Shown one piece after another: positions 1 to 64,000 of a stretch of 64,000 bases of DNA. Location of the stretch: contig VBDR01000039.1 of the NCBI GenBank assembly GCA_005882135.1, forward strand, positions 1 through 64,000, read 5' to 3'. Every line of letters begins with the position of its first letter. The first letter of the stretch is position 1. The DNA comes from Chloroflexota bacterium (GTDB taxonomy: Bacteria; Chloroflexota; Dormibacteria; Dormibacterales; Dormibacteraceae). The notes beneath the pieces are model-generated. The model was not told the origin of the DNA. It did not search any database and saw only the letters and a list, made by a program, of their open reading frames with translations. A program made the translations under genes and the position numbers.

Positions 1-19
1 TCGGGCTTAGCGGCCTGAT

Positions 20-1510
20 TTAGGTCGGAAGTAGATTTCGCCGTCGGGCGGGTTGAAAAACCGTCTGCAGAATCGAGTAGGCGGCGACAAGATAGGTTCT
101 TAGGGCCGTGACTGGGGCCACCGTAGTTCCGGCCTGTGCCTCCGGGTGGCGCTTGACCAATTGCTTCAGGTTGATAACCGCTGCGCTGAGCAGAGCTTGA
201 ATCTGGACGCTGGGTCGGCGGCGGAACTGAGCCCGCTCAAAACCGTGCTTGGACTTAAGGTCGGCCATGATGCGCTCGCTCACAATCTGGCGGCGTCGTA
301 GCCGGCGCTGTCCAAGACGGCTGGCGACGTGGACGCGCGCACGGTCTGTAATCTCCGCTCCCCAACTTCGTTGGAGCTGCCGATTGACTCGGCCCGTGGT
401 GCACTGTGCTTTCAAAGGACAGTTCGCGCACGTGTACTTTCCCTTTGGCCGATAGACCGACTTGCCGAGCGTGAAATGCTCGGCCGCGCGAACAAGCTCG
501 GTGCCGGCGGGGCAAATGTAGACGTCGCGGTCGACGAGGTAGGTGAAATCGTCGATGCTGAAAAGCCCTGTGTTGTTGCCCTTTCGCTTTTGGTTCAGAG
601 TCGGCAGGATGCCTCTGGCCTCGCATTCCCGCAGTCCGATCTCGGTGCCGTAGCCGCTGTCGCCGACGAGCTCGCGAGGCGCCCTCCCCAGGTTGAGCTG
701 ATGTTTGTCCAGCATCTTGCCGACCGAGCTCGCGTCCGAGTCGCCGGCGGCGCCGACATCGACCGCGGTGATGATGTTGGCCTTGCCGCCGTCGACGACA
801 ACCTGGGTCTTATAAACCAGCCGCGAACGCCCGTTGTGTCGCGTGGCGAGCTCTGCATCAGGGTCTGTCGTGCTCACCAGCGAAGAGCGCAACGTTGGCT
901 GCTCGGCCAGATCTCCTGGCGCCGGTCCGGTGCCACCCTTTGCTCGCGGCGGCTCGGGTTCCGGTGCCGGCTGGTTCAACGCGAACAGATCCTTGACGAA
1001 TTGCCTCGGCTCCGGCAGCCGAGGTCCGGCCAGGGCTCGCGAGCGCAGCGTGTCGCGGGCTGCGTTGGCGTCGCTCAGCGTCGAGTCGATGAAGAGAACA
1101 TCACCCTGCACCAGCCCCCGTTGTTCGCAGAGCTGGACGATTTGCTTGAAGAAGAGCTCGTAGACCCGGGTTCCAAAACGACGACGGGCTTTGGTCAACA
1201 CGCTGTGGTCGGGCAAGGCTTCGTCCAGCTCGTAACCGAGGAACCAGCGCCAGGCCAGGTTCAGGCCGGCCTCCTCACAGAGGCGACGCTCGCTCCGAAT
1301 GTTGAAGAGATAGCCGAGCAGCCAGAGCTTGAATAAGACCACCGGGTCGACCGATGGCTGTCCGGTGTTGCTGTAGTGCTGCTTGGTCAAGCTGCGGACA
1401 AATCCGAAGTCGACCGCAGCTGCGAGTCGACGCACGATGTGGTTGGCGGGAACGGCGGCGTCCAACGAGAAGCTCAGGTAGAGCTTCGGCTCGACCGCTT
1501 TGGACCCCAT
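20..1510 (-). CDS. IS1182-family transposase
   Basis: DDE transposase of about 496 aa. The N-terminal DUF772-type domain is recognisable from the run YLSFSLDAAVPANHIVRRL, followed by RSERRLCEE and LPDHSVLTKARRRFG. Catalytic-core signatures follow: LFIDSTLSDAN, VGDSGYGTE, a cysteine-rich insert (CANCPLKAQC) and a C-terminal KSKHGFERAQFRRR block carrying the likely final acidic residue. An upstream in-frame extension exists, but the ATG at 1510 is chosen because AGGAGGT lies 10 nt before it and the family begins there. Both ends of the gene look intact. I could not find matching terminal inverted repeats on the two flanks, so the limits of the element are unknown and the left end may lie outside the window. 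Confidence 0.9.
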   Translation of the reverse strand: MGSKAVEPKLYLSFSLDAAVPANHIVRRLAAAVDFGFVRSLTKQHYSNTGQPSVDPVVLFKLWLLGYLFNIRSERRLCEEAGLNLAWRWFLGYELDEALPDHSVLTKARRRFGTRVYELFFKQIVQLCEQRGLVQGDVLFIDSTLSDANAARDTLRSRALAGPRLPEPRQFVKDLFALNQPAPEPEPPRAKGGTGPAPGDLAEQPTLRSSLVSTTDPDAELATRHNGRSRLVYKTQVVVDGGKANIITAVDVGAAGDSDASSVGKMLDKHQLNLGRAPRELVGDSGYGTEIGLRECEARGILPTLNQKRKGNNTGLFSIDDFTYLVDRDVYICPAGTELVRAAEHFTLGKSVYRPKGKYTCANCPLKAQCTTGRVNRQLQRSWGAEITDRARVHVASRLGQRRLRRRQIVSERIMADLKSKHGFERAQFRRRPSVQIQALLSAAVINLKQLVKRHPEAQAGTTVAPVTALRTYLVAAYSILQTVFQPARRRNLLPT

Positions 1511-1683
1511 CAAGGGCGGCACCTCCTGCTGAGACGTAGGCGAGAAACGAGGCTGCCCAGATTGTGGGCCGTCTAGAGGAGTTCGGCAACAGGCCCTCTG
1601 TCGCCGGCACGATCGGATGGTCCATGAGGGCGAATGGCAGCTGATCAAAACCGAATCCGGCCAGATCATCACCATCGCGCCGT

Positions 1684-1723
1684 CTTCCCCATTTATGGGG
1701 AAGTCCCCGCCGTAGGCGGGGGA
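1684..1723. repeat. Bipartite hairpin repeat, copy A
   Basis: Two adjacent hairpins: CTTCCCCAT-TT-ATGGGGAAG, then TCCCCGCC-GTA-GGCGGGGGA. Read on the minus strand the order (GC hairpin, then CTCCCCAT/ATGGGGAG hairpin) matches repeats near 34.5, 44.6, 49.7 and 59.8 kb. It sits between the transposase and the 3' end of the efflux gene, so it may terminate transcription, but there is no T-run. Confidence 0.6.
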
Positions 1724-1729
1724 TGGGGC

Positions 1730-3211
1730 TCACCTTTGGACCGCCGCGGGGCCCGGACTAGGCATCCTCTTCTGTGGTTGCGGCCGGGCGGCGTTGATGG
1801 TGACGGCGGCGATGAGCGCCGCCAGGACCAGGATCCCCGCTCCCCACGCGGTCGCCATCGAAAAACCGTGCACAAAGGCACCCGCTCGGGTTCCGATGAA
1901 GCCGGCCGCGGCGCTGACGGCGATGGTGTTCAGGAGCGCGGTGCCCAGCGAGCCGCCGACCTGGCTGGCCGTGTTGACCGCCGCCGCGGCGATTCCTGCC
2001 TCGCGCTGGTCGACTCGCTGCGTCGCGGTGCTGAACGCCGGCACCATCACGCACGACACGCCGAGGCCAAGCAGGATCTCTGCCGGCAGGACCAGGGACA
2101 GGTACGCGCTGCCTGGCTGGAGCTGGGTGAGCAGCGCCATGCCCGTCGCCGCGACCAGGGCGCCGGGCGCCATCAGGGCTCGAGGCGGCACGTGAGGCAT
2201 CAGGCGGCTCGCGATCAACCACGAACCCGCCTGCGAAGCGACGCTCAAGGGAAGAAAAGCGAGCCCCGCCTGCAGCGGTGTGTAGCGCAACACGACCTGG
2301 AGGTAGTAGGTGAGAAACAGAAACGCGCCGAACATGCCGGCGATCACCAGTGCAACCACTATGTAGGCGCCGCCGCGGTTGCGGTCGGCAATGATCCGCG
2401 GAGGAAGCAGCGGGTTGGCCGTCCGGACCTCGCGGAAGGCGAAGAAGGCGAGCAGCACGACGCTCGCCGCGACCAGGCCGATCACGGTGGTCGACGACCA
2501 GCCGGATCTCACGGCCTCGGTGCAGGCGTAGACCAAGGCCACCAGTCCTCCCGTGGCCAGTGCGACACCTGGAACGTCGAATCCAGCCCGGGCACGTGGC
2601 CCTGAGGTCGCGGGCAGGACGATCCAGCCTCCGATTGCGGCCGCAATCGCGACCGGCAGGTTCACGTAGAGACACCAGCGCCACGTGAGGTACTGCGTGA
2701 GCACGCCGCCAAGCAGGAGGCCGATCGCGGCTCCGCTGCCGGCGATCGAGCCGTAAACGGCGAAGGCGGTCGCGCGCTCGCGCGGCTTGGTGAACGTCAC
2801 CGCGAGCAGCGACAGCGCTGTGGGCGCGAGCAGCGCGGCAAAGGCGCCCTGGAGCGCCCGCGCGGCAACCAGCACGGCAAATGTCGGCGCCGCGCCGCCG
2901 ATCATGGAGGCGACAGCAAAGCCGGCCAGCCCGATCAGGAATGCGCGCTTGCGGCCGGCGAAGTCGGCGATCCGGCCACCGAGTAGAAGCAGGCCGCCGA
3001 ACGAGAGCGTGTAGGCGGTGACCACCCACTGGCGGTCGGCATCCGAGGCGCCCAGCGTCGCTTGCGCCGAGGGCAGCGCGATGCTCACAATCGTGGCGTC
3101 GAGCGCGATCATCAGCTGTGCGACCGCGATGAAGCCCAGTGCCGTCCATCGCCGGCGCGAAGGTTCGTCCGGCGACGGGGGTGCTTCGCGGGCCACCGTT
3201 GGGGTGCTCAC
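1730..3211 (-). CDS. MFS drug efflux transporter, DHA2 (EmrB/QacA) type
   Basis: 493-aa polytopic membrane protein with about 14 hydrophobic segments, the usual DHA2 number. Family signatures are LDATIVSIALPS in the first helix, WVVTAYTLSFGGLLLLGGRIADFAGRKR (helix 2 and motif A) and RALQGAFAALLAPTALSLL. It probably exports hydrophobic toxicants in exchange for protons; the substrate cannot be read. The start is a GTG overlapping the stop of the upstream membrane gene as GTGA, so the two are probably translationally coupled. The divergent TetR gene and the shared palindrome suggest TetR control, which is an inference. Confidence 0.92.
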   Translation of the reverse strand: MSTPTVAREAPPSPDEPSRRRWTALGFIAVAQLMIALDATIVSIALPSAQATLGASDADRQWVVTAYTLSFGGLLLLGGRIADFAGRKRAFLIGLAGFAVASMIGGAAPTFAVLVAARALQGAFAALLAPTALSLLAVTFTKPRERATAFAVYGSIAGSGAAIGLLLGGVLTQYLTWRWCLYVNLPVAIAAAIGGWIVLPATSGPRARAGFDVPGVALATGGLVALVYACTEAVRSGWSSTTVIGLVAASVVLLAFFAFREVRTANPLLPPRIIADRNRGGAYIVVALVIAGMFGAFLFLTYYLQVVLRYTPLQAGLAFLPLSVASQAGSWLIASRLMPHVPPRALMAPGALVAATGMALLTQLQPGSAYLSLVLPAEILLGLGVSCVMVPAFSTATQRVDQREAGIAAAAVNTASQVGGSLGTALLNTIAVSAAAGFIGTRAGAFVHGFSMATAWGAGILVLAALIAAVTINAARPQPQKRMPSPGPAAVQR

Positions 3212-3663
3212 GCCGACTCAACCTGACGCACGGCGACACGGCTGCCGGCCAGACCAACCAGCGCGCCCGCGATCACGGCGATCGACGCGACGAGCCAACC
3301 GGGTCTTACCGTCATCACGAAAACAACACCGACCGCCATCCCGACCCGAATCACCCACGAGATGGCCGCTGCGCGCATGCTCATGCGGCCGCGCAAGACG
3401 CTGATGCCGGTGATGGCTCCCATCACGGCGATCAGGACCCAGCTCACGATGCCCACCGCGACCCAGCCCGCCCATCCCGCGCCCGAGGCGACCAGGTAGA
3501 GACCGGGCACCAGGATCAACAGCGCCGAGATGGGGCCGACGATTCGGTTGAAGCGCGCCCCGGTGCTTCCCTGCCGCAGCGTGAAGCCCTCGACCGTGAG
3601 GAGCACGAACAACAGGACCGCCCCGACGATATGCAAGAACAACGCGATCGAATAGATGGTCAT
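3208..3663 (-). CDS. Small integral membrane protein, DUF2269-like
   Basis: 151 aa with four hydrophobic segments. The N-terminus (IALFLHIVGAVLLFVLLTVEG) resembles DUF2269-type proteins with an LHI/LHL motif in helix 1. A comparable protein lies at 23086..23529. The start ATG has AGGAGG 8 nt upstream. It is the first gene of a two-gene operon with the efflux pump, and its stop overlaps the pump start by four bases. Function unknown; a partner or modifier of the efflux pump is conceivable from position only. Confidence 0.7.
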   Translation of the reverse strand: MTIYSIALFLHIVGAVLLFVLLTVEGFTLRQGSTGARFNRIVGPISALLILVPGLYLVASGAGWAGWVAVGIVSWVLIAVMGAITGISVLRGRMSMRAAAISWVIRVGMAVGVVFVMTVRPGWLVASIAVIAGALVGLAGSRVAVRQVESA

Positions 3664-3705
3664 CCCACTTGCCTCCTGAACCCCGAGTTTGTCGATTAGG
3701 CTACC

Positions 3706-3730
3706 ATAATCTTATAGTGACTTAGATAAT
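3706..3730. promoter_or_regulatory. Candidate TetR operator
   Basis: Imperfect 25-bp palindrome, ATAATCTTAT-AGTGA-CTTAGATAAT, with 7 of 10 arm positions matching. It is AT-rich in a GC-rich setting and lies midway between the divergent membrane-protein/efflux operon and the TetR gene. Size and position fit a TetR-family operator controlling both directions. Confidence 0.5.
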
Positions 3731-3752
3731 AGGGCGGCCCCAACTATTCCGC

Positions 3753-3758
3753 TACAAT
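3753..3758 (+). promoter_or_regulatory. -10 element of the tetR-type gene, probably leaderless
   Basis: TACAAT lies 7 nt before the ATG at 3766. No Shine-Dalgarno sequence is visible, so transcription probably starts at or next to the start codon. No convincing -35 element is seen. Confidence 0.4.
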
Positions 3759-3765
3759 CACATTC

Positions 3766-4404
3766 ATGGCTTCAGTGCCCGGACTCAGAGAGAGGAAGAA
3801 GCAGCAGACGCGGCAGCAGATATTCGATGCCGCGAGCAGGCTGTTCGAGGCCAAGGGCTTCGACCGCGTGAGCGTGGCCGAGATCGCGCGGGCTGCAGAC
3901 GTCTCCGAGGTGACCGTCTTCAACTACTTCCCCACCAAGGAAGACCTCTTCTACGGCGGAATGGAATTCTTTGAAGAGCAGCTGATCGAGTCGGTCCGGA
4001 GCCGCCCGAAAGGGGAACCGGCGGTCAAGGCCTTTCGCCGCCGGTTGCTGGCCGGCGCGGAACGCCTGGAGACCAGGCAGAGCGCCCGCGCGATCTCGAC
4101 TGCGGCCAAGCTCGTCTCCGCCAGCCCCTCCCTGGTCGCACGCGAGCGCGAGATCGTCGAGCGGTACACCGCGCGTCTGGCCGACCTCCTGGCCGAGGAG
4201 ACCGGGGCCGATCCCGCGGACGTGGAGCCGGTCAGCGTCGCGAGCGCGTTGATGGCGACCCACCGCGCGCTGGTCGCCCACGTGCGCCGGCGCGTGGTCG
4301 CGGGCCGGCGCGGCGCCGGGCTCGCCGACGACTACAGGTCACAGGCGCGGCGAGCGTTCGCCAGGCTCGACCGCGGCCTGGGCGACTACGCCGTCAAACG
4401 CTAG
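3766..4404 (+). CDS. TetR/AcrR-family transcriptional regulator
   Basis: 212 aa. The N-terminal helix-turn-helix spans about residues 8-55: RKKQQTRQQIFDAASRLFEAKGFDRVSVAEIARAADVSEVTVFNYFPTKEDLF has the usual TetR pattern (split here only by reading along the protein). The rest is an alpha-helical ligand-binding and dimerisation domain with no recognisable ligand. It is divergent from the DUF2269-like/DHA2 operon and is the obvious candidate repressor. Its stop codon shares CTAG with the convergent ACT gene. Confidence 0.9.
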   Translation: MASVPGLRERKKQQTRQQIFDAASRLFEAKGFDRVSVAEIARAADVSEVTVFNYFPTKEDLFYGGMEFFEEQLIESVRSRPKGEPAVKAFRRRLLAGAERLETRQSARAISTAAKLVSASPSLVAREREIVERYTARLADLLAEETGADPADVEPVSVASALMATHRALVAHVRRRVVAGRRGAGLADDYRSQARRAFARLDRGLGDYAVKR

Positions 4405-4790
4405 CGGGCGGCTTTGAGGGCAGCCTTGAGGTCTGACACGCCCAGGTAGGCGTTCAGCTTGCGGGCGCTCCCAGCCGAGCCCGCGTAGATGTATTCGATG
4501 TTCACGCCCGCCCTGCCCAGCTTCGCGGCGACCCTGCCCAGTGCGCCCGGCGTGTCCGAGAGCGTGACGGCGAGGACCTCCTCATCAGTCGCCCGCCAGC
4601 CGTGTGAGGCGAAGACCTTACGCGCGGTCGCCGGCTTGTCGACCACCATCCGGACCGCCCCACGGCCGCCTTCGGTGGCGCCCATGAGGGCCACGATGTT
4701 CGTCTTCTTCTCCCCCAGCGCGGTGGCGATCTCGCCCAGCATCCCCGGCTGGTCGGCAACCCATAGCGTCAGTTGCTTTGCCCTAGGCAT
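4401..4790 (-). CDS. Tandem ACT-domain protein
   Basis: 129 aa made of two ACT-type domains: LTLWVADQPGMLGEIATALG at the start and VTLSDTPGALGRVAAKLGRAGVNIEYIY near the middle. ACT pairs bind amino acids or similar small ligands and regulate enzymes; no catalytic domain is attached. A longer frame extends upstream, but the ATG at 4790 has AGGAGG 8 nt before it and starts just before the first ACT strand. The ligand is unknown. The neighbouring LysE-type amino acid exporter gives a loose contextual link to amino acid control. Confidence 0.8.
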   Translation of the reverse strand: MPRAKQLTLWVADQPGMLGEIATALGEKKTNIVALMGATEGGRGAVRMVVDKPATARKVFASHGWRATDEEVLAVTLSDTPGALGRVAAKLGRAGVNIEYIYAGSAGSARKLNAYLGVSDLKAALKAAR

Positions 4791-4888
4791 CCCCCTGCTC
4801 CTCCTGTGAAAACCGCCGAATTCGAGGCAAGTGTAGGCATCTTTGAGCCGCATGCAAGGGTGGTAATTCCGCGACCGAGCCCCATCGC

Positions 4889-4919
4889 CCGGCTACGCCG
4901 GAATTCCCCGCAAGCGGGG
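4889..4919. repeat. Two short GC hairpins between LysE and ACT genes
   Basis: CCGGC-TAC-GCCGG is followed by CCCCG-CAAG-CGGGG. The arrangement recalls the bipartite repeats elsewhere in the window but the second stem differs. It could end LysE transcription on the minus strand, although no T-run follows. Confidence 0.35.
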
Positions 4920-4935
4920 CAGATGCCCGCACCAA

Positions 4936-5583
4936 TCAAGTAGACGCGAGGGCCTCGGCGCTCACGCGCAGACCGAGGGCAACCAGCACGGCGCCCATGA
5001 CGCCATCGAGGGTTCTCCGGACGGATGACCTGCGCAGCCAGCGGTTCATGCGCTCGACTGCGAACGCGTAGCCGACCAGCCAGACCAGCGTCAGCAGGCA
5101 GAAGTTGAAACCCAGCGCAAGCAGCAGGCCCAGGCTCGGATGAGGTCCCGCGAAGGGCGGCAGCAGGCTGACGAAGAAGGCGACCATCTTGGCGTTCGAG
5201 AGGTTGCTGAGGAAGCCCTGGAGGAAAGCAGTCCGGGTCGAGAGGCGAGGAGCGGGCCTCGCGGGCGCGATGTGGGTGGGATCTCTTTTGACGATCGCGC
5301 TCAGAAGGGATCTCCCACCGAGATAAACGAGGTACGCCGCGCCCGCCAGCCTGATCGCGAGGAAGAGCGGTGCGGAGGCGGTCAGGATCACCGCGAGTCC
5401 CGCGCTGGTAGCCACCGTCCAGGTCGCCTGGCCGGCCGAAACCCCCAGCGCGGTCGCCGCGCCCGTTCGGCGGTCGCCCAGAAGCGTGTTGCGAATGGTC
5501 AGCGCGGTGTCCTGGCCGGGGGTGCAGATCACGAGCAGCGACACGCCCACAAACGCCAGGTACTGGCCGAGCCCGATCACCAT
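4936..5583 (-). CDS. LysE/RhtB-family amino acid exporter
   Basis: 215 aa with about six hydrophobic segments. The N-terminal block LVICTPGQDTALTIRNTLLGDRRTGAATALGVSAGQ contains the family PGPD-like motif (here PGQD) and the G-x3-G-x2-G pattern of helix 1/2. LysE/RhtB proteins export amino acids such as lysine, threonine or homoserine lactone; the substrate cannot be assigned. It lies between the ACT protein and the sigma factor with no sign of co-transcription with the latter beyond shared strand. Confidence 0.88.
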   Translation of the reverse strand: MVIGLGQYLAFVGVSLLVICTPGQDTALTIRNTLLGDRRTGAATALGVSAGQATWTVATSAGLAVILTASAPLFLAIRLAGAAYLVYLGGRSLLSAIVKRDPTHIAPARPAPRLSTRTAFLQGFLSNLSNAKMVAFFVSLLPPFAGPHPSLGLLLALGFNFCLLTLVWLVGYAFAVERMNRWLRRSSVRRTLDGVMGAVLVALGLRVSAEALAST

Positions 5584-5618
5584 CTGATTGTCGCCGCCGA
5601 GGCGGCGCTAGTCAGAGC

Positions 5619-6590
5619 TCAGGACGACGCGTAAGGACGCAGGGCGTCAGCCCGGCGGGTGCGGCGCAGCTTTTCGAGCGCCTGGCGCTCCAGCTGGCGC
5701 ACGGTTTCGCGGCTGGTGCCCAGGCGGCGCGCCACCTCGTCCAGGGCCCGCTGGTGCCCGTCGGTGAGGCCGAACCTCAGCTGGATGACGCGACGCTCGC
5801 GGGGCTCGAGCGAGCCCAGGACGTCATCGACCTGGTCTTTCAGGTCGGCCTCCAGGGCCGCCGAAGCCGGCGATTCAGCGTTGGCGTCCTCGATGAGGTG
5901 ACCAAGCTCGGTGTCGCCTTCCTCGCCGATCGGAGTCTCCAGGGAGACGGTGTCGCGCGAAGTCCGGCGCAGCGCAACGACCTCGACGGGCGTGAGCCCG
6001 AGCTCCTCGCCGATCTCCTCATCGCTCGGCTGGCGGCCGAGCGAGTCGCGAAGACGGTCCGAGACCCGGACGAGCTTGTTGGTCTGATCGCCGATGTGGA
6101 TCGGGAGCCGGATCGTGCGCGCCTGGTCGCCGATGGCGCGCAGGACAGCCTGCCGGATCCACCATGTCGCGTAGGTCGAGAACTTGAAACCGCGCCGGTG
6201 GTCGAACTTGGCGACGGCGCGCATGAGCCCGACGTTGCCTTCCTGGATCAGGTCCAGGAGCGGCATGCCGCGGCCCTGGTACTTCTTGGCGATGGAGACG
6301 ACCAGGCGCAGGTTGGCCTCGGTCATGCGGCGCCGGGCCGCATCGGAGCCGGCCTCGATCTGCTTGGCCAGCTCGACCTCCTGCTGTTTGGTCAAAAGGG
6401 TGCCCCGGCCGATCTCGTGGAGGTAGGCGCCCAGCGCGTCATCGGCTTCGGCCTGGCCGGGCTCCGGCTGGGGCTGCGGCCGCTGCTCGAGCTCCGAGAG
6501 CACATCGGCGAGGTCCGGAACCGCCTCCTGCGAGACAGCCCGGTCTTCGGCTTCGTCTAGCCAAGCTGAAGCGGAGGACGGGGGTTGCAT
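5619..6590 (-). CDS. RNA polymerase sigma-70 factor, RpoD/group 2 type
   Basis: 323 aa with all regions of a primary-type sigma factor except a long region 1.1. In order: an acidic/proline-rich N-terminus, region 1.2 ([13 protein letters not shown]), region 2 ([26 protein letters not shown] and [19 protein letters not shown]), region 3 ([14 protein letters not shown]) and region 4 ([35 protein letters not shown]). Region 2.4 shows it reads standard -10 elements. It may be the principal sigma factor or a group 2 paralogue; its short length (323 aa) slightly favours group 2. The start ATG has AGAGGT very close upstream. Confidence 0.92.
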
Positions 6591-6687
6591 GCACCTCTGG
6601 ATTTACCCCGTTGCCCCTCCGGACAAACGCTCCTGGCAGGCGCGTAAGGTGGGTTTTTGACCGACCTGATCCAGAGGAGGTGTCCAT

Positions 6688-7212
6688 ATGAAGATCGCTT
6701 GCGTACTCGGCCCCAAGTTCGAGGATTCCGAGTTCAAAGATCCTTATGACGCCCTGCGCAACGCGGGCCACCAGGTCACCATCGTGGGCCTCGAGGCCGG
6801 CGCCCAGATCGAAGGCGACAAGGGCAAGGTGAAGGCAACGGTCGACAAGTCATTCCAGGATGTGGGGCCGGACGACTTCGATGGCCTCTTGATCCCAGGC
6901 GGCGGAAGCCCGGACAAGCTCCGCGCGCACGATGAGGTCGTCAGCTTCGTGAAGGCGTTCATGCGGGCGGGCAAGCCGGTGATGGCGATCTGCCATGGAC
7001 CGCAGCTGCTGCTCACCGCCGACGAGTACAAGAACCACCGGATGACGGCATGGAAGACGGTTCAGGGCGACCTGAAGAAGGCCGGCGCCAACGTCGTCGA
7101 CCAGGAGGTCGTGGTCGACCGCAACCTGGTCACTTCGCGCCAGCCGTCCGACATTCCAGCTTTCATCAAGGAATCGCTGAAGGTCCTCGAGCAGGTTCCC
7201 GCGCGGCGCTAG
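6688..7212 (+). CDS. PfpI/DJ-1 superfamily protein (protease or deglycase-like)
   Basis: 174 aa, the standard PfpI/YhbO length. The nucleophile elbow is AICHGPQLL with Cys102-His103, and Glu12 or Glu15 is the likely acidic partner near the N-terminus. [14 protein letters not shown] forms the family oxyanion loop. Members are described as intracellular proteases, glyoxalases or protein deglycases linked to stress; sequence alone does not separate these. The ATG has a strong GAGGAGG site 8 nt upstream. It is divergent from the sigma factor gene. Confidence 0.9.
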
Positions 7213-7231
7213 CACCGATAGAGCACCGGAT

Positions 7232-7633
7232 GTGAGCTGGGTCACGCTCGAGGTCAAGACGACGCGGCGGGCCCAGCTCGTCGACATCACCGAGCGCCTC
7301 GCTGAGGCGGTGACCGGGTCCGGCGTCGACGACGGCGTCTGCCATGTCTACGTCCCACACACAACCGCCGGGGTGACGATCAACGAGGGCGCCGATCCCG
7401 ACGTGGCGCGCGACATCGAGGCTCGGCTCGAGCACCTGGTCCCCAAAGAGGCGGATTACGAGCACGCCGAGGGCAACTCCGACTCGCACATCAAAACCGC
7501 GCTGGTCGGCCCCTCCTGCGCGGCACCCGTGCGCGGCGGCAAGCTCGCCCTCGGCACCTGGCAGGCGATCTTTCTCTGCGAGTGGGACGGCCCGCGCACC
7601 CGCCGGGTCGAGGTAGGCGTCTCGGCGCTATGA
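7232..7633 (+). CDS. YjbQ/UPF0047 family protein
   Basis: 133 aa, full length for the family. Signatures: [32 protein letters not shown] and [16 protein letters not shown]. Conserved His and Glu residues sit in a trimeric beta fold; E. coli YjbQ has weak thiamine-phosphate synthase activity, but the physiological role is unsettled. The start is GTG, 19 nt after the PfpI stop, so the two probably form one transcript. Confidence 0.9.
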
Positions 7634-7649
7634 AGCTCGAGAAGAGGCG

Positions 7650-8378
7650 CTAGGTCGCCAGCCCAAGGCCCGCCGTCGCCTCGTCGATCAGGCGATCGGG
7701 CTCGAGAATGACCAGCCCGCCGCGCCTGATGTCGACCAGACCTTCGCGCTTCAGCGCCTGAAGCACGTTGGCCACCACCTCGCGGACAGAGCCGACCGCG
7801 TTGGCCAGCTCATGCTGGGTCCCGGGCACGCTCTGACCAGCGGTCACTCCTCCTAAAGCTTCGGCCCGGTCGAGAATCGCGGTCACCACCCGCTGCCGGA
7901 GGGAGCCATATGCACGGACGTACATTGCCTTGTGGGTTGAATTCAGGACTGTGGTCAGCTCCTCGATCATCTCCCAGGCGAAGAGCGGCTTGGTCATGGA
8001 GAGCTCCTTGACGCGGGCCGCATCGATGAAGAGCATCTCGCACGATTCCAGCGCCTGGACGCCCCTGGCGAGATGCGGTTGGCGAGGGGCGAAGACGCCC
8101 GTGACGTCGCCTGCCCGGAGATAGCGAGTCGTCACCTGGCCGCCGTCGGGCAGTGCGATGAACGCTCTCAACGTGCCGCGAAGGACGATGCCGGTTTTCG
8201 GCGATTCATCCCAACGAAGAGCCAGGGTTCCGGGCGGGTACTGGACCCTCTGCCCGACCGTGACTACGGCCGTGACCAGCTCCTCAGGCAGCCGGCTCAG
8301 GAGGCCTCTGCCGCGCGCTTCCCGAAGCCATTCCAGCTGAGGGGCCAGGGTTTGGGGATTGTGGGCGGATTCGTGCAA
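7650..8378 (-). CDS. Crp/Fnr-family transcriptional regulator
   Basis: About 242 aa. The N-terminal cyclic-nucleotide-binding-like barrel includes VQYPPGTLALRWDESP, GIVLRGTLRAFIALPDGG and RYLRAGDVTGVF. The C-terminal winged helix is GTQHELANAVGSVREVVANVLQALKREGLVDIRRGGLVIL. The cAMP phosphate-binding Arg is not evident and there is no Fnr cysteine cluster, so the signal is unknown. The start is unsettled: the frame is open up to 8468, but that would run into the divergent gene. A TTG at 8378 behind a TACAAT (8392-8397, minus strand) gives a normal family length. Confidence 0.85.
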   Translation of the reverse strand: MHESAHNPQTLAPQLEWLREARGRGLLSRLPEELVTAVVTVGQRVQYPPGTLALRWDESPKTGIVLRGTLRAFIALPDGGQVTTRYLRAGDVTGVFAPRQPHLARGVQALESCEMLFIDAARVKELSMTKPLFAWEMIEELTTVLNSTHKAMYVRAYGSLRQRVVTAILDRAEALGGVTAGQSVPGTQHELANAVGSVREVVANVLQALKREGLVDIRRGGLVILEPDRLIDEATAGLGLAT

Positions 8379-8431
8379 ATCTCTTAACTTGATTGTACTG
8401 CGCAAAACTGTGCTGCTTTGGGCCGCGGCTG

Positions 8432-9175
8432 ATGGTAAAGTACAGCACTGGAAGGTTGCTGAACACACGAGAGGCGGCCAAATTCCTGCGCGTGAGCGAG
8501 GCGTCGATCCGCCGGTGGAGCGATTCCGGGCTCCTTGCCGCCCGAAGAGTGGGCCGGCGGCGGGAAAGACGCTTCCACGAGTCAGACCTTCAGGCCTTCA
8601 TGCAACAGCCCGCATCCTCCGTGGCGGGAGCCCACACGGTGAACGTGGGAGGCGGCGCGGTCGCGGTTCCCGGGCATCTGGCCACCCTTTACAGCACGGA
8701 TGGCGGCGGCATGCGGCTCACGGTGCCCTTCATCGCCGACGGTCTGAGACTTGGCCAGCCGTGCGTGCTGGTGGCGACCGATGCCGAGCTGAAGCGGTAC
8801 ACCGATGCCCTTGGCAACCGCACAGACATCGGCCTGGGGCGCGCCCTCGACAGCGGGCTCTTCACCGTGGTGAGGTTCGAGGGCGGCACGGCGTCAGAGG
8901 CCATCGCCGAGTGGGAGCGCCGGCTCGCCGACACACTGGCGAAGGGACCAGCGGTGATTCGGATCGTCGGCGAGATGGTGTCGGAACGAAGCATGTTCGG
9001 CTCCGAGGAAGAGATGCTCCGCTACGAGGAGGCGTTCGAGGTCATGTGCCGGCGCTATCCGGTCGTGGTCATCTGCCAGTACGACGTGCGCCGATTCGAC
9101 GGCGTGGCGCTGCTGCGGGCGTTGAAGGCACACCCGGATCTGTTCGGATTCCGGATGGGTACGTTCCTCAACTGA
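8432..9175 (+). CDS. MerR/excisionase-type HTH fused to a MEDS (DcmR sensory) domain
   Basis: 247 aa. Residues about 8-55 (LLNTREAAKFLRVSEASIRRWSDSGLLAARRV) form a MerR/excisionase-like helix-turn-helix. The rest matches the MEDS domain of DcmR and histidine kinases from methylotrophs and methanogens: HLATLYSTDGGGMRLTVPFIADGLRLGQPCVLVA, IRIVGEMVS, YEEAFEVMCRRYPVVVICQYD. It is probably a one-component regulator sensing a small C1 or hydrocarbon-related signal, but the ligand is not readable. ATG 8432 has no clear ribosome site; a TTG at 8456 directly after GGAAGG is an alternative. Confidence 0.8.
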   Translation: MVKYSTGRLLNTREAAKFLRVSEASIRRWSDSGLLAARRVGRRRERRFHESDLQAFMQQPASSVAGAHTVNVGGGAVAVPGHLATLYSTDGGGMRLTVPFIADGLRLGQPCVLVATDAELKRYTDALGNRTDIGLGRALDSGLFTVVRFEGGTASEAIAEWERRLADTLAKGPAVIRIVGEMVSERSMFGSEEEMLRYEEAFEVMCRRYPVVVICQYDVRRFDGVALLRALKAHPDLFGFRMGTFLN

Positions 9176-9203
9176 CCCGGACCACCCGCGCGCGCAAGAC
9201 CGC

Positions 9204-9890
9204 CTAGTTCACCAGCTCCAGCTCGCGCGCGGTGACCACCGTGTTGACGAGCGAGTGGGTGCCCAGCTTGGCGCTGATCGACCGCAGGTGCGTGCGGACG
9301 GTCGAGTAGCTGACCCCGAGCTGCTGGGCGATCCGGCGAGTCCCGACTCCGTCGGCGATCAGCTGAAGCACCTCGCGCTCACGCGGGCTGAGGCTCTCGC
9401 GCATGTGCTCCCTGTCTTTGCCCTTGCTGACGAGCTTGGCGATCATCGTTGGTGTGATCAGGCTCATCCCCTGCGCGACCTTGCGAATGGACGCGATCAC
9501 CTCAGAGGCGGCACTCGATTTATGCAGATAGGCGCTCGCGCCGGCTTCGACAGCGGCGAGGCGGGCATCGTCGCTGTCATCCCGGCTCAGGAACACAAAC
9601 CTCGCGTTCGGGAACGAGTCGCGCATCGCCAGCGCGGCGTCGTGTCCCGTGCCGTCATCGAGGTGGAAATCCATGACCACCACATCTGGCGAAAGGTGCC
9701 GCGGCAGCGCACCGGCCTCGCTCACCGAAGTGGCCTTGCCGACCACTTGCATGTCCTTCTGCCCGTCAAGCAGCAGACCCAGGCTTTCGGAGACGAGCTG
9801 GTGGTTTTCGACGATGACGACGCGGATCGGTCCGCCATTGCCGTTCATGCTCACGACAGGCGCTGGCCGTCGTGTCTTGAGCTGACTCAT
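9204..9890 (-). CDS. NarL/LuxR-family response regulator
   Basis: 228 aa. Receiver domain: IRVVIVENHQLVSESLGLLLDG at the N-terminus, phospho-acceptor Asp in VVVMDFHLDDGTG, then FLSRDD and the conserved Lys in AYLHKSS. The output is a LuxR-type HTH: LSPREREVLQLIADGVGTRRIAQQLGVSYSTVRTHLRSISAKL. The acidic pocket position carries EN instead of DD, which is common in this class. ATG 9890 is preferred, 5 nt after the stop of the upstream small gene; Met at 9848 is an alternative. The cognate kinase may be the PAS kinase at 15 kb, which is a guess from proximity. Confidence 0.9.
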   Translation of the reverse strand: MSQLKTRRPAPVVSMNGNGGPIRVVIVENHQLVSESLGLLLDGQKDMQVVGKATSVSEAGALPRHLSPDVVVMDFHLDDGTGHDAALAMRDSFPNARFVFLSRDDSDDARLAAVEAGASAYLHKSSAASEVIASIRKVAQGMSLITPTMIAKLVSKGKDREHMRESLSPREREVLQLIADGVGTRRIAQQLGVSYSTVRTHLRSISAKLGTHSLVNTVVTARELELVN

Positions 9891-9894
9891 CGCC

Positions 9895-10161
9895 TCAGGA
9901 CAGCTCGGCCCGCCTGGTCTGATAGCGGGCCTCGAGCTGCAGGACGAGCGCCGCGACCCGCGGTCGCTCGTCGGTGCGGGCCAGGCGAAGCCGTTCGCGG
10001 AACGTGCCCAGCCACCCGCAGATCTCTTCGAGAGTGTCAATCGCGGGCACGTAGAGATCGAAAGATGGCGAAGGGGCCAGGCCCTCCCTCAGGACCTTGG
10101 CCCCTTGCCCGGTCGTTGCCCCCCGGCGTATCGACACCAAACTGCTGCGTCCCGCAGCCAT
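9895..10161 (-). CDS. Small protein upstream of the response regulator
   Basis: 88 aa from the ATG at 10161, which has GAGG 5 nt upstream; an ATG at 10194 would add 11 residues. The C-terminal half is a charged helix (GWLGTFRERLRLARTDERPRVAALVLQLEARYQTRRAEL). No family is recognised. It ends 4 nt before the response regulator start, so it is probably co-translated. The frame also continues upstream into the divergent gene, which is unlikely to be coding. Confidence 0.4.
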   Translation of the reverse strand: MAAGRSSLVSIRRGATTGQGAKVLREGLAPSPSFDLYVPAIDTLEEICGWLGTFRERLRLARTDERPRVAALVLQLEARYQTRRAELS

Positions 10162-10258
10162 ACCGGCCTCAAAATAGCCCCCGAAGCGCAACATTAGGAG
10201 CCAAAATCGCTGACTGAATTCAACCGGACGTTGTACCCTCAGGTAAGGAGGCAAGGTC

Positions 10259-10786
10259 ATGCGGGAAGCGTGGCGCGATCTGAGCGAGCTTCCGGGCGAG
10301 GACTTGACCACTTCCGCCCTTCCAGAGGTGGCGGGGTGGATCTCGATCTACGAGGAATTGGCGTCGGTCCTGCGCTCGGTGATTTCGCGCGCCAACGGCA
10401 GCCCCGACTCCGCCGACCTGCGCCGAAACCTCGCCTGGATCGACGACCGGCTCGCCGTTTGGCGCGATCGCCACGCCGAGCTGGCCGGGGTTGTCATCGA
10501 TCCGAATGACCACACGCTGACGTATGGCGGCAAGTCCCTGCGCTTGACCCCGCGTGAGGCCCACCTGCTCGACTTCCTACTTCGCCATCCCCGCCGGCCG
10601 TTCACGAGCAAGCAGCTGGCGACGCTTGCCTGGCACAACTCGAGACTTTCCGACGCCCAGGTCCGGACCTACATCATGCGGCTGCGAAGCAGGTTGCGTG
10701 AGGTGGGCCTGGAGCAGGTGATCACCGTGGTCAGGAACCGCGGCTACGGCGTAACCGCACCATTGGTCGCGGAGGAGGACCGATGA
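10259..10786 (+). CDS. OmpR/PhoB-type winged-helix regulator without receiver
   Basis: 175 aa. The first 80 residues are a helical region with no receiver signatures. The C-terminal half is a Trans_reg_C winged helix: GGKSLRLTPREAHLLDFLLRHPRRPFTSKQLATLAW, VRTYIMRLRSRLREVG and the wing VRNRGYGV. AAGGAGG lies 7 nt before the ATG. Lacking a phosphorylation domain, it may respond through the helical region or a partner. It overlaps the next gene by ATGA. Confidence 0.82.
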   Translation: MREAWRDLSELPGEDLTTSALPEVAGWISIYEELASVLRSVISRANGSPDSADLRRNLAWIDDRLAVWRDRHAELAGVVIDPNDHTLTYGGKSLRLTPREAHLLDFLLRHPRRPFTSKQLATLAWHNSRLSDAQVRTYIMRLRSRLREVGLEQVITVVRNRGYGVTAPLVAEEDR

Positions 10787-11199
10787 GCGAGATCGTACCC
10801 AGCCAGTCTTCGATTGCTGACTCCCTCATCTCCTCACGCCTGCTCGTGCTGCAGTCGAAGCGCCTGATCCTGGCGTCGCTCGAGCGCCGTCTGCAAAGAC
10901 GGGCGCTGGACTCGCTGCGGGACAGGGTGCGCAGCCTGCGCGAGGAGACTGCAAACGCGCAGGAGCGATACAGCGCATCGATCTTGAGATGGGGATCGCC
11001 TGAAGGGCCCGAATATTGGCCGGTCGCCTACTCTCGGTTGGTCGAAACCGCGGACAGGCTGTACACGAAGATGCGGCGGGCTGTTGTCGAGATGCCGCCT
11101 GCGGAGAGATATCAGCTGGCGGCCGAGGTGGAGATGCTCGAGGTGCTCGTGGAGGGTTGGCGCAAGTCGATCCGGGCGTCGGTCACCGCTGTCGCGTAG
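10783..11199 (+). CDS. Hypothetical helical protein coupled to the winged-helix regulator
   Basis: 138 aa, almost entirely helical and charged, with a probable coiled coil (LASLERRLQRRALDSLRDRVRSLREETANAQ). The start overlaps the upstream stop as ATGA, which argues for a functional link with that regulator. Its 3' end overlaps the convergent CheR-PAS gene by 17 bp. No domain recognised. Confidence 0.65.
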   Translation: MSEIVPSQSSIADSLISSRLLVLQSKRLILASLERRLQRRALDSLRDRVRSLREETANAQERYSASILRWGSPEGPEYWPVAYSRLVETADRLYTKMRRAVVEMPPAERYQLAAEVEMLEVLVEGWRKSIRASVTAVA

Positions 11200-13015
11200 T
11201 CGCTCCGGAATTCAGCTCTTCCATCACGAGCACGACACCGGCCGGGCGGTCACCATCGCCAAGCGTGTGCACGATCACCCTGCAGCGAATGTCCCTGCCC
11301 TTTCGCGTCGTCGCGGTGACCTCCAGCTCATCATGGCGCGGCCGCCCACCCGCACCTGCCTGGATCAGCTCCCGCAGCTGCTCCGCCGGCAGCCCGATGT
11401 CGAGATCGAAGAATGAGCTCCCCAGCACTTCGTCGGACCGCACGCCCCAGAGATCAGCGGCACGCTCGTTCCACACCTGGACCCTCATGCTCTTGTCGAG
11501 CACTGCGGCGCCAACCTCGATGTTGCCCGTGATCGCGAGGAGGAGTGTATTCAGCCGTTCCACCTCGCCAGTTCGCAACCGCAGGTCGGTGTTGATGCTC
11601 TGCAGCTCCGCATTGGTCGACTCGAGCTCCTCGTTCAGCGTCTCCAGCTCCTCATTGGTCGACTGAAGCTCCTCGTTGGTCGTCTCCAGCTCCTCCACCG
11701 TGGACTGGAGCTCCTCGTTGGTCGTCTCGAGCTCTTCCCGGTGCGACTGCAGCTCCTGAGCCGTGCGATCGAGCTCCGAACGGAGGTGCATCGTTTGCGT
11801 GACATCGATGAAGTTGACGGCGGTTCCGACGACAGAGCCGTCATCGTCGATGAGCGGAGCAAAGTGGATGTCGAACAGCCCCAACGTGCCGTCGGCCCTC
11901 CGGACCTCGACGCTCTGTACGGACGTGGTTCGGCGTTCACGACTGACCCGGTCGATCGGCGTTCGAAGATCCACCGGCCTGTAGGAAAGCTCGAGGTCCT
12001 TCAGCGACCTGCCGATATCAGCCGGAGGAATCTCGAACATCTGGCGAGCTGGATGGTTGGCGCTGACCAACACACCGAGCGCGTCGACCACGATCTGCGG
12101 GTAAGGAGATCCCTCGGTTGTCAGCTCGCGCACGCGCAGCTGGCGGACGACGTGATCGGTGGCTTCGCTGCTCCCGGATTGCGCCAGGAGAACCAGCCGT
12201 TCCTGAAGCTCGAGCCGCGCCACCTTCGAGAAGACTCGCTCCCTCAGGTCGACCGGGGTGAACAGCGCGGCATGGGTGAGAAGCATCTCGGCCCGACCCA
12301 GAAAAAGGTACCCCTCGTCGTTCAGCGCGTAATGGAACCGCGCCAGGATCCGACCCTGCGCCTCCGCCGTGAAATAGATGAGCGTGTTGCGGCAGATCAA
12401 GAGGTCGAGCCGGGAGATGGGCGCATCCTGGGTCACGTCGTGGCGGCCGAAGACCATCGTGCGGCGAAGTCCGGCACGAAACATCAAGCGCTCGCCCTGG
12501 CGTTCGAAGTACCGCGATTTCAGGTCGTCGTCGACAGAAGCGAGGTCCTTCGCAACATAGCCGCCACGAGCTTTGGTGAGCGAATCCTCGTCGACGTCGG
12601 TGGCGTAGATCTTGACCCTGTCGACGAAGGCCTTCTCGCCGAGCGCCTCGCAGAACAGCATCGCAGCGGAGTACGCCTCTTCCCCGGATGAGGTTCCTGC
12701 GCTCCAGATGCGGATGTCTCCGTCCTTCGCGGCGATGCGGGGAATCACGTTTTTCCCGAGGTAGTCCCAGGCCTGCTTGTCGCGAAAGAACTCGGTGACG
12801 TTGATCAGGATCTTGTTGAAGAGCTCGGCGAACTCATCCGTATGGACCTGCAGATAGTCAAGGTAGGCGCGGAAGTTGTCGATGCCCAGCTCGGAACATC
12901 GCTGGCTGACGCGGCGGATGAGGCTCGGGCGCTTGTAGCCGGTGAAGTCGAAGCCTCGCGAGTCGCGAAGGTATTCGAGCAGCGTTTCGAAGTCGGCGCC
13001 GGCCTCGAGGGTCAA
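11183..13015 (-). CDS. CheR-type methyltransferase with coiled coil and two PAS domains
   Basis: 610 aa. The N-terminal CheR domain covers about residues 1-270: NVTEFFRDKQAWDYL, the SAM site IRIWSAGTSSGEEAYSAAML and LLICRNTLIYF. A first PAS lies around 300-410, then a striking heptad region (residues about 415-475) rich in ELQSTVEELETTNEELQ-type repeats, then a second PAS ending the protein. This is the CheB-CheR-PAS-like architecture, but CheB is a separate upstream gene and no kinase domain follows. The TTG start overlaps the CheB stop as TTGA. Confidence 0.88.
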   Translation of the reverse strand: MTLEAGADFETLLEYLRDSRGFDFTGYKRPSLIRRVSQRCSELGIDNFRAYLDYLQVHTDEFAELFNKILINVTEFFRDKQAWDYLGKNVIPRIAAKDGDIRIWSAGTSSGEEAYSAAMLFCEALGEKAFVDRVKIYATDVDEDSLTKARGGYVAKDLASVDDDLKSRYFERQGERLMFRAGLRRTMVFGRHDVTQDAPISRLDLLICRNTLIYFTAEAQGRILARFHYALNDEGYLFLGRAEMLLTHAALFTPVDLRERVFSKVARLELQERLVLLAQSGSSEATDHVVRQLRVRELTTEGSPYPQIVVDALGVLVSANHPARQMFEIPPADIGRSLKDLELSYRPVDLRTPIDRVSRERRTTSVQSVEVRRADGTLGLFDIHFAPLIDDDGSVVGTAVNFIDVTQTMHLRSELDRTAQELQSHREELETTNEELQSTVEELETTNEELQSTNEELETLNEELESTNAELQSINTDLRLRTGEVERLNTLLLAITGNIEVGAAVLDKSMRVQVWNERAADLWGVRSDEVLGSSFFDLDIGLPAEQLRELIQAGAGGRPRHDELEVTATTRKGRDIRCRVIVHTLGDGDRPAGVVLVMEELNSGATTRQR

Positions 13016-13614
13016 TCGACCGACTCGCGGCCCATCAGCGCGACGAGCTTGCGAGGGATCTCGTCCAGCGGCAGAATGAAGTCGACCGCACCCGTCACGA
13101 TTGCCGCGGAGGGCATACCAAAGAATTCTGAAGAAGCCTCGTCCTGGGCGATGACAGTCCCCCCCCGTTGCTTGATCCCGGTCACGCCCATCGCGCCGTC
13201 ATGACCCGTGCCGGTCAGCACGACAGCGATCGCGCGCTCGCCGTAAGCAGCCGCCACCGATTCGAACAATAGGTCGGCGGAGGGCCTCACGAAGTTGACC
13301 AATTCCGTGTCTGTCAGTGTCAGCGATCCCTTTCGGTTGATGAGCAGGTGCTGATTGGGAGGCGCCAGGTAGACGTGGTCCCGAGCCAGTGTTATTCCGT
13401 CTTCGGCGTGCGTCACTGGGAGTCGGGACTGGCGGCCAATGACCTGAGGCATCAGGCTGCGGTGGCGCGGGTCGACGTGCTGCACGATGACGACGATCGC
13501 TCCGAATTGCGCGGGGAGGCGACGGAGAAGCTCGCTCAGGGCGGTCACGCCGCCGGCCGAGGCGGCGATGGCGACGATGTCAAACGCGGTTTGGGATCGA
13601 AGAGGGACGTTCAG
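13012..13614 (-). CDS. CheB-type protein-glutamate methylesterase, apparent CTG start
   Basis: Catalytic CheB domain without a receiver. Conserved parts include VVIVQHVDPRHRSLMPQVI, DHVYLAPPNQHLLI, RPSADLLFESVAAAYGERAIAVVLTGTGHDGAMG and GTVIAQDEASSEFFGMPSAAI. The nucleophile motif IAASAGG and its beta strand FDIVA lie upstream of the first ordinary start (GTG 13548), in the same frame. The frame has no ATG, GTG or TTG before its upstream stop. A CTG at 13612-13614 would give 200 aa, the normal size, and overlaps an upstream stop as CTGA, like other junctions here. A frameshift is the alternative. Confidence 0.75.
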   Translation of the reverse strand: MNVPLRSQTAFDIVAIAASAGGVTALSELLRRLPAQFGAIVVIVQHVDPRHRSLMPQVIGRQSRLPVTHAEDGITLARDHVYLAPPNQHLLINRKGSLTLTDTELVNFVRPSADLLFESVAAAYGERAIAVVLTGTGHDGAMGVTGIKQRGGTVIAQDEASSEFFGMPSAAIVTGAVDFILPLDEIPRKLVALMGRESVD

Positions 13615-13825
13615 TCGGGGCCGCGGCTCCGTCCGCCTTGCGTTTCGGCCGCCCGAAGCTTCCAGTAGTCGCGCTTCTGCTCCAGGCGAAAAGGTTGCAT
13701 CTCCAGGACGATCATGTCTGTTTGTCGTATCGCTGCTGCATCAGGGCCTGCTCTTCTTGACCCGGTAACCGGACCGGGCAAATTTGTACCTGTCATCATG
13801 CTCTTGATCCGGGGAGGTGGCGAGG

Positions 13826-14953
13826 GTGCAACACCAGGCTTCGGCTGCGTCCAGGACTCCAGCTCGCCACGCGAGCGTGCGGGCGGAGGTCGTGGGCAGC
13901 CTCCTACGGCCGGACTTCCTGGTCGCGGCGCGGCGGCGGCTGGAGTCGGGCGAGATGGGTCCGCCGCGCTTCAAGGAGATCGAGGACCGCGCGGTCGACG
14001 AGGCGATCGAGCTCCAAACCTCGGCGGGAATCGATGTCATCACCGACGGCGAGCAGCGCCGCTACGCCTTCTTCGGTCACCTGGTGGACTCGATGGCGGG
14101 CTTCGACAAGTTCGGCGGCTGGGCGATCCCCTTCCACGACGAGAAGGGCGAGCAGCTCGTTTTCAAGAGGCCGGTCGTGGTCGAGAAGCTGCGACCGCGG
14201 CGGAACATGGCCGCAGAAGAGTTCACATACCTGCGGGCGAGCACGACGGTGCCCGCCAAGGTGACGATGATCAGCGCCCAGCAGGCGGCCGCGTACTACG
14301 ACCCGGAAAAATCAAAGACCGCCTACGCGACCCGCGACGCCTATCTCGCCGACGTCGTCGAGCTCAGCCGGCGCGAGGTCGACGAGCTCGTGCGCCTCGG
14401 CTGCACTTACATCCAGATCGACGCGCCGCAGTACGCGGCTCTGCTCGACCCCGAGCTGCGCGAGGGATACCGGCAGCGCGGCAGCGACCCGGAGAAGCTG
14501 ATCGACACCTGCATCGAGATGGACAACGCGATCATCGGCGGGCACCCCGAGGTGACGTTTGCGATGCACATCTGCCGCGGCAACAACCAGAGCAAGTTCT
14601 ACGCCGCGGGCGACTATGAACCGATCGCGCGCATATTTGAAAAGACGAGGTTCAACCGCTTTCTTCTCGAGTACGACGACGACCGCTCGGGAGGCTTTGG
14701 GCCTCTGAAACACGTCCCCGAGGACCGGGTGGTGGTGCTCGGGTTGGTCACGAGCAAGAAGCCCACGCTCGAGTCCGAAGATGAGCTGAAGCGCCGGATC
14801 GAGGAGGCGTCGCGGTTCATCCCCCTCGACCGGCTGGCTCTGAGCCCACAGTGCGGATTCGCGTCGACCCTGGAAGGCAACCGCCTGACCCCGGATGATC
14901 AGCGGCGCAAGCTCGAGCTCGTCGGCCAGGTCAGCAGGGCGGTCTGGGGCTGA
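13826..14953 (+). CDS. MetE-like cobalamin-independent methyltransferase (UROD/MetE-like)
   Basis: 375 aa resembling the C-terminal catalytic half of MetE. It opens with AEVVGSLLRP and has DVITDGEQRRYAFF, CTYIQIDAPQYA, the zinc-site block FAMHICRGNN (His, Cys) and the final-cysteine block LALSPQCGFAS. Such stand-alone proteins use methylated donors other than the triglutamate folate; donor and acceptor are unknown. GTG 13826 is preferred because GGGGAGGT lies 8 nt upstream; GTG 13817 is within that site. Confidence 0.85.
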   Translation: MQHQASAASRTPARHASVRAEVVGSLLRPDFLVAARRRLESGEMGPPRFKEIEDRAVDEAIELQTSAGIDVITDGEQRRYAFFGHLVDSMAGFDKFGGWAIPFHDEKGEQLVFKRPVVVEKLRPRRNMAAEEFTYLRASTTVPAKVTMISAQQAAAYYDPEKSKTAYATRDAYLADVVELSRREVDELVRLGCTYIQIDAPQYAALLDPELREGYRQRGSDPEKLIDTCIEMDNAIIGGHPEVTFAMHICRGNNQSKFYAAGDYEPIARIFEKTRFNRFLLEYDDDRSGGFGPLKHVPEDRVVVLGLVTSKKPTLESEDELKRRIEEASRFIPLDRLALSPQCGFASTLEGNRLTPDDQRRKLELVGQVSRAVWG

Positions 14954-15001
14954 GCGAATGCGCTTTGCGAGCGTGCTCCCCCCGTCTTTAAGATCGTCTA
15001 G

Positions 15002-16156
15002 GTGCCGCCGAGGGTGAATACATACGAGCCGCGCGTTGTCGGTGATCAGTTCGCGCTGCTTGTCGCCGGCGTCGTCGATTACGCGATCTTCATGCTCGAT
15101 CCCACGGGCACCATCGTCACGTGGAACGAGGGCGCGCAACGGATCAAGGGCTACACCGCGGACGAGGTCATCGGGCGCCACTTCTCGATGTTCTACCCGC
15201 CCGACGAGGTGAGGAACGACAAGCCGGGTTGGGAGTTGGAAGTCGCGAAGCGTGAAGGCCGCTATGAGGAAGAAGCGTGGCGACTGCGCAAAGACGGCAC
15301 GCGATTCTGGGCGAGCGTTGTGATCACGGCGCTGAGGGATGAAACGGGCCGGTTGCGCGGCTTCGGCAAGGTGACGCGAGACCTGACCGAGCGAAAAAGG
15401 CAAGAAGAGGCGCGGAGCGCCGAGCGCGATCGAGAGTCGGCCCTGCTTCGCGCACACGCGAAGCGCATGGAGGATCTAGAACGCACGAAGACGCAATTCT
15501 TGAACCTCGCTTCACACGAGCTGCGCGGGCCGCTGACGGTGATCCGCGGCTACAACTCGATGCTGGAGGAGGGCTCGATACCGCCAGACCAGATCCCGGC
15601 GGTGGCCCGTCTGCAGGAGGTCAAGCTGGCCCAGATGGACCGGCTGGTCGAACAAATGCTGGAGACGGCGCGACTCGAGCACGACGCCTTCGACATGTTC
15701 CACGAGACATTCGACCTCGGCGACGTGGTGCAAGAGCAGCTCGACATCTACCGGCCACTGTCGCAAGGCCACCATTTCGTCCTCGACGCCGACGACAGGC
15801 CCCTGCTGGTCGCAGGCGACCACGCGAGGGTGGGGACGATCGTCGCGAACCTGATGGACAACGCCATCAAGTATTCGCCAGGCGGTGGCGAGGTCCGCTG
15901 CACCACGGGCTGCCGCGACTCGCACGTATTCGTAAGCATCCGCGACGAGGGCCTCGGCATCGCGGCTGAGCACATACCCACGTTGTTCACGCGCTTCGGC
16001 CGGTTGCCGACGCAAGAGAACGTGACCATTCCGGGCACAGGGCTGGGACTGTTTCTGTGCAAGGAGATCGCCGGCCGGCACGGAGGTGACATCGAAGTCG
16101 AGTCGACCGCCGGGGCGGGCAGCGAGTTCACCCTGGTGCTGCCGGCGGCGTTTTGA
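15002..16156 (+). CDS. PAS sensor histidine kinase
   Basis: 384 aa, soluble. A PAS domain spans about residues 18-130 (YAIFMLDPTGTIVTWNEGAQRIKGY; LRGFGKVTRDLTERK, the typical PAC end). HisKA follows, with phospho-acceptor His172 in NLASHELRGPLTV. The ATPase domain shows N box NLMDNAIKYSPGGGEV, G1 DEGLGIA and G2 GTGLGLFLCKEIAGRHGG. No membrane segment, so it senses a cytoplasmic cue, perhaps redox or light by analogy with similar PAS domains. The start is GTG. No receiver gene is adjacent. Confidence 0.92.
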   Translation: MPPRVNTYEPRVVGDQFALLVAGVVDYAIFMLDPTGTIVTWNEGAQRIKGYTADEVIGRHFSMFYPPDEVRNDKPGWELEVAKREGRYEEEAWRLRKDGTRFWASVVITALRDETGRLRGFGKVTRDLTERKRQEEARSAERDRESALLRAHAKRMEDLERTKTQFLNLASHELRGPLTVIRGYNSMLEEGSIPPDQIPAVARLQEVKLAQMDRLVEQMLETARLEHDAFDMFHETFDLGDVVQEQLDIYRPLSQGHHFVLDADDRPLLVAGDHARVGTIVANLMDNAIKYSPGGGEVRCTTGCRDSHVFVSIRDEGLGIAAEHIPTLFTRFGRLPTQENVTIPGTGLGLFLCKEIAGRHGGDIEVESTAGAGSEFTLVLPAAF

Positions 16157-16173
16157 TGCCGAAGGAGGCGTCA

Positions 16174-16290
16174 ATGGACTTGCCGGCCGGAGTCAAAGCG
16201 AACACCGAGGACCACCCGGTGGCGTCGCTCACGTTCATCGATCCGGTTTCGCCGTTCCTCGCTTCCGTCGAGATGTCCGCGACGGTCTAG
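16174..16290 (+). CDS. Small protein directly downstream of the histidine kinase
   Basis: 38 codons starting MDLPAGVKANTEDHPVASL and ending EMSATV. GAAGGAGG lies 6 nt before the ATG. An in-frame ATG at 16156 overlaps the kinase stop as TGATG and would give 44 aa, so translation coupling is possible either way. No family is recognised. The good ribosome site and tight spacing support it as a real small gene. Confidence 0.45.
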   Translation: MDLPAGVKANTEDHPVASLTFIDPVSPFLASVEMSATV

Positions 16291-16329
16291 CCGCCTAAAT
16301 CGGGACTTGCCCACCAGCCCGGCTGGTGC

Positions 16330-16341
16330 GAACATTTGCTC
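16330..16341. promoter_or_regulatory. SOS-box-like palindrome at the polymerase start
   Basis: GAAC-ATTT-GCTC differs at one position from the actinobacterial/Gram-positive LexA core GAAC-N4-GTTC, and the flanking C/G extend the dyad. It abuts the GTG at 16342 of a translesion polymerase gene, a classic LexA target. Confidence 0.5.
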
Positions 16342-17637
16342 GTGACGGATCAACCCTCCCCGGAAGCCGTTGCACTCGGGCTCAACACGGCCGACCCGAC
16401 CACCCTGGTGATCGACTTGAACTGCGCTTTCGCGTCGATCGAGCAGCAGCACGACCCGAGCCTGCGGGGCCGCCCGCTGGCGATCGCCGCCTACGCCACC
16501 GATGCGGCCACGATCGTCTCTTCCTCGCGCGAAGCCCGTGACCTCGGGATCAAAACCGGGATGCGGGTCTTCGAGGCGAAGGCGATCTTGCCGGCGGTCC
16601 TGGTCCGCGAACCCAACCCGCCTCTTTACCGGTCGGTCTCGGACCGGCTCATCGAGATCATGGGCCGGCACAGCCCGGACGTGCGTCGGATGTCAATCGA
16701 CGAGGCGTCGACGAACCTCGCCGGGACGCCCGGCCTGAAAAAGCTCGGGCCTGAAGGCGTCGGGCGCGCGATCAAGGCGGCGATTCGAGCCGAGATCGGC
16801 GAGTTCGTGACCGCTTCGGTCGGGGCGTCGACCTCGATCTGGATGGCCAAGCAAGCGTCCAACCTCGACAAGCGCGACGGGCTGCGGCGCATCGATCACA
16901 CCAACCTCGTCGCCGTCTTCGAGACCCTCCAGCTCACCGACCTGTCCGGCATCGCGGACGCCACAGCACGACGCCTTGCACGCGCCGGCATCCAGACCCC
17001 GGTTCAGTTTCTGAGGTCGACGCCACCCCGGCTGCGGCTCGCCGGCATGCATACGGACGTGGCGCGCGGCTGGAGCATGCGGTTGCGTGGTTTTGAAGCC
17101 GGCAGTTTCGAGACCGCCACGCGCAAGAGCTACAGCCACTCGCACGTGCTGGCCCGCGCGACCGCCTCCCAGCGGGACCTCGAGGAGCTGCTCATGCGCC
17201 TGTCCGATATGGTCGGCCGGCGCCTGCGGGCAGCCGGGCGGCGCGGGAGCGTGGTCTCGGTGGGTGTCGTCTACCGGCCTGATGAAGAGCATTTCTCGAG
17301 GCAGGCCAAGCAGCCGGGACCGATCTCGACGGGTGACGAGATCTACCAGGCGGCCTTGAAACTGCTGGCGGCGCGCGATCCGCGGAGGAGCATCGGCACC
17401 CTGGGCGTCGGGCTGTCGGAGTTGAGCCATGGCGACGGCGGCCAGCTCGATCTTTTCACTGAACCGGCACGTCCGCGCAAGGAGCGGCTCGAGACGGCGA
17501 TGGATGCGATCCGCGATCGGTTCGGCGAAGACGCGGTCCAGCGCTCGCGCCTGCTCGGCCGGGCCCGGGTGGTGCGAGACAGGATCGCGTTTGGTAATAC
17601 AGGTCACCCCGATGAAACTCCACGTGATCAGTCGTGA
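16342..17637 (+). CDS. Y-family DNA polymerase (DinB/ImuB-related)
   Basis: About 431 aa. The catalytic palm begins LVIDLNCAFASIEQQ; the second acidic motif is RMSIDEAS, with VTASVGAS and WMAKQASNLDKRDGL following. A helix-hairpin-helix-like segment (LQLTDLSGIADATARRL) and little-finger domain come next. QLDLF near residue 373 is a consensus beta-clamp-binding motif. Both catalytic carboxylates appear present, so it is probably an active translesion polymerase rather than an inactive ImuB. The start is GTG 16342 or TTG 16336, both without a ribosome site, adjoining an SOS-like box. Confidence 0.88.
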   Translation: MTDQPSPEAVALGLNTADPTTLVIDLNCAFASIEQQHDPSLRGRPLAIAAYATDAATIVSSSREARDLGIKTGMRVFEAKAILPAVLVREPNPPLYRSVSDRLIEIMGRHSPDVRRMSIDEASTNLAGTPGLKKLGPEGVGRAIKAAIRAEIGEFVTASVGASTSIWMAKQASNLDKRDGLRRIDHTNLVAVFETLQLTDLSGIADATARRLARAGIQTPVQFLRSTPPRLRLAGMHTDVARGWSMRLRGFEAGSFETATRKSYSHSHVLARATASQRDLEELLMRLSDMVGRRLRAAGRRGSVVSVGVVYRPDEEHFSRQAKQPGPISTGDEIYQAALKLLAARDPRRSIGTLGVGLSELSHGDGGQLDLFTEPARPRKERLETAMDAIRDRFGEDAVQRSRLLGRARVVRDRIAFGNTGHPDETPRDQS

Positions 17638-17668
17638 CTTCGCTCTGAAATAGGAACAAGATGTAGCC

Positions 17669-17980
17669 ATGGCCTCCAGGAGAGAGGAGGCTGCTGGGGC
17701 GGCTTGGGAGGGCGCCGATCTCGAGCGACCGATCCAGGATGAAGATCCAAGGTCGGAGTCGCTGGAAGAGGCGCGCCGATGGGTGTCTGTGTACAGCCAC
17801 CTCGTCCACCTCGAGCAGCAACTGTTCGATGCGCTCGCACGCATGATCCCGGAGATGCCGAGCGAGGCCCAGCGCGAAGCCGAGCAGACCAACCTGCCCG
17901 TCATCGCCTCCCAGGTCGAACGCTTCAGATACCGCCTCGCCTACTGGAGCAAGCGCAAGGGCGACCTGGAGCAGCGCTAG
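17669..17980 (+). CDS. Hypothetical helical protein downstream of the polymerase
   Basis: 103 aa, acidic N-terminus then a helical segment (VSVYSHLVHLEQQLFDALARMIPEMP; VERFRYRLAYWSKRKGDLEQR). No known domain. It begins 31 nt after the polymerase stop and could share its transcript and damage control, which is inference. Its stop shares CTAG with the convergent GHKL gene. Confidence 0.6.
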   Translation: MASRREEAAGAAWEGADLERPIQDEDPRSESLEEARRWVSVYSHLVHLEQQLFDALARMIPEMPSEAQREAEQTNLPVIASQVERFRYRLAYWSKRKGDLEQR

Positions 17981-19407
17981 GTCTGGCGCCCCCGCCGCCG
18001 GTGATTGGTGAGCGCTGTCGCCGCCACGGCCGCCAGGCCGGCCAGGTCGTCGATCGCGGCCATGAAGGCGAGGCTGCCGTGATTGGCGCCCGAGCTGGCA
18101 TGCGCGACCTCGTGCAAAACGACGCGGGCGAAGTGGCGAGGCGAATCGAGCACTGAGCGCTTGACGACTATGTTGGGCGAGTCCCAAACCCCTTCCGTCT
18201 CGTACGCGCCTTCGTCGAGACGCATCGTCTTCGAAACGCGGATCTCCTTGACGCGCCTGGCGTGGTCCCCGGCCAGGCGCATGAGCTCGGGCAGGATGGT
18301 CCAGATCGCGCGCTCAGCCTTGTTCAACTTCTCGGGGTCGATGAAGTCGTAGGTGAACGACGCGTTCCAAACCTGGACAAAGCCACTGATGTCGAGGATC
18401 GGGTTGCCGTTGAGGTCGCGCAGGCTGGAAAGCCGCGCCAGCAGGCGATCAGGGATCACGATCACCTTGTATCCATCCGCGCGGGCCTCCTGGATCGTCG
18501 CGCCCATGATGAACATCTGCTGAGACGTGACGAACACTGTCTTGGCCTTCGCGGCCAGGATCCGCACGGCCTGCTCCTGCACGTCGAGCCAGGTGATCTC
18601 GTCGTGGTTGGTTCCCGCCGGGATGCGCGTCAGGTCCTGGACCAATTGTTCCGCGACTGCGTCCGACTTGCTTTTTACAAGGATGGCCTTGACCCGGTCC
18701 TGGTAAGCGCTGCGCCCGACGTTGGTGCGCTCCCGGTTGAGCGCCCTCTGGAGCTGCGCGGTGGTCGAGGTGATGTTGTACGAGAAGAGGAACTCCTCCT
18801 CGAGCGCCACGCGCAGGCCCTTGACGTAAATCCGTGCGGGCTCGCCGGGCTGGCGTTTCAGGATGGCGCCGAGGTCGGTGCGCTCCAGCTCTTCGTCGCC
18901 CGCAAAACGGAGGAAGTAATCCTTGGCCGCGGCCATGTCCACATCGGACAGGCCGGTCAAAACGAAATCGGTGCCGTGGCGCCTGGGCTCGGTCGGCGGC
19001 ATGATCGCCGCGTGGAGGGTCTTGACGTCCGCGAAGTTGCTCTTGGCGGCGCGCTGGAGCGTGAGGTCGGCGTGAGGGCTGCGGACCTTGACCGCGATGC
19101 CGCGCCGGTGGAAAGTCGCCAGCGCGTCTTTCAGGCCGACCCCGAACTTGCCGACGACCAGGTCGGCCTTGCGTCGCTTCTCGGGGTTTTCGTTCTGGGT
19201 CAGATGCTGGTAACGCAGGCCACGCCCGAAGTCGGTGATATGCCATCCGTCGCGGCGCTTGAGGATCTCGGGCTCAGGCGTGCCGCTGAGCGCCTGCTCG
19301 TCGAGGGCGTTGGCGATCACCTCTCTGATGGCTTCGGGCACGCCCCAGTGGTCCAGGATCTTTTCGACGTTGAGGTCGAAAAGAGACACCTTCCTCTTGA
19401 TTGCCAA
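17977..19407 (-). CDS. GHKL ATPase with C-terminal HExxH metallopeptidase-like motif
   Basis: 476 aa. The N-terminal 200 residues form a gyrase/Hsp90/MutL-type ATPase: N box AIREVIANALDEQ (Glu29, Asn33, Asp36), G1 TDFGRGL (Asp59), G2 VGKFGVGLKDAL. The middle (about 210-400) is unassigned, with LNRERTNVGRSAYQDRVKAIL. The C-terminus carries VVLHEVAHASSGANHGS, an HExxH zinc motif at His432-His436 with a possible third ligand at His443. No membrane segments. ATP-driven opening of a peptidase or nuclease partner is conceivable, but I do not know a characterised member. Confidence 0.8.
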   Translation of the reverse strand: MAIKRKVSLFDLNVEKILDHWGVPEAIREVIANALDEQALSGTPEPEILKRRDGWHITDFGRGLRYQHLTQNENPEKRRKADLVVGKFGVGLKDALATFHRRGIAVKVRSPHADLTLQRAAKSNFADVKTLHAAIMPPTEPRRHGTDFVLTGLSDVDMAAAKDYFLRFAGDEELERTDLGAILKRQPGEPARIYVKGLRVALEEEFLFSYNITSTTAQLQRALNRERTNVGRSAYQDRVKAILVKSKSDAVAEQLVQDLTRIPAGTNHDEITWLDVQEQAVRILAAKAKTVFVTSQQMFIMGATIQEARADGYKVIVIPDRLLARLSSLRDLNGNPILDISGFVQVWNASFTYDFIDPEKLNKAERAIWTILPELMRLAGDHARRVKEIRVSKTMRLDEGAYETEGVWDSPNIVVKRSVLDSPRHFARVVLHEVAHASSGANHGSLAFMAAIDDLAGLAAVAATALTNHRRRGRQT

Positions 19408-19497
19408 GGGCTAGCGCGCTATCTCACGTAAGAGGCACCGGCGCGTTCGTGCACGACCAGTGGATCCCGCCGTCAGATGTGAGCAAGAGCAGCCTCG

Positions 19498-20076
19498 TCA
19501 TCGAGCTCCCATCTTGGCCGGGACCGGCTCATACGTAAGGAGGACGTTGCCGGACCGGAACTTGCGCGTGCTCAGCAGCTTGAGGGAGATCCGTCCGCCG
19601 GCGCTGCTCGACAATGAGTTGCCGGCGCCGATCAGGACCGGGTTGACGATGACCCGCAGCTCATCGAGCAGATTCATCTCCATCAGGCTGGTCGTGAGCA
19701 CGGAGCTTCCGAGCACCAGCAGGTCTTTGCCTTCGGCTTCCTTGAGCGTCTCCAACTCCCGCGGATCGCGGATCAAGCGGGTGTTGGCCCACGGCGGCTC
19801 GGGCTCTTCGAGCGTGCGCGAGACCACGATCTTCGGCGCGCTGTTCATCCTTGCCGCGACCTCGGGGTCGTTCTTCAACGCCTCGGCGCTCGGCCAGTAC
19901 TGGGCCATCCCCAGGTAGGTCGCGCGACCGAACACGAGGCGGTCGCTCTCGTCGAGCTGCTTGATGGCGAAATCGTTGAACTCATCGTCCACGTTGTGCC
20001 AGTCGATCGCCCAAGGGCTCTCGCCTTCGAAGTAGCCGTCGAGGGTCAGCATGAGAAAGGACGCAAGCTTGCGCAT
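19498..20076 (-). CDS. Dihydrofolate-reductase-like (RibD C-terminal domain) protein
   Basis: 192 aa of the RibD_C/DHFR superfamily: FLMLTLDGYFEGESP at the N-terminus, DRLVFGRATYLGMAQYWP, PKIVVSRTLEEPE and DLLVLGSSVLTTSLMEMNLLDELRVIVNPVLIGAG. These bind NADPH and reduce uncharacterised substrates. The ATG at 20076 is 2 nt after the stop of the efflux gene, so the two are translationally coupled. A paralogue is at 25874..26422. Confidence 0.88.
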   Translation of the reverse strand: MRKLASFLMLTLDGYFEGESPWAIDWHNVDDEFNDFAIKQLDESDRLVFGRATYLGMAQYWPSAEALKNDPEVAARMNSAPKIVVSRTLEEPEPPWANTRLIRDPRELETLKEAEGKDLLVLGSSVLTTSLMEMNLLDELRVIVNPVLIGAGNSLSSSAGGRISLKLLSTRKFRSGNVLLTYEPVPAKMGAR

Positions 20077-20078
20077 CT

Positions 20079-21512
20079 CTACGCCGCCGCCTCGCATTCG
20101 GCGTCCATCTCCATCCGCATAGCCGGCTTCGAACGCAGCAGCCACGCCGCCACACCGAGGGTGGCGGCGACCACTCCCAAACTGACGAACCATGCGAAGT
20201 GGTATCCGCTCGCCAACGCCTGCACAGTATCAGCGCCTCCGCGGATCATGGCGACGGTGCGCGTCCCGGCCAGCGTGGCCAACACAGCGAGGCCGAAGGC
20301 GCCGCCGACCTGCCCGGTCGTGTTGAGCAGGCCGGAAGCGAGGCCGGCATCGTTGGGCGACACGTCTTCCATCGCAACCATCGTCAATGCCGGAAACGTC
20401 AGTCCGCCGCCCAGCCCGAGCAGCGCCAGCGGGACCAGCATGTCGACGAGATAGTTGGCGTGGGTGGGCCCGAATGCGACCATCGCCAGCGCGACGAGCG
20501 CGACGGCCTGGCCGGCCACCAGCATCGGGCCGGCTCCGAACCTGCCGATCAGCTGCGCCGAGAACCGGATCGAGAACAGCGCCATCACGACCGCGACCGG
20601 GAGGAATGCGAGGCCTATCGCCATCGGCCCGTAGCCCTGCACACGCTGGAAGTCGAGCGAGCAGACGAAGAAGAACCCGAGGAAGGACGTCGACATGAGC
20701 GCCTGCACGACGTTCGAACCGGTGACTTTGCGCGAGCGGAACAACCGCAGAGGCAGAATCGGATCGCGGCCGCGTGCCTGGCGGACGACGAAGGCTACGA
20801 GCAGCCCGACCGCGACTGCGCCGAGGATCGCGGTGCGAAGCGAGACCAGTCCGTAGTCAGCTGTCTGGACGATCGTATACACGCCGAGCATCAAGGCGAC
20901 CGTGACGAGGACCGCCCCCAGCGCGTCGGCGCCCTGGCCGATGCCTATCCCCCTGTCCGACTCGAGCACGCGTGCCGCCAGCAGAGCAGTCGCGATGCCG
21001 AGTGGCAGGTTCACGAAGAAGATCCAGTGCCAGCTGACCGACTGGGTGATGAGCCCGCCGGCGATCAGACCGACCACCGCGCCGCTGGAGGCGACAAAGC
21101 TGAAGATCCCAAACGCCTTGGCGCGCTCGAGCGGCTCCGGGAACAGGGTCACGATCATCGCCAGGATCACCGCCGAGCTCACCGCGCCGCCGATGCCCTG
21201 GATGAAACGGGCCGCGATCAGCATCGGCTGAGCGAAGGAGAGGCCGCATAGAAGTGACGCGACGGTGAAGAGCGCCAGGCCGGCGAGATAGACGCGCTTA
21301 CGTCCGACCAGATCACCTACGCGACCCGCGAGGAGAAGGAGTCCTCCGAACGCGATCAGGTACGCGTTGATGACCCACGCCAGGCCAGACTGCGAGAAGC
21401 CCAGATCCCGCTGGATCGAAGGGAGCGCAACGTTGACGATCGTCATGTCGACGACGATCAAGAGGAATCCGGTGCAGAGGATCAGCAGCGAAAGCCAGCG
21501 TGAATTCTTCAT
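20079..21512 (-). CDS. MFS transporter, DHA2 type
   Basis: 477 aa with about 14 membrane segments. Signatures: IVVDMTIVNVALPSIQRDL in helix 1, WVINAYLIAFGGLLLLAGRVGDLVGRKR (motif A) and ARFIQGIGGAVSSAVILAMIV. It is a proton-coupled multidrug or metabolite exporter of unknown substrate. No ribosome site precedes the ATG, and a perfect 9-bp inverted repeat lies 28 nt upstream, suggesting regulated and possibly short-leader transcription. It forms an operon with the RibD_C-type reductase. Confidence 0.92.
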   Translation of the reverse strand: MKNSRWLSLLILCTGFLLIVVDMTIVNVALPSIQRDLGFSQSGLAWVINAYLIAFGGLLLLAGRVGDLVGRKRVYLAGLALFTVASLLCGLSFAQPMLIAARFIQGIGGAVSSAVILAMIVTLFPEPLERAKAFGIFSFVASSGAVVGLIAGGLITQSVSWHWIFFVNLPLGIATALLAARVLESDRGIGIGQGADALGAVLVTVALMLGVYTIVQTADYGLVSLRTAILGAVAVGLLVAFVVRQARGRDPILPLRLFRSRKVTGSNVVQALMSTSFLGFFFVCSLDFQRVQGYGPMAIGLAFLPVAVVMALFSIRFSAQLIGRFGAGPMLVAGQAVALVALAMVAFGPTHANYLVDMLVPLALLGLGGGLTFPALTMVAMEDVSPNDAGLASGLLNTTGQVGGAFGLAVLATLAGTRTVAMIRGGADTVQALASGYHFAWFVSLGVVAATLGVAAWLLRSKPAMRMEMDAECEAAA

Positions 21513-21539
21513 GCCGATTTAGACGGCAGGCCCCACCAC

Positions 21540-21566
21540 AACTCATCGATGGCCAACCGATGAGTT
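21540..21566. promoter_or_regulatory. Candidate operator between efflux and STAS genes
   Basis: Perfect inverted repeat AACTCATCG-N9-CGATGAGTT (9-bp arms) in the 81-bp divergent gap. It is the right size for a dimeric regulator such as TetR or MarR. No regulator gene is adjacent, so the binding protein is unknown. Confidence 0.5.
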
Positions 21567-21593
21567 TCGGCAGGCTATTCCGTCCTAACTTCG

Positions 21594-21860
21594 ATGGCGA
21601 CCGAATCGGTCACCCTGAACTGCGCTCATATCGGACAACCCGACCTCGGCGCGATCGATTGCATGGCCAGGATCCAGCTCGGACTGCGCCGGCGGGGCTG
21701 CGATCTTCAGCTGCTCGAGCCAAGCGAGGAATTACTTGCGCTGGTCGAGTTCGCCGGCCTTGGCGACGTCCTATGCGTCGAGGTGCAGCGGCAACCCGAA
21801 AAGAGGGAAAAGGCGCTGGGTGTCGAGGAAGAACGTGAACTCGCCGATCCGCCCGCCTGA
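21594..21860 (+). CDS. STAS-domain protein (anti-sigma-factor-antagonist-like)
   Basis: 88 aa matching a common actinobacterial STAS family: [44 protein letters not shown] has the family rhythm, and the tail [22 protein letters not shown] is the usual ending. It lacks a clear phosphorylatable Ser, so it may be a MlaB-like or regulatory adaptor. The last 90 bp overlap, in antisense, the 3' end of the sigma factor gene; both protein tails look conserved, so I regard both as coding. The start has no ribosome site. Confidence 0.75.
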
Positions 21861-22754
21861 GAGCTCGAGGACTTGGAGTGCCCACGGATCGTGGCCGCCG
21901 TTCGGGCTCGGCTTGTACTGGCCGAAGGTCGGCATCCCGTTGGCGCTGGTGGTGGGAATCACCCTCGAGCCCTGGCATCCGATGCCCGGTCCGAACCACC
22001 ACGTCAGGATGTCGTCGCGGCCGCTCAGCCACATGTCGTAGGGCGGCATCGACTGCGTCGCGTCTTCCCGGATCAGCAATGTCAAGGCCTTGACGTCGTA
22101 GCGCTCGAAGGCAGCGACGTAGCGCTCCAGGAGGGCGCGATCGGTGTCGCTCAATGGCCGCTCGTTGCCGTCAGCGCCGACATTGCTGTTCGCGAGGGTC
22201 GCTCGTGCCCGCTGCAGGGCGCTGTTGACGGAAGCGACTGAGGTGCTGAGCAGCTCTGCGACCTCGGAGGCCTGCCAGTCGAGGACCTCACGGAGGATGA
22301 GCACCGCGCGCTGTCGCGCCGGGAGGTGCTGCAGTGCGGCCACGAATGCAAGCCGGATCGACTCGTTCTGGACGGCCAGCTCGGCCGGATCGCGCTCGGG
22401 CGCAATGAGATGGAGCGGGATGGGCTCGAGCCAGGTCACCTCGGCGGGCACATTGAGGTTGGCCTCGATCGGCTCGACCGACGGTCCGAGGTCCATCGGC
22501 CGCGCACGCCGCTGCTTGCCCTTGAGCATGTCGAGGCACACGTTGGTCGCGATTCGGTAGAGCCAGGAGCGCATGGCGGCGCGGCCCTCGAAACGGTCGC
22601 GATTTCGCCAGGCCCGCACGAAGGTGTCCTGCACCGCATCCTCGGCATCGAACGGCGAGCCGAGCATCCGGTAGCAGTAAGCGGTCAGCTCGCGCCGATG
22701 TTGCTCGAGCTCCCCAAAGGCGTGCGCCGACGAGACGGTCGCGCTCTGCACCAC
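21771..22754 (-). CDS. ECF sigma factor with SnoaL-like C-terminal domain (SigG/SigJ class)
   Basis: 327 aa. Region 2: [55 protein letters not shown]. Region 4: [47 protein letters not shown] in the linker is typical of this class. The C-terminal 110 residues are a SnoaL/NTF2-like domain ending [18 protein letters not shown], which regulates such sigma factors in cis, replacing a classical anti-sigma gene. The start is GTG. The 3' end overlaps the STAS gene. Confidence 0.9.
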
Positions 22755-22787
22755 AGCGATTCTACCGGCCGCCGGTGAAGCGCTTGG

Positions 22788-22985
22788 TCAGGCTGACTCG
22801 GCCGCGGACTCGTCGATTTGATCGTTGAGCCACGACATGCCGCAGTTGAACGCGTTCTCGACGCTTTCGTGATTGTGCGAGCAGCCCCACTTGCACTCGC
22901 GGAACCGATCGCTGTCTTCGTAAACCTCAGCGCGATAGATGAGAGCGGGTGGCACACCGCGCCGAGCAGGCCCGCGAGACGCCAT
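22788..22985 (-). CDS. Small Cys/His-containing hypothetical protein
   Basis: 65 aa from the ATG at 22985 (AAGG 4 nt upstream); a GTG at 23006 would add 7 residues. It contains RFRECKWGCSHNHESVENAFNCG, three Cys and two His that could bind a metal, then an acidic end. No family assigned. It lies 33 nt upstream of the sigma gene on the same strand and may share its transcript. Confidence 0.55.
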   Translation of the reverse strand: MASRGPARRGVPPALIYRAEVYEDSDRFRECKWGCSHNHESVENAFNCGMSWLNDQIDESAAESA

Positions 22986-23085
22986 GATCCTTAGCTTCAG
23001 CGCCACGTCGGAAAACTAGACCGGGTCTCCTCGGCCTGTCATCGTCCATTTGAGGTACGGATGCAGAATTTGAATTCGCGATGCG

Positions 23086-23529
23086 CTAAAAAGGCTTGAA
23101 AACCATCAGCGCAACCAGAGCGATGAGCCCGACCGCGCCGGCCCAAACCGCGAGCATCGGGCGGGTATGGTGGAGACGTTCGGCTAGAGCATCGTCCGGC
23201 CCACCGACCGCATCCCGCGCCATGTAATACGGCCGGGCTACGTAAAACATCACGCCGAGCACCGCGACCAACACCGCGAGCGAAGCCCACGGCCACCCTC
23301 TGGACCACCATTGGGCGGCGAAGGTCATCCAGATGCCCGTGATCAGAACCACGAGCAGGGCGGGGTTCGAGACCAGCCCCGATCTCTGCGAAAGGCGCAG
23401 GAGGGAGCGGCTGTAGCCGGACACCGGTCCTCGTAGCGCGAGTGATGCGCCTCCCGAGATGCCGTGCGCGAAAAGGAATGCCGCCAGCCCGGCGAGGTGG
23501 AGGAAGTTCAGCCAGGCGTAGAGAGTCAA
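23086..23529 (-). CDS. Integral membrane protein, DUF2269-like
   Basis: 147 aa with four hydrophobic segments. The N-terminus (WLNFLHLAGLAAFLFAHGISGGASL) carries the LHL motif seen in DUF2269 proteins, and a later ITGIWMTF resembles the second conserved segment. TTG start. Similar in layout to 3208..3663. Function unknown. Confidence 0.6.
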   Translation of the reverse strand: MTLYAWLNFLHLAGLAAFLFAHGISGGASLALRGPVSGYSRSLLRLSQRSGLVSNPALLVVLITGIWMTFAAQWWSRGWPWASLAVLVAVLGVMFYVARPYYMARDAVGGPDDALAERLHHTRPMLAVWAGAVGLIALVALMVFKPF

Positions 23530-23710
23530 CCGGGAGGATGCTAAGGGATCCGGGAGCGGGCCAGGTGACTACCTGCGTGCTCAAGAGATCGCCTGGCGAG
23601 TAATCCGTCTTCAAAGCGGCGACCGACTCGCGCGTTGAGCCTTCGACGGGCCGCGTGGCTTGACAGGTGCCCAACCGCCCACCACAACAAGGACGGACTA
23701 GGATCACCGA

Positions 23711-25675
23711 ATGGGGCAGAACCCGCCGCCGGCCCCGTCTGGCCGCCCAAGCCCGAACCCGCCGCGGCAAAAAAAGCCGGACGCTCTCGCGCCCATGCGC
23801 ACGCTTCGCTTCTGGATCACGCTGGCGATCTTGTTTGCGGCCAACATTCTGATCAGCAACATCCTGTTCTCGGCCGGCCAGGCGCCCACGGTCACGATCT
23901 CCTACAACGCTTTTCTTGACCAGGTCACCGCAGACAACGTGGTCAGCATCACAAGCACCGGAGAGTCGATCACGGGCGTGACCAAGAAGGCGCTCAAAGA
24001 CACCAGCGGCACAAGCTCGACGAAGTTCCAGACCCAGCGCCCGGCGTTCGCCAATGACGACCTCGAGACCCAGCTGCGTCAGCACAACGTGGTCATGAAC
24101 GCCAAGGATCCGAACGCGTCCACTCCACTCTGGGAGACCTTGCTCTTCAGCTTTGGCCCGACGATCCTGCTAGTGGTCGGATTCCTCTATCTGTCCCGCC
24201 GGGCCGCGTCGGCCGGCGCCGGCGGCATCCTCGGCACCTTCGGCCAGAGCCGGGCCCGGCTGTACGACGCCGAGCGGCCCTCGGTCACATTCGAGGACGT
24301 CGCCGGCATCGACGAGGTGAAGGCCGAGCTCCAGGAGGTGGTCGATTTTCTGCGCGAGCCCCAGAAGTACCAGCGCCTGGGCGGCAACGTGCCCAAGGGC
24401 GTGTTGTTGATCGGCGCGCCGGGCACCGGTAAGACGCTGCTCGCGCGCGCAGTCGCGGGCGAGGCCAAGGTGCCGTTCTTCAGCATTGCAGCGTCTGAAT
24501 TCGTGGAGGCGATCGTGGGTGTAGGCGCCGCGCGCGTCCGTGACCTTTTCGCAAAGGCACGCGCGGCAGCGCCTGCGATCATCTTCATCGACGAGCTCGA
24601 TGCCATCGGCCGCAGCCGCGCCGCGGCTTTGAGGATCGGGGGCAACGATGAGCAGGAGCAGACGCTCAACCAGATCCTCACCGAGATGGACGGCTTCGAC
24701 TCGCGCGAGGGCGTGATCGTGCTCGCCGCCACCAACCGGGCAGACGTGCTTGACCCGGCTTTGCTCCGCCCGGGTCGTTTCGACCGCCGGGTCACGGTCC
24801 AGGCTCCCGACCGCCGCGGCCGCGCCGCGATCCTGAAGATTCACTCTCGCAACGTGCCGATGGCTCCCGATGTGGACCTCGACCAGGTCGCGGGTCAGAC
24901 GCCCGGGCTGGTGGGAGCCGACCTGCGCAACCTCGTCAACGAGGCCGCCTTGGGCGCCGCCCGCAAGGGCGAACCCGCCGTCACGATGGCGGATTTCGCC
25001 GAGGCGATCGAGAGAACTCTGCTTGGCACCGAGCGGAAGATCATGCTCAGCGATCTGGACCGGGAGCGGATCGCGTACCACGAGTCCGGCCATGCCCTGC
25101 TCGGCTTGCTCGTCCCGGGGGCGGACCCGGTGAAAAAGGTGACCATCATCCCGCGCGGCATGGCGCTCGGCGTGACGCTGCAGAGCCCGATCGACGATCG
25201 GTTCAACTACGGAGAGGATTACCTTCGGGCGCGGCTTGTCGGTGCCCTGGGGGGGCGAGCGGCGGAACGGCTCGTCTACGGGGTCGTCACGACCGGCGCG
25301 GAAAACGACCTCCAGCAGGTGACGCGGATCGCCCAGCAGATGGTCGTGCGTTGGGGCATGAGCCCCAAGGTCGGACCGCTGAACTATGGAGAGCCGGATG
25401 GCGGGCCCTTACAGCAGCGACCTTATGGCGAGGCCACGGCCGAGCTGATCGACGACGAGGTCCGCCGGATCTCCGAGGAGTGCCTGGCCGACGCCGAGAA
25501 GCTGCTGACCGAGCACCGGTCCCAGCTCGATGCACTTGCACACGCGCTGCTGAAGAGTGACTCCCTCGACGAGGGCGAGATCCTCGAGGTGACGGGAATC
25601 AAGGCGGCGGGGAGCGGAGCCAACAAGTTGACTGCCCCGCCCGTACCGGCAGCGGGCGCACCCACCAGGCCCTAA
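23711..25675 (+). CDS. ftsH: ATP-dependent zinc metalloprotease FtsH
   Basis: 654 aa, a complete FtsH. After a proline-rich cytosolic start come TM1 ([20 protein letters not shown]), a small periplasmic domain and TM2 ([17 protein letters not shown]). The AAA module has Walker A GAPGTGKT near residue 235, Walker [12 protein letters not shown] and the second region of homology [20 protein letters not shown]. The protease site is HESGH near residue 457. It degrades misfolded and regulatory membrane proteins at the inner membrane. A stand-alone gene; TTGACA at 23660-23665 may be its -35 box, but the -10 is weak. Confidence 0.96.
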
Positions 25676-25707
25676 AGCTCCAGGTACAGGGCGCGACCAC
25701 ACCAAAA

Positions 25708-25721
25708 GGGGCGGACGCCCC
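25708..25721 (+). terminator. GC hairpin after ftsH
   Basis: GGGGC-GGAC-GCCCC stem-loop 33 bp after the ftsH stop, flanked by AAAA on the 5' side. No T-run follows, so it is at best a weak or Rho-assisted terminator. Confidence 0.3.
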
Positions 25722-25873
25722 CTCCCTGTTCCTGAGACCGGTAGGCCGGCCATGAGGATCTCGGCCCCGGCGCCCGTCCCCGAATCAACCTAACCGCCGC
25801 CGGCCGATTGGTCTATAGGAATTTCGCCCTGGCTCCCCCACCGGGTCGCCGGGCCGTGGGGAGGACTTTTCCC

Positions 25874-26422
25874 TCAGCTCTTGGTAGTCGGTTCGAACTC
25901 CAGGATCACCATGCCGGTGGCGAAGCGCTTGGTCTCGGTCAGGCTGAGGACCGTCTGGCCGGCACCCTCCGCGAAGAGACGCTTGCCTCTTCCGAGCACG
26001 ACGGGGTGCAGCATGAACCGGTAGAGGTCGATCAGGTTCTCCCGCATGAGCGCGTTGAAGAGCTGACCACTGCCGGCGAGCAGCAGGTCTTTCCCTGGCT
26101 GCTTCTTCAGCTTGCGGATCTCATCGGCGACATCTCCCTTGATGACGTTCGAGCCAGGCCACTCGAGCCGATCCAGGGTCGCCGTGACCACGTACTTGGG
26201 CATGGCGTTCATCTTTTCGCCGAACTCACCGGTCCCCTCCATCGTCGGCCACGCCGCGGCGAAGCCTTCGTAGGTCTTGCGGCCGAGCAGCTGGGCGTCG
26301 CTGGCCTGCAGCTCGTCCCACTTGAACTGCCCAGCCTCATCGTTGAAGAAGGGGCCGGACCATTCGCCAGGCTCTTCGAAAACGCCATCGAGCGAGATGT
26401 ACTCCGTTGCGACCAGCCTCAT
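25874..26422 (-). CDS. Dihydrofolate-reductase-like (RibD C-terminal domain) protein
   Basis: 182 aa. MRLVATEYISLDGVFEEPGEW is the standard N-terminus of this class, followed by DAQLLGRKTYEGFAAAWP, KYVVTATLDRLEWPGS and DLLLAGSGQLFNALMRENLIDLYRFMLHPVVLGRGKRLF. NADPH-dependent reductase of unknown substrate. ATG 26422 is used because GGAGG lies 6 nt upstream. Paralogue of 19498..20076. Confidence 0.9.
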   Translation of the reverse strand: MRLVATEYISLDGVFEEPGEWSGPFFNDEAGQFKWDELQASDAQLLGRKTYEGFAAAWPTMEGTGEFGEKMNAMPKYVVTATLDRLEWPGSNVIKGDVADEIRKLKKQPGKDLLLAGSGQLFNALMRENLIDLYRFMLHPVVLGRGKRLFAEGAGQTVLSLTETKRFATGMVILEFEPTTKS

Positions 26423-26589
26423 GTCCGCCTCCCTGGCAAGTTCGTTTCGCTCCTTTAGACGTTGACCCGACGCCGAACTCATCGTCGAGGCGAGAACGCC
26501 TAGATCTGGTGGTCGACCCTCGAGCGGTCGACACGATGTGTCTGGGCAAAGATGCGTATGTGCAGAGCCCGCTGCTCCCTACCGTTCGA

Positions 26590-27528
26590 TCAGGGCGCGG
26601 CTCCGATCGCGACCTCCTCCTCAGCGAGGTCCGCGAGCGACGCCGTGGCAATCTCCTCGATGCTCTTGCCGCGATCCCGCTCGAGGACTTTCATCCGCTT
26701 GTCGAACTGGGTGCCGGCGAACTCGAGGTAGGTCTCCATGCGTTGTCCAAAAGGTGCGTGCTCATCGTCGTAGTGCTCCCAGAACTCGCTGATCACCCCC
26801 ATCGCGAGTCCCAGCAGCTCGTTCATGCGCTGGATCATGACGTCCCAGCCATCGCGTGAATCGTTGATCAGGCGGTCAAGGAGAAATACGCCATACCGGA
26901 TGTGCCGGCTTTCGTCGCGCGCGATGAGACGGATCCCGCTGAGCAGCCCAGGCAGCTTGCCGTTGGCCTCCAGCGACTGGCGGAAGCCGTGGTAGCCGGT
27001 CTCGGCGAGCACGCCTTCGATGATCATGTTGTAGGTCACCGAAGCCCGGATCTGCGCCTCCACCGACTGATCGGATTTGAGCGCGTTGAGCGAGGAGGGC
27101 AGCTCGACCAGAAAGAGTTGCCTGTAGCTGGAAGTCAGGTAGTGGCCGAGGTCTCCACGCGCGATGGCGACCTGATCGAGCCAGCGCCGGAAGAACTCGA
27201 CATGCTTGGCCTCTTCCCACAGAAATGACGTGAGGTAGATCTCCTCCTCGATCCTGCCCTCGCCGGCCACCGCCATGATCAGGGGCAAAAGATCGCTGGT
27301 GACGCCTTCCTCGCCCGCCTGGAACAACGCCAGCGTGCGAAGCAGAAAGTCCTGCTCGACGCCGTCAAATCCGGTCCAGTCCGCGCCGTCCGCAGAGAAG
27401 TCCAGTGCTTGCGGATCCCAGACGCCGAGGCGTTTAGCCTTCTGGAACAGGCGCATGGGCACCGAGTCCCAGTCGAGACCGCGGCCTGAGATGGTCGAGT
27501 AGCGATCCCGGGTCGAACCGGCGCTCAA
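26590..27528 (-). CDS. R2-like ligand-binding oxidase (R2lox)
   Basis: 312 aa ferritin-like protein of the ribonucleotide reductase R2 superfamily. Metal ligand motifs are ALFQAGEEGVTSDL (Glu), FLWEEAKHVEFFRRW (Glu-x2-His), VLAETGYHGFRQ (Glu) and IARDESRHIRYG (Glu-x2-His). With no RNR large subunit nearby and the short R2lox-like sequence, it fits the Mn/Fe oxidases typified by M. tuberculosis Rv0233, which bind a fatty-acid-like ligand and form a Tyr-Val crosslink. Physiological role unknown. TTG start with no strong ribosome site. Confidence 0.82.
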   Translation of the reverse strand: MSAGSTRDRYSTISGRGLDWDSVPMRLFQKAKRLGVWDPQALDFSADGADWTGFDGVEQDFLLRTLALFQAGEEGVTSDLLPLIMAVAGEGRIEEEIYLTSFLWEEAKHVEFFRRWLDQVAIARGDLGHYLTSSYRQLFLVELPSSLNALKSDQSVEAQIRASVTYNMIIEGVLAETGYHGFRQSLEANGKLPGLLSGIRLIARDESRHIRYGVFLLDRLINDSRDGWDVMIQRMNELLGLAMGVISEFWEHYDDEHAPFGQRMETYLEFAGTQFDKRMKVLERDRGKSIEEIATASLADLAEEEVAIGAAP

Positions 27529-27548
27529 GGCGGGTTCAGTCTAGTCCG

Positions 27549-27660
27549 GGCTCAGCGGCTCGATGGATTGCGCAGCGGCTGTTCGTCTCCACGAGCACCG
27601 TCAACAAACACGTGCAGCACGTGCTGCGGAAGCTCGCTGCGGAATCGGATCCAGGCAGCC
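27549..27660 (+). pseudogene. Remnant of a LuxR-type HTH
   Basis: One frame reads IAQRLFVSTSTVNKHVQHVLRKL, a clear LuxR-family recognition region, but no start codon, upstream domain or rest of the protein is present. It lies in the short gap between the R2lox start and the alkyltransferase-like gene, and continues as meaningless antisense frame. It is probably the tail of a deleted regulator. Confidence 0.55.
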
Positions 27661-27662
27661 CT

Positions 27663-27992
27663 CTACGCGTGGGCCGGCGTCTGACGAGGGCGGCGAGGAT
27701 CCTGCGCCCGCGCTCGGTCGAGATCGACCCGATCGCCGTGCATCGGCACACCCTCCTTGGCGAGCAGCCGGCGCTGGACCACGCCTTTGGGAATGGTGCC
27801 GTCGGCTCGGACGACCCGATGCCATGGCAGGCCCAGATGGGTCGTGGCCAGAACGCGTCCGACAAGCCGCGGCGCTTCTGGATCGATCCCGCCATACGTC
27901 TGGACGCAGCCGCGAGGAATGCTTCGGATTCGCTCGATGATTCCCGGGATGCGCGACTCGCGACCCTGACGCTGCCCGCCTATGAGGTCCAT
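27663..27992 (-). CDS. Alkyltransferase-like protein (MGMT fold, Cys replaced by Trp)
   Basis: 109 aa. IPRGCVQTYGGIDPEAPRLVGRVLATT and LPWHRVVRADGTIPKG match the MGMT DNA-binding domain, but the PCHR active site reads PWHR. This is the mark of ATL proteins, which bind O6-alkylguanine without repairing it and hand it to nucleotide excision repair. The ATG at 27992 overlaps the end of the enoyl-CoA hydratase gene by 13 bp, so it is read from the same transcript. An upstream extension is less likely. Confidence 0.85.
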   Translation of the reverse strand: MDLIGGQRQGRESRIPGIIERIRSIPRGCVQTYGGIDPEAPRLVGRVLATTHLGLPWHRVVRADGTIPKGVVQRRLLAKEGVPMHGDRVDLDRARAQDPRRPRQTPAHA

Positions 27993-28759
27993 ACCGGCTT
28001 TCTTTTTTCGACGAAGGCTGCCATTCCCTCCCGACCATCGGGCGCGACGGCGTTGCACGAGATCGCCTCGGCCATGATCTCGTACGCCTTGTCCTGGGTC
28101 AACTCGATCTGCCTGTAAAAGCCTTCCTTGCCGATCCGCAGCGCGTAACGGCTCAGCTGCGAGAGCTCGTTGACCAGCGCCTTCACTTCCTCATCCAGCT
28201 GGTCGCGAGGAACCGCGCGGTTGATGAGCCCCCAGCGCTCGGCCGTCGGCGCGTCGATGAAACGGCCGGTCAGCAGCATGTCCAGGGCGTGCTTTCGGCT
28301 CACGTTGCGGGCCACGGCCACGCCGGGCGTGGAGCAGAACAATCCATATTTCACGCCGGAGGTCGCGAAGCGGCAGTCATCGCTGGCGATGGCCAGGTCG
28401 CAGGCCGCGACGAGCTGGCAGCCGGCGGCGGTGGCGATGCCATGGGGCGCGGCGATAACCGGCACCGGAACCGACTGGATGGTAGACATCAGCTGGTTGC
28501 AAACGGCGAAGACGTCGCGCTCCTCGTCGAGGGTGCGGTCCATCATCTCCTTCAGGTCGTGGCCTGCTGAAAAAGCGCGCCCTGCTCCCTTGAGAACGAT
28601 GGCGCGGACCTCAGGCCGTGCGGCCTGGCGCTCGAGCTCGGATGTGAGCTCCTCCATCAGGCCCGTGGAAAGCGCGTTGAGCTGCTCCGGCCGGTTGAGC
28701 GTGATGACCGCGGCCGGCGGCGTCTCGTCGACCAGCAGAAAATTCAGAGAGACAGCCAT
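27980..28759 (-). CDS. Enoyl-CoA hydratase/isomerase family protein
   Basis: 259 aa crotonase. AVITLNRPEQLNALSTGLMEEL, the oxyanion segment GRAFSAGHDLKEM, and APHGIATAAGCQLVAACDLAIA are typical. The later GRFIDAPTAERWGLINRAVP marks the C-terminal half. The sequence resembles ECHDC3-like members; whether it hydrates, isomerises or hydrolyses acyl-CoA is unclear. ATG 28759 has AAGGAGG 6 nt upstream, and the long upstream frame is not coding. Confidence 0.9.
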   Translation of the reverse strand: MAVSLNFLLVDETPPAAVITLNRPEQLNALSTGLMEELTSELERQAARPEVRAIVLKGAGRAFSAGHDLKEMMDRTLDEERDVFAVCNQLMSTIQSVPVPVIAAPHGIATAAGCQLVAACDLAIASDDCRFATSGVKYGLFCSTPGVAVARNVSRKHALDMLLTGRFIDAPTAERWGLINRAVPRDQLDEEVKALVNELSQLSRYALRIGKEGFYRQIELTQDKAYEIMAEAISCNAVAPDGREGMAAFVEKRKPVWTS

Positions 28760-28815
28760 CGCGAACCTCCTTGTTGCTGCCTGGACTGGGCGACACGCAG
28801 ACTGCACGCCTGCAA

Positions 28816-29490
28816 TCACAAAATACTCGTTGCCGAGAGGTTCGAGTCTCGGCCTGGTCGGACCACAAAGGCTCCGTTGGAGATCGTGCGGATCGATACG
28901 ACCAGACACAGCCAGCCGGCCGCCACGAGGACGCTTGCCACGACGTCCAGCGGCCAGTGCGCACCGACGTAAACCCGGCTGACTGCCACCAGAAGCACGA
29001 CTGCACCCAACACCAGCCATGCGATCCGACGGCCCCACCCCGGGAGGTATCGGTAGCCAACACAGAGCATCAGCACCCCGAGGTTGATGGTGATGAAGAT
29101 GACATGGCCGCTGGGGAAGCTCGAGGCACCGGGATGCTCCGTGATTTGAAGGACCTGGTCCAGGGTCGGACGGGCCCGGTGGATCAAGCGGACGAGAACC
29201 TCGTACCAAACGCCGCCGGCAATGGCGGCCAGCGCGAGCAGCCAGGCACTGCGGTTCAACAGGAGCACCACCAGGACAGTCACCGCCGTGACCACAGGCC
29301 CGCCCGGGCCGCCCGCCCAGCTAAGGAGTGGAAACAGCGAAGTGAGGGGTCCCAGGTCGATCGACTGTATGGCTCGAGCGCTCGCGGCGTCGAGCGGAAT
29401 GTAGGGCGTTGTCTTGACGAGAAAGGCGAGTCCCGCCACGGCGAGCGCACACAACGCCGCCGCCAGCAGTAGGGGCCAACGAATTCTCAT
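28816..29490 (-). CDS. PAP2-family membrane phosphatase
   Basis: 224 aa with about six hydrophobic segments. The three phosphatase motifs are present: VRLIHRARPTL (R-x6-RP type), SSFPSGHV (PSGH) and SRVYVGAHWPLDV (SR-x5-H-x3-D). Such enzymes dephosphorylate undecaprenyl pyrophosphate or phosphatidic acid at the outer face of the membrane. Met 29490 places the first helix (WPLLLAAALCALAVAGLAF) at the N-terminus. Substrate unassigned. Confidence 0.9.
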   Translation of the reverse strand: MRIRWPLLLAAALCALAVAGLAFLVKTTPYIPLDAASARAIQSIDLGPLTSLFPLLSWAGGPGGPVVTAVTVLVVLLLNRSAWLLALAAIAGGVWYEVLVRLIHRARPTLDQVLQITEHPGASSFPSGHVIFITINLGVLMLCVGYRYLPGWGRRIAWLVLGAVVLLVAVSRVYVGAHWPLDVVASVLVAAGWLCLVVSIRTISNGAFVVRPGRDSNLSATSIL

Positions 29491-29663
29491 CCCATCGTTG
29501 AAACGTTGCGCGGGCCGGCGCAACGGCGACGGCGCCGCAGCTCATGCATACCCCCGCGCGCACGCTTTTTCGTCCACACCGTATCAGAGGCCACGACCCT
29601 CACGAAGCGCAGATGAGATCATGGCTTCCGAGCCGCTCAGCATCACTGCGGAGGAATCACTGC

Positions 29664-30650
29664 GTGGCGACGCAAACACCCAAAACCGGTCTTCTGCTCC
29701 CATCTCGAGAGGTCGTGCTGTTTGCGAACAGTGACCTGACTATCGTCATCGCGGCCGCGCGGCGCGCGGAACAGGCCGGCTACGACTCGGTGTGGGTCGG
29801 CGACTCGTTGTTGGCGCGGCCTCGGGGTGAGCCGCTGACCCTGCTGGCCGCCGTGGCCGGCGCGACGACTCGCGTCACACTGGGCACCGCGGTCCTGCTG
29901 CCGCTGTTGAGGCACCCCATCTCACTGGCGCACGCCCTCGCCACGCTCGACCGCATCGCGGAAGGCCGCCTCGTCGTGGGGATGGGTCCAGGCGCAGAGC
30001 TACCCGGGACGCATGCCGAGCTCGCGGCGGTTGGCGTTCCCAGTGACCGCCGCGTCGGCGCCATGCTGAGCGCTGTCGAACGCGTCCGGCGCTTGTGGCG
30101 CAACGAAGAGACGGACCTCGAGCTCCAGCCGCGGCCGTTTCGTCCTGAGGGTCCTCCCATCTGGCTGGGCGGCAGTGGCCCTCGGATGCTGCGCCTGGCC
30201 GGCAGAGCTTTCGACGGCTGGCTGCCGTTCAGTCCGACTCCAGCCGAATATGCTTCGGGCCTTCGCGCGGTGCGCGAAGCAGCAGAGACGGCGGGTCGAG
30301 ATCCTGACAGCATCGCGACGGGCGCCTACCTCACGGTCGCCGTCGCGGATACTCCCCTGGACGCCGCCAAGGAGCTGGATGCCTACATGCGGGCCTACTA
30401 CGGCGTGCCGGCCGAGGTCATGTCGAGGGCCCAGGCGTGTCATGCCGGCACCCTTGAATCGGCCGCCGGATGGTTCGCCGCCTATCGCGACGCGGGTGCC
30501 AGACATCTGGTGGTGCGACTCGCTCGTCCAAGCCTCAGCGACTACAACGACACGATCGATCAACTCTTCGGCGCCGCCATGATCCACCACCAGATCTCGA
30601 TGGCGCCTGATGCGAAGCGTGGCGTACGCCCGCCGCGGGCGGAGGGTTAG
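29664..30650 (+). CDS. LLM-class flavin/F420-dependent oxidoreductase
   Basis: 328 aa luciferase-like TIM barrel. KTGLLLPSREVV starts the barrel, then AEQAGYDSVWVGDSLL, TTRVTLGTAVLLPLLRHPISLAHALATLDRIAEGRLVVGMGPG and PPIWLGGSGPRMLRLAGRAFDGWLP. It uses FMN or F420; F420 is plausible because a DDN-type protein is also encoded in the window. GTG 29664 is chosen (GGAGG 9 nt upstream), as the longer frame has no homology-like sequence. Substrate unknown. Confidence 0.88.
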   Translation: MATQTPKTGLLLPSREVVLFANSDLTIVIAAARRAEQAGYDSVWVGDSLLARPRGEPLTLLAAVAGATTRVTLGTAVLLPLLRHPISLAHALATLDRIAEGRLVVGMGPGAELPGTHAELAAVGVPSDRRVGAMLSAVERVRRLWRNEETDLELQPRPFRPEGPPIWLGGSGPRMLRLAGRAFDGWLPFSPTPAEYASGLRAVREAAETAGRDPDSIATGAYLTVAVADTPLDAAKELDAYMRAYYGVPAEVMSRAQACHAGTLESAAGWFAAYRDAGARHLVVRLARPSLSDYNDTIDQLFGAAMIHHQISMAPDAKRGVRPPRAEG

Positions 30651-30740
30651 ACGCAGATCCCATAGAGCGATTCCGTGGCATCCCAAACGCAGGCGCATAC
30701 TTCAGTCCGTGCCGTCGATGCCATGTATGGAGGAAGTCAA

Positions 30741-31118
30741 ATGGCTGACTACGGACTGTTCATCGGTTGGGGCGCCCTGGTCCGCGGACGTGAGTTGAAA
30801 GGCCTTGAGGTATTCAACGAATCGATTCAGTTCTGGGCCGATCACCAAAAGAAGGGCAACATCGAAAGTTTCGAGCCGGTTCTACTGACGCCGCACGGTG
30901 GCGACCTTGCTGGATTCCTGCTGATCAAGGGCGAAGGGGCCAAGCTCGACCAGATCAAGCGCAGCGACGAATACCTGGCACTGAATACCCGAGCCGGCCA
31001 GGTGGTCGACGACCTTGGCTTTGTGGACTGCCTCCTGGGCGCAAAGCTGCAGGAGCAGATGGCAGAGTTCAAGAACAAAACGGCAGACATTCTTGGCGCC
31101 CATGCGATGGCCCGCTAA
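30741..31118 (+). CDS. Conserved-looking hypothetical protein
   Basis: 125 aa, soluble, starting MADYGLFIGWGALVRGRE and containing FEPVLLTPHGGDLAGFLLIKGEGAKLDQI. ATGGAGGAAG gives an excellent ribosome site for the ATG at 30741; longer starts are not supported. The alpha/beta pattern resembles dimeric ferredoxin-like (EthD/YCII) folds but I cannot assign a family. Confidence 0.7.
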   Translation: MADYGLFIGWGALVRGRELKGLEVFNESIQFWADHQKKGNIESFEPVLLTPHGGDLAGFLLIKGEGAKLDQIKRSDEYLALNTRAGQVVDDLGFVDCLLGAKLQEQMAEFKNKTADILGAHAMAR

Positions 31119-31167
31119 GAACCCGGCACACATTGATGTGACGCACGTTTCGTAGGCGCCGGAGGTC

Positions 31168-31200
31168 GGTGCGTCATTGGACACTACCCACTGACGCACC
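31168..31200. terminator. Hairpin between convergent genes
   Basis: Perfect 9-bp inverted repeat GGTGCGTCA...TGACGCACC with a 15-nt loop. It lies between two convergent genes. TGACGCAC also occurs a third time at about 31138. No T-run, so it may be a bidirectional terminator or a binding site. Confidence 0.4.
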
Positions 31201-31248
31201 ACAGCCCGGCACCGTTTCTGGACAGCGAGACTGCGCACCTTAGGGGAT

Positions 31249-31650
31249 TTAGCTGAGGCGCGCCTCGTCGATGATCGGCTCGAAGAGTTCGACCGGATTG
31301 CCAGATGGGTCGTCGATCAGAACCTGCTTGCCGCCGACTCCGGTGATGATGTCGTTGCGAAAATGGACTCCTGCTTGCCGCAGACGCTTGGCAGTCACCG
31401 CAAGATCGGAGACCTCGATCGTGAATCTGTTCCAACCTCCAGGTTCGGGCAAACTGCCATCGGGCATCGGCTGTCCCCCGCCTCCTGGTCCGCGTCCTGG
31501 CTGACTCAGCACCAGGCGTAGGTCGCCGCGTGAGAGCATCGCGAAACTGGCAGCCGGATGCATCTCTTCGCGAAAGCCAAGGTGTTGACAGTAGAACGCG
31601 ATCGCCGCATCCACGTCATTGACGATGTAACGGACTTGAACAGTGGCCAT
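31249..31650 (-). CDS. VOC (glyoxalase/bleomycin resistance) family protein
   Basis: 133 aa, two beta-alpha-beta-beta-beta modules. RYIVNDVDAAIAFYCQHLGF is the typical opening and VLIDDPSGNPVELFEPI the typical end with a conserved Glu metal ligand. The glycine-rich loop GRGPGGGGQPMPDGS is often seen in a subgroup of VOC proteins. Substrate unknown. Confidence 0.88.
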   Translation of the reverse strand: MATVQVRYIVNDVDAAIAFYCQHLGFREEMHPAASFAMLSRGDLRLVLSQPGRGPGGGGQPMPDGSLPEPGGWNRFTIEVSDLAVTAKRLRQAGVHFRNDIITGVGGKQVLIDDPSGNPVELFEPIIDEARLS

Positions 31651-31722
31651 CGTTCCTCCCAGCCAACAGTTAATAAGTACCGCTCACACTCCGGAACAGT
31701 CATGGGCCGCAGGCTGTCTGAG

Positions 31723-31805
31723 TGGTGGGCCGGGAGGGATTTGAACCCCCACAGCTTTCGCGGGTGGTTTACAGCCACTTGAGCTCGCCAATGCCCAGCC
31801 GACCC
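31723..31805 (-). tRNA. tRNA-Tyr (GTA)
   Basis: Class II tRNA of 83 nt including an encoded CCA. The acceptor GGGTCGG pairs with CCGGCCC, discriminator A. D stem GGGC/GCTC, anticodon loop CTGTAAA (anticodon GTA), a long variable arm and the T arm with TTCAAAT. It lies just upstream of, and opposite to, the MFS gene. Confidence 0.93.
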
Positions 31806-31850
31806 ACTAAAGAGCAGTAATCGTACGCAATCACGTCTGGGGGCCTCGTC

Positions 31851-33185
31851 ATGGCGGCCGGACAGGCCAACCTCATAATTCCACCCGTGGCGCGAGGCTA
31901 TGCACGGTACGTCCTTGCCCTCATGGTCGGCATCAACCTCTTGAACTACATGGACCGATGGGTCGCCGCCTCGGCAGGCCCCCTCATCGAAAAAGAGCTC
32001 GGCATCAGCGACTCCCTCTTCGGCCTCCTCGGAACCGCCTTTCTTCTCGTTTACGCTATCGCCGCGGTCCCCTTCGGGTACTGGGGCGACCGCGGCGTCC
32101 GCAAGACCGTGATCGGCGTCGGCGTGACCATCTGGAGCATCGCCACCCTCTTCACCGGCTTCGCGCGCAGCTACTTCCAGCTCTTCCTGAGCCGGGCCAT
32201 CGTCGGCATCGGCGAAGCCAGCTACTACCCTGCCGGCACCTCTCTCCTCTCCGACTACTTCCCCAAGGAGCAGCGCAGCCGCGTGGCTGCGGTCTGGGGG
32301 GCCGGAAGCACGGTCGGGATCGCGCTCGGCTTTGCCGGCGGCGGCTTCATCGCGGAGAAGCTCGGTTGGCGCGCCGCCTTCTTCTTCGCGGCCGTTCCGG
32401 GCCTCCTCTTCGCCATCCTCGCCTTCCAGATGCGGGAACCGCTGCGCGGCGCCGCCGAGGCACGAGGCGCGGCCGTCGCAAGGACCGCCGACGCCAGCTT
32501 TCGTAAGTTCATCGACCTCATGCGAATCCCCACCCTGCGGGCGACGATCATCGCCCAGACCCTTCTCTTCTTCGTCCTCGCGTCCAACGCCTTCTGGCTG
32601 CCGACCGTCCTCCAGCGGCGCTTCGAAATGACTGCGGGGAGGGCCGGATTGCTGGCCGGCGTGGTCATAGTCGTCGGCGGCCTGATCGGCACCCTCGCGG
32701 GCGGCTGGCTCGCCGACCGGCGGGCCCTCGCCACGCCAAAGGCCCACCTCGAGGTCGGCATCATCGGCTTCCTCGCCGGCGCCGTCCTCATCACCGTCGC
32801 CATCCTCAGCCCGCTGAACATCGGCCCGATACCAGTCTTCATCCCCGTGTTCTTGCTCACGGTGATCTGCCTCTACCTCTACGCGGGGCCGTTCACGGCG
32901 GTCTCGCAGAACGTCGTCTCCCCCGGCCTCCGCGCCAGCGCGGTCACGCTCTTGCTCTTCGTCGCCCACGTCTTCGGCGACTCACACTCCACATTCGACA
33001 TCGGGCTGCTGTCAGACCGGCTGGGAGGCAACCTTCAGCTCGCGCTTCTGATCACCTCACCGACACTCCTCATCCTGGCCGCGATCGCGGCGGCCACCGG
33101 CCTGCGCACGATCAAGCGCGACACCGAGGCGATGGAGGAGGACTGGGCGGCCCGGACCGGCGATCCGGCGCTGACTCGGGCTTAG
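31851..33185 (+). CDS. MFS transporter, spinster-like
   Basis: 444 aa, about 12 membrane segments. LLNYMDRWVAASAGPLIEKELGISDSLFGLLGTAFLLVYAI matches the Spns-like branch, followed by GYWGDRGVRK (motif A) and FLSRAIVGIGEASYYPAG. Members export lipids or organic anions; the substrate is unknown. The stop overlaps the convergent LysM-CHAP stop by four bases. Codon choice is markedly richer in C-ending codons than neighbours. Confidence 0.9.
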   Translation: MAAGQANLIIPPVARGYARYVLALMVGINLLNYMDRWVAASAGPLIEKELGISDSLFGLLGTAFLLVYAIAAVPFGYWGDRGVRKTVIGVGVTIWSIATLFTGFARSYFQLFLSRAIVGIGEASYYPAGTSLLSDYFPKEQRSRVAAVWGAGSTVGIALGFAGGGFIAEKLGWRAAFFFAAVPGLLFAILAFQMREPLRGAAEARGAAVARTADASFRKFIDLMRIPTLRATIIAQTLLFFVLASNAFWLPTVLQRRFEMTAGRAGLLAGVVIVVGGLIGTLAGGWLADRRALATPKAHLEVGIIGFLAGAVLITVAILSPLNIGPIPVFIPVFLLTVICLYLYAGPFTAVSQNVVSPGLRASAVTLLLFVAHVFGDSHSTFDIGLLSDRLGGNLQLALLITSPTLLILAAIAAATGLRTIKRDTEAMEEDWAARTGDPALTRA

Positions 33186-34135
33186 TAGATAAACCCGACC
33201 AGTTTCTGCCCGAGCTGGCCCGGCTTGATGGTGCGCTCGTCGATCACGTCGAACGCGACCCAGTTCATCTCGGACACCGTCCATGATCCGTCCGGGTTGA
33301 CCGCCTCCACGTAGGCGACGTGCCCGGCCCAGCTCTCCCACGTGACCATGATCGAACCAACCTTCGGCGCCGAGCCGACCGAGTAGCCCTGGGCGGCGGC
33401 GTTCGCGTACCAGTAGCCGGCGTCTCCGTTCCAGGTCACGTTGCGCTTGGTCGCCACGTAGTAGGTGCACCACCCGACCGGGAACTTGTTGTTGACGTTG
33501 GGGCCGAGGCAGCACCCAACGACCTTGACCACGTAGCTCGACGGGGCTCCGCCATGGAGGATCTGGTACAGCGCGGGGGGCGGTGGGAACGCGCCACCGA
33601 CTCCGCCAGGGATGACGATGGTCGCACCGGCCGGCACCTGGGTGCTTCGCAGCCGGTTGAAGTCGATGATCGCCTGCGGGTCGACCTGGTACTTGGACGC
33701 CAGGCCGTCGATCGTGTCGCTGGACTTGGTCGTGACGACGATGCCGTGCACTGGCGGGATAACGATCTGGTTGCCGGTCGCGACCGAGTCAGTTGACATC
33801 AGGTTGGTGTTCGACCAGCGGATCTCAGCCACAGTGACGTGAAACTTGGAAGCGATCGCGTTCAGGTCCTCGCCGGCGGCCACGGTGTACGTGAACGGCT
33901 GGTGATTGACCGGCGCCGAGATTGGGATCGACACCGGTTTGATGACCGTGCTGTAGCGGCCCAGCGAAACATCGCCGTACTGGCCCCCGTCGCCGACCAT
34001 GATCGCCTCGGCGTTCACAGGTCCGAACCGCGCCGTCAGAGTCGTCGGGAAATGACGATCCATTGCCGCGTAGCTCGACATGGCTACCGCTATTCCCAGT
34101 ACGACGGCATGGGTCAGGTAACGATTAACTCGCAA
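33182..34135 (-). CDS. Secreted LysM-CHAP cell-wall hydrolase
   Basis: 317 aa. An N-terminal hydrophobic segment (AVVLGIAVAMSSYAAM) acts as signal or anchor. Two LysM motifs follow: FTYTVAAGEDLNAIASKFHVTVAEIRWSN and VTTKSSDTIDGLASKYQVDPQAIIDFN. The C-terminus is a CHAP amidase/peptidase with Cys in GWCTYYVATK and His in WAGHVAYVEAV. It likely cuts peptidoglycan during growth or resuscitation. TTG start behind AGGGGT, with a good promoter and about 60-nt leader upstream. Confidence 0.92.
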   Translation of the reverse strand: MRVNRYLTHAVVLGIAVAMSSYAAMDRHFPTTLTARFGPVNAEAIMVGDGGQYGDVSLGRYSTVIKPVSIPISAPVNHQPFTYTVAAGEDLNAIASKFHVTVAEIRWSNTNLMSTDSVATGNQIVIPPVHGIVVTTKSSDTIDGLASKYQVDPQAIIDFNRLRSTQVPAGATIVIPGGVGGAFPPPPALYQILHGGAPSSYVVKVVGCCLGPNVNNKFPVGWCTYYVATKRNVTWNGDAGYWYANAAAQGYSVGSAPKVGSIMVTWESWAGHVAYVEAVNPDGSWTVSEMNWVAFDVIDERTIKPGQLGQKLVGFIY

Positions 34136-34199
34136 TGCCTACCCCTAAACATTTGTGAATCCGCCCTGGCGGCGGGTGGATCCCCAGAAGACCGAGCCA

Positions 34200-34228
34200 C
34201 CCTAACAGACCTTCGCGGAGCCCGTCAA
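34200..34228 (-). promoter_or_regulatory. Promoter of the LysM-CHAP gene
   Basis: On the minus strand TTGACG (34223-34228), 17 bp, then TTAGGG (34200-34205). Spacing and -35 are near consensus; the -10 is degenerate. A start near 34193 gives a leader of about 58 nt. Confidence 0.5.
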
Positions 34229-34450
34229 CCCCGGGTGGACGGTCGCGGGCACACTTAACGGCGCCGCCTGGCCGCCGTGTCCGAATTCAATTCGAATCCG
34301 AGGGGCCGGGCGCCATAGGCTGGGGCGGCGAACAGCAGTTCGCCTACCAAAACGCCGCCTGACTTGCCCGAGTAGCCGGTTCACAAGGACGTTCAACGTG
34401 CCGCGGCACGCGTCCTTGCATAGATAGAGGACGAGGCCGCTGGCCCCTCT

Positions 34451-34500
34451 GGCCGGCCCCTCCGGCGCCTACGGCGCCACCTCCCCATGAATGGAGAGGA
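34451..34500. repeat. Bipartite hairpin repeat, copy B
   Basis: GGCGCC-TAC-GGCGCC hairpin preceded by GGCCCCTCC and followed by CCTCCCCATGAATGGAGAGG. Same module order as the copies at 44.6, 49.7 and 59.8 kb; the second stem has one mismatch. Lies just after the fabG stop. Confidence 0.65.
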
Positions 34501-34521
34501 CCATCTCTCAGCGTTCCCTGT

Positions 34522-35259
34522 TCAAGGGCCGCCGCGGACGTAGACCGTCTGGCCGGACACGAAGCTCGCCTCGTCACTGCACAGAAACGCGATCACGTGT
34601 GCGATATCCTCCGGCTGCCCGATCCGCCCCAGCGGGATCTGTGACGCAGCGCCGATCTTGAACGCGTCGAAATCGACCCCCATGCGCTCGGCGGTGGCGC
34701 GGGTCATGCGCGTTTCGACGAATCCCGGCGCGACGGTGTTCACGTTGATGTTGAAGGGGCCGAGCTCGATCGCCAGCGTGCGGGCCATGCCCTGCAGGCC
34801 GGCCTTGGCCGCCGAGTAGTTGGCCTGGCCGCGGTTGCCCAGCGCCGACGTCGAAGAGAGGAAGACCATCTTGCCGTACTTCTGATCGACCATCGGCCTC
34901 TGCGCGGCGCGGGCGCACAGAAAGCTGCCCTTCAGGTGCGTGTCGATCACGGCGTCCCAATCTTCGTCCGTCATCTTGAAGAGCAGGTTGTCGCGGATGA
35001 TGCCCGCGGAGCAAACGAGCACGTCCAGCCGGCCGAGCTCGCCGACGGTGCGCGCGACCATGCCATTGACCTGCTCTCGGTCGGTGACATCGCAGGCGAT
35101 GGCAAGACCCTGGATCGGCCTGGCGACCAGCTGCGCTTCGTCGAGGTCCATGTCGGAGATGACCACCTTGGCCCCATCCCGCGCGAACCGCTCGGCGGTC
35201 GCCGCCCCGATGCCCCGGCCGCCGCCCGTGACGAGGACGACTTTGTCCTTGAAGGTCAT
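34522..35259 (-). CDS. fabG: Short-chain dehydrogenase, 3-oxoacyl-ACP reductase-like
   Basis: 245 aa classical SDR. Cofactor motif VTGGGRGIGAAT, then CSAGII (NAG-like), catalytic Ser in VFLSSTSA and Tyr-x3-Lys in YSAAKAG, plus VNTVAPGFVETRM and the FabG-type end FVSGQTVYVRGG. Probably reduces a 3-oxoacyl thioester or similar ketone with NADPH. The ATG overlaps the upstream gamma-glutamyltransferase stop as ATGA, so both come from one mRNA. The specific FabG role is inferred; the partner gene suggests a different substrate is possible. Confidence 0.88.
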   Translation of the reverse strand: MTFKDKVVLVTGGGRGIGAATAERFARDGAKVVISDMDLDEAQLVARPIQGLAIACDVTDREQVNGMVARTVGELGRLDVLVCSAGIIRDNLLFKMTDEDWDAVIDTHLKGSFLCARAAQRPMVDQKYGKMVFLSSTSALGNRGQANYSAAKAGLQGMARTLAIELGPFNINVNTVAPGFVETRMTRATAERMGVDFDAFKIGAASQIPLGRIGQPEDIAHVIAFLCSDEASFVSGQTVYVRGGP

Positions 35260-36848
35260 TTCGTCGCGGTGTCGAACGCGGCGCCGCCGTCCTTCCTCGG
35301 GTCGGATGCGCCGGACAGGAAGCCGTCAGGCTCGGCCACGATCACCTGTGGCCGGGCGAAGTACGAGTCGTAGTTCAGAGTGCGCCGGTTCACCGTGTAG
35401 CCGAGCCTCTCGAGGCCGTCGCATACAGGACGGGGAATCCGGGCTTCGGCCTGCACCACGTCGCCCTGGAAATCAACCCGGGGAGCGCTGACCGCCTCGA
35501 CCGGCGACATGTCATGGTCGAGCACGTTGACCAGCACCTGCAGGATCCCGGTCACGATCTTCGTCCCGCCGGGCGCGCCGATGCAAACGCGCAGCTTGCG
35601 CCCATCGAACACCATCGTCGGCGTCATCATGGTCACCCGGGTCTTGCCCGGAAGCACCGAGTTGGGCCTGCCGGGTCGCGGGTCGAAGCAGTTCATGTAG
35701 TCGTTGTAGCCAAAGCCCAGGCCGGGCGTGACCACCCCGCTTGCCGAGCCAAGAGTGTGCGATAGCGAGACCGCGTTGCCACCGTCGTCGACGACGCAGA
35801 CCTGCGTCGTGTCGGGGCGGTCATGAGCCCTGACGCCCGATGCGATCACCTCGCGTGCCTTGGCGGCGTACTGCTTGTCGGCCAGGGCGCCGGTCGGAAT
35901 CTCGACAAACCGTGGATCGGCGATGTGCAGGTCGCGGTCGGCCACCGCCCACGCCATGGCTTCGACCAGCAGTCGCGCCGCATCGGTGCTCGGCCAGCCG
36001 TGCGAACCGAGATCGAAGCCTTCCAGAAAGTTCAGCATCTGGAGCAGGGTCAGGCCGCCCGCCGGTGGCCCGGCCGCCGCCACCTCCAGCCCGCGATAGG
36101 TGCCGCGAATCGGTTCGGTCACGTTGACCTGGTAGCGCTGCAGGTCCTCTTTGGTTATGAATCCTCCGTTGGCATCGAAGTCGGCCGCGATCGCGTCCGC
36201 GATCGCCCCTCTGTAGAAGACGTCGGGCCCCTCGCTCGCCAGCCGCTCCAGGGTGCGCGCGAGGTCGGCCTGGACCATGATTTCGCCGATCGCGTACAGG
36301 CTGCCCTCGTGCGTGTAGATCGCCCGCGCCGCCGGCGTCGCCTGGATGCGCTGCAGGTTCGGCACCACGTCGGGGCCGTAGTCGGTCGTCCAGTAGCCGT
36401 GCACGAAGCCCGTGACCGCAAAGCCGTCCCGCGCGAGAGGGATCGCGGGCTCGATCGCCTCCTCCCACGAGATCGTGCCGAATCTCGTCAACGCATCGTG
36501 CATGCCGGCCACTGTGCCGGGCACCGCGACCGACTGATAGCCAACGTCATTGACCCATCCGTCGAGGACGTAGCCATAGCGGTCGGCGGCTTCGCGGATG
36601 AACAGGGACTCCCACTGGTCTTCGCGCGCCCGAGATCCGGCGGTGGCGTAAAACTCGAGCAGCGTCTCGCCGCCCTGTGGGTTGTGCACGAGCATGGCAC
36701 CGCAGCCGCCGAGTCCGCACATCTGCGGATCGATCACGCCCTGCACGAATGCGCACGTGACCGCGGCATCGACGGCGTTGCCGCCGCGCCGCATGACCTC
36801 GAGGCCAATCTCTGCCGCGAGCGGTTGCGGGCAGACGATGATGGCCAC
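35256..36848 (-). CDS. ggt: Gamma-glutamyltransferase family protein
   Basis: 530 aa. Large-subunit features: EIGLEVMRRGGNAVDAAV and GLGGCGAMLV. The autocleavage site lies at DTTQVCVVD with Thr347 as new N-terminal nucleophile, then GNAVSLSHTLGS; APGGTKIVTGILQVL sits near the small-subunit end. No signal peptide is present, unlike periplasmic GGTs, so it is probably cytoplasmic; cephalosporin-acylase-like relatives are also possible. It is the first gene of a pair with the SDR. Confidence 0.88.
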   Translation of the reverse strand: MAIIVCPQPLAAEIGLEVMRRGGNAVDAAVTCAFVQGVIDPQMCGLGGCGAMLVHNPQGGETLLEFYATAGSRAREDQWESLFIREAADRYGYVLDGWVNDVGYQSVAVPGTVAGMHDALTRFGTISWEEAIEPAIPLARDGFAVTGFVHGYWTTDYGPDVVPNLQRIQATPAARAIYTHEGSLYAIGEIMVQADLARTLERLASEGPDVFYRGAIADAIAADFDANGGFITKEDLQRYQVNVTEPIRGTYRGLEVAAAGPPAGGLTLLQMLNFLEGFDLGSHGWPSTDAARLLVEAMAWAVADRDLHIADPRFVEIPTGALADKQYAAKAREVIASGVRAHDRPDTTQVCVVDDGGNAVSLSHTLGSASGVVTPGLGFGYNDYMNCFDPRPGRPNSVLPGKTRVTMMTPTMVFDGRKLRVCIGAPGGTKIVTGILQVLVNVLDHDMSPVEAVSAPRVDFQGDVVQAEARIPRPVCDGLERLGYTVNRRTLNYDSYFARPQVIVAEPDGFLSGASDPRKDGGAAFDTATK

Positions 36849-37016
36849 GCACGTAAGTTAGCGAACGCCCCCACCCGGCGGCGGGCCATCCCCCTCCCGC
36901 GGCGGGTAGCCTTCCTCTCCCAGCCCGGTGGCGACGGCCGCGCGAGGCGCCGTTCAGAACGCACCCGTAACCGATGAATTTTGCCGTCCGTTCGTAAGCA
37001 TCGTGGGCGGAGGACG

Positions 37017-37751
37017 ATGAGGTGGCCGCCGGCACCGGTGCGCCGGCTGGCGGTGGGCCTCGCCGTCATCGCCGCCCTGTTCACTCCCAGCGCAGCGACG
37101 CTGTGGATCTGGAGCCCGGACGCAGGCGACGTCCAGCTGCGCGTAACCCAGCTCACACAGTCCTATGGGATTCCGCTTCTCAGCGAGCTAGAGGTGCCGC
37201 CCCTGCTCGCTGACGCCGTCGTGGCCACCGAAGACGAACGCTTCTACTCCCACCACGGGGTCGATTCGATCGGGCTTGCGCGCGCTCTTCTCTACGACGT
37301 GGTCAACGTCTGCCTGTGCCAGGGCGGGTCGACGATCACGCAGCAGCTGGTCAAAGACCTGTACCTCGGTGGTTCGGACCGCGGCTACGACAAGCTCGAG
37401 GACCTCGCCCTCGCGCTGAAGGTCGAGCGGGTGCTCACCAAGCGGCAGATCATGGCGGACTATTTGAGCGAGATCACGACGGGTCTCGGCCGCCGAGGCG
37501 TGACCGCCGCCGCATGCGCCTACTTTCGGGCGCCGCTGCAGGGGCTTTCGATCGGTCAGTACGCCCTGCTTGCCGGCGTCACGCAGGCGCCGTCGAACTA
37601 CGACCCGACGGTCAACCCCGAAGCTGCGCGGGAGAGGCGGTCGCAGGTGCTGGCGGCCATGCAGGCGGACGGATACGTCACCGCCGCGCAGGCGCAGGCC
37701 GCCAACGCGGAGCCGGTCCTGGACCGGGGGCTTGGGCGCCCGGGCTGCTAG
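37017..37751 (+). CDS. Monofunctional peptidoglycan glycosyltransferase (GT51)
   Basis: 244 aa. One membrane anchor (LAVGLAVIAALFTPSAATLW), then the GT51 domain: VATEDERFYSHHGVDSIGLARAL with the catalytic Glu, GGSTITQQLVKDLYL, KVERVLTKRQIMADYLSEI and YALLAGVTQAPSNYDPT. There is no transpeptidase domain. It polymerises lipid II outside the membrane. ATG 37017 follows GGAGG; a TTG at 36981 is also in frame. The active-site region is complete, so it is not a truncated class A PBP in its catalytic part. Confidence 0.9.
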   Translation: MRWPPAPVRRLAVGLAVIAALFTPSAATLWIWSPDAGDVQLRVTQLTQSYGIPLLSELEVPPLLADAVVATEDERFYSHHGVDSIGLARALLYDVVNVCLCQGGSTITQQLVKDLYLGGSDRGYDKLEDLALALKVERVLTKRQIMADYLSEITTGLGRRGVTAAACAYFRAPLQGLSIGQYALLAGVTQAPSNYDPTVNPEAARERRSQVLAAMQADGYVTAAQAQAANAEPVLDRGLGRPGC

Positions 37752-37787
37752 CCGGAGGGGCTGGGCCGGAGGGGCGCTAGCCCTATC

Positions 37788-37802
37788 CCCGGCTGCGCCG
37801 GG
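37788..37802. terminator. GC hairpin between convergent genes
   Basis: CCCGGC-TGC-GCCGGG stem between the GT51 and TolB-like genes, preceded by a GCCGGAGGGGC direct repeat (37751 and 37765). No T-run. Possibly a degenerate copy of the bipartite hairpin repeat. Confidence 0.35.
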
Positions 37803-37811
37803 AAGCATTTT

Positions 37812-38936
37812 CTAGCCCAGCCAGGCCAGGGGCGAGGTGGCGTCGAAGCCGTCGTTCGTCGTCACCTGGATCGCCTTGACCGGCGGCGCCGGCGGGGGCG
37901 GCGAGGGGCTCGGCAGCGGTCCGTTGTGCGGTCCGCCGGGCGTCGGACTCGGCGATGGGCTCGGCGCCGGCGGCGAGTAGGCAGCCTTCGGCAGCCACCA
38001 GAGCTGGAACTCTCCCGCCGCCACACCCGGCGCCAGGAACGCGATCCCGGAACCGTCCGGCGCCCAGGTCGGCTGCGCCACCAGCTGGTCGGACACAAGC
38101 GTCCTGCGCGCGCCCAGCGTCGAACCGTTCCACGACGCGATGGTCAAATACGAGACCTGCTTCTCGTAGGTGCAGATCATCGCGACCTGCGTCCCATCCG
38201 GCGACAGCGCGGGGGTGCGGCAATCCTCCGCGGCTGTGGTCAGCGCCCGCCCGGCCGAGGCCGCGCGGCTCGTGTACCAGAGCTGACTGATCAACTTGGT
38301 GTCGGGCCCGTAGGAGTACTTGGTGTACATGGCGCCGCCCTGCCTCACCGGCAACGGCTGCACGTCGCCGCCGGTGTAGTCGTTGGCGCTGGTCCAGAGC
38401 CTGCCCTGCCGCACCGTTCCGGCTAGCGGCATGGCCCAGATCGAGAGGACGACGTCATATCCGTATTTCGGCTGGTCGTACGCCATCCACAGCGTGGTGC
38501 CGTCGGCGCTCAGACGCGGATAAAAGGACCAGTGGTTGGCGCCGGTGTCCTTGTTGCGTGCGGGCGCGGCGTTGCTCGTCACCTGCCTGAGGACGGTGCC
38601 GAAGCGATTGATCACGTAAACGTCCGAATACGCACGGGTCTGCTTGACAGCGACGAGGTTGCTGCCGTCGGGGTAAAGCGACGGCTGCGTCCAACCGGCT
38701 TCCGGCGTCAGCTGGTGAAAGCGGCCGGCGCTCAGGCTGTACAGGGCGCCCGACTGGGCCAGGTAGAGCGTGCCCGGCAGCGTCAGCGCCTGCGCCCGCG
38801 GCGTCGCGGCAGTCGGTTTTTGCGCCGGCGCCGCAACCTTGGATTGCTTGGTGCCGAGATAGACGTAGGTCGTGGTGCCGCAGACCAGCATCACCACGGC
38901 GAGCCCGGCGCCAAGCAGGAAGCGCGAGATCATCAT
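37812..38936 (-). CDS. Membrane-anchored TolB-like beta-propeller protein
   Basis: 374 aa. An N-terminal hydrophobic segment (FLLGAGLAVVMLVCGTTTYVYL) anchors it outside. WD40-like/TolB repeats follow: HQLTPEAGWTQPSLYPDGSNLVAV, PRLSADGTTLWMAYD, PALSPDGTQVAMIC and QPTWAPDGSGIAFLAPG. A proline/serine-rich linker (PPAPSPSPSPTPGG type) precedes a short C-terminal tail. The ATG overlaps the LCP stop as ATGA, so it likely works at the cell envelope with that ligase. Function not known. Confidence 0.82.
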   Translation of the reverse strand: MMISRFLLGAGLAVVMLVCGTTTYVYLGTKQSKVAAPAQKPTAATPRAQALTLPGTLYLAQSGALYSLSAGRFHQLTPEAGWTQPSLYPDGSNLVAVKQTRAYSDVYVINRFGTVLRQVTSNAAPARNKDTGANHWSFYPRLSADGTTLWMAYDQPKYGYDVVLSIWAMPLAGTVRQGRLWTSANDYTGGDVQPLPVRQGGAMYTKYSYGPDTKLISQLWYTSRAASAGRALTTAAEDCRTPALSPDGTQVAMICTYEKQVSYLTIASWNGSTLGARRTLVSDQLVAQPTWAPDGSGIAFLAPGVAAGEFQLWWLPKAAYSPPAPSPSPSPTPGGPHNGPLPSPSPPPPAPPVKAIQVTTNDGFDATSPLAWLG

Positions 38937-39952
38937 GGGAAGTACTGGCGCACCAGGGGCAGGATCAGGTTCCAGTTTGGGTTGATGCTGCCGTCGGGCC
39001 CGTCGCCGTGGGTGTAGGGCGGCAGAAGCACGATCTGGCGGATCTGATCGGGATTGTCGAAGCTCGCCGCCAGCGGCAGCAGCTGCGCGACCTTCGACAG
39101 GCCGATGCTGGTCTTCAGCTCACCGCCGATGGCTGCCGAGATGGCCGGTAGGTCGGCAGGCGAGAGCTGCTTGGCCTTCTGGCGGATCGCCATCAACACC
39201 TGCTGCTGTCGCTGCGAGCGGCCGAAGTCGCTCTGCAGGTCGCCGTGCCGGGAGCGCACGTACTGCATGGCGTGGATCCCGTCCAGGTGTTGAGGGCCGG
39301 CGAGCACCGCGACGCGCTCATAGTCGTAGGGCCATCCGCTATAGATGTCGGCCGGGTAGTAGTCGTCCATCACCGGGTTGCTGGTGACGACGTCAATGCC
39401 GCCGATCGCGTCGATCAACTTGACGAGGCCGAGCAGCCCGACCCAGATGTAGTCGTCGATATGGACGCCGAAATCCTGCTGTACCGTGGCGATGGCGGCG
39501 CCGGGACCGCCGTACGAATAGGCGCCGTCGATCTTCGCAAAACCGCCGGTCGACAGGTGCACATAGAGGTCGCGCGGGATGGAGAGCATCGTGACCTCTT
39601 TCGTCGAGGGCACCACCCTGACCAGGATCATCGATTGCGTCAGGACATGGTCGGCGCTGAACTTCGAGTCGTCGTCGGAGCCGAGCAGCAGCACGGTGAA
39701 GGCGCCGGGCACGGAGCTCGGCGACGGCGAAGGTGAACGTGAGGTGAAGATCGAGGTTGGTGACGGGCTCGGCAGCTGGATCACCTGGCCCGTGGCCTCC
39801 AGCGCCGTTTGCGCGGCGGGGACGAAGTACGCCAAGCCGCCCGCCACCGACGACATTGCGATGGCAAGCAGGATGAGAAAGCTGGTGCGTAGTGGGCTAA
39901 GCCGCCGGCGTGATGCTCTGACGCGGTGCCCCGGTCGTAAGCCGAGAGGCAC
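38933..39952 (-). CDS. LytR-CpsA-Psr (LCP) family cell-wall ligase
   Basis: 339 aa. One N-terminal membrane segment (FLILLAIAMSSVAGGLAYFV), a Ser/Pro linker, then the LCP domain: VLLLGSDDDSKF, DHVLTQSMILVRVVPSTKEVTMLSIPRDLYV with the conserved Arg-Asp pair, IDAIGGIDV and LDGIHAMQYVRSRHGDLQSDFGRSQRQQQVL. LCP proteins transfer polymers from undecaprenyl phosphate carriers to peptidoglycan. GTG start; a TAGAAT box 8 nt upstream suggests a leaderless mRNA. Heads the operon with the TolB-like gene. Confidence 0.92.
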   Translation of the reverse strand: MPLGLRPGHRVRASRRRLSPLRTSFLILLAIAMSSVAGGLAYFVPAAQTALEATGQVIQLPSPSPTSIFTSRSPSPSPSSVPGAFTVLLLGSDDDSKFSADHVLTQSMILVRVVPSTKEVTMLSIPRDLYVHLSTGGFAKIDGAYSYGGPGAAIATVQQDFGVHIDDYIWVGLLGLVKLIDAIGGIDVVTSNPVMDDYYPADIYSGWPYDYERVAVLAGPQHLDGIHAMQYVRSRHGDLQSDFGRSQRQQQVLMAIRQKAKQLSPADLPAISAAIGGELKTSIGLSKVAQLLPLAASFDNPDQIRQIVLLPPYTHGDGPDGSINPNWNLILPLVRQYFP

Positions 39953-39960
39953 GGGGCTGC

Positions 39961-39966
39961 ATTCTA
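39961..39966 (-). promoter_or_regulatory. -10 element of the LCP operon
   Basis: TAGAAT on the minus strand, ending 8 nt before the GTG start. No ribosome site is seen between, so the message is probably leaderless. The -35 is not clear. Confidence 0.4.
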
Positions 39967-40025
39967 ACCTTTAGACCGGTATTGCTTTGTAAGCGACCTG
40001 TTAACGGTCTTGAAGGAACGCCTGC

Positions 40026-41672
40026 CTACCTCTGGATCGCGAGCTGGACAGCCTTGACCGCGAGCAGGATGATCGCCACCACGAGATAGGAGCTCAAGGC
40101 GTAGAGGGCGATCCTCCGGGACAGCGACGCGGGGGGTCGTTCGAGGAGGGCGAGCGCGGGCATCCTCCAGTTTTCGCGCTCCTCTCGCGAGATTTCCGGT
40201 TCAGCCGGCGCACCCCGGTCGCGAACCCAGCTCCATCCGCCCCCGAGCACGAGGATCACAGCGGCCAGCGATCCCAGCACGAAAAGGAGCGTTGTCACAT
40301 CGACGGAGGGGATCACGGTCGAGATCACGAGGATGAGTGAGAGGACGAGCATCGCGCTCACGATCACACCCGCGATCGCGTTCAGCCATGGCCTGTTGAC
40401 CCAGGGGCCGAGGACCGCGCGGTCGTTGCAGAGCAGCACGGCGAACACGGTCGCGCTCGGAAGCATGATCCCTGCCAGCGCCTGCACCGCAGTCGTGATC
40501 AGCCCCAGGGGCGCCTGCGGAATGAGCACGATGGCCGCCGCGAGCACGACCATGCCGGTGTAGGAGGCGTAGAAAAGCTTGGCCTCGCGCACGCCCCTGT
40601 GCAGTGAGTGCCTCAAACCGAACATGTCGCCAAACGCATAGGAGGTCGCGAGCGTCACAGCCGACGCGCCGACGATCGAGGCGTCGAACAGCAAGAGGGC
40701 AAAGATGGTGCCGGCCATCGGCGAGACGTGGCTCGCCAGGCCCTGCGCGATGTGAAGCCCGTCCTGGTAGTGGCCGAACTCCGAGCTCCCGGTGAAGGCG
40801 GATGCGGTGGCCATCATGATCGCGGCCGCGCCGATGACGACGACGAACGCGCCGATCACCGTGTCCGCCTTCTCGTACTCGAGCCAGCGCGGGGTGATCC
40901 GCTTGTCGATCACGTTGGACTGCTGGAAGAAGAGCTGCCAGGGTGCGACCGTCGTTCCCACCACGGCCACGATCAGCAGCGCAGAGTTTGACGTCAGGCC
41001 GCCCTCCACCCCGGGCACCAAGAACCCCTTGAGCGACGCACCGGGGTCGGGGTGGCTGAGCAATACCAGCGGCAGGACCAGCAAGCTCGCGAAGAGGAAC
41101 ACGAACATGGCCCGCTCCCAACGCCGAAAGTTGCCGCTCACGGTGATGCCGATCAGCAGGAGCGCTGCGATGGGCACGGCGATGAAGATGCTGAGGCCGA
41201 AGTACTGCCCAGCCAGGCTGATGCCCATGAACTCGGTGCTGATGGTCAGGAAGTTGAGCAAGAAGATGCCGCCGGCTGAGAACCAGCCCCAGAAGCGTCC
41301 GAAGCGCTCGCTGATGAGCCGGGCGTAGCCGACTCCTGTCACCGCGCCGAGGCGCACGACCATCTCCTGGTTGACGACCAACACGGGGATCAGAAGGAGT
41401 AGCGTCCACAAAAGCGAGAAGCCGAAGTCCTGGCCCGCCTGGGCGTAAGTGGAAACGCCGCCGGCGTCGTTGTCGCCGACCATGACGATGAGGCCTGGTC
41501 CGATGATCGCCGCCAGCGTGAGCAGGCGACGACGCCAGGTGCGACGAGGCGTGACATCGCTGACGCGGATGGTTCCGAACGCGCCGCGGATGTCGCCCTG
41601 GTGCAATTCGTCGAGCACCGCCGACGTTGGCTTCGTGCGCGAGTCCTTGCGGTTTGGCTCGCGCTCGGACAT
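40026..41672 (-). CDS. Divergent NRAMP-family divalent cation transporter
   Basis: 548 aa, about 11-12 membrane segments after a hydrophilic N-terminus. The first helix has GPGLIVMVGDNDAGGVSTYAQAG in place of the canonical DPGN, and the sixth has GTTVAPWQLFFQQSNV in place of the MPH motif, so the metal-coordinating Met is absent. Loss of that Met is a feature of NRAMP-related magnesium transporters, and the neighbouring MgtE_N-CBS protein points the same way; Mg2+ is therefore a better guess than Mn2+. Third gene of a three-gene operon; start ATG 7 nt after the upstream stop. Confidence 0.85.
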   Translation of the reverse strand: MSEREPNRKDSRTKPTSAVLDELHQGDIRGAFGTIRVSDVTPRRTWRRRLLTLAAIIGPGLIVMVGDNDAGGVSTYAQAGQDFGFSLLWTLLLLIPVLVVNQEMVVRLGAVTGVGYARLISERFGRFWGWFSAGGIFLLNFLTISTEFMGISLAGQYFGLSIFIAVPIAALLLIGITVSGNFRRWERAMFVFLFASLLVLPLVLLSHPDPGASLKGFLVPGVEGGLTSNSALLIVAVVGTTVAPWQLFFQQSNVIDKRITPRWLEYEKADTVIGAFVVVIGAAAIMMATASAFTGSSEFGHYQDGLHIAQGLASHVSPMAGTIFALLLFDASIVGASAVTLATSYAFGDMFGLRHSLHRGVREAKLFYASYTGMVVLAAAIVLIPQAPLGLITTAVQALAGIMLPSATVFAVLLCNDRAVLGPWVNRPWLNAIAGVIVSAMLVLSLILVISTVIPSVDVTTLLFVLGSLAAVILVLGGGWSWVRDRGAPAEPEISREERENWRMPALALLERPPASLSRRIALYALSSYLVVAIILLAVKAVQLAIQR

Positions 41673-41679
41673 CAGCGGT

Positions 41680-42984
41680 CTATACCCCGGTGCTCGCTTC
41701 GACCCGATTGCGCCAGTCCTCTGGGACCAAGGCTTCGATGACGTCGTCACAGGAGATCGCGCCGATCAGGTTGCCGGCGGCGTCGACTACCCCCAGGGCG
41801 ATGAGGTTGTAGTCGGCCATCATCAACGCGACGTCGGCGAAGTCGGCGTTGCCGTGGACCGAGACGATCGTCAGCTCGAGCTCCTCGACCCGATGCGTAC
41901 GATCCGTTCGAAGCAGCTCGACCACGCCGATACTTCCGATGTACAGGCCGTCGTGATCGGTGACGAACACGGTCGTCAGCAATTGGTGTGGAGCTTTGTC
42001 ATCCGTCCGCACGGCCTCGAGCGCCATCTCGACCGTGGATTCGCGGACGACCCAGACGTAGTCCGGGCTCATCATGCCGCCCGCCGTGGTCGGGTGGTAC
42101 TGAAGAAGCTTGCGCAGCTTGTACTGCTGGCTCGCCCCCATCATCTCGAAGATGGGCTTGCGGCGCTCTTGTGCGAGCTCGCTCAGCAGATCGGCCGCAT
42201 CGTCGGGCGCCATGCCCTCGAGGATTCGCGCGGCGTCTTCATTCGACTTCGACTTGAGGAACTCGACCTGGTGCTCGGTGTCGAGCTCTTCGAAGACGTC
42301 GGCGGTCAGCGCGGGGTCGCTCTCGACAGCCTCGATGATCTCCTGGCCTTCCTCGTGCGAGGCGTCCTCGACGATGTCGGCGATCTGTGCGGGATGAAGG
42401 CGGCGCAATCGCTGCAGCGGCATCAGCAGCTTGGCCGTAGGCACGTGGCCCACGAAGGGCTGGATGTCCTTCCAGTCGAGGATGGCGTGGCGGCGGAGGT
42501 CGGGTCGGCCGCGACGCGGGAGCAGGCGCCGCAGCATCGCCTGCGGGCTGCGGTCGATGCCGGCCAGGTACCAGCCCTCGTCGCCGGGGGCAAGGACCAG
42601 GTCGTGCGCCTGAACGATTCGGCCTTTGACCACGTCAACCAGGTGCCGGCCGAGCACGTCCGCTGCAAGCAGCACCTCGCCGGGCCGGCGCTGGAAAGCT
42701 TCGGTGCGGATGGTGTGCGTGTTCAGCCGGACACCACCCGGCTCGAGCGAGTCGATCAGGTCCTTGCCGATGAACACGTCCTGCGCTCCGACCCGGACCT
42801 TCAGCCCCGTCACGGGCGGGTAGGTGCCGTCGGCGAGCTTGACGATGAAGTCTTCGACCCGCCCGACCTCCGTTCCGGCTGGGTTGAGGACCGGGCTGCG
42901 CAGGAGCTGCGTGACCATCAGCCGCCGCTTGTCATGCAGGCGCGTCGATTGCTCCATATCGCCGTCCACACCTCGATCGCTCAT
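41680..42984 (-). CDS. Soluble PRC-barrel / MgtE_N / CBS protein
   Basis: 434 aa without membrane helices. The N-terminus has PRC-barrel-like segments (LLRSPVLNPAGTEVGRVEDFIVKL and VLGRHLVDVVKGRIVQAHDLVL). An MgtE_N superhelix follows: LRRLHPAQIADIVEDASHEEGQEIIEAV, ADVFEELDTEHQVEFL, RILEGMAPDDAADLL. Tandem CBS domains close it: YHPTTAGGMMSPDYVWV and VALMMADYNLIALGVVDAAGNLIGAISCDDVIEAL. It is MgtE minus its channel, probably a Mg2+ or nucleotide sensor for the NRAMP-like transporter. ATG 42984 is chosen, 4 nt after the upstream stop. Confidence 0.87.
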   Translation of the reverse strand: MSDRGVDGDMEQSTRLHDKRRLMVTQLLRSPVLNPAGTEVGRVEDFIVKLADGTYPPVTGLKVRVGAQDVFIGKDLIDSLEPGGVRLNTHTIRTEAFQRRPGEVLLAADVLGRHLVDVVKGRIVQAHDLVLAPGDEGWYLAGIDRSPQAMLRRLLPRRGRPDLRRHAILDWKDIQPFVGHVPTAKLLMPLQRLRRLHPAQIADIVEDASHEEGQEIIEAVESDPALTADVFEELDTEHQVEFLKSKSNEDAARILEGMAPDDAADLLSELAQERRKPIFEMMGASQQYKLRKLLQYHPTTAGGMMSPDYVWVVRESTVEMALEAVRTDDKAPHQLLTTVFVTDHDGLYIGSIGVVELLRTDRTHRVEELELTIVSVHGNADFADVALMMADYNLIALGVVDAAGNLIGAISCDDVIEALVPEDWRNRVEASTGV

Positions 42985-42988
42985 CGCT

Positions 42989-43627
42989 TCATGCCTTCCT
43001 CCCTGTGATCGACCCATTATCCCGCCGATGTTCGAGCGCCTCGTGAGCCTCGGGAACGATCCAGATGAGGAGTGCAAGGGCGGCGATGTACTGAATCCAC
43101 CACCAGCCGGTGAGCATGCTCACGGCCAGTCCTGCGAGGGTGACCGCGGCCAGGTAGGCGCAGCTGATCGTCTCGGCGATGTCCGCACGCAGAGAGGCGC
43201 TGCCGATGACCTGGTTGACCCGGCGCTTGGCTCGCGCAAGCAGCGGCATGGCCACGATGGCGACGGCGCTGACCGCAACGCCGGCGATCGAGTCCGACGG
43301 CGTGATGCGCAGGACGATGCCGGCGACGGAAGACAGCACGACGTAAGCGCACAGAAGCACGAGCAAGACCGCCGAGACCCGCGTCGTGGTGGCCTCGAGC
43401 CGTTCAACATCGCGGCTCGTCCCCGCCGACTCCGCCGACAACCGCACATAGAGCACGATCCCGCTCAGCAGCTCGATCACCGAGTCGGCCCCAAACGCGG
43501 TCAGCAGCACGCTGTGAGCCGCGATCCCAGCGCCCAGCGCGATCACCGCCTCGACGAGCATCCAGGCGATGGTTGCGACCTCGAGACGTACCCCGCGCCT
43601 CAACGCCGCGCCGCGCGTGATGTCCAT
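42989..43627 (-). CDS. CDF-like cation transporter, membrane domain only
   Basis: 212 aa with six hydrophobic segments. LLTAFGADSVIELLSGIVLYVRL corresponds to the helix-2 metal site of cation diffusion facilitators (Asp plus Glu), and SLRADIAETISCAYLA to the helix-5 site (Asp). The usual cytoplasmic C-terminal domain is absent. Probably exports or moves a divalent cation. First gene of the operon with the MgtE_N-CBS and NRAMP genes. Confidence 0.72.
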   Translation of the reverse strand: MDITRGAALRRGVRLEVATIAWMLVEAVIALGAGIAAHSVLLTAFGADSVIELLSGIVLYVRLSAESAGTSRDVERLEATTTRVSAVLLVLLCAYVVLSSVAGIVLRITPSDSIAGVAVSAVAIVAMPLLARAKRRVNQVIGSASLRADIAETISCAYLAAVTLAGLAVSMLTGWWWIQYIAALALLIWIVPEAHEALEHRRDNGSITGRKA

Positions 43628-43688
43628 GATCGAATTCTCGGGTAAGGAATCCCGCGTCCGGAGGCGCGGCCGGTACGATCGCCTGCGT

Positions 43689-44525
43689 ATGGGTGAGCGC
43701 GTCGAGGGTTACCGCTCCGAGCTGCGCAGGCTCAAGGACTGGGACCCATACCTGAAGAAGCACTCAGGTTTGCCTGGTCCGAGGGCCAACCTCGAGCTCG
43801 TGGCCGCGGTCGTCGAGGAGGGCGACGCGGACCGCCTGTGGCGCCTGTCGGCGTCGCGTGACGAGTTCCTGGCGCTGTGCGGGACGGCGGGACTCGGCCG
43901 GATCGCGCTTCTTGAGCCTGAGACCGTGATGACCTGGCTGCGCGAGCTGGCCTCCGATCCGCGCTGGCGCGTTCGCGAAGGCGTAGCGATCGCGCTGCAG
44001 CGCCTCGGGCGCGAGAGCATGCCAAGGCTCCTCGCCGAGATGAAGGTCTGGTCGCGTGATGAGCCGTTCGTGCAGCGAGCCGTCGTGGCGGGACTCTGCG
44101 AGCCGTCGATCCTCAAGAACAACGAGGACACCGTGGCGGTGCTGGTCATCCTCGATGACATCACGCGTTCCGTTGCGGCCGCCGGCAACCGACGCAGTGA
44201 TGGGTTCCGCGTGCTTCGGCAGGCGCTCGGTTACGGGTGGAGCGTCGCCGCCGCGGCCGCGCCGCAAAACGCGAAACCCTACGTCGAGAAGTGGCTGCGC
44301 TCGACCGACAAGGACGTCGCGTGGGTGATGAAGACCAACCTCAACAAATCGCGGATGGAAGGCCTCCGCAAGAGCCTCGAGGCTACGGCGTCCGGGCGTC
44401 GCGCCTCAGTGCGCGCAAAGCCCGCTGCCCGGCGAGCCTCACCCGCCAAACGCAAACCGGCGGTGAAACGCAGAGCGGCTGCGAAACCGGCCAAGTCTCG
44501 CGCGCCCAAACGAAGCACCACCTAG
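43689..44525 (+). CDS. HEAT-repeat-like protein with histone-H1-like basic tail
   Basis: 278 aa. Residues about 30-230 are helical repeats: WLRELASDPRWRVREGVAIALQRLG, FVQRAVVAGLCEPSILKNN and KPYVEKWLRSTDKDVAWVMKTNLNKSRM, resembling ALKD/HEAT scaffolds of DNA-binding type. The last 45 residues are Ala/Lys/Arg/Pro rich (PAKRKPAVKRRAAAKPAKS), like bacterial histone-H1-like tails, so it probably binds DNA. The ATG at 43689 is preferred over upstream in-frame starts. No partner genes in cis. Confidence 0.65.
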   Translation: MGERVEGYRSELRRLKDWDPYLKKHSGLPGPRANLELVAAVVEEGDADRLWRLSASRDEFLALCGTAGLGRIALLEPETVMTWLRELASDPRWRVREGVAIALQRLGRESMPRLLAEMKVWSRDEPFVQRAVVAGLCEPSILKNNEDTVAVLVILDDITRSVAAAGNRRSDGFRVLRQALGYGWSVAAAAAPQNAKPYVEKWLRSTDKDVAWVMKTNLNKSRMEGLRKSLEATASGRRASVRAKPAARRASPAKRKPAVKRRAAAKPAKSRAPKRSTT

Positions 44526-44568
44526 GCCAGCTCTACCTAAGCCAGCTCTACCTCGGCCCCTCGGGCCC

Positions 44569-44643
44569 AGCCCCTCCGGCGCCTTCGGCGCCACCTCCCC
44601 ATGAATGGGGAGGACAAGGCCACCTCCCCATGAATGGGGAGGA
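44569..44643. repeat. Bipartite hairpin repeat, copy C
   Basis: GCCCCTCC-GGCGCCTTCGGCGCC, then CCTCCCCATGAATGGGGAGG twice, separated by ACAAGGCCA. Directly before it (44526-44553) a GCCAGCTCTACCT direct repeat occurs. It fills the gap between two converging genes. Confidence 0.7.
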
Positions 44644-44648
44644 ATCAG

Positions 44649-45080
44649 CTAGAGCCGCTCCAGGATCAGGATGGGGATCTGGCGCGGGGTGAGCGCCTGC
44701 TGGCGCTCGAGGTAGTCGATGATTTCCGTCAATTTGGCTCGCTCGTCCTGTCCGACGACCCTCGCCTTGACCTGAAACCTCTCCGGCCCCACCTCGATCC
44801 TCGCGATCGGATTGGCGAGCAGGTTGTGGTACCACGCCGGCGCCTTGTCGGCACCGTTGTTGGAGGCGATCACTGCGAATTCGCGGCCGCGCGGTCGGTA
44901 ACCGATGACCGTGGTGCGTTCCGCGCCTGATCTGGCACCGATCGTCGTCAGGAGCAGGATCTGGCGCCCCGCCATCTGGCCGCTGAGCTGGCCGCCAGTG
45001 GCCCGAAACTCCTCGATCACCTTCAGGTTGAACGCCTTCATATCGGACGGAATTTGCGGCTTGCCTGCATTGCTCGACAT
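44649..45080 (-). CDS. F420H2-dependent nitroreductase-like (DDN/DUF385) protein
   Basis: 143 aa split-barrel protein. GRQILLLTTIGARSGAERTTVIGYRPRGREFAVIASNNGADKAPAWYHNLLANPIARIEV is the typical DDN family core, which binds F420. DDN of M. tuberculosis reduces nitroimidazoles and quinones; the substrate here is unknown. It implies that the organism makes F420. Confidence 0.9.
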   Translation of the reverse strand: MSSNAGKPQIPSDMKAFNLKVIEEFRATGGQLSGQMAGRQILLLTTIGARSGAERTTVIGYRPRGREFAVIASNNGADKAPAWYHNLLANPIARIEVGPERFQVKARVVGQDERAKLTEIIDYLERQQALTPRQIPILILERL

Positions 45081-45147
45081 GTCTTAACCGTAGTCGGACT
45101 TCACAAGTAAGGTCGCAGAGCCTCCCGTTTTCTTCCTAGGAGGTAAA

Positions 45148-45567
45148 TTGAATTTGAGTCAGACGGTAGTCATCCTGATCGTCGCGATCGTGATCCTGGC
45201 TCTGATCGGGCTGGGTGTGGCCCTCAGCCGGCGCTCTCGGCTGCGCGCGTTGCCGCCCGAATCGCAAGACCGCTACTCACGTTCGTGGCAGGCGCTCGAG
45301 ACGCGGTTCATCGACGATCCGAGCGGTGCGGTGCAGGAAGCCGACCGGGTCGTGGTGATGATGCTTGGCGAACGTGGTGCGACGATGCACGACGGACGAA
45401 GCGTGCCGGAGGATCTGCGCCGCGCGCGTGCGGCAGCCTCCAGCGATGAGGGACGGCAGGGCACGGAGGGCATGCGCAAGGCGATGGTGCACTACAAGCG
45501 AATCGTCGAGGACGCACTCGGCGGCGCCAAGAAGCCGAGCGAAACTTCTCGCAGGGAGGTCGCGTGA
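45148..45567 (+). CDS. Membrane-anchored protein with FIDDP motif
   Basis: 139 aa. TTG start with a perfect CTAGGAGGT site. One N-terminal membrane helix (VVILIVAIVILALIGLGVAL), then a cytoplasmic domain containing WQALETRFIDDPSGAVQEADRVVVMMLGERG and GMRKAMVHYKRIVEDAL. The domain pattern (FxDDP, AVxEAD, a closing YR/YK helix) is shared with the next gene and is common in actinobacterial proteins of unknown function. Confidence 0.75.
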   Translation: MNLSQTVVILIVAIVILALIGLGVALSRRSRLRALPPESQDRYSRSWQALETRFIDDPSGAVQEADRVVVMMLGERGATMHDGRSVPEDLRRARAAASSDEGRQGTEGMRKAMVHYKRIVEDALGGAKKPSETSRREVA

Positions 45568-46106
45568 TGAGCGAAACACGCAACGAGTCAGTGGACGAAA
45601 GAAGGGGTACCAATCGGCGCGAAGTGACCGATAAACGCAACGACGCCGAAAACGAACGGAGGAATGCAGACCGGCGTGCAATGGAGCGCCAGCCGGTGGT
45701 GGAGTCTGCGCAGCCGCAAGCCAACCGCACCGACGCCGAGCAGATGCGGACGAACCCCGAGGTCATGGGCCGCACCGAGCCCGTCGAGATGGACCGCTCG
45801 GGCTTTCAAGGGCGGCCCGAACAGCAGGCGCATGCCGAGCAGATGGATTTCTGGCCTGAGATGCACCAGTTCCGGGAGCGATTGAACGAGATTCAGTCGC
45901 AGTTCATCGACGAGCCGCGCGAGGCTGTGAAGAAGGCTGAGCGCCTGATCGAAGAGGCCGTCGACCACATGGCCAAGTCGATGCACGAGCATGTCAAGCG
46001 GATGCACAGTGACGTGGAAGGCAACGCCGACACCGAGAAGCTGCGCCTGGTGATGCGAAGCTACCGCGCGTTCATCGAAAAATTGGACAACCGCCGAGCG
46101 GCGTAA
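45567..46106 (+). CDS. Soluble paralogue with FIDEP motif
   Basis: 179 aa. The first 80 residues are charged and probably disordered. The C-terminal half, FRERLNEIQSQFIDEPREAVKKAERLIEEAVDHM...LRLVMRSYRAFIEKL, aligns with the preceding protein. The ATG overlaps the upstream stop as TGATG and has GGGAGG 7 nt upstream; the pair is certainly one operon. Function unknown. Confidence 0.75.
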   Translation: MSETRNESVDERRGTNRREVTDKRNDAENERRNADRRAMERQPVVESAQPQANRTDAEQMRTNPEVMGRTEPVEMDRSGFQGRPEQQAHAEQMDFWPEMHQFRERLNEIQSQFIDEPREAVKKAERLIEEAVDHMAKSMHEHVKRMHSDVEGNADTEKLRLVMRSYRAFIEKLDNRRAA

Positions 46107-46110
46107 TAAG

Positions 46111-46183
46111 TGCCCCGCGAGGGATTCGAACCCCCGACCCTCTGTTTAGAAGACAGATGCTCTATCCACTGAGCTAGCGGGGC
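46111..46183 (-). tRNA. tRNA-Arg (TCT)
   Basis: 73-nt cloverleaf: acceptor GCCCCGC/GCGGGGC, D arm with TAGCTCAGTGGATAGAGCA, anticodon loop CTTCTAA (anticodon TCT), T loop TTCGAAT, discriminator A. CCA is not encoded. Confidence 0.95.
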
Positions 46184-46215
46184 GGCAAGGCCATTCGCGA
46201 GAATACCCGTAGAGG

Positions 46216-47748
46216 GTGGCGGCTAACACTAGCGACAAGCTTCAACAGCTGAAAGAGCTCCTGGCCGAGGTGACGGACCTCAGCCGGGCCGCCGCCCTGC
46301 TCGAGTGGGACCAGGAAACGTACATGCCGCCGGGCGGCGTGCAGTCGCGCGCCGAGCAGCTCTCGACGCTGCTGCGCTTGTCACATGTGCGTTTTACATC
46401 AGACGAGGTCGGCCGGCTGATCGGCGAGCTCGAAGATGAGCTCGGCGGCCGGCCCTTTGATTCCGATGAGGCCAGCCTCGTCCGCGTCACCCGCCGCGAT
46501 TACGACCAGGCGCGCAAGCTTCCGCCCGATCTCGTGGCCGAGGTGGCGCGCGCTGGATCCGTGGCCCGGCCCGTGTGGGAAAAGGCGCGCCACGATGAGA
46601 ACTTCGGCCTCTTCGCACCGTACATGGAAAAGAACGTCGAGCTAAACCGCCGGATCGCAGATGCGATCGGTTACGAGGACCGTCCTTACGATGCGCTCCT
46701 CGACCGCAGCGAACCAGGCATGACGACCGCGCAGCTGGAAGCGATCTTCGCCGAGCTCAAAAAGGCGATCGTGCCCCTGATCGCCGACATCGCACGCCAC
46801 GCCGACGCGATCGATGATCGCGTCCTGTATCGCGGCTTCGATCCTGACCTGCAGGTTTCGTACGCGCTCGGGGTGGTCAAGAGGCTGGGCTATGACCTCG
46901 AGCGCGGGCGCCAGGACAAATCGACCCACCCTTTCTCGACGGCGTTCGGTCCTGGCGATGTTCGGATCACCACGCGCGTCTCGCGAGACTTCTTTAACGA
47001 GTGTCTGTTCGGCTCGATCCACGAGTCCGGCCACGCCATGTACAACCAGGGCATGGGCCACGACATCGACCGCACCCCCCTATGGGGCGGCGCCTCGCCC
47101 GGCGTCCACGAGTCGCAGTCGCGGCTGTGGGAGAACCTGGTCGGCCGCAGCCAGCCATTCTGGCGTCACTTCTATCCGAGTCTTCGGTCTGTCTTTCCGG
47201 AGCCACTGCAGGGAGTCGACGAGGAAGGGTTCTACCGCGCCGTCAACAGGGCATACCCATCGCTGATCCGCGTCGAGGCGGACGAGGTCACGTACAACAT
47301 GCACGTCCTGCTGCGATTCGAGCTGGAGAACCAGCTGCTCGAGGGCACGCTCAAGGTCAAAGACCTCCCCGAGGCGTGGAACGCGCTCTTCAAGTCGTAC
47401 CTTGGGCTCAACGTGCCCAACGACCGAGAGGGCGCATTGCAGGACATCCACTGGTCGTACGTGAGCTTCGGAATCTTCCCCGGCTACACGATCGGCAACC
47501 TCATCGGCGCCCAGCTGATGGAGAAGATTCACACCGACATGCCCGACCTCGACGCGCAGATAGAGACGGGACAGTTCGCATCCTTGCTTGGCTGGTTACG
47601 GAAGAACGTGCACCGGCACGGCCGCAAGTTCACACCCAACGAGCTGATGGAGCGGGCCACGGGCCAGCCGCTGACCGCCGCGCCGTGGATCGCGTACGTG
47701 CAGCGGAAGTTCGGCGCCCTCTACGCGCTGCACGCAGGGCGCTACTAG
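46216..47748 (+). CDS. M32-family metallocarboxypeptidase
   Basis: 510 aa, full length. Zinc site HESGHAMYNQG near residue 275, then the family block GVHESQSRLWENLVGRS, and DEVTYNMHVLLRFELENQLLEG further on. M32 enzymes remove C-terminal residues from peptides in the cytoplasm. GTG start shortly after the tRNA-Arg gene, which reads the other way. Stop shares CTAG with the nitrilase gene. Confidence 0.93.
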   Translation: MAANTSDKLQQLKELLAEVTDLSRAAALLEWDQETYMPPGGVQSRAEQLSTLLRLSHVRFTSDEVGRLIGELEDELGGRPFDSDEASLVRVTRRDYDQARKLPPDLVAEVARAGSVARPVWEKARHDENFGLFAPYMEKNVELNRRIADAIGYEDRPYDALLDRSEPGMTTAQLEAIFAELKKAIVPLIADIARHADAIDDRVLYRGFDPDLQVSYALGVVKRLGYDLERGRQDKSTHPFSTAFGPGDVRITTRVSRDFFNECLFGSIHESGHAMYNQGMGHDIDRTPLWGGASPGVHESQSRLWENLVGRSQPFWRHFYPSLRSVFPEPLQGVDEEGFYRAVNRAYPSLIRVEADEVTYNMHVLLRFELENQLLEGTLKVKDLPEAWNALFKSYLGLNVPNDREGALQDIHWSYVSFGIFPGYTIGNLIGAQLMEKIHTDMPDLDAQIETGQFASLLGWLRKNVHRHGRKFTPNELMERATGQPLTAAPWIAYVQRKFGALYALHAGRY

Positions 47749-48698
47749 CCGAAATCGACGGGGGCCAGGGCCTCGCGTTTGACCTCGAGCCTGAAAAGAT
47801 CGGGCCGTCCATAGTGGCCGGCGACATCAAGCGTCCGCTTCGCGACCGACGCAACCGCGGGATCGCAGTCCGCGTAGACGATGCCGTGCTGTTCGTGCAG
47901 GGGCCCGGCCACGATCTTGCCCCGAGGATCCACCACCACCGAATCGCCCGGGTTGTACCAGCTCTCGAGGTCAGGGAACAGCTTGGCGCGCTGCGGGAAG
48001 TCCTTTGGGATGTCCTTGCCGCGCATCGCGCAGCCATTGGCCAGGACCCAGCAGCGCCCCTCCGCGGCGATGTGACGCATCGATGAGATCCACGTTCCGC
48101 CCTCGTCCCACGTCGGCGCGACGTAGATCTCGCAACCCTGCGCGAAGAGCGCGAACCTGACCAAGGGCATGTAGTTCTCCCAGCAGATGAGGCCGCCGAC
48201 GCGACCCATCGGGGTCTCGCTGACGCGCAAGCCGCTCGCGTCCCCCATCCCCCACACCATGCGCTCGGGATTGGTCGGCATCAGCTTCCGGTGCCGGTTC
48301 AGGACGGCGCCATCCGGCCCGATCAGCACGACCGCGTTGTACAGCGTGCCGCGGCTGAATTCGCCGTCGCGTTCATGGATGCCGATCGAGACCGTCACCT
48401 TCAGCCGCCGCGCCGCCGCCTGGATCGGCTTCAGGTCGCCGGCCTTGAGGTCGACAGAGTTCTCGATCAACCGGCGGTGAATCTCCGCGGTCAGCTCGTA
48501 ATCGCCGCCCGGGCGCAGCCGCCACAGCCATTCCGGGTACCCGGGCACCCAGGTTTCCGGAAAGGAGATGAGTTTCGCGCCGGTCGCCGCCGCCTCCTCT
48601 ATCAGCGCGACGCCGCGCTCGAGCGTCTGCTTGCGGTGCAGGGTCACGGGCGCGTGTTGGACTACCCCGACTCGATGCTCGGTGGACCGTTTGGGCAT
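47745..48698 (-). CDS. Nitrilase (carbon-nitrogen hydrolase family)
   Basis: 317 aa. The catalytic triad is visible: Glu in LISFPETWVPGYP, Lys in NRHRKLMPT and Cys in GGLICWENYMPL. Sequence around these is of the nitrilase branch 1 type rather than amidase or ureidopropionase, suggesting hydrolysis of an organic nitrile to acid and ammonia. ATG 48698 is preferred over an in-frame start three codons earlier. Confidence 0.88.
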   Translation of the reverse strand: MPKRSTEHRVGVVQHAPVTLHRKQTLERGVALIEEAAATGAKLISFPETWVPGYPEWLWRLRPGGDYELTAEIHRRLIENSVDLKAGDLKPIQAAARRLKVTVSIGIHERDGEFSRGTLYNAVVLIGPDGAVLNRHRKLMPTNPERMVWGMGDASGLRVSETPMGRVGGLICWENYMPLVRFALFAQGCEIYVAPTWDEGGTWISSMRHIAAEGRCWVLANGCAMRGKDIPKDFPQRAKLFPDLESWYNPGDSVVVDPRGKIVAGPLHEQHGIVYADCDPAVASVAKRTLDVAGHYGRPDLFRLEVKREALAPVDFG

Positions 48699-48728
48699 CG
48701 CGCACATCTTGCACCATGCCGGGTTCGG

Positions 48729-49613
48729 CTAGTTCTTGTACGGGTAGTCCCCGGCCCGTGCGAGCATGCCCGGCAGCTCCTTGCCGAGCTGTGCGCCCAA
48801 CCAACGCGACGTGTCGATCAGCGAGTCGAGGTCGATGCCGGTCTCAAGACCAAGGCCGCGGAGCAGGTAAACCAGGTCTTCGGTGGCGATGTTGCCGGTC
48901 GCGTTGGGAGCGAACGGGCAGCCGCCGGCGCCACCGGCCGACGCGTCAAGGGAAACGACACCTTCCTCAACGGCGGCGACCGCGTTTGCGTAGCCGGTGT
49001 TGCGCGTGTTGTGAAAGTGAGCGCCGACGGCGGCGCCCATGGCCCGTGCTCCGCGCACAAGCTCGTGCACCTGTGAGGGCACCCCAACCCCGATCGTGTC
49101 GGCGAGGCAGATCTCGTCCGGAGGCACTGCCATCAGGTGCTCCACGATCTGCAGCACCTCTTCGGCCGCTACCGGTCCATCGAATGGGCTCCCGAACGCG
49201 ACGCTGACAGTGACGGTGATCGGCATCCGGTCGCTGCGCGCCCGCGCCACCAGGGCGAGGGCAGTCTTCAAGCCTTCGGCGGTGGTCGCGTTCTGATTGC
49301 GGCGCCCGAACTCATCAGCGGCTGAGAACGCGTAGTGAATCTCGTCGACTCCGGCGGCCAGCGCGCGATCGTACCCCTTCTCGTTGAGGACCAGGCCGGC
49401 GTAGACGGTGCCTGGCTTGCGGTGCAGGGCGGCCATCACCTCTTCGGCGCCCGCCATCTGCGGCACGAGCTTGGGGTTGACGAAGCTCGCCGCCTCCATG
49501 CGCTTCAGTCCCGCGGCGGCGAGCCTGTCGCACAGCTCGGCGCGCACGGCCGGATCCAGGGTCTTGGCCTCGTTCTGGAGACCATCACGCGGTCCGACGT
49601 CGCAGACGGTCAT
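48729..49613 (-). CDS. Hydroxymethylglutaryl-CoA lyase
   Basis: 294 aa TIM barrel of the HMGL-like family. TVCDVGPRDGLQNEAKTL carries the metal-binding Asp, ASFVNPKLVPQMAGAEEVM follows, then the metal site in VGAHFHNTRNTGYAN and the active loop GGAGGCPFAPNATGN with the catalytic Cys. It splits HMG-CoA to acetyl-CoA and acetoacetate in leucine degradation. The frame runs upstream through the hairpin repeat, but the ATG at 49613 (or GTG 6 nt before) is the natural start. Confidence 0.9.
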   Translation of the reverse strand: MTVCDVGPRDGLQNEAKTLDPAVRAELCDRLAAAGLKRMEAASFVNPKLVPQMAGAEEVMAALHRKPGTVYAGLVLNEKGYDRALAAGVDEIHYAFSAADEFGRRNQNATTAEGLKTALALVARARSDRMPITVTVSVAFGSPFDGPVAAEEVLQIVEHLMAVPPDEICLADTIGVGVPSQVHELVRGARAMGAAVGAHFHNTRNTGYANAVAAVEEGVVSLDASAGGAGGCPFAPNATGNIATEDLVYLLRGLGLETGIDLDSLIDTSRWLGAQLGKELPGMLARAGDYPYKN

Positions 49614-49631
49614 GGGCACATAGATAAGGTA

Positions 49632-49760
49632 GGCCCCTCCGGCGGCTTCGCCGCCACCTCCCCATAAATGGGGAGGACCCTCCGTCCGGCTTCGCCGCCA
49701 CCTCCCCATGAATGGGGAGGAGACCCTCCGGCGGCTTCGCCGCCACCTCACCATAAATTC
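49632..49760. repeat. Bipartite hairpin repeat, tandem copies D
   Basis: Three consecutive copies: CCTCCGGCGGCTTCGCCGCC plus CCTCCCCATAAATGGGGAGG; a shortened GGCTTCGCC plus CCTCCCCATGAATGGGGAGG; then GGCGGCTTCGCCGCC plus CCTCACCATAAATTCGGG, in which the second stem is degraded. It lies between the HMG-CoA lyase start and the phosphoesterase stop. Confidence 0.8.
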
Positions 49761-49769
49761 GGGACGTGA

Positions 49770-50591
49770 TTACCTGATCAGGTCGGTCATGGCGGTGGCC
49801 CGCGCTGCATCGCCGAGCCGCGGGACACCAAGCAGGTCTTCGACCGTCGCCAGCAGCGAGTAGTGCGTGTACTCCTTGGTGCTGGTGATGTGGCTCATGC
49901 CGGGCGCGATGACCAGCGTCAGCACCCTGTTGTCGGCGCTCTGGTCGTCTTCATCCCAGGTGATGAACAGCACCCCGCCGTCCTTCCAGGCCTTGGAGGC
50001 GGTGATCGCGCCGACCTGCTGGCGAAGCCAGTCGTCCCCGACTGAGATGTCGCAGTCATGCGTATCGTTGCAGCGGTCGGGCGTGATCCATGAGAAGCGC
50101 GGAGTGCTCCCCGCGAGGTCGCCGGCCAGCGCCGTCAGGGGCACCACGTTGGATGGGCACTCGCCGCCGTAGAAGGCAAACGGGTTGTGGCCCGGGTCAT
50201 ACGGCAGTGGGCTGTCCAGGCACGCGCCGGTGTTCATGCCTTCCATGTAGGCGCGCCACGTGACGCCGGCTTTCGTCAGCTGGCTCCCGATGTCCTCACG
50301 CGGCAGGACGCGGTAGCTGTCGTCCCTCACTCCCCAGGTCTTCCCCGAGGTGAGGGCGAGGTAGTTGGGCACGCTTGGATGCGCGACGGCGTGGTAGTTG
50401 TCCGCGACGCCATACTTGGCCGCCAGCGACGAGGTGAACTCGCCGCTGAGGGCCTGGTCGGGTGAGTGGTTCTCCATCACGATCATGAAGACATGGCGTG
50501 CCTGCGGTTTCGATCCGGCTGGGCTGTGGCCGCAGGCGGCCCCGAGCACAGCAAGCATGGAAAGCAATGCAAGCGCGGCCGGCCGCCTCAT
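49770..50591 (-). CDS. Secreted phosphoesterase-family lipoprotein (PF04185-like)
   Basis: 273 aa. Lipoprotein signal peptide with lipobox LGAAC near residue 20. Then HVFMIVMENHSPDQAL (metal-binding Glu-Asn), HPSVPNYLALTSG, FSWITPDRCNDTHDCDISVGDDWL and FITWDEDDQSADNRVLTLVIAPG, the pattern of acid phosphatase/phospholipase C-like enzymes. It acts outside the cell; substrate unknown, plausible roles are phosphate scavenging or phospholipid hydrolysis. Confidence 0.88.
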   Translation of the reverse strand: MRRPAALALLSMLAVLGAACGHSPAGSKPQARHVFMIVMENHSPDQALSGEFTSSLAAKYGVADNYHAVAHPSVPNYLALTSGKTWGVRDDSYRVLPREDIGSQLTKAGVTWRAYMEGMNTGACLDSPLPYDPGHNPFAFYGGECPSNVVPLTALAGDLAGSTPRFSWITPDRCNDTHDCDISVGDDWLRQQVGAITASKAWKDGGVLFITWDEDDQSADNRVLTLVIAPGMSHITSTKEYTHYSLLATVEDLLGVPRLGDAARATAMTDLIR

Positions 50592-50664
50592 CGATTCCGA
50601 GATTACCGGGCGGGGTTCTCAGGAGGCTTTAAGGCGGATGATGGAGATCGCTGGTCGGTCTTTT

Positions 50665-51675
50665 TCAGCCCCGGCCTGGGTTGTTGGCGGTGGCCGTGAC
50701 CACGGCTGCGTTTTCCGGCTGGCTGCCGACTGTGATGGTGCAGCTGGCAGTGGTCGTCCCGTTGTAGCCCACATCGGGCGCAACCGTCGACTGGCAGCTG
50801 CCCAGGACGGTGTTGGAGATGGCTGCAGCCATGGTGAAGGTGACCGTCGACGGTCCCGTGGCTCCGGTCGCGCCGCCCAGGTTTTTCAGCTGGGCTGAGA
50901 CGATGCACGGGGATCCGCACCTCGACGTATCGACCGAGACGACCGTGTAGACGGGCGGGAGTGTCGACAGGTTCGAGAAATCGATCACGTCCGCGGGAGC
51001 AGTGATCTGGAAGTCACGGTCGAAGTCGTTGTAATGAAAATCGACGCTGTACATGGCGTCGATCAAGACGCCTTCCTTGAGATGCACTCGCAGCAGGTGA
51101 TATGGAGGTGCGGCGGCGATGAAAAGGTCCGCACGCGCGCCCGACAGCTCTACCGCCCCCTGCCCGTCGACCGTTTGATGGTCTGTCCGCTGCGTGTTGG
51201 CGGAGCCTAGAAACGAGGCGCGGAAGGACGCGCCGTCGGTGAATTCCTTCATTGAGGGTATGTTGCCCGGCGAGCCCTTCCACCACGAATTGCCCGCCGC
51301 CTTGACGAGGTTTTGCGAGAGCGGATCGTTGCCCATGTGACCGGCCAGGAACTTCTGGCCCCGGAAATATGCCGTGTCACCGACGATGATCGCCTCCACC
51401 TTCTCATCTCCGGTGGTGACGGTGGCGTGCTGGGTGTTCGGGCGCACGACCTGCAGGTCGATCATCGATGAGGTGCCCTGGGACGTGCTGTACGAGCCCT
51501 TGATCCCAAGACTCTTCGCCTCGCTGAGGGTGTTGGCGGCGCCGTCCTCCAGCGCCCGCTCGCTCGGCAGGCTCAGGCCAAGCGTGTCGCATGCCGTGAG
51601 GGCGAAGACAAATGCTATGGCGGCCAGCAATGGTTTTTGCAATTCGACCCGTGCGTGTAACGGCCTGTTTACCAT
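50665..51675 (-). CDS. LppX/LprG-like lipoprotein with C-terminal extension
   Basis: 336 aa. Signal peptide with lipobox FALTAC. The body, YSTSQGTSSMIDLQVVRP, VEAIIVGDTAYFRG, SWWKGS and LFIAAAPPYHLLRVHL, matches LppX/LprAFG-like lipid-binding folds. A C-terminal beta-rich extension of about 90 residues has paired cysteines (CGSPC; GSCQSTVAP; ASCTITVG). ATG 51675 is taken from the signal peptide; the open frame upstream is spurious. It is divergent from the NQR2/RnfD-like gene with only 15 bp between starts. Confidence 0.75.
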   Translation of the reverse strand: MVNRPLHARVELQKPLLAAIAFVFALTACDTLGLSLPSERALEDGAANTLSEAKSLGIKGSYSTSQGTSSMIDLQVVRPNTQHATVTTGDEKVEAIIVGDTAYFRGQKFLAGHMGNDPLSQNLVKAAGNSWWKGSPGNIPSMKEFTDGASFRASFLGSANTQRTDHQTVDGQGAVELSGARADLFIAAAPPYHLLRVHLKEGVLIDAMYSVDFHYNDFDRDFQITAPADVIDFSNLSTLPPVYTVVSVDTSRCGSPCIVSAQLKNLGGATGATGPSTVTFTMAAAISNTVLGSCQSTVAPDVGYNGTTTASCTITVGSQPENAAVVTATANNPGRG

Positions 51676-51690
51676 GACCGTTACCCGACC

Positions 51691-53436
51691 ATGGCGACCA
51701 CCGACGCGCCGTCCTCTCGCGGGTTGAGCGTCCCGGGCGAGACGCCGCGCCGGCCGCCGCCCACACGCAGGACGATACGCATCCGCGGCCGGGAGTATCC
51801 CGTCTTCCTGCCCAGCCTGCGAGATCCCCGACTGCATGTCGCGGCGGTGCTGCTCACGCTCCAGGTCCTCGGCCAGACGGTGCTCGACTTCCGGCTCTCG
51901 GTGGCGCAGATACTGATCTGTCTCGCCACGGGCGCCCTGATCGAGTTCGGCGTCGGCTTCTTCAAGGACAAGGTCATCTTGTGGCCGGCGAGCGGATTGC
52001 TCACCGGCAACAGCACCGCCTTCATCCTTCGGGTCCCCGGCACTTTCCATGGCCAATGGTGGAGCACCCGGGGGATCTGGATCTTCGTCGGCGTGGTCGC
52101 GGTTTCCATGGCTTCGAAGTATCTGATCCGGTGGCGAGGAAGGCACATCTTCAACCCCTCCAACCTCGGGCTCGTGCTCGCATTCGTCGCCCTGGGGCCG
52201 GCGTACACGGAGCCGCAGGACCTGTGGTGGATCCCGATGGGGCCATGGATGATCGTGACGTACGCGATCCTGCTCGGCGGCGGGCTGCTGATCGGCTGGG
52301 AGCTGAAGCTCCTTGGCCTGGAGCTCGGCTACATGGCCGCCTTTGCGATCAGCGTCGCGATCGCCCTCGCCCCGGTACCCGACCACTGCCTGGTCGCGAG
52401 CTGGCACGCCACCGCGATCTGCGGCCGCGACCTGTGGCAGATCCTGGTCACCTCGCCTGAGGTCCTGATCTTTGCCTTCTTCATGGTCCCCGACCCGCGA
52501 ACGGTGCCCGACGGCCAGGTGGGCAGGTTCGTTTTCGGCGTCATCGTCGCTGTCCTTTCGGTGCTTCTGCTGGGCCCGACCACGCTCGAGTTCTGGACCA
52601 AGACCGCGCTCCTGGCGAGCCTTGTCTTCGCGTGCGCCGGACGGTTCGCGCTGGTGCGGCTGCTGGCGCCGCTGGAAGAAGCTGGCGGTCCATTCGCCGC
52701 CGTCCGGCGATTGGGGTGGACGGCGCCGGCGGTGTTTGGCGTCACGCTGCTCCTGATCACTGCCCTGCCCGTTTCGGCCCAGTTTTCGACCCACAGCCCA
52801 GAGCCCGCGCCCGAGCTGCCCGACGGTTCGACGCCAAAGCTGGCGCTGACACTTGGCTCGGGACCGGATGTCGCGACCTGGCTCTCAGGAAGCGCCGGCG
52901 CCGCCCTGCCACCACCCAACAATTCGGGTCCGGTCTCCGCTTCCGCCAGGGTCTGGGTGCTGCCGCCGATACCGGCCGTGAGCATCTCCACGAACGTGAT
53001 CGCTTTCGACCCGTCGATGAACGCGCCGACGGCCAAAACGTGGGCGCACGATGTCGTGCTCGACCTGGTCATCGAGTCTGAGGCGCGACGTCTACACGAC
53101 CTCAACCTTGCGGAGGGCGGCGCGGAGGGAGATGCCCTGACCGAGTTCACCGACGTCATCAAGCAGGACATCGCCGCCGGCACCGTGATTCAGAAGAGCT
53201 ACAGCTTCGACCGGGTCAGCCTGAACCTGTTCCTGCCCAAGTTCAGCACCCAGGCCCGGAGGCTGATCGGCGTGACCCTGCACGGCACGACGACACTGGT
53301 CACACGGGACGCTTCAGGAAAGGTTGTCTCGCAGCAGACGCAGCCTTACGCCAAGAGTTGGGGGGTCGGCGTCACCAAGGAGGGCACGACCTACCAGGTC
53401 ATAAGCGCCAACTTCACTGATCTGACCCTGGCCTAG
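51691..53436 (+). CDS. NQR2/RnfD-like membrane protein with extracytoplasmic C-terminal domain
   Basis: 581 aa. About ten membrane helices in residues 45-370. PASGLLTGNSTAFILRVPG and RGRHIFNPSNLGLVLAFVALG resemble the NqrB/RnfD family, including the S/T-containing flavin-attachment neighbourhood. The last 200 residues are a soluble beta domain (SISTNVIAFDPSMNAPTAKTW; YSFDRVSLNLFLPKF), not found in NqrB. No other nqr/rnf subunits are adjacent. It could be a stand-alone redox-linked membrane protein. The 3' end overlaps the selenoprotein-like gene by 23 bp. Confidence 0.72.
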   Translation: MATTDAPSSRGLSVPGETPRRPPPTRRTIRIRGREYPVFLPSLRDPRLHVAAVLLTLQVLGQTVLDFRLSVAQILICLATGALIEFGVGFFKDKVILWPASGLLTGNSTAFILRVPGTFHGQWWSTRGIWIFVGVVAVSMASKYLIRWRGRHIFNPSNLGLVLAFVALGPAYTEPQDLWWIPMGPWMIVTYAILLGGGLLIGWELKLLGLELGYMAAFAISVAIALAPVPDHCLVASWHATAICGRDLWQILVTSPEVLIFAFFMVPDPRTVPDGQVGRFVFGVIVAVLSVLLLGPTTLEFWTKTALLASLVFACAGRFALVRLLAPLEEAGGPFAAVRRLGWTAPAVFGVTLLLITALPVSAQFSTHSPEPAPELPDGSTPKLALTLGSGPDVATWLSGSAGAALPPPNNSGPVSASARVWVLPPIPAVSISTNVIAFDPSMNAPTAKTWAHDVVLDLVIESEARRLHDLNLAEGGAEGDALTEFTDVIKQDIAAGTVIQKSYSFDRVSLNLFLPKFSTQARRLIGVTLHGTTTLVTRDASGKVVSQQTQPYAKSWGVGVTKEGTTYQVISANFTDLTLA

Positions 53437-54007
53437 CGGCGGCCGGGATTCCGTCTGGCTCGTACATCGGAGGCGGCTCGATGCCGAAAGTGTCGGCGAG
53501 ACGGACGAAAAGATTGAAGAGCGCGGTGTCGTAGGCCGTTTCGGCGATCTGCTCGTCGGTCCATCCGGCCTCGCGCAGTGACTGCACCTGCTCGTCGGTG
53601 ACGCGGTACGCGTGCCTGGTGATCGTCTCCACGAACTCCATCAGCAAGCGGTGCGGTTCATCCAGGCCCGCCGCGTCCAGGTCGCCGTCGCGGAGCGCTT
53701 GCGCCACCGTCCCGTACGCCTCGCCCTGCAACTGCAGGAACCAGCTATGCGAGCTGAGTCAATAGCGGCAGCGGTTCAGAGTCGAGACGTACGAGGCGAT
53801 CATCTCGTGCTGGGCCCGGGTCAGCGCGCCATCGGTGAAGTGGAGGCGCGAGGCCTGGTCGATCGCGGCCAGGAAGTCGGGGCGCAGACTCATGGTGCGC
53901 AGGATGTCGGGCACGACCTTGGCCACGCTGCGGGCTTTGCTCCCGGCGTAGAGCTCGGCCAGCGGGCCTTTGGCCTCCGCCTCGCCGACCATCTTGATCC
54001 GCGCCAT
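53414..54007 (-). CDS. AhpD-like/carboxymuconolactone decarboxylase-fold protein, probable selenoprotein (CxxU)
   Basis: 197 residues when the in-frame TGA at 53759-53761 is read as selenocysteine. Before it: AQHEMIASYVSTLNRCRY (82 residues). After it, in the same frame: LSSHSWFLQLQGEAYGTVAQAL, then YRVTDEQVQSLREAGWTDEQIAETAYDTALFNLFVRLADTFGI. The AhpD catalytic pattern is Glu, CxxC, x3, His; here it reads Cys80-Arg-Tyr-TGA83 and His87, so the TGA sits exactly on the second cysteine. A SECIS-like hairpin follows. Such proteins are peroxide or disulfide reductases. A nonsense mutation is the alternative. It lies 32 bp behind a truncated globin gene. Confidence 0.8.
53724..53739 (-). promoter_or_regulatory. 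Candidate bacterial SECIS element
   Basis: Transcribed from the minus strand, the RNA UCCUGC-AGUU-GCAGGG forms a 6-bp stem with a 4-nt loop; G is the second loop base. The loop begins 25 nt after the UGA, inside the 16-37 nt window known for bacterial SECIS elements recognised by SelB. The loop GU resembles that of E. coli fdhF. Confidence 0.6.
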
Positions 54008-54039
54008 GTGCCGAGGTAACGGCCGCTCCGGGCGAGGGG

Positions 54040-54492
54040 TTACGTCTGTGGCCCGTCCCAGGACCAGCGAGGCATCGGCAGATCCGGTTCGAGGCGCGTG
54101 CCTGGGGGTGAGTACGAGTTGACCTCGCTCGTCGCCGCCGTGATAAACCTGCGCATGACGCTGCGGAACTCGGGATCGGGCGGGAGCTGCGCATCATCCA
54201 GCGCCCGGATGAAGCAGGCGGCGAACCGGGTGCCGAATTCATCGGGACCGCCCTGGCCGGCGTGGATGCCGAGCATGCCCGAATGCCCGCCCAGCTCGCG
54301 CGAGTAGCGCGGCGGACCTCCGAACACTTCGGCCCAATAGGCGGCGAGATGCTCGAGGTGGTTCGGGCTCAGGCCGTGAGAAAAGGGATGGTTCAACTCG
54401 GGGTCCTGCAAACATCGCTCGTGGGTGGCGGCGGCAAGAGCGAGAAAAGCCTGATCGCCACCCGCAAACTCGAATAACGACGGTCGACTCAT
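54040..54492 (-). CDS. Truncated haemoglobin-like globin
   Basis: 150 aa. SLFEFAGGDQAFLALAAATHERCLQDPELNHPFSHG and LEHLAAYWAEVFGGPPRYS are truncated-globin helices; the haem-proximal His is likely in GMLGIHAG. It differs from classical group II globins at several positions but keeps the fold pattern. Truncated globins handle O2, NO or peroxide. It precedes the AhpD-like gene by 32 bp in the same direction, suggesting a peroxide or NO defence unit. Confidence 0.82.
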   Translation of the reverse strand: MSRPSLFEFAGGDQAFLALAAATHERCLQDPELNHPFSHGLSPNHLEHLAAYWAEVFGGPPRYSRELGGHSGMLGIHAGQGGPDEFGTRFAACFIRALDDAQLPPDPEFRSVMRRFITAATSEVNSYSPPGTRLEPDLPMPRWSWDGPQT

Positions 54493-54533
54493 CCAGCCGG
54501 ATGTTACGGGAGGCTCATCCGCCAGGGCCTTGG

Positions 54534-54944
54534 CTAGGCCATGTCGATGCTTACCACCCAGTTGATGCCAAACCTGTCCAGGAGATACCCCGCCTCGCCT
54601 CCCCAGGGCTGCTTGGTCAGCTGCGCCTTCGCCTGACCGCCTTCGGCGAGGGCCTTGAAGATCTTGGTGATGCGCTCCCTGTCCGTCCCATTCAGAGCAA
54701 TCGCGAGGTTTTCGCCGACCTTGGCCGGGTATTTGGGGTGGCCATCCGAGCCGACGATCCGCGCGCCTTCAGCATCAAGTCGCGCGTACGCGATGCGGTC
54801 CCCAGGTCCGGCCGGCCTGACCTCGCCCTGCTCGTTCATCGTTTGGAGCACCAGGTTGCCGCCCAGCACTCGGTGATAAAACTCCATGGCCTCGCTCGCA
54901 CGGCCCTGAAAGTTGACGTACGGGCTCAAAAGAATGTTGCTCAT
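54534..54944 (-). CDS. PhnB-like VOC family protein
   Basis: 136 aa. ILLSPYVNFQGRASEAMEFYHRVLGGNLVLQTMNEQGE and KQPWGGEAGYLLDRFGINWVVSID are typical of the PhnB/3-demethylubiquinone methyltransferase-like VOC subgroup. The metal-ligand set is incomplete, as usual in PhnB. Role unknown. Confidence 0.87.
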   Translation of the reverse strand: MSNILLSPYVNFQGRASEAMEFYHRVLGGNLVLQTMNEQGEVRPAGPGDRIAYARLDAEGARIVGSDGHPKYPAKVGENLAIALNGTDRERITKIFKALAEGGQAKAQLTKQPWGGEAGYLLDRFGINWVVSIDMA

Positions 54945-55060
54945 GCGATCGATCTTGACCTCCTGGTTAGATCCGGGTCGGGTTAAGTCTTCAACCCGTC
55001 TGACGAAAGGCGTTGGGCAAATGTGACCAGAACCCTGGAGGTGTGGTATGGCGAACGACG

Positions 55061-56038
55061 TCAGCCGATCGTAAGGACAACGTTCCCGGTCTTCTGCTCC
55101 GTCTCCACGTACCTCGTCGCCTCGACCACGTCCTCCAACGGGTAGGTCCGATCGATGACGGCGCGGAACTTCCTCGCCTCGACCAGGTCCTTGAGGAAGA
55201 GGATGTCCTGCTTTGTCTGTCGAGGCGGGATCTGGAACACCACTTTCTTGTCTCCGCGCCGCGACGGCCAGAGCGCCCGCATGAGATTCCCGAAACCGTC
55301 GGTTGGCAGAAAGATACCCGCCGCCTTCATTGAGGCTCTGCAGCGCGTGAACGGCAGCTTGCCGACCGCGTCAAAAATGACGTCGTACGTTTGGCCGTTC
55401 CTGGTGAAATCTTCCCGCGTGTAGTCGATCACCCTATCGGCTCCGAGCGATTTCACGAGCTCCAGGTTCTTGGTGCTGCACACCGCGGTGATGTCGGCGC
55501 CAAAGTGCCTGGCCAGCTGCACTCCAGCGGTGCCTATGGCACCGGATGCACCGTAGATGAGAATCGTGCGGCCGTCCCGGAGGTCCGCCTGCCTCAGACA
55601 CGTCAATGCGTTGAGCCCTCCGTCACTGACTGGCGCAGCCTCCTCGAAGCCAATGCCGGCCGGCATGTGCGCGATTCGGGCGCCCTCGCGAATGCACATG
55701 AATTCCGCATGCGCACCGAACCGAAGACCGCTATTGCCAAAGGCGCGGTCACCGACCGCGAACTCGCTCACGCCCGCCCCGACAGCCGCGACCTCTCCGG
55801 CAAACTCGCTGCCGAGAATCCTCTGCCTCGGCCTCCGGACTCCTGAGACCAGGCGGCTGAGAAGCGAGACCCCTAGGCCGCCGCGGCGGTTGGCCTCACG
55901 CGTGTGGACGTCCAACCGGTTGACCGTCGTGGCGTGGACCTGGACGAGGACTTCGTCCTCTTTGGGTACCGGCCGCTCAACGTCCGCGAGTCGCAGGACG
56001 TCGGGCGGCCCGTACCTGTCGTAGACGACGGCCCTCAT
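55061..56038 (-). CDS. Zinc-independent MDR oxidoreductase (quinone reductase-like)
   Basis: 325 aa medium-chain dehydrogenase. VVYDRYGPPDVLRLADVERPVP starts the GroES-like domain; LGSEFAGEVAAVGAGVSEFAVGDRAFG follows; the Rossmann motif is ILIYGASGAIGTAGVQLARHFGADITAVCS. Catalytic zinc ligands are missing. It resembles NAD(P)H:quinone reductases and related alkenal reductases. Substrate unknown. Confidence 0.9.
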   Translation of the reverse strand: MRAVVYDRYGPPDVLRLADVERPVPKEDEVLVQVHATTVNRLDVHTREANRRGGLGVSLLSRLVSGVRRPRQRILGSEFAGEVAAVGAGVSEFAVGDRAFGNSGLRFGAHAEFMCIREGARIAHMPAGIGFEEAAPVSDGGLNALTCLRQADLRDGRTILIYGASGAIGTAGVQLARHFGADITAVCSTKNLELVKSLGADRVIDYTREDFTRNGQTYDVIFDAVGKLPFTRCRASMKAAGIFLPTDGFGNLMRALWPSRRGDKKVVFQIPPRQTKQDILFLKDLVEARKFRAVIDRTYPLEDVVEATRYVETEQKTGNVVLTIG

Positions 56039-56080
56039 GAGTACCCATATTCTCTCCAGTGGCCGCGAGCAGGACTGGCG

Positions 56081-56899
56081 TCAGTCCACGTACGGTCCGT
56101 TGAAGATCGGCGTCTCTCCGTAGGGCTCGCCGGCCATGAGCATGAACCGCGTCCCGGGTTGCGCCTCCTCCACAGCCAATACCCCACCCGGTCCAAGAAC
56201 CGCGATCTGCCCTCGCCTCGCCCGGCTTCGGTTGGCGCCGAAGCTGGCATCGCCTTCCAGCATGTAGACGAAGCCGTTGAAGCCGGCCCGGACGGGGATG
56301 CTCATCTTTCCTCCCTTGGGCAGCTCGACGTCCAGGATGAGTCCCGGGGTCCCGAGCTCGATGGTCGAGCCCTCGCCGACCAGCACCCGGATGGTCGCGT
56401 CGCCCTCCTGCCGGGCGGGCACCTCGTCTGGTGAGACGACCTGCGCGGTCGGCTCGACATTCTTGTCCTTACGCGCCAGGTTGACCCAGAAGAGAAGGCC
56501 GCGCATCTCGCTGACCTTGCCCTCACGGCGCTCGTCCTCACCGAGACCCTCCGCGTGCAAGACGCCGCGACCGGTTCGGATCTTGAGGACCGCGCCCTCG
56601 TCCAGCCGGGCACGCTCGAAGCTCCCGCCGGGACCGGTGCTGTGACCCGTGCTCGACGAGCCCGAGATCGCATACCAGAGGTTGTCAAACCCGCGATGCG
56701 GATGCGTGGTGTCCACCTGCTCTTGCTGGGGGTCGATCCTCACCACGGCCTCGTGGACGAGGATGTACGGGTCGACCAGCGAGTAGGGGATGTTTCTTGA
56801 CGGCAGGGATTCCAGGACCTGGTTGCCCATCATCGGTCGGATGTGGGCGTCCTCGACCAGGACGATTTCGCGCTGCGCTGTGTCGATTTGAGTGGCCAT
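56081..56899 (-). CDS. Pirin-family protein
   Basis: 272 aa double-cupin. Metal site DTTHPHRGFDNLWYAISG (His-x-His) and GRGVLHAEGLGED (His, Glu), then a second cupin with RAGFNGFVYMLEGDASFG. Pirins bind iron, and some are quercetin dioxygenases or redox-linked transcription cofactors. ATG 56899 has GGAGG 8 nt upstream. It follows the quinone reductase-like gene on the same strand. Confidence 0.9.
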   Translation of the reverse strand: MATQIDTAQREIVLVEDAHIRPMMGNQVLESLPSRNIPYSLVDPYILVHEAVVRIDPQQEQVDTTHPHRGFDNLWYAISGSSSTGHSTGPGGSFERARLDEGAVLKIRTGRGVLHAEGLGEDERREGKVSEMRGLLFWVNLARKDKNVEPTAQVVSPDEVPARQEGDATIRVLVGEGSTIELGTPGLILDVELPKGGKMSIPVRAGFNGFVYMLEGDASFGANRSRARRGQIAVLGPGGVLAVEEAQPGTRFMLMAGEPYGETPIFNGPYVD

Positions 56900-57073
56900 G
56901 GCCTGTTCCTCCATTGGTTCAGGTAGAAATCCATAAACTTGCCTTTGCAAGTACCGTGGCTCGGACACGTTTATTGCACGGACCCGACCTCACCGGTCTG
57001 ATGGCATGCGTCTCATCACGATGCTGAGGGTCATAGCCAAGGGAACGAACCGGAAAGCTGCCCGGCAAAGGTG

Positions 57074-57976
57074 ATGGGCGACCTCGCTGCGCCCACAACG
57101 ATGCTGCGGAAACGGCGGAGGTCAACGTTGCTCAGAGCGGTCGCAGCAATCCTGGTCTGCCTGTTCGCCTTGCTCTTGAGCTATGCCCTCTGGACGGTGT
57201 ATGAGAACACGCTGACGGCGGCCGCCCTGGACCAGGGCTCACTGAGCAACGCGAAGCCCTCGTCCCGGCCTGAGCTCTCCCCCACCGCAGCTCGGGCGTT
57301 GGAAGCCTACGGTGGAGAGGCGATCTGGAAGGCTGCCACCGCGGTGGACAGCGAGGTGACAGTGGGGGGACTCTTGTTTCAACTCAAGGGCATCAACATC
57401 CCGCCTCACGCAAGGATCACGGTCGACGTTCAACGGCCCCACACCGTCATCACGCCCATGGACACGTCTGGTGATGTCGGTGTCCTCGACGGTTTCAGCG
57501 TCATGATCGTGGCGCCGGACGGCAGGATCATCGAACAACGTGCCGACGCTCGGGAGCATCTGCAGAATGCCAGCGTCACCGACAAATGGGATCGCTTGAA
57601 CCTCCTGTACTTCTTGGGCTACGCCTTCTGGGGCTACTACACGCTGCCCTATCAGCTGACGCGAAGCGCCATCGAATGGACTGAGCTGCGGGATGGCCTG
57701 CTGCAAGCGGACTTTGGAACCAACCTGCCCGTTCACAGCCGCATCCAGCGGTTTTGGTTCGACAGAAAAACCGGACTGCTGAAGCGCAATGACTACACGC
57801 CGGTGGCAGCCACTCCGAGTGCCCAGGTGGCCAACGTAGTGTTTGAACATGGAGAGTCAAACGGCATCCGGTACACCTCAAAACGCCGAGTGAAGTTGAC
57901 GCCTCAGCAGTACGGCTGGGTTCTCCCCGTTCCCGACTTCATCACGATCGACGTGGAGATGTGGCGCTTGCGGTGA
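57074..57976 (+). CDS. Membrane-anchored protein, DUF6544-like
   Basis: 300 aa. One N-terminal helix (AVAAILVCLFALLLSYALWTVY), then a soluble beta-rich domain: ALEAYGGEAIWKAATAVDSEVTVGG, ALDQGSLSNAKPS and QRFWFDRKTGLLKRNDYTPVA, with YTSKRRVKL near the end. This resembles proteins of unknown function that look like outer lipid-carrier folds. GTG 57071 directly precedes the ATG used here. No ribosome site is evident. Confidence 0.6.
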   Translation: MGDLAAPTTMLRKRRRSTLLRAVAAILVCLFALLLSYALWTVYENTLTAAALDQGSLSNAKPSSRPELSPTAARALEAYGGEAIWKAATAVDSEVTVGGLLFQLKGINIPPHARITVDVQRPHTVITPMDTSGDVGVLDGFSVMIVAPDGRIIEQRADAREHLQNASVTDKWDRLNLLYFLGYAFWGYYTLPYQLTRSAIEWTELRDGLLQADFGTNLPVHSRIQRFWFDRKTGLLKRNDYTPVAATPSAQVANVVFEHGESNGIRYTSKRRVKLTPQQYGWVLPVPDFITIDVEMWRLR

Positions 57977-57997
57977 ATTTTGGCTCGGGCCGCCGAA

Positions 57998-58062
57998 GGC
58001 GCGAGTGCCGGCTCCCGCGGCAAATCCCGGCGATTCAAAGGCACGAGTGCCGGCCCCCGCGG
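57998..58062. repeat. Direct repeat in the tRNA-His flank
   Basis: A 23-bp unit, GGCGCGAGTGCCGGCTCCCG plus CGG, is repeated at 58040 with two changes, 42 bp apart. It lies in the otherwise empty stretch between the membrane protein gene and tRNA-His. Confidence 0.6.
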
Positions 58063-58093
58063 GAAACAAGGGTCCTACCGTCAGACTCGGAGC

Positions 58094-58111
58094 CCAACGC
58101 TCAAGCGTTGG
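58094..58111. terminator. Hairpin terminator-like element
   Basis: CCAACGC-TCAA-GCGTTGG perfect 7-bp stem followed on the plus strand by CTTTCAAAAA. Could end the upstream plus-strand gene or, on the minus strand, tRNA-His. Confidence 0.45.
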
Positions 58112-58148
58112 CTTTCAAAAAGGACCCGTTTAGTCCTGATGAAAGACG

Positions 58149-58222
58149 GGTGGCTAGCGGGATTTGAACCCGCGACACCCAGATCCACAATCTGGTGCTC
58201 TGCCTGCTGAGCTATAGCCACC
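58149..58222 (-). tRNA. tRNA-His (GTG)
   Basis: Acceptor GTGGCTA/TAGCCAC with the extra G at -1 opposite C73, which is diagnostic for tRNA-His. Anticodon loop TTGTGGA (anticodon GTG), T loop TTCAAAT. CCA is not encoded. Confidence 0.95.
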
Positions 58223-58292
58223 ACGGCGCGGCAGGAACGGCTGCCTGGGGAAGACCACGATTCTACCGCCCGGCTTGTTGGAGAATGAGTTG

Positions 58293-59237
58293 ATGGCAAG
58301 CTCAGGCGAGCTCGACCAGATGATCAAGTCGGGCGAGCTGATCGAGTCGACCAGCGAGATGACTCCCGAATACCTGCGGGAGCTCAAGCACACGCTCATC
58401 GTGTCCGGCGACACCGAGCTCATCTCGGCCCCGGCCTACTACCTGGCCGCCAAAAGGGCGCCGTCGATCAACGCTTTCATGACCGGGATCGCGATCATCC
58501 AGGACGAGCTCGCCCACGCTCACATCGCTTACCACATCCTCGAAGAGCTCGGCGAGGACCAGGAAAAGCTCATCTTCAGTCGCGACCCCAAGAGCTTTCG
58601 CTACCCCTACGCATTCGACGTCCCCCTCGAGAGCTGGACCGAGCTAGTCGTCGCCAACGGCTTTTACGACCAGGCCGGCTTCTGCCTCCTCGGCGACATC
58701 CACGACAAGTGCTCGTACGGCCCCTGGAAGCGCGGCCTCAACAAGGTGATGCTGGAGGAGAACTTCCACCTTCGCAACGGTCGCACCTGGATGAAGCGCA
58801 TCAGCGCTTCGGGAGGTGCGACCAAGGACGAGCTGCAGCGTGCCGTCGACTGGATGTTTCCGCTCAGCGTCGAGTGGTTCGGGCTGCCCGACTCGAAGAA
58901 AATGCATTCGACCCAGCTCGAGTACAGGCTCAAGGGCCTGACCAACGACCAGCTGCGCCAGTGGTGGCTGTCGACAGTCGTGCCGTACTGCGAGCAGATC
59001 GGCGTCAAGGTCCCTGCGCACCAGGAGACGCGCGACGGCAAGGACGTCTGGGAGCTCGACTACCCGTTCCCGTGCGAGTTCGACGCGGAGGCAAAGCGCT
59101 GGGACTTCAAGCAGCCCATCACATGGGACGGCGTGCTGGCCCGCTGGCGCGAGCGAGGGCCTCGCAACGCCGAGATGGTCGCGATGTTCCAGGAAGAGTT
59201 CCACAACTTCCGAAAGACGCACCGCGGGGATTCATGA
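58293..59237 (+). CDS. paaA: 1,2-phenylacetyl-CoA epoxidase, subunit PaaA
   Basis: 314 aa, catalytic ferritin-like subunit. Diiron ligands lie in IIQDELAHAHIAYHI (Glu-x2-His) and VMLEENFHLRNGRTW (Glu-x2-His). FDVPLESWTELVVANGFYDQAGFCLLGD is highly characteristic of PaaA. It epoxidises the aromatic ring of phenylacetyl-CoA with O2. ATG 58293 has GGAG 9 nt upstream. First gene of the paa operon, just after tRNA-His. Confidence 0.95.
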   Translation: MASSGELDQMIKSGELIESTSEMTPEYLRELKHTLIVSGDTELISAPAYYLAAKRAPSINAFMTGIAIIQDELAHAHIAYHILEELGEDQEKLIFSRDPKSFRYPYAFDVPLESWTELVVANGFYDQAGFCLLGDIHDKCSYGPWKRGLNKVMLEENFHLRNGRTWMKRISASGGATKDELQRAVDWMFPLSVEWFGLPDSKKMHSTQLEYRLKGLTNDQLRQWWLSTVVPYCEQIGVKVPAHQETRDGKDVWELDYPFPCEFDAEAKRWDFKQPITWDGVLARWRERGPRNAEMVAMFQEEFHNFRKTHRGDS

Positions 59238-59539
59238 CCCGGCGGTTCTGGGCCGCCCTGGCGGAAGTCCAGGATCCCGAGATGCCGATCAACCTCGTCG
59301 ACCTGGGCGTGATTTACGGCATCAGTGAGAACCACGGTGTGGTGGAGGTCGACCTCACCTTCACGGCGATGGGCTGCCCCGCCTCCGACTTCATCCTGGA
59401 AGACGTGCGCGAACGCCTGCTTCGCGAACCCGGCGTGAGTGAGGTCCGGATCAACGTTGTGTGGGATCCGCCGTGGACGACTGCCCGCGTGACCGAGGCG
59501 GGCCGCGACGCGCTCGAAGCCTGGGGACTGGCAGTTTGA
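59234..59539 (+). CDS. paaD: PaaD-like MIP18 (DUF59) protein, lacks the zinc ribbon
   Basis: 101 aa. VQDPEMPINLVDLGVIYGI and LTFTAMGCPASDFILEDVRERL are the MIP18 fold with the conserved Cys, and VNVVWDPPW-type ending WDPPWTTARVTEAGRDAL. PaaD of E. coli continues into a four-cysteine C-terminal domain; here the protein stops before it, and that domain is encoded separately at 60498. It probably delivers or repairs the metal centre. Overlaps paaA as ATGA. Confidence 0.9.
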   Translation: MTRRFWAALAEVQDPEMPINLVDLGVIYGISENHGVVEVDLTFTAMGCPASDFILEDVRERLLREPGVSEVRINVVWDPPWTTARVTEAGRDALEAWGLAV

Positions 59540-59757
59540 TGAAGTACCAGCGTGTGAGCGGCGACGCGGTCGAGTACGAGGTCTTCGCGCGCAAGACTCG
59601 GGTCGAGCCGCTGCACCAGGTCGGCAGCGTGGTTGCGCCGGATGACGACCTGGCGATGGCATACGCGCGCGCGACTTACGACGAGGAGCGCTGGTGCGAG
59701 ATGGCCATCGTGCGCAAGGACGATGTGATTCGTCTCTGGTCACCGGGCGAGGCGTGA
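59539..59757 (+). CDS. paaB: 1,2-phenylacetyl-CoA epoxidase, subunit PaaB
   Basis: 72 aa. YEVFARKTRVEPLHQVGSVVAPDDDLAMAYARATYDEERWCEMAIVRKDDVIRL matches PaaB, a structural subunit. The ATG overlaps the preceding stop as TGATG. It is shorter than the E. coli protein (about 95 aa), lacking some N-terminal residues. Confidence 0.88.
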   Translation: MKYQRVSGDAVEYEVFARKTRVEPLHQVGSVVAPDDDLAMAYARATYDEERWCEMAIVRKDDVIRLWSPGEA

Positions 59758-59803
59758 GGCCCCTCCGGCGCTTGGCGCCACCTCCACATGAACGGGGAGG
59801 GGT
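59758..59803. repeat. Bipartite hairpin repeat, copy E, within the paa operon
   Basis: CCCCTCCGGCGC-TTG-GCGCC then CCTCCACATGAACGGGGAGG. It occupies the gap between paaB and paaC, and its last GGGGAGGGG is the ribosome binding site of paaC, 5 nt before the GTG start. So one copy has been co-opted in translation. Confidence 0.65.
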
Positions 59804-59806
59804 TGC

Positions 59807-60538
59807 GTGAGCCTTTCCGACCTCGTTCTCAGCCTCGCGGACAACAAGCAGATGCTGGGACTGCGTTACGCAGAATGGGCGACCCGCGCTCCTTCGCTCG
59901 AGGCGGATATCGCGGCGGCCGCTATGGGTCTCGACGACCTCGGCCACAGCCGCGTCCTGTACGGATGTCTCGAGCCGCTCGGCGTGGACCCGCGGGGCCC
60001 CGAACGCGAGTCGGATCCGGCCAGCCTGCGCAACCTTGCCTACTTCGACGATCCATGGACCGAGTGGTCGCAGTTCGTGGCCGCCAACGCAATCCTCGAC
60101 ACGGCGTTCACCGTGATGATCGAGGCGTGCGTCGGCGGATCAGTCGACGTGCTGCAGCAGCGGCTGCGGAAGATGCTGCTGGAGGAGCGCTACCACTTCC
60201 TGCACGGTCGCAGCTGGCTGCGGTCGGGCATCGACACCGAACCGCTGCAGCGCGCGTGGCGCGAGGCGATCGAGTGGTTCGGGCCACCGGACGGTGAGTC
60301 CGCCAAGCTGCATCGCGAAGGCAAGCTGAGCCTGGGCCCGGCCGAGCTGCGTGCGCGCCTCGAAGAGCGGCTCGAGATGAAAGCGCCGCCCGTCACCAGC
60401 GATTGGAAGGGCTGGGACCCCATCCGCCGCCGCGCCCGCCCAGGCTCGATCGATGCGCACACGTTCGGCATGCTGCGTGGTCTCGAGGAGAAGAAATATG
60501 CGCCGCCCACCGCGAAACAAGCAGCCCCACGCGCCTAG
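59807..60538 (+). CDS. paaC: 1,2-phenylacetyl-CoA epoxidase, subunit PaaC
   Basis: 243 aa. Ferritin-like partner of PaaA: LADNKQMLGLRYAEWATRAPSLEADIAAAAMGLDDLGHSRVLYG and MLLEERYHFLHGRSWL. Ligand positions are partly degenerate, as expected of the structural subunit. GTG start, with GGGGAGG from the adjoining repeat upstream. The gene overlaps the zinc-ribbon gene by 41 bp. Confidence 0.93.
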   Translation: MSLSDLVLSLADNKQMLGLRYAEWATRAPSLEADIAAAAMGLDDLGHSRVLYGCLEPLGVDPRGPERESDPASLRNLAYFDDPWTEWSQFVAANAILDTAFTVMIEACVGGSVDVLQQRLRKMLLEERYHFLHGRSWLRSGIDTEPLQRAWREAIEWFGPPDGESAKLHREGKLSLGPAELRARLEERLEMKAPPVTSDWKGWDPIRRRARPGSIDAHTFGMLRGLEEKKYAPPTAKQAAPRA

Positions 60539-60716
60539 ACCCGCATCGCGGTCCGAGACGACCTCACCACCGGGCGGGGAAGTACCTGATCCCCGCTGTC
60601 CGCACTGCAGCGCGCGAGACGCGGAAGTCATCTCGCTGTTCGGGACGCAGGCGATGACGCTTCAGTACCGCTGCCGGCGGTGCGGCACGGTGTTCGAAGC
60701 GATCAAGTACGACTAG
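60498..60716 (+). CDS. Detached PaaD C-terminal zinc ribbon
   Basis: 72 aa. CPHCSARDAEVISLFGTQAMTLQYRCRRCGTVFEAIKYD has the CxxC...CxxC pattern and spacing of the E. coli PaaD C-terminal domain. GAGGAG lies 7 nt before the ATG, which is inside paaC. It is the last gene of the operon and presumably works with the MIP18 protein in maturing the epoxidase. Stop shares CTAG with the next, convergent gene. Confidence 0.85.
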   Translation: MRRPPRNKQPHAPRPASRSETTSPPGGEVPDPRCPHCSARDAEVISLFGTQAMTLQYRCRRCGTVFEAIKYD

Positions 60717-61429
60717 GCTTCATCCTCTTCATCCTCCTGGTCGCCTGCCGCGGAGCGGCGCCGGCGCATCACCGCCAGCGGGAGTCCCGCCAGCACGACG
60801 ACCACGATCAGCACAGCGACGATGATCGGCAGCGTCTGCCCACCGCCGACGGTAACGGCCCCGGGCGGCGGCGAGGACGCGACGTAACCCGCAGCAAAGT
60901 AGCCCAGCTTGTCGGTCGAGGCGAAGATCGTGTATGGCTGCCCTTGCTGCGAGCGCTCGAGCACTGTCCACGCGCCGCTCGGATCGTCGGCACGATAGAT
61001 CGCGTCGGGGTGCGGCTCGAGGTTGGAGTAAAGCATCGTCACGTTCGCCCTCTTTTTCAGGGGCGCGTCAGCGGTGATCTTGTAGATGTTGGTCACGAAC
61101 TGGACGCCCTTCGGCTGCGGGCACGTGTTGAGAGGCGCAACGTCGACCGAGATCGAGCTCTTGCCGGCCGCGTCGAAGGAATCGGGCAAGAAACCGATCA
61201 CGATCTGGCCGTCCTGCGTGTAGGCCGAATTGGCGTCGCTCTTTCCGTCGATCACCTTGATGTCGGTGTGCCCCTCGCTTGGCTTGGTGTTGGCGCCCGC
61301 CTGAGGCGGTGGGCACGTCCAGTTATAGGGCTGCAGCGGGCCGAAGCCATCGTAGAAGCCGGGCGTCACCATCCATGCGGCGAGCACGTATGCGATCGCG
61401 GCGGCCGCGAGGACAGCCAGGCGCTTCAC
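60713..61429 (-). CDS. Membrane-anchored hypothetical protein
   Basis: 238 aa. An N-terminal hydrophobic segment (LAVLAAAAIAYVLAAWMVTP), a central extracytoplasmic beta-rich domain with two Cys (WTCPPPQAG, LNTCPQPKG) and a C-terminal helix (TLPIIVAVLIVVVVLAGLPLAV) followed by a basic then acidic tail (RRRRSAAGDQEDEEDEA). No family assigned. GTG 61429 overlaps the upstream stop as GTGA. Confidence 0.65.
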   Translation of the reverse strand: MKRLAVLAAAAIAYVLAAWMVTPGFYDGFGPLQPYNWTCPPPQAGANTKPSEGHTDIKVIDGKSDANSAYTQDGQIVIGFLPDSFDAAGKSSISVDVAPLNTCPQPKGVQFVTNIYKITADAPLKKRANVTMLYSNLEPHPDAIYRADDPSGAWTVLERSQQGQPYTIFASTDKLGYFAAGYVASSPPPGAVTVGGGQTLPIIVAVLIVVVVLAGLPLAVMRRRRSAAGDQEDEEDEA

Positions 61430-61986
61430 AGCGCGAGGTCGGCGACCACGTGGCCGACGATCGGCGCCACCAGGTCCTTGCAAGCCCATCGCCACAACGC
61501 AAGCAGCAAGCCCGCGGCAGCCACGGCGCCCAGGAACTCGGGCGGGTGCGAGAGCGCGTGAGCGACCGTCCAGATCAGGGTGCTGCCGGCGACGGCGACC
61601 GGCGCCCCCCCCAGCTCATCGAGGGCCGCATAGAGGGCTCCGCGGAAGGCAAGCTCCTCTCCGACTGATACCGCGATGGCCGCGGCGGCCAGCCCAGCCG
61701 GCAGCAGGGGCACGGCGCCGCTCCGCGCGGCCGCGGGCAGGAGGAGCACGGCGCCGAGGGCGAGACCGCCGATGACGCGCAGCGCCAAATGCGATTTGCC
61801 CAGCCCCAACCCGTTCGCGGGCCAGCCAAGCGCTACCACCGCCAGGGCGGCGCCGCCGAGCAGCAGGGCTGCGACCGTGAAATGGGAATCTTGGGCGAGG
61901 AGGACCCGCGTCCATTCGACGAGGAGGATGTAGGAGGCGACCAGTCCGGCGCGGAGTGCCGACCGGCTTCTGACCGCCGAAATCAA
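61426..61986 (-). CDS. CPBP-family intramembrane protease
   Basis: 186 aa with about five hydrophobic segments. The motif VSVGEELAFRGALYAAL contains the EExxxR signature, and TLIWTVAHALSHPPEF and VGHVVADL provide the conserved His residues. CPBP (CAAX-prenyl-protease-like) enzymes cleave within the membrane, and some give self-immunity to bacteriocins. TTG start overlaps the fdhD stop as TTGA, so it is the second gene of the fdhD cluster. Confidence 0.87.
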   Translation of the reverse strand: MISAVRSRSALRAGLVASYILLVEWTRVLLAQDSHFTVAALLLGGAALAVVALGWPANGLGLGKSHLALRVIGGLALGAVLLLPAAARSGAVPLLPAGLAAAAIAVSVGEELAFRGALYAALDELGGAPVAVAGSTLIWTVAHALSHPPEFLGAVAAAGLLLALWRWACKDLVAPIVGHVVADLAL

Positions 61987-62819
61987 CTAGCCAGCCGTTC
62001 GGGCGCCGCGTAGACGTTGAAGCGCTCACCACGAAGGAATCCGACCAGCGTCTGGTTGAACTCGCGTGACAGCGCGACGGCCAGGCTCGACGGGGCGCCG
62101 ACCGCGGCCAGCAGGGGCATCCCGGCCGTGATCGATTTCTGGACGATCTCGTAACCGGCGCGCCCGCTCACGACCAGGATCGCGTCCCGCGCCGGAAGCC
62201 GGCCGTCCAGCAGCATCCGCCCGACCACCTTGTCGACCGCGTTGTGCCGGCCGATGTCCTCGCGCATGCAGATGAGATCGCCGCCGGAGCTGAACAGCCC
62301 GGCGGCATGGAGGCCCCCGGTACGCTCGAAGACGCCCTGGCCAGAGCGCAACCGTTCCACCAGCGGCGGCAGCAGGGCGGGATCGATGGTCGGGCCGGCG
62401 GGAAGTTGGGCGAGGTCGCGCCGGAGGTCCTCGATCAGGACCGCGCCGCACACGCCGCAGGCGGAGCTGGAGAGCATCGACCGTTCGGGCCTGCGGCGAG
62501 GCGCCACCGCGAGCTGGACGTCGATTTGATTCGACTCGACCAGGGAGGAATCGACCGAGATTCCGGACGCGGTCTCGCCAGACTCGGCGCTGATGCGAAC
62601 GTGCCCGATGGCGTCGAGCGAACGGACGATGCCCTCGGCGAACATCAGGCCGAGGGCGAGCTCGATGTCTTCACCTGGCGTGCGCATGACGACAGACAGG
62701 GGGACGCCGTCGAGCATCAACTGCAGCGGCTCTTCTGTGACGACGGCGTCGGGGACTTCACTCCATGCACCAGACGACCATTTGCGGACGCGTACGCCGG
62801 GCGCGGGCGGTTTCGCCAT
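61983..62819 (-). CDS. fdhD: Formate dehydrogenase accessory sulfurtransferase FdhD
   Basis: 278 aa. MLSSSACGVCGAVLIEDL holds the CxxC pair that transfers sulfur. TPGEDIELALGLMFAEGIV, GLHAAGLFSS, CMREDIGRHNAVDKVVG and ILVVSGRAGYEIVQKSITAGMPLLAAVGAPSSLAVALS are family blocks. FdhD sulfurates the molybdenum cofactor of formate dehydrogenase, so the organism should have one elsewhere. Starts directly after the upstream PPOX-like gene. Confidence 0.94.
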   Translation of the reverse strand: MAKPPAPGVRVRKWSSGAWSEVPDAVVTEEPLQLMLDGVPLSVVMRTPGEDIELALGLMFAEGIVRSLDAIGHVRISAESGETASGISVDSSLVESNQIDVQLAVAPRRRPERSMLSSSACGVCGAVLIEDLRRDLAQLPAGPTIDPALLPPLVERLRSGQGVFERTGGLHAAGLFSSGGDLICMREDIGRHNAVDKVVGRMLLDGRLPARDAILVVSGRAGYEIVQKSITAGMPLLAAVGAPSSLAVALSREFNQTLVGFLRGERFNVYAAPERLAS

Positions 62820-63704
62820 CTAGCCTTCGGCGACGCGCAGCTGCCGCGCGGGTCGCGGCACCGCGGTCGTGATTGCAAATCCGCGCCACGACGTGACTCG
62901 CTCTGGCCTGAGGTCGATGACCGGTGGGACTTCCGAAACGACGATGCCGTAGCGCTCGGCGATCGCATCGCCGCCGCTCGATGCTGTGAACGTGCCTCGC
63001 ACGCATGCGCCGACCATCAGTGAAGGTCGGAAGCTGTGGTGCGATTCGACCACCAGGGCACCCGGCGAGCCAGAGCGTGGATGTCCACTCGTGGGCGCCA
63101 GCGTGACCTGACCGTGCTCGACCTCCCAAAAGGCGGGGCGGATGATGGGCAGGCCGCCTTCGATCCAGCACGCATAGCCGCGCGCGACGCCGGCGAGGCG
63201 CCGGCTGACCTCCGCCGGAACGGCGGGCACGCGGGCCGCCTGCGCGGATGGGAATGGGGCGCCCTCGACAAGGTCTGCGTGGCTCAGCTTCAGTCGGAGC
63301 ACCACGCGGTTGTACGGCATCCATTCCCGCGGCAGTCGGGCCAGGTCGAGCGCGTAGCCGGCGATGAACGGTGCGTTGCGCAGCGCATAACCGGCCATGC
63401 CGAGGAGGTAGCCCGGACCGTCCAACATGGCGCGGACCTGGCTCGAGACCTTGAGGGGGTCGAAGACTTCAAGCGCCCCGCGCAGCAGCACGGCCTGCGA
63501 GCCGCCGTCGACGAGGAACGCGGCCCGCGGGTCGCGCTTGGCGATGATCGTCTTGGCCGCGAAACGTGAGGTGGTCATCCAGAGCGACCCGATCGCGTAG
63601 CTGTACACGGCCGGGTTCACGAGCGGCAGGCGCCCTGAGCGCAGCGCGAGCATGCCGATCGAGGCCCGGCCGAGGATCGCACTCGCCTCGCGGGTCAGCT
63701 TCAT
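62820..63704 (-). CDS. Pyridoxamine-5-phosphate-oxidase-like (split-barrel) protein
   Basis: 294 aa. The N-terminal 160 residues read as a flavin/F420 split barrel: REASAILGRASIGMLALRSGRLPLVNPAVYSYAIGSLWMTTSRFAAKTIIAKRDPRAAFLVDGG. The C-terminal part is a second, shorter domain with no family call. Possibly FMN-, F420- or haem-binding. It abuts fdhD with a 0-nt gap, so the two are co-transcribed, but a functional link is not evident. Confidence 0.7.
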   Translation of the reverse strand: MKLTREASAILGRASIGMLALRSGRLPLVNPAVYSYAIGSLWMTTSRFAAKTIIAKRDPRAAFLVDGGSQAVLLRGALEVFDPLKVSSQVRAMLDGPGYLLGMAGYALRNAPFIAGYALDLARLPREWMPYNRVVLRLKLSHADLVEGAPFPSAQAARVPAVPAEVSRRLAGVARGYACWIEGGLPIIRPAFWEVEHGQVTLAPTSGHPRSGSPGALVVESHHSFRPSLMVGACVRGTFTASSGGDAIAERYGIVVSEVPPVIDLRPERVTSWRGFAITTAVPRPARQLRVAEG

Positions 63705-63722
63705 GGGAAAAACTCTAGAGGC

Positions 63723-64000
63723 TCAAGTTTCGAGGGATTCTCGAATTCGTTCCAGGGCGCGCTCGAGGCGCCGGCGGACCATCCCCTCCAGGCGGCGCGC
63801 GACCGCGGCTCCGATCACCGATGCCGGAGGTTCGTAGGCGATGCGGAGCCCGATTTTTACGCTCCCGGGCGCGACCTTTGTGAAAGTGAACCCGCCCTCC
63901 TGTTTGACCAGCCCGGACTCCGAGATCCAGCCGATCTCGTGCGGCCGCCGCCAACGGTTCAGCCGGAGCACGTTCCGGAGCGGGAGTCCGAGCGCGACCA
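63723..64000 (-). CDS. SRPBCC-family protein, truncated by the window edge
   Basis: C-terminal 92 codons of a protein whose start lies beyond the window. NVLRLNRWRRPHEIGWISESG, GGFTFTKVAPGSVKIGLRIAYEPP and a helix RRLEGMVRRRLERALERIRESL match START/polyketide-cyclase-like folds that bind hydrophobic ligands. An in-frame GTG at 63971 exists but the frame continues upstream without stop. Confidence 0.7.
   Translation of the reverse strand, partial: VALGLPLRNVLRLNRWRRPHEIGWISESGLVKQEGGFTFTKVAPGSVKIGLRIAYEPPASVIGAAVARRLEGMVRRRLERALERIRESLET

What the first reader, a model, noticed from the sequence alone, without database searches (positions are those of the whole stretch)
53414..54007. AhpD-like gene with an in-frame TGA at the second Cys of CxxC: likely selenoprotein
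The frame before and after the TGA (53759-53761) is one continuous AhpD/CMD-fold protein: CRY-TGA-LSSH aligns with the family motif CxxC-x3-H. The stop falls on the redox-active cysteine, where selenocysteine has been reported in some AhpD-like bacterial proteins (CxxU). A hairpin UCCUGC-AGUU-GCAGGG has its loop 25 nt after the UGA, with G second in the loop, as bacterial SECIS elements require. The upstream gene is a truncated globin, so this may be a peroxide/NO-handling unit with a selenol. The AhpD-like CxxU class is known; its pairing with a globin looks new to me. fdhD in the same window is consistent with a formate dehydrogenase, often itself a Sec protein.
Basis: partly seen in the sequence, partly recalled or inferred. 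Interest (0 to 1): 0.93.

Follow-up and report, generated by a model that had tools for sequence, protein, structure and literature searches.

The report
Selenocysteine AhpD-like enzyme beside a globin
An uncultured bacterium very probably reads a UGA codon in the middle of an antioxidant-type enzyme gene as selenocysteine, the selenium amino acid, exactly at the enzyme's reactive site; the enzyme family is already known to have such members, so this is a new example of a known kind, with a globin gene as an interesting neighbour.

Summary
On the minus strand, 54007-53414 encodes one TIGR01926 (AhpD-like) protein of 197 residues with an in-frame TGA (53761-53759) at the second position of CxxC (C80-R-Y-U83-LSS-H87). 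The window's genome has selA, selB, tRNA-Sec and an FdhA-like gene with TGA at its Sec site; selD is missing from this 85%-complete bin, but 34 of 39 genomes that carry the gene (this one counted) have it. In 48 of 48 distinct close homologues the codon is TGA; in a wider set of 70 loci the column is TGA (51) or TGC/TGT (19), nothing else. The hairpin CCUGC-AGUU-GCAGG meets the four published bacterial SECIS criteria and is under strong synonymous constraint, though its folding energy is ordinary. The upstream globin is adjacent in 19 of 44 testable loci and 0.4-2.6 kb away in 4 more, all in one family; 21 lack it. AhpD-like CxxU selenoproteins of exactly this model (TIGR01926) are listed in a 2026 review: new member of a known kind. 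Sec in the protein, peroxide reduction and any joint work with the globin are inferred, not shown.

The parts
53414..54007 (-). AhpD-like selenoprotein gene (TIGR01926 peroxidase-related, 197 aa read with Sec83; stop TGA at 53416-53414)
53759..53761 (-). in-frame TGA, read as selenocysteine 83
   Evidence: TGA in 48 of 48 distinct close homologues; TGA or Cys codon in 70 of 70 wider loci
53768..53770 (-). codon of Cys80, the presumed resolving cysteine of CxxU
   Evidence: invariant in 24 of 24 aligned rows and 70 of 70 wider loci
53747..53749 (-). codon of His87, presumed proton-relay histidine
   Evidence: invariant in 24 of 24 rows and 70 of 70; role recalled from M. tuberculosis AhpD
53804..53806 (-). 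codon of Glu68, presumed proton-relay glutamate
   Evidence: invariant in 24 of 24 rows; 69 of 70 in the wider set, Asp in L142; role recalled
53724..53739 (-). bacterial SECIS hairpin (U)CCUGC-AGUU-GCAGG(G), loop G at 53732
   Evidence: model in PMC13188914
54040..54492 (-). truncated globin gene, 32 nt upstream, same strand; presumed operon partner
   Evidence: PF01152; conserved neighbour in 23 of 44 loci; presumed proximal His77 in 23 of 23
61983..62819 (-). fdhD, accessory gene that fits the FdhA-like gene found elsewhere in the genome
   Evidence: TIGR00129 175.6 bits, over its cut-off of 140.9

Best explanation
The gene encodes a selenocysteine-containing AhpD-like (TIGR01926) oxidoreductase. 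The hairpin that begins about 20 nt after the UGA acts as a bacterial SECIS: SelB with Sec-tRNA(Sec) binds it and decodes UGA83 as Sec, so translation continues to residue 197. Sec83 takes the place of the peroxidatic cysteine of the AhpD CxxC centre, with Cys80 as resolving residue and Glu68/His87 as proton relay; it most likely reduces a peroxide (organic peroxide or peroxynitrite) and is re-reduced by a thiol or dithiol donor. In one family of this lineage it lies directly behind a truncated globin gene, presumably co-transcribed, which suggests use under nitric-oxide or oxygen-linked stress. Shown by sequence: the open frame, the conserved TGA, its alternation with Cys only, the hairpin constraint, the Sec machinery, the (predicted) fold and the globin neighbour. 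Inferred: insertion of Sec in the cell, the roles of the residues, the substrate, co-transcription and joint function. The confidence below is for a Sec-containing AhpD-like enzyme; the peroxide part I put at about 0.6.
For: Sec machinery in the same genome and an FdhA-like gene with TGA in its usual Sec motif. 39 of 121 genomes searched (own counted) have a close copy (E below 1e-50), 39 of 39 with a TGA inside the match. 48 of 48 distinct close loci have TGA at the site. In 70 wider loci (22 of them of the close clade, the window's own included) the column is TGA 51, TGC/TGT 19. Leu +10 is TTG in 48 of 48 rows although TTG is 84 of 874 Leu codons elsewhere in these genes. Six loci (four distinct rows) have TTG and CAA in place of CTG and CAG, keeping the pair. 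Synonymous difference is 0.24 in the hairpin codons against 0.58-0.62 in stretches outside it. Carriers have selB in 33 of 39 genomes, non-carriers in 31 of 82 (Fisher p 1.6e-6; related genomes are not independent). AlphaFold2 model pLDDT 92.6; best PDB matches 6k40 and 2prr, TM 0.79-0.84.
Against: selD is not found over its cut-off in this bin; 5 of 39 carriers lack it at E 1e-20 and 6 of 39 lack selB at E 1e-80, which I put down to incomplete bins but did not prove. The hairpin's folding energy is not unusual for the composition (z -1.58 and +0.55). Only one of six stem pairs shows a two-sided change, and 153 of 500 shuffles have as many such pairs, though 0 of 500 have as many such cells. 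Two of the 51 TGA loci of the wider set (L126, L130) also have a TAG inside the match, not examined. No activity, transcript or protein was measured. The M. tuberculosis AhpD structures match the model only weakly (TM about 0.5), so the mechanism is carried over from a distant relative and is recalled.
Confidence: 0.93

Rival explanations
1. The TGA is a sequencing error or the gene is decayed (pseudogene), and only the first 82 residues are made.
For: A plain ORF caller splits the gene in two; one relative (L085) does have a frameshift further downstream.
Against: TGA at the same codon in 48 of 48 distinct loci from many assemblies and several phyla; the part after the TGA is under purifying selection (pN/pS 0.27-0.55 by stretch, against 0.39 before it) and carries the family's C-terminal half.
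Confidence: 0.02
2. The organism reads TGA as another amino acid (for example Trp or Gly) throughout.
For: Such codes exist in some bacteria (recalled).
Against: The column is Cys in the 19 of 70 loci that lack TGA; the gene and many homologues end in TGA; selA, selB and tRNA-Sec are present; the FdhA-like stretch has TGA only at its Sec site.
Confidence: 0.01
3. It is a selenoprotein, but not a peroxidase: a thiol-disulfide oxidoreductase, or a reductase of another substrate such as a halogenated or nitrosated compound. (Rival of the function only.)
For: The AhpD fold serves several chemistries; Foldseek also ranks the debrominase Bmp8 (6ohj, TM 0.70). The family name says only 'peroxidase-related'. 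The conserved neighbour seen in this lineage is a globin; no search for ahpC was made.
Against: The closest structures are named alkyl hydroperoxide reductase or peroxidase-related, and CxxU plus Glu and His match the AhpD centre.
Confidence: 0.35

Closest known systems
AhpD-like selenoproteins, CxxU, TIGR01926 / COG2128
   Same: Same family model (88.3 bits, over cut-off) and same Sec position in CxxU. One accession (MCB9421940.1) stands under TIGR01926 in the 2026 review PMC13188914 and under COG2128 in the 2022 review PMC9312934 (passages). COG2128 CxxU genes: 299 in the GOS survey PMC2398784, 27 in the Sargasso survey PMC1088965 (passages).
   Different: The window's clade is mainly Dormibacterota/Chloroflexota-type genomes, has its own near-invariant SECIS and, in one family, a globin neighbour. 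I did not compare it residue by residue with the accession of the reviews.
NF041238 alkylhydroperoxidase-related (seleno)protein
   Same: AhpD-related with CxxU (the reviews list it as a selenoprotein); partial match 70.7 bits.
   Different: Below its cut-off of 175 bits; the model is 357 positions long and only 152-334 are matched.
Deinococcus radiodurans AhpD-like reductase (PDB 6k40) and Ralstonia 2prr
   Same: Among the best sequence and fold matches, TM 0.79-0.84, 27-29% identity.
   Different: Cys where this protein has Sec (alignments).
Mycobacterium tuberculosis AhpD (PDB 1knc)
   Same: Same active-site plan Glu - CxxC - x3 - His (recalled for that enzyme; present here).
   Different: Weak structural match (TM about 0.5); Cys enzyme that works with AhpC (recalled).

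Membership tests
Bacterial selenoprotein | in-frame UGA aligned with a redox Cys of homologues | tested here: met
   TGA 51, TGC/TGT 19 of 70 loci; 48 of 48 close loci TGA
Bacterial selenoprotein | bSECIS after the UGA (3-9 nt loop, 4-16 bp stem, G in first two loop positions, 16-37 nt spacing, MFE at most -7.5) | tested here: met
   loop 4, stem 5-6, G second, spacing 25, -8.6 kcal/mol
Bacterial selenoprotein | selA, selB, selC in the genome | tested here: met
Bacterial selenoprotein | selD in the genome | tested here: inconclusive
   not over cut-off in this 85% complete bin; match at E 1e-20 or better in 34 of 39 carriers, 33 over the cut-off
Bacterial selenoprotein | Sec found in the protein | not testable with these tools
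   needs mass spectrometry or 75Se labelling
TIGR01926 peroxidase-related / AhpD-like | score over curated cut-off | tested here: met
   88.3 bits against 81.8, with Cys in place of Sec
TIGR01926 peroxidase-related / AhpD-like | AhpD fold | tested here: met
   predicted model pLDDT 92.6, TM 0.79-0.84 to 6k40 and 2prr
AhpD alkylhydroperoxidase (function) | Glu, CxxC/U and His of the proton relay (recalled) | tested here: met
   E68, C80, residue 83 and H87 invariant in 24 rows
AhpD alkylhydroperoxidase (function) | peroxidase activity; partner AhpC | not tested
   no assay; no ahpC search was made
NF041238 AhpD-related (seleno)protein | score over curated cut-off | tested here: not met
   70.7 bits against 175

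The most novel reading that the evidence does not exclude
The truncated globin and the Sec-AhpD form a dedicated two-gene redox unit of one Dormibacterota-type family: the globin binds O2 or NO and the selenol reduces the resulting oxidant (for example peroxynitrite) or the globin itself. The clade shows Sec with no Cys replacement among the loci read, which suggests that the selenol is needed.
Probability: 0.25. Interest if true: 0.55.

Novelty: new member of a known kind. Interest (0 to 1): 0.36.

Why it matters
A plain ORF caller cuts this gene in two, so such enzymes are easily missed. The set gathered here (an all-Sec clade with a near-invariant SECIS, next to Sec and Cys clades of the same family) is a clean natural case for testing why selenium is kept at this site. 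The globin neighbour is a testable lead on the unknown substrate of TIGR01926 proteins.

Tried and rejected
Sequencing error, pseudogene and reassigned code: rejected (see rivals). A thermodynamic signal for the hairpin: not found; shuffles fold about as well, so the SECIS rests on conservation and fit to the model. A general AhpD-globin system: rejected; in 19 of 19 testable loci from outside the window's family no homologue of this globin was found in the stretch held (at most about 4 kb each side; phmmer E 1e-4), and 2 testable loci of its own genus (L050, L052) lack it too. A protein search of plasmids gave only distant matches (137 records, 137 under 60% identity). Papers: searches for AhpD+selenoprotein, two of truncated hemoglobin/alkylhydroperoxidase/selenocysteine, Dormibacter+selenoprotein (0 papers), two of AhpD/CxxU/peroxidase-related, selenoprotein+Chloroflexi+selenocysteine+metagenome-assembled (3 papers) and truncated hemoglobin+AhpD+operon (3 papers, by their titles and abstract starts on M. 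tuberculosis or tuberculosis, not opened). In these listings I saw no description of the globin pairing; only open-licence papers are held. I read passages of four papers, none whole.

Rows dropped before counts: identical copies between the unnamed and the named genome sets; L085 (frameshift) is in the 48 but left out of the 48 rows, where the window takes its place, and is counted for the globin; four rows (L084, L086-L088) left out of one stretch; 5 of 49 loci with under 400 nt upstream left out of the globin count (L042, L053, L055, L074, L080). In the wider set I read 70 loci: the 30 that one search returned and 40 of its further listed matches that I chose; the rest were not read. Of two genomes of the same family whose copies were not in the globin count (G025, G034), G025 has a globin 1.7 kb downstream on the same contig.

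Full report
What is there. The gene lies on the minus strand, 54007 to 53414 (the finding does not give the strand). Read with TGA as U it is a single 197-residue protein, MARIKMV...NRCRYULSSHSWFLQLQG..., with the TGA codon at 53761-53759 as residue 83. It scores above the cut-off of TIGR01926, 'peroxidase-related enzyme', over residues 3-179, and matches PF02627. A plain ORF caller splits it into 82 and 105 aa. Codon-position GC is alike before and after the TGA.

Can the genome make selenocysteine? The window lies in a 2.71-Mb bin, 85% complete. It has adjacent selA (506 bits) and selB (350 bits) on contig C6 and tRNA-Sec on C35 (72.5 bits, gathering score 47) (the selAB region is seen). selD was not found over the cut-off (best 38.3 bits of 125). 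Of the 121 genomes searched, 39 (own counted) carry a close copy of the gene. Of these 39, 34 match selD at E 1e-20 or better (33 over the family cut-off), 30 of the 34 with a TGA inside the match, and 33 match selB at E 1e-80 or better. Of the 82 genomes without the gene 31 have selB (Fisher p 1.6e-6; related genomes are not independent). An FdhA-like gene of the genome (630.5 bits, below the cut-off of 666.25, matched from position 53) has a TGA in CNRT-U-HAPSV, which agrees with fdhD in the window.

Homologues. A scan of named genomes gave 41 loci: records titled Dormibacterota, Chloroflexi or Chloroflexota, Anaerolineae, Ktedonobacterales and Thermomicrobiales, one each titled Acidobacteria and Proteobacteria, and three Planctomycetota. 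None of its search patterns spans the TGA. One of them, L085, has a frameshift later; without it and with the window the codon table holds 48 rows. A search of 400 genomes of the phylum with the profile found matches at E 1e-15 in 107. In the 70 loci I read from it (30 returned, 40 chosen by me; 22 belong to the close clade, the window's own included), the column is TGA in 51 and TGC or TGT in 19, never anything else; so outside the close clade it is 29 TGA and 19 Cys of 48. Cys80 and His87 are kept in 70 of 70 and Glu68 in 69. Two TGA loci, L126 and L130, also show a TAG within the match, which I did not examine. A tree of 77 rows (58 Sec, 19 Cys) needs 6 changes between the two states, 3 of them forced by well-supported branches; the 29 rows of the window's clade with its Planctomycetota sisters are all Sec. 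Several long branches make the deep order unsure.

The SECIS. The 14 nt CCUGC-AGUU-GCAGG are nearly the same in all 48 rows. The reviewed bSECIS model asks for a 3-9 nt loop, 4-16 bp stem, G in the first two loop positions, 16-37 nt from the UGA and at most -7.5 kcal/mol (PMC13188914, passage); here 4, 5-6, second, 25 and -8.6. Leu +10 is TTG in 48 of 48, against 84 of 874 Leu codons elsewhere in the same genes. Six loci, four distinct rows, hold U-A in place of a C-G pair through two synonymous changes (CTG to TTG, CAG to CAA). Pairwise synonymous difference is 0.24 in codons +7 to +12 against 0.58-0.62 in the stretches outside. Against this: energy z-scores are ordinary, only one of six pairs has a two-sided change, and the number of such pairs is reached by 153 of 500 shuffles, although the number of such cells and the covariation score are reached by 0 of 500. 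TGA homologues from other clades carry other sequences after the TGA, so the near-invariance is a feature of this clade.

Fold and active site. The AlphaFold2 model (alignment of 24 rows, Cys for Sec) has pLDDT 92.6 and matches 6k40 and 2prr at TM 0.79-0.84. Glu68, Cys80, residue 83 and His87 are invariant in the 24 rows. In M. tuberculosis AhpD the second Cys is the one that attacks the peroxide and the first resolves it, with Glu and His relaying protons (recalled, not looked up). Sec would thus sit at the peroxidatic place. The substrate is inferred.

The globin. The gene upstream, 54492-54040, is a truncated globin whose best solved relative by sequence is 5d1v (40 bits). Of 49 loci (window, 41 named, 7 unnamed), 44 have at least 400 nt upstream. 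In 19 of 44 a homologous globin ends within 70 nt of the ahpD start (three overlap it by 1-4 nt) on the same strand, in 4 more it ends 0.4-2.6 kb upstream, and in 21 it was not found in the stretch held. The presumed proximal His77 is kept in 23 of 23 (its role is read from alignment with known truncated globins). Many genomes of this family have further globins elsewhere.

Known or new. AhpD-like CxxU selenoproteins were reported from the Sargasso Sea (27 genes) and the GOS survey (299 genes of AhpD-like 1) and are listed under TIGR01926 in the 2026 review (passages). The window gene is therefore a new member of a known kind. I saw no description of the globin pairing in the searches named under Tried and rejected; these cover open-licence papers only. 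Interest is moderate: a correct and well-supported reading of a known class, with one new lead.

Noticed in passing
G000:C78:61688-63547 (L098): FdhA-like gene (630.5 bits, below the cut-off of 666.25) with one in-frame TGA in CNRT-U-HAPSV: a likely second selenoprotein gene; the first 51 model positions match a separate place 2.5 kb further downstream (C78:66081), unexplained.
   Followed up: partly
G000:C75:159567-160337 (L099): A second, weaker Fdh-alpha-like match (183 bits) with one TGA inside the matched stretch; not examined.
   Followed up: no
relatives of the window genome (table; L092-L097): selD has a TGA inside the match in many relatives, while in other families of the class (f4, most of f2) it has none.
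   Followed up: no
window 51691-53436 (+): Convergent membrane-type gene with weak similarity to NQR2/RnfD/RnfE (22.1 bits, below the cut-off of 27.7) whose 3' end overlaps that of the ahpD gene by 23 nt; a similar gene stands there in L050 and L052.
   Followed up: partly
window 58275-59237 and 59807-60538 (+): Two genes related to PaaA and PaaC of phenylacetyl-CoA epoxidase, both well below the curated cut-offs (113.6 of 280 and 75.4 of 133 bits): diverged relatives.
   Followed up: no
window 26590-27528 (-): R2-like ligand-binding oxidase (346.6 bits, over the cut-off of 315).
   Followed up: no
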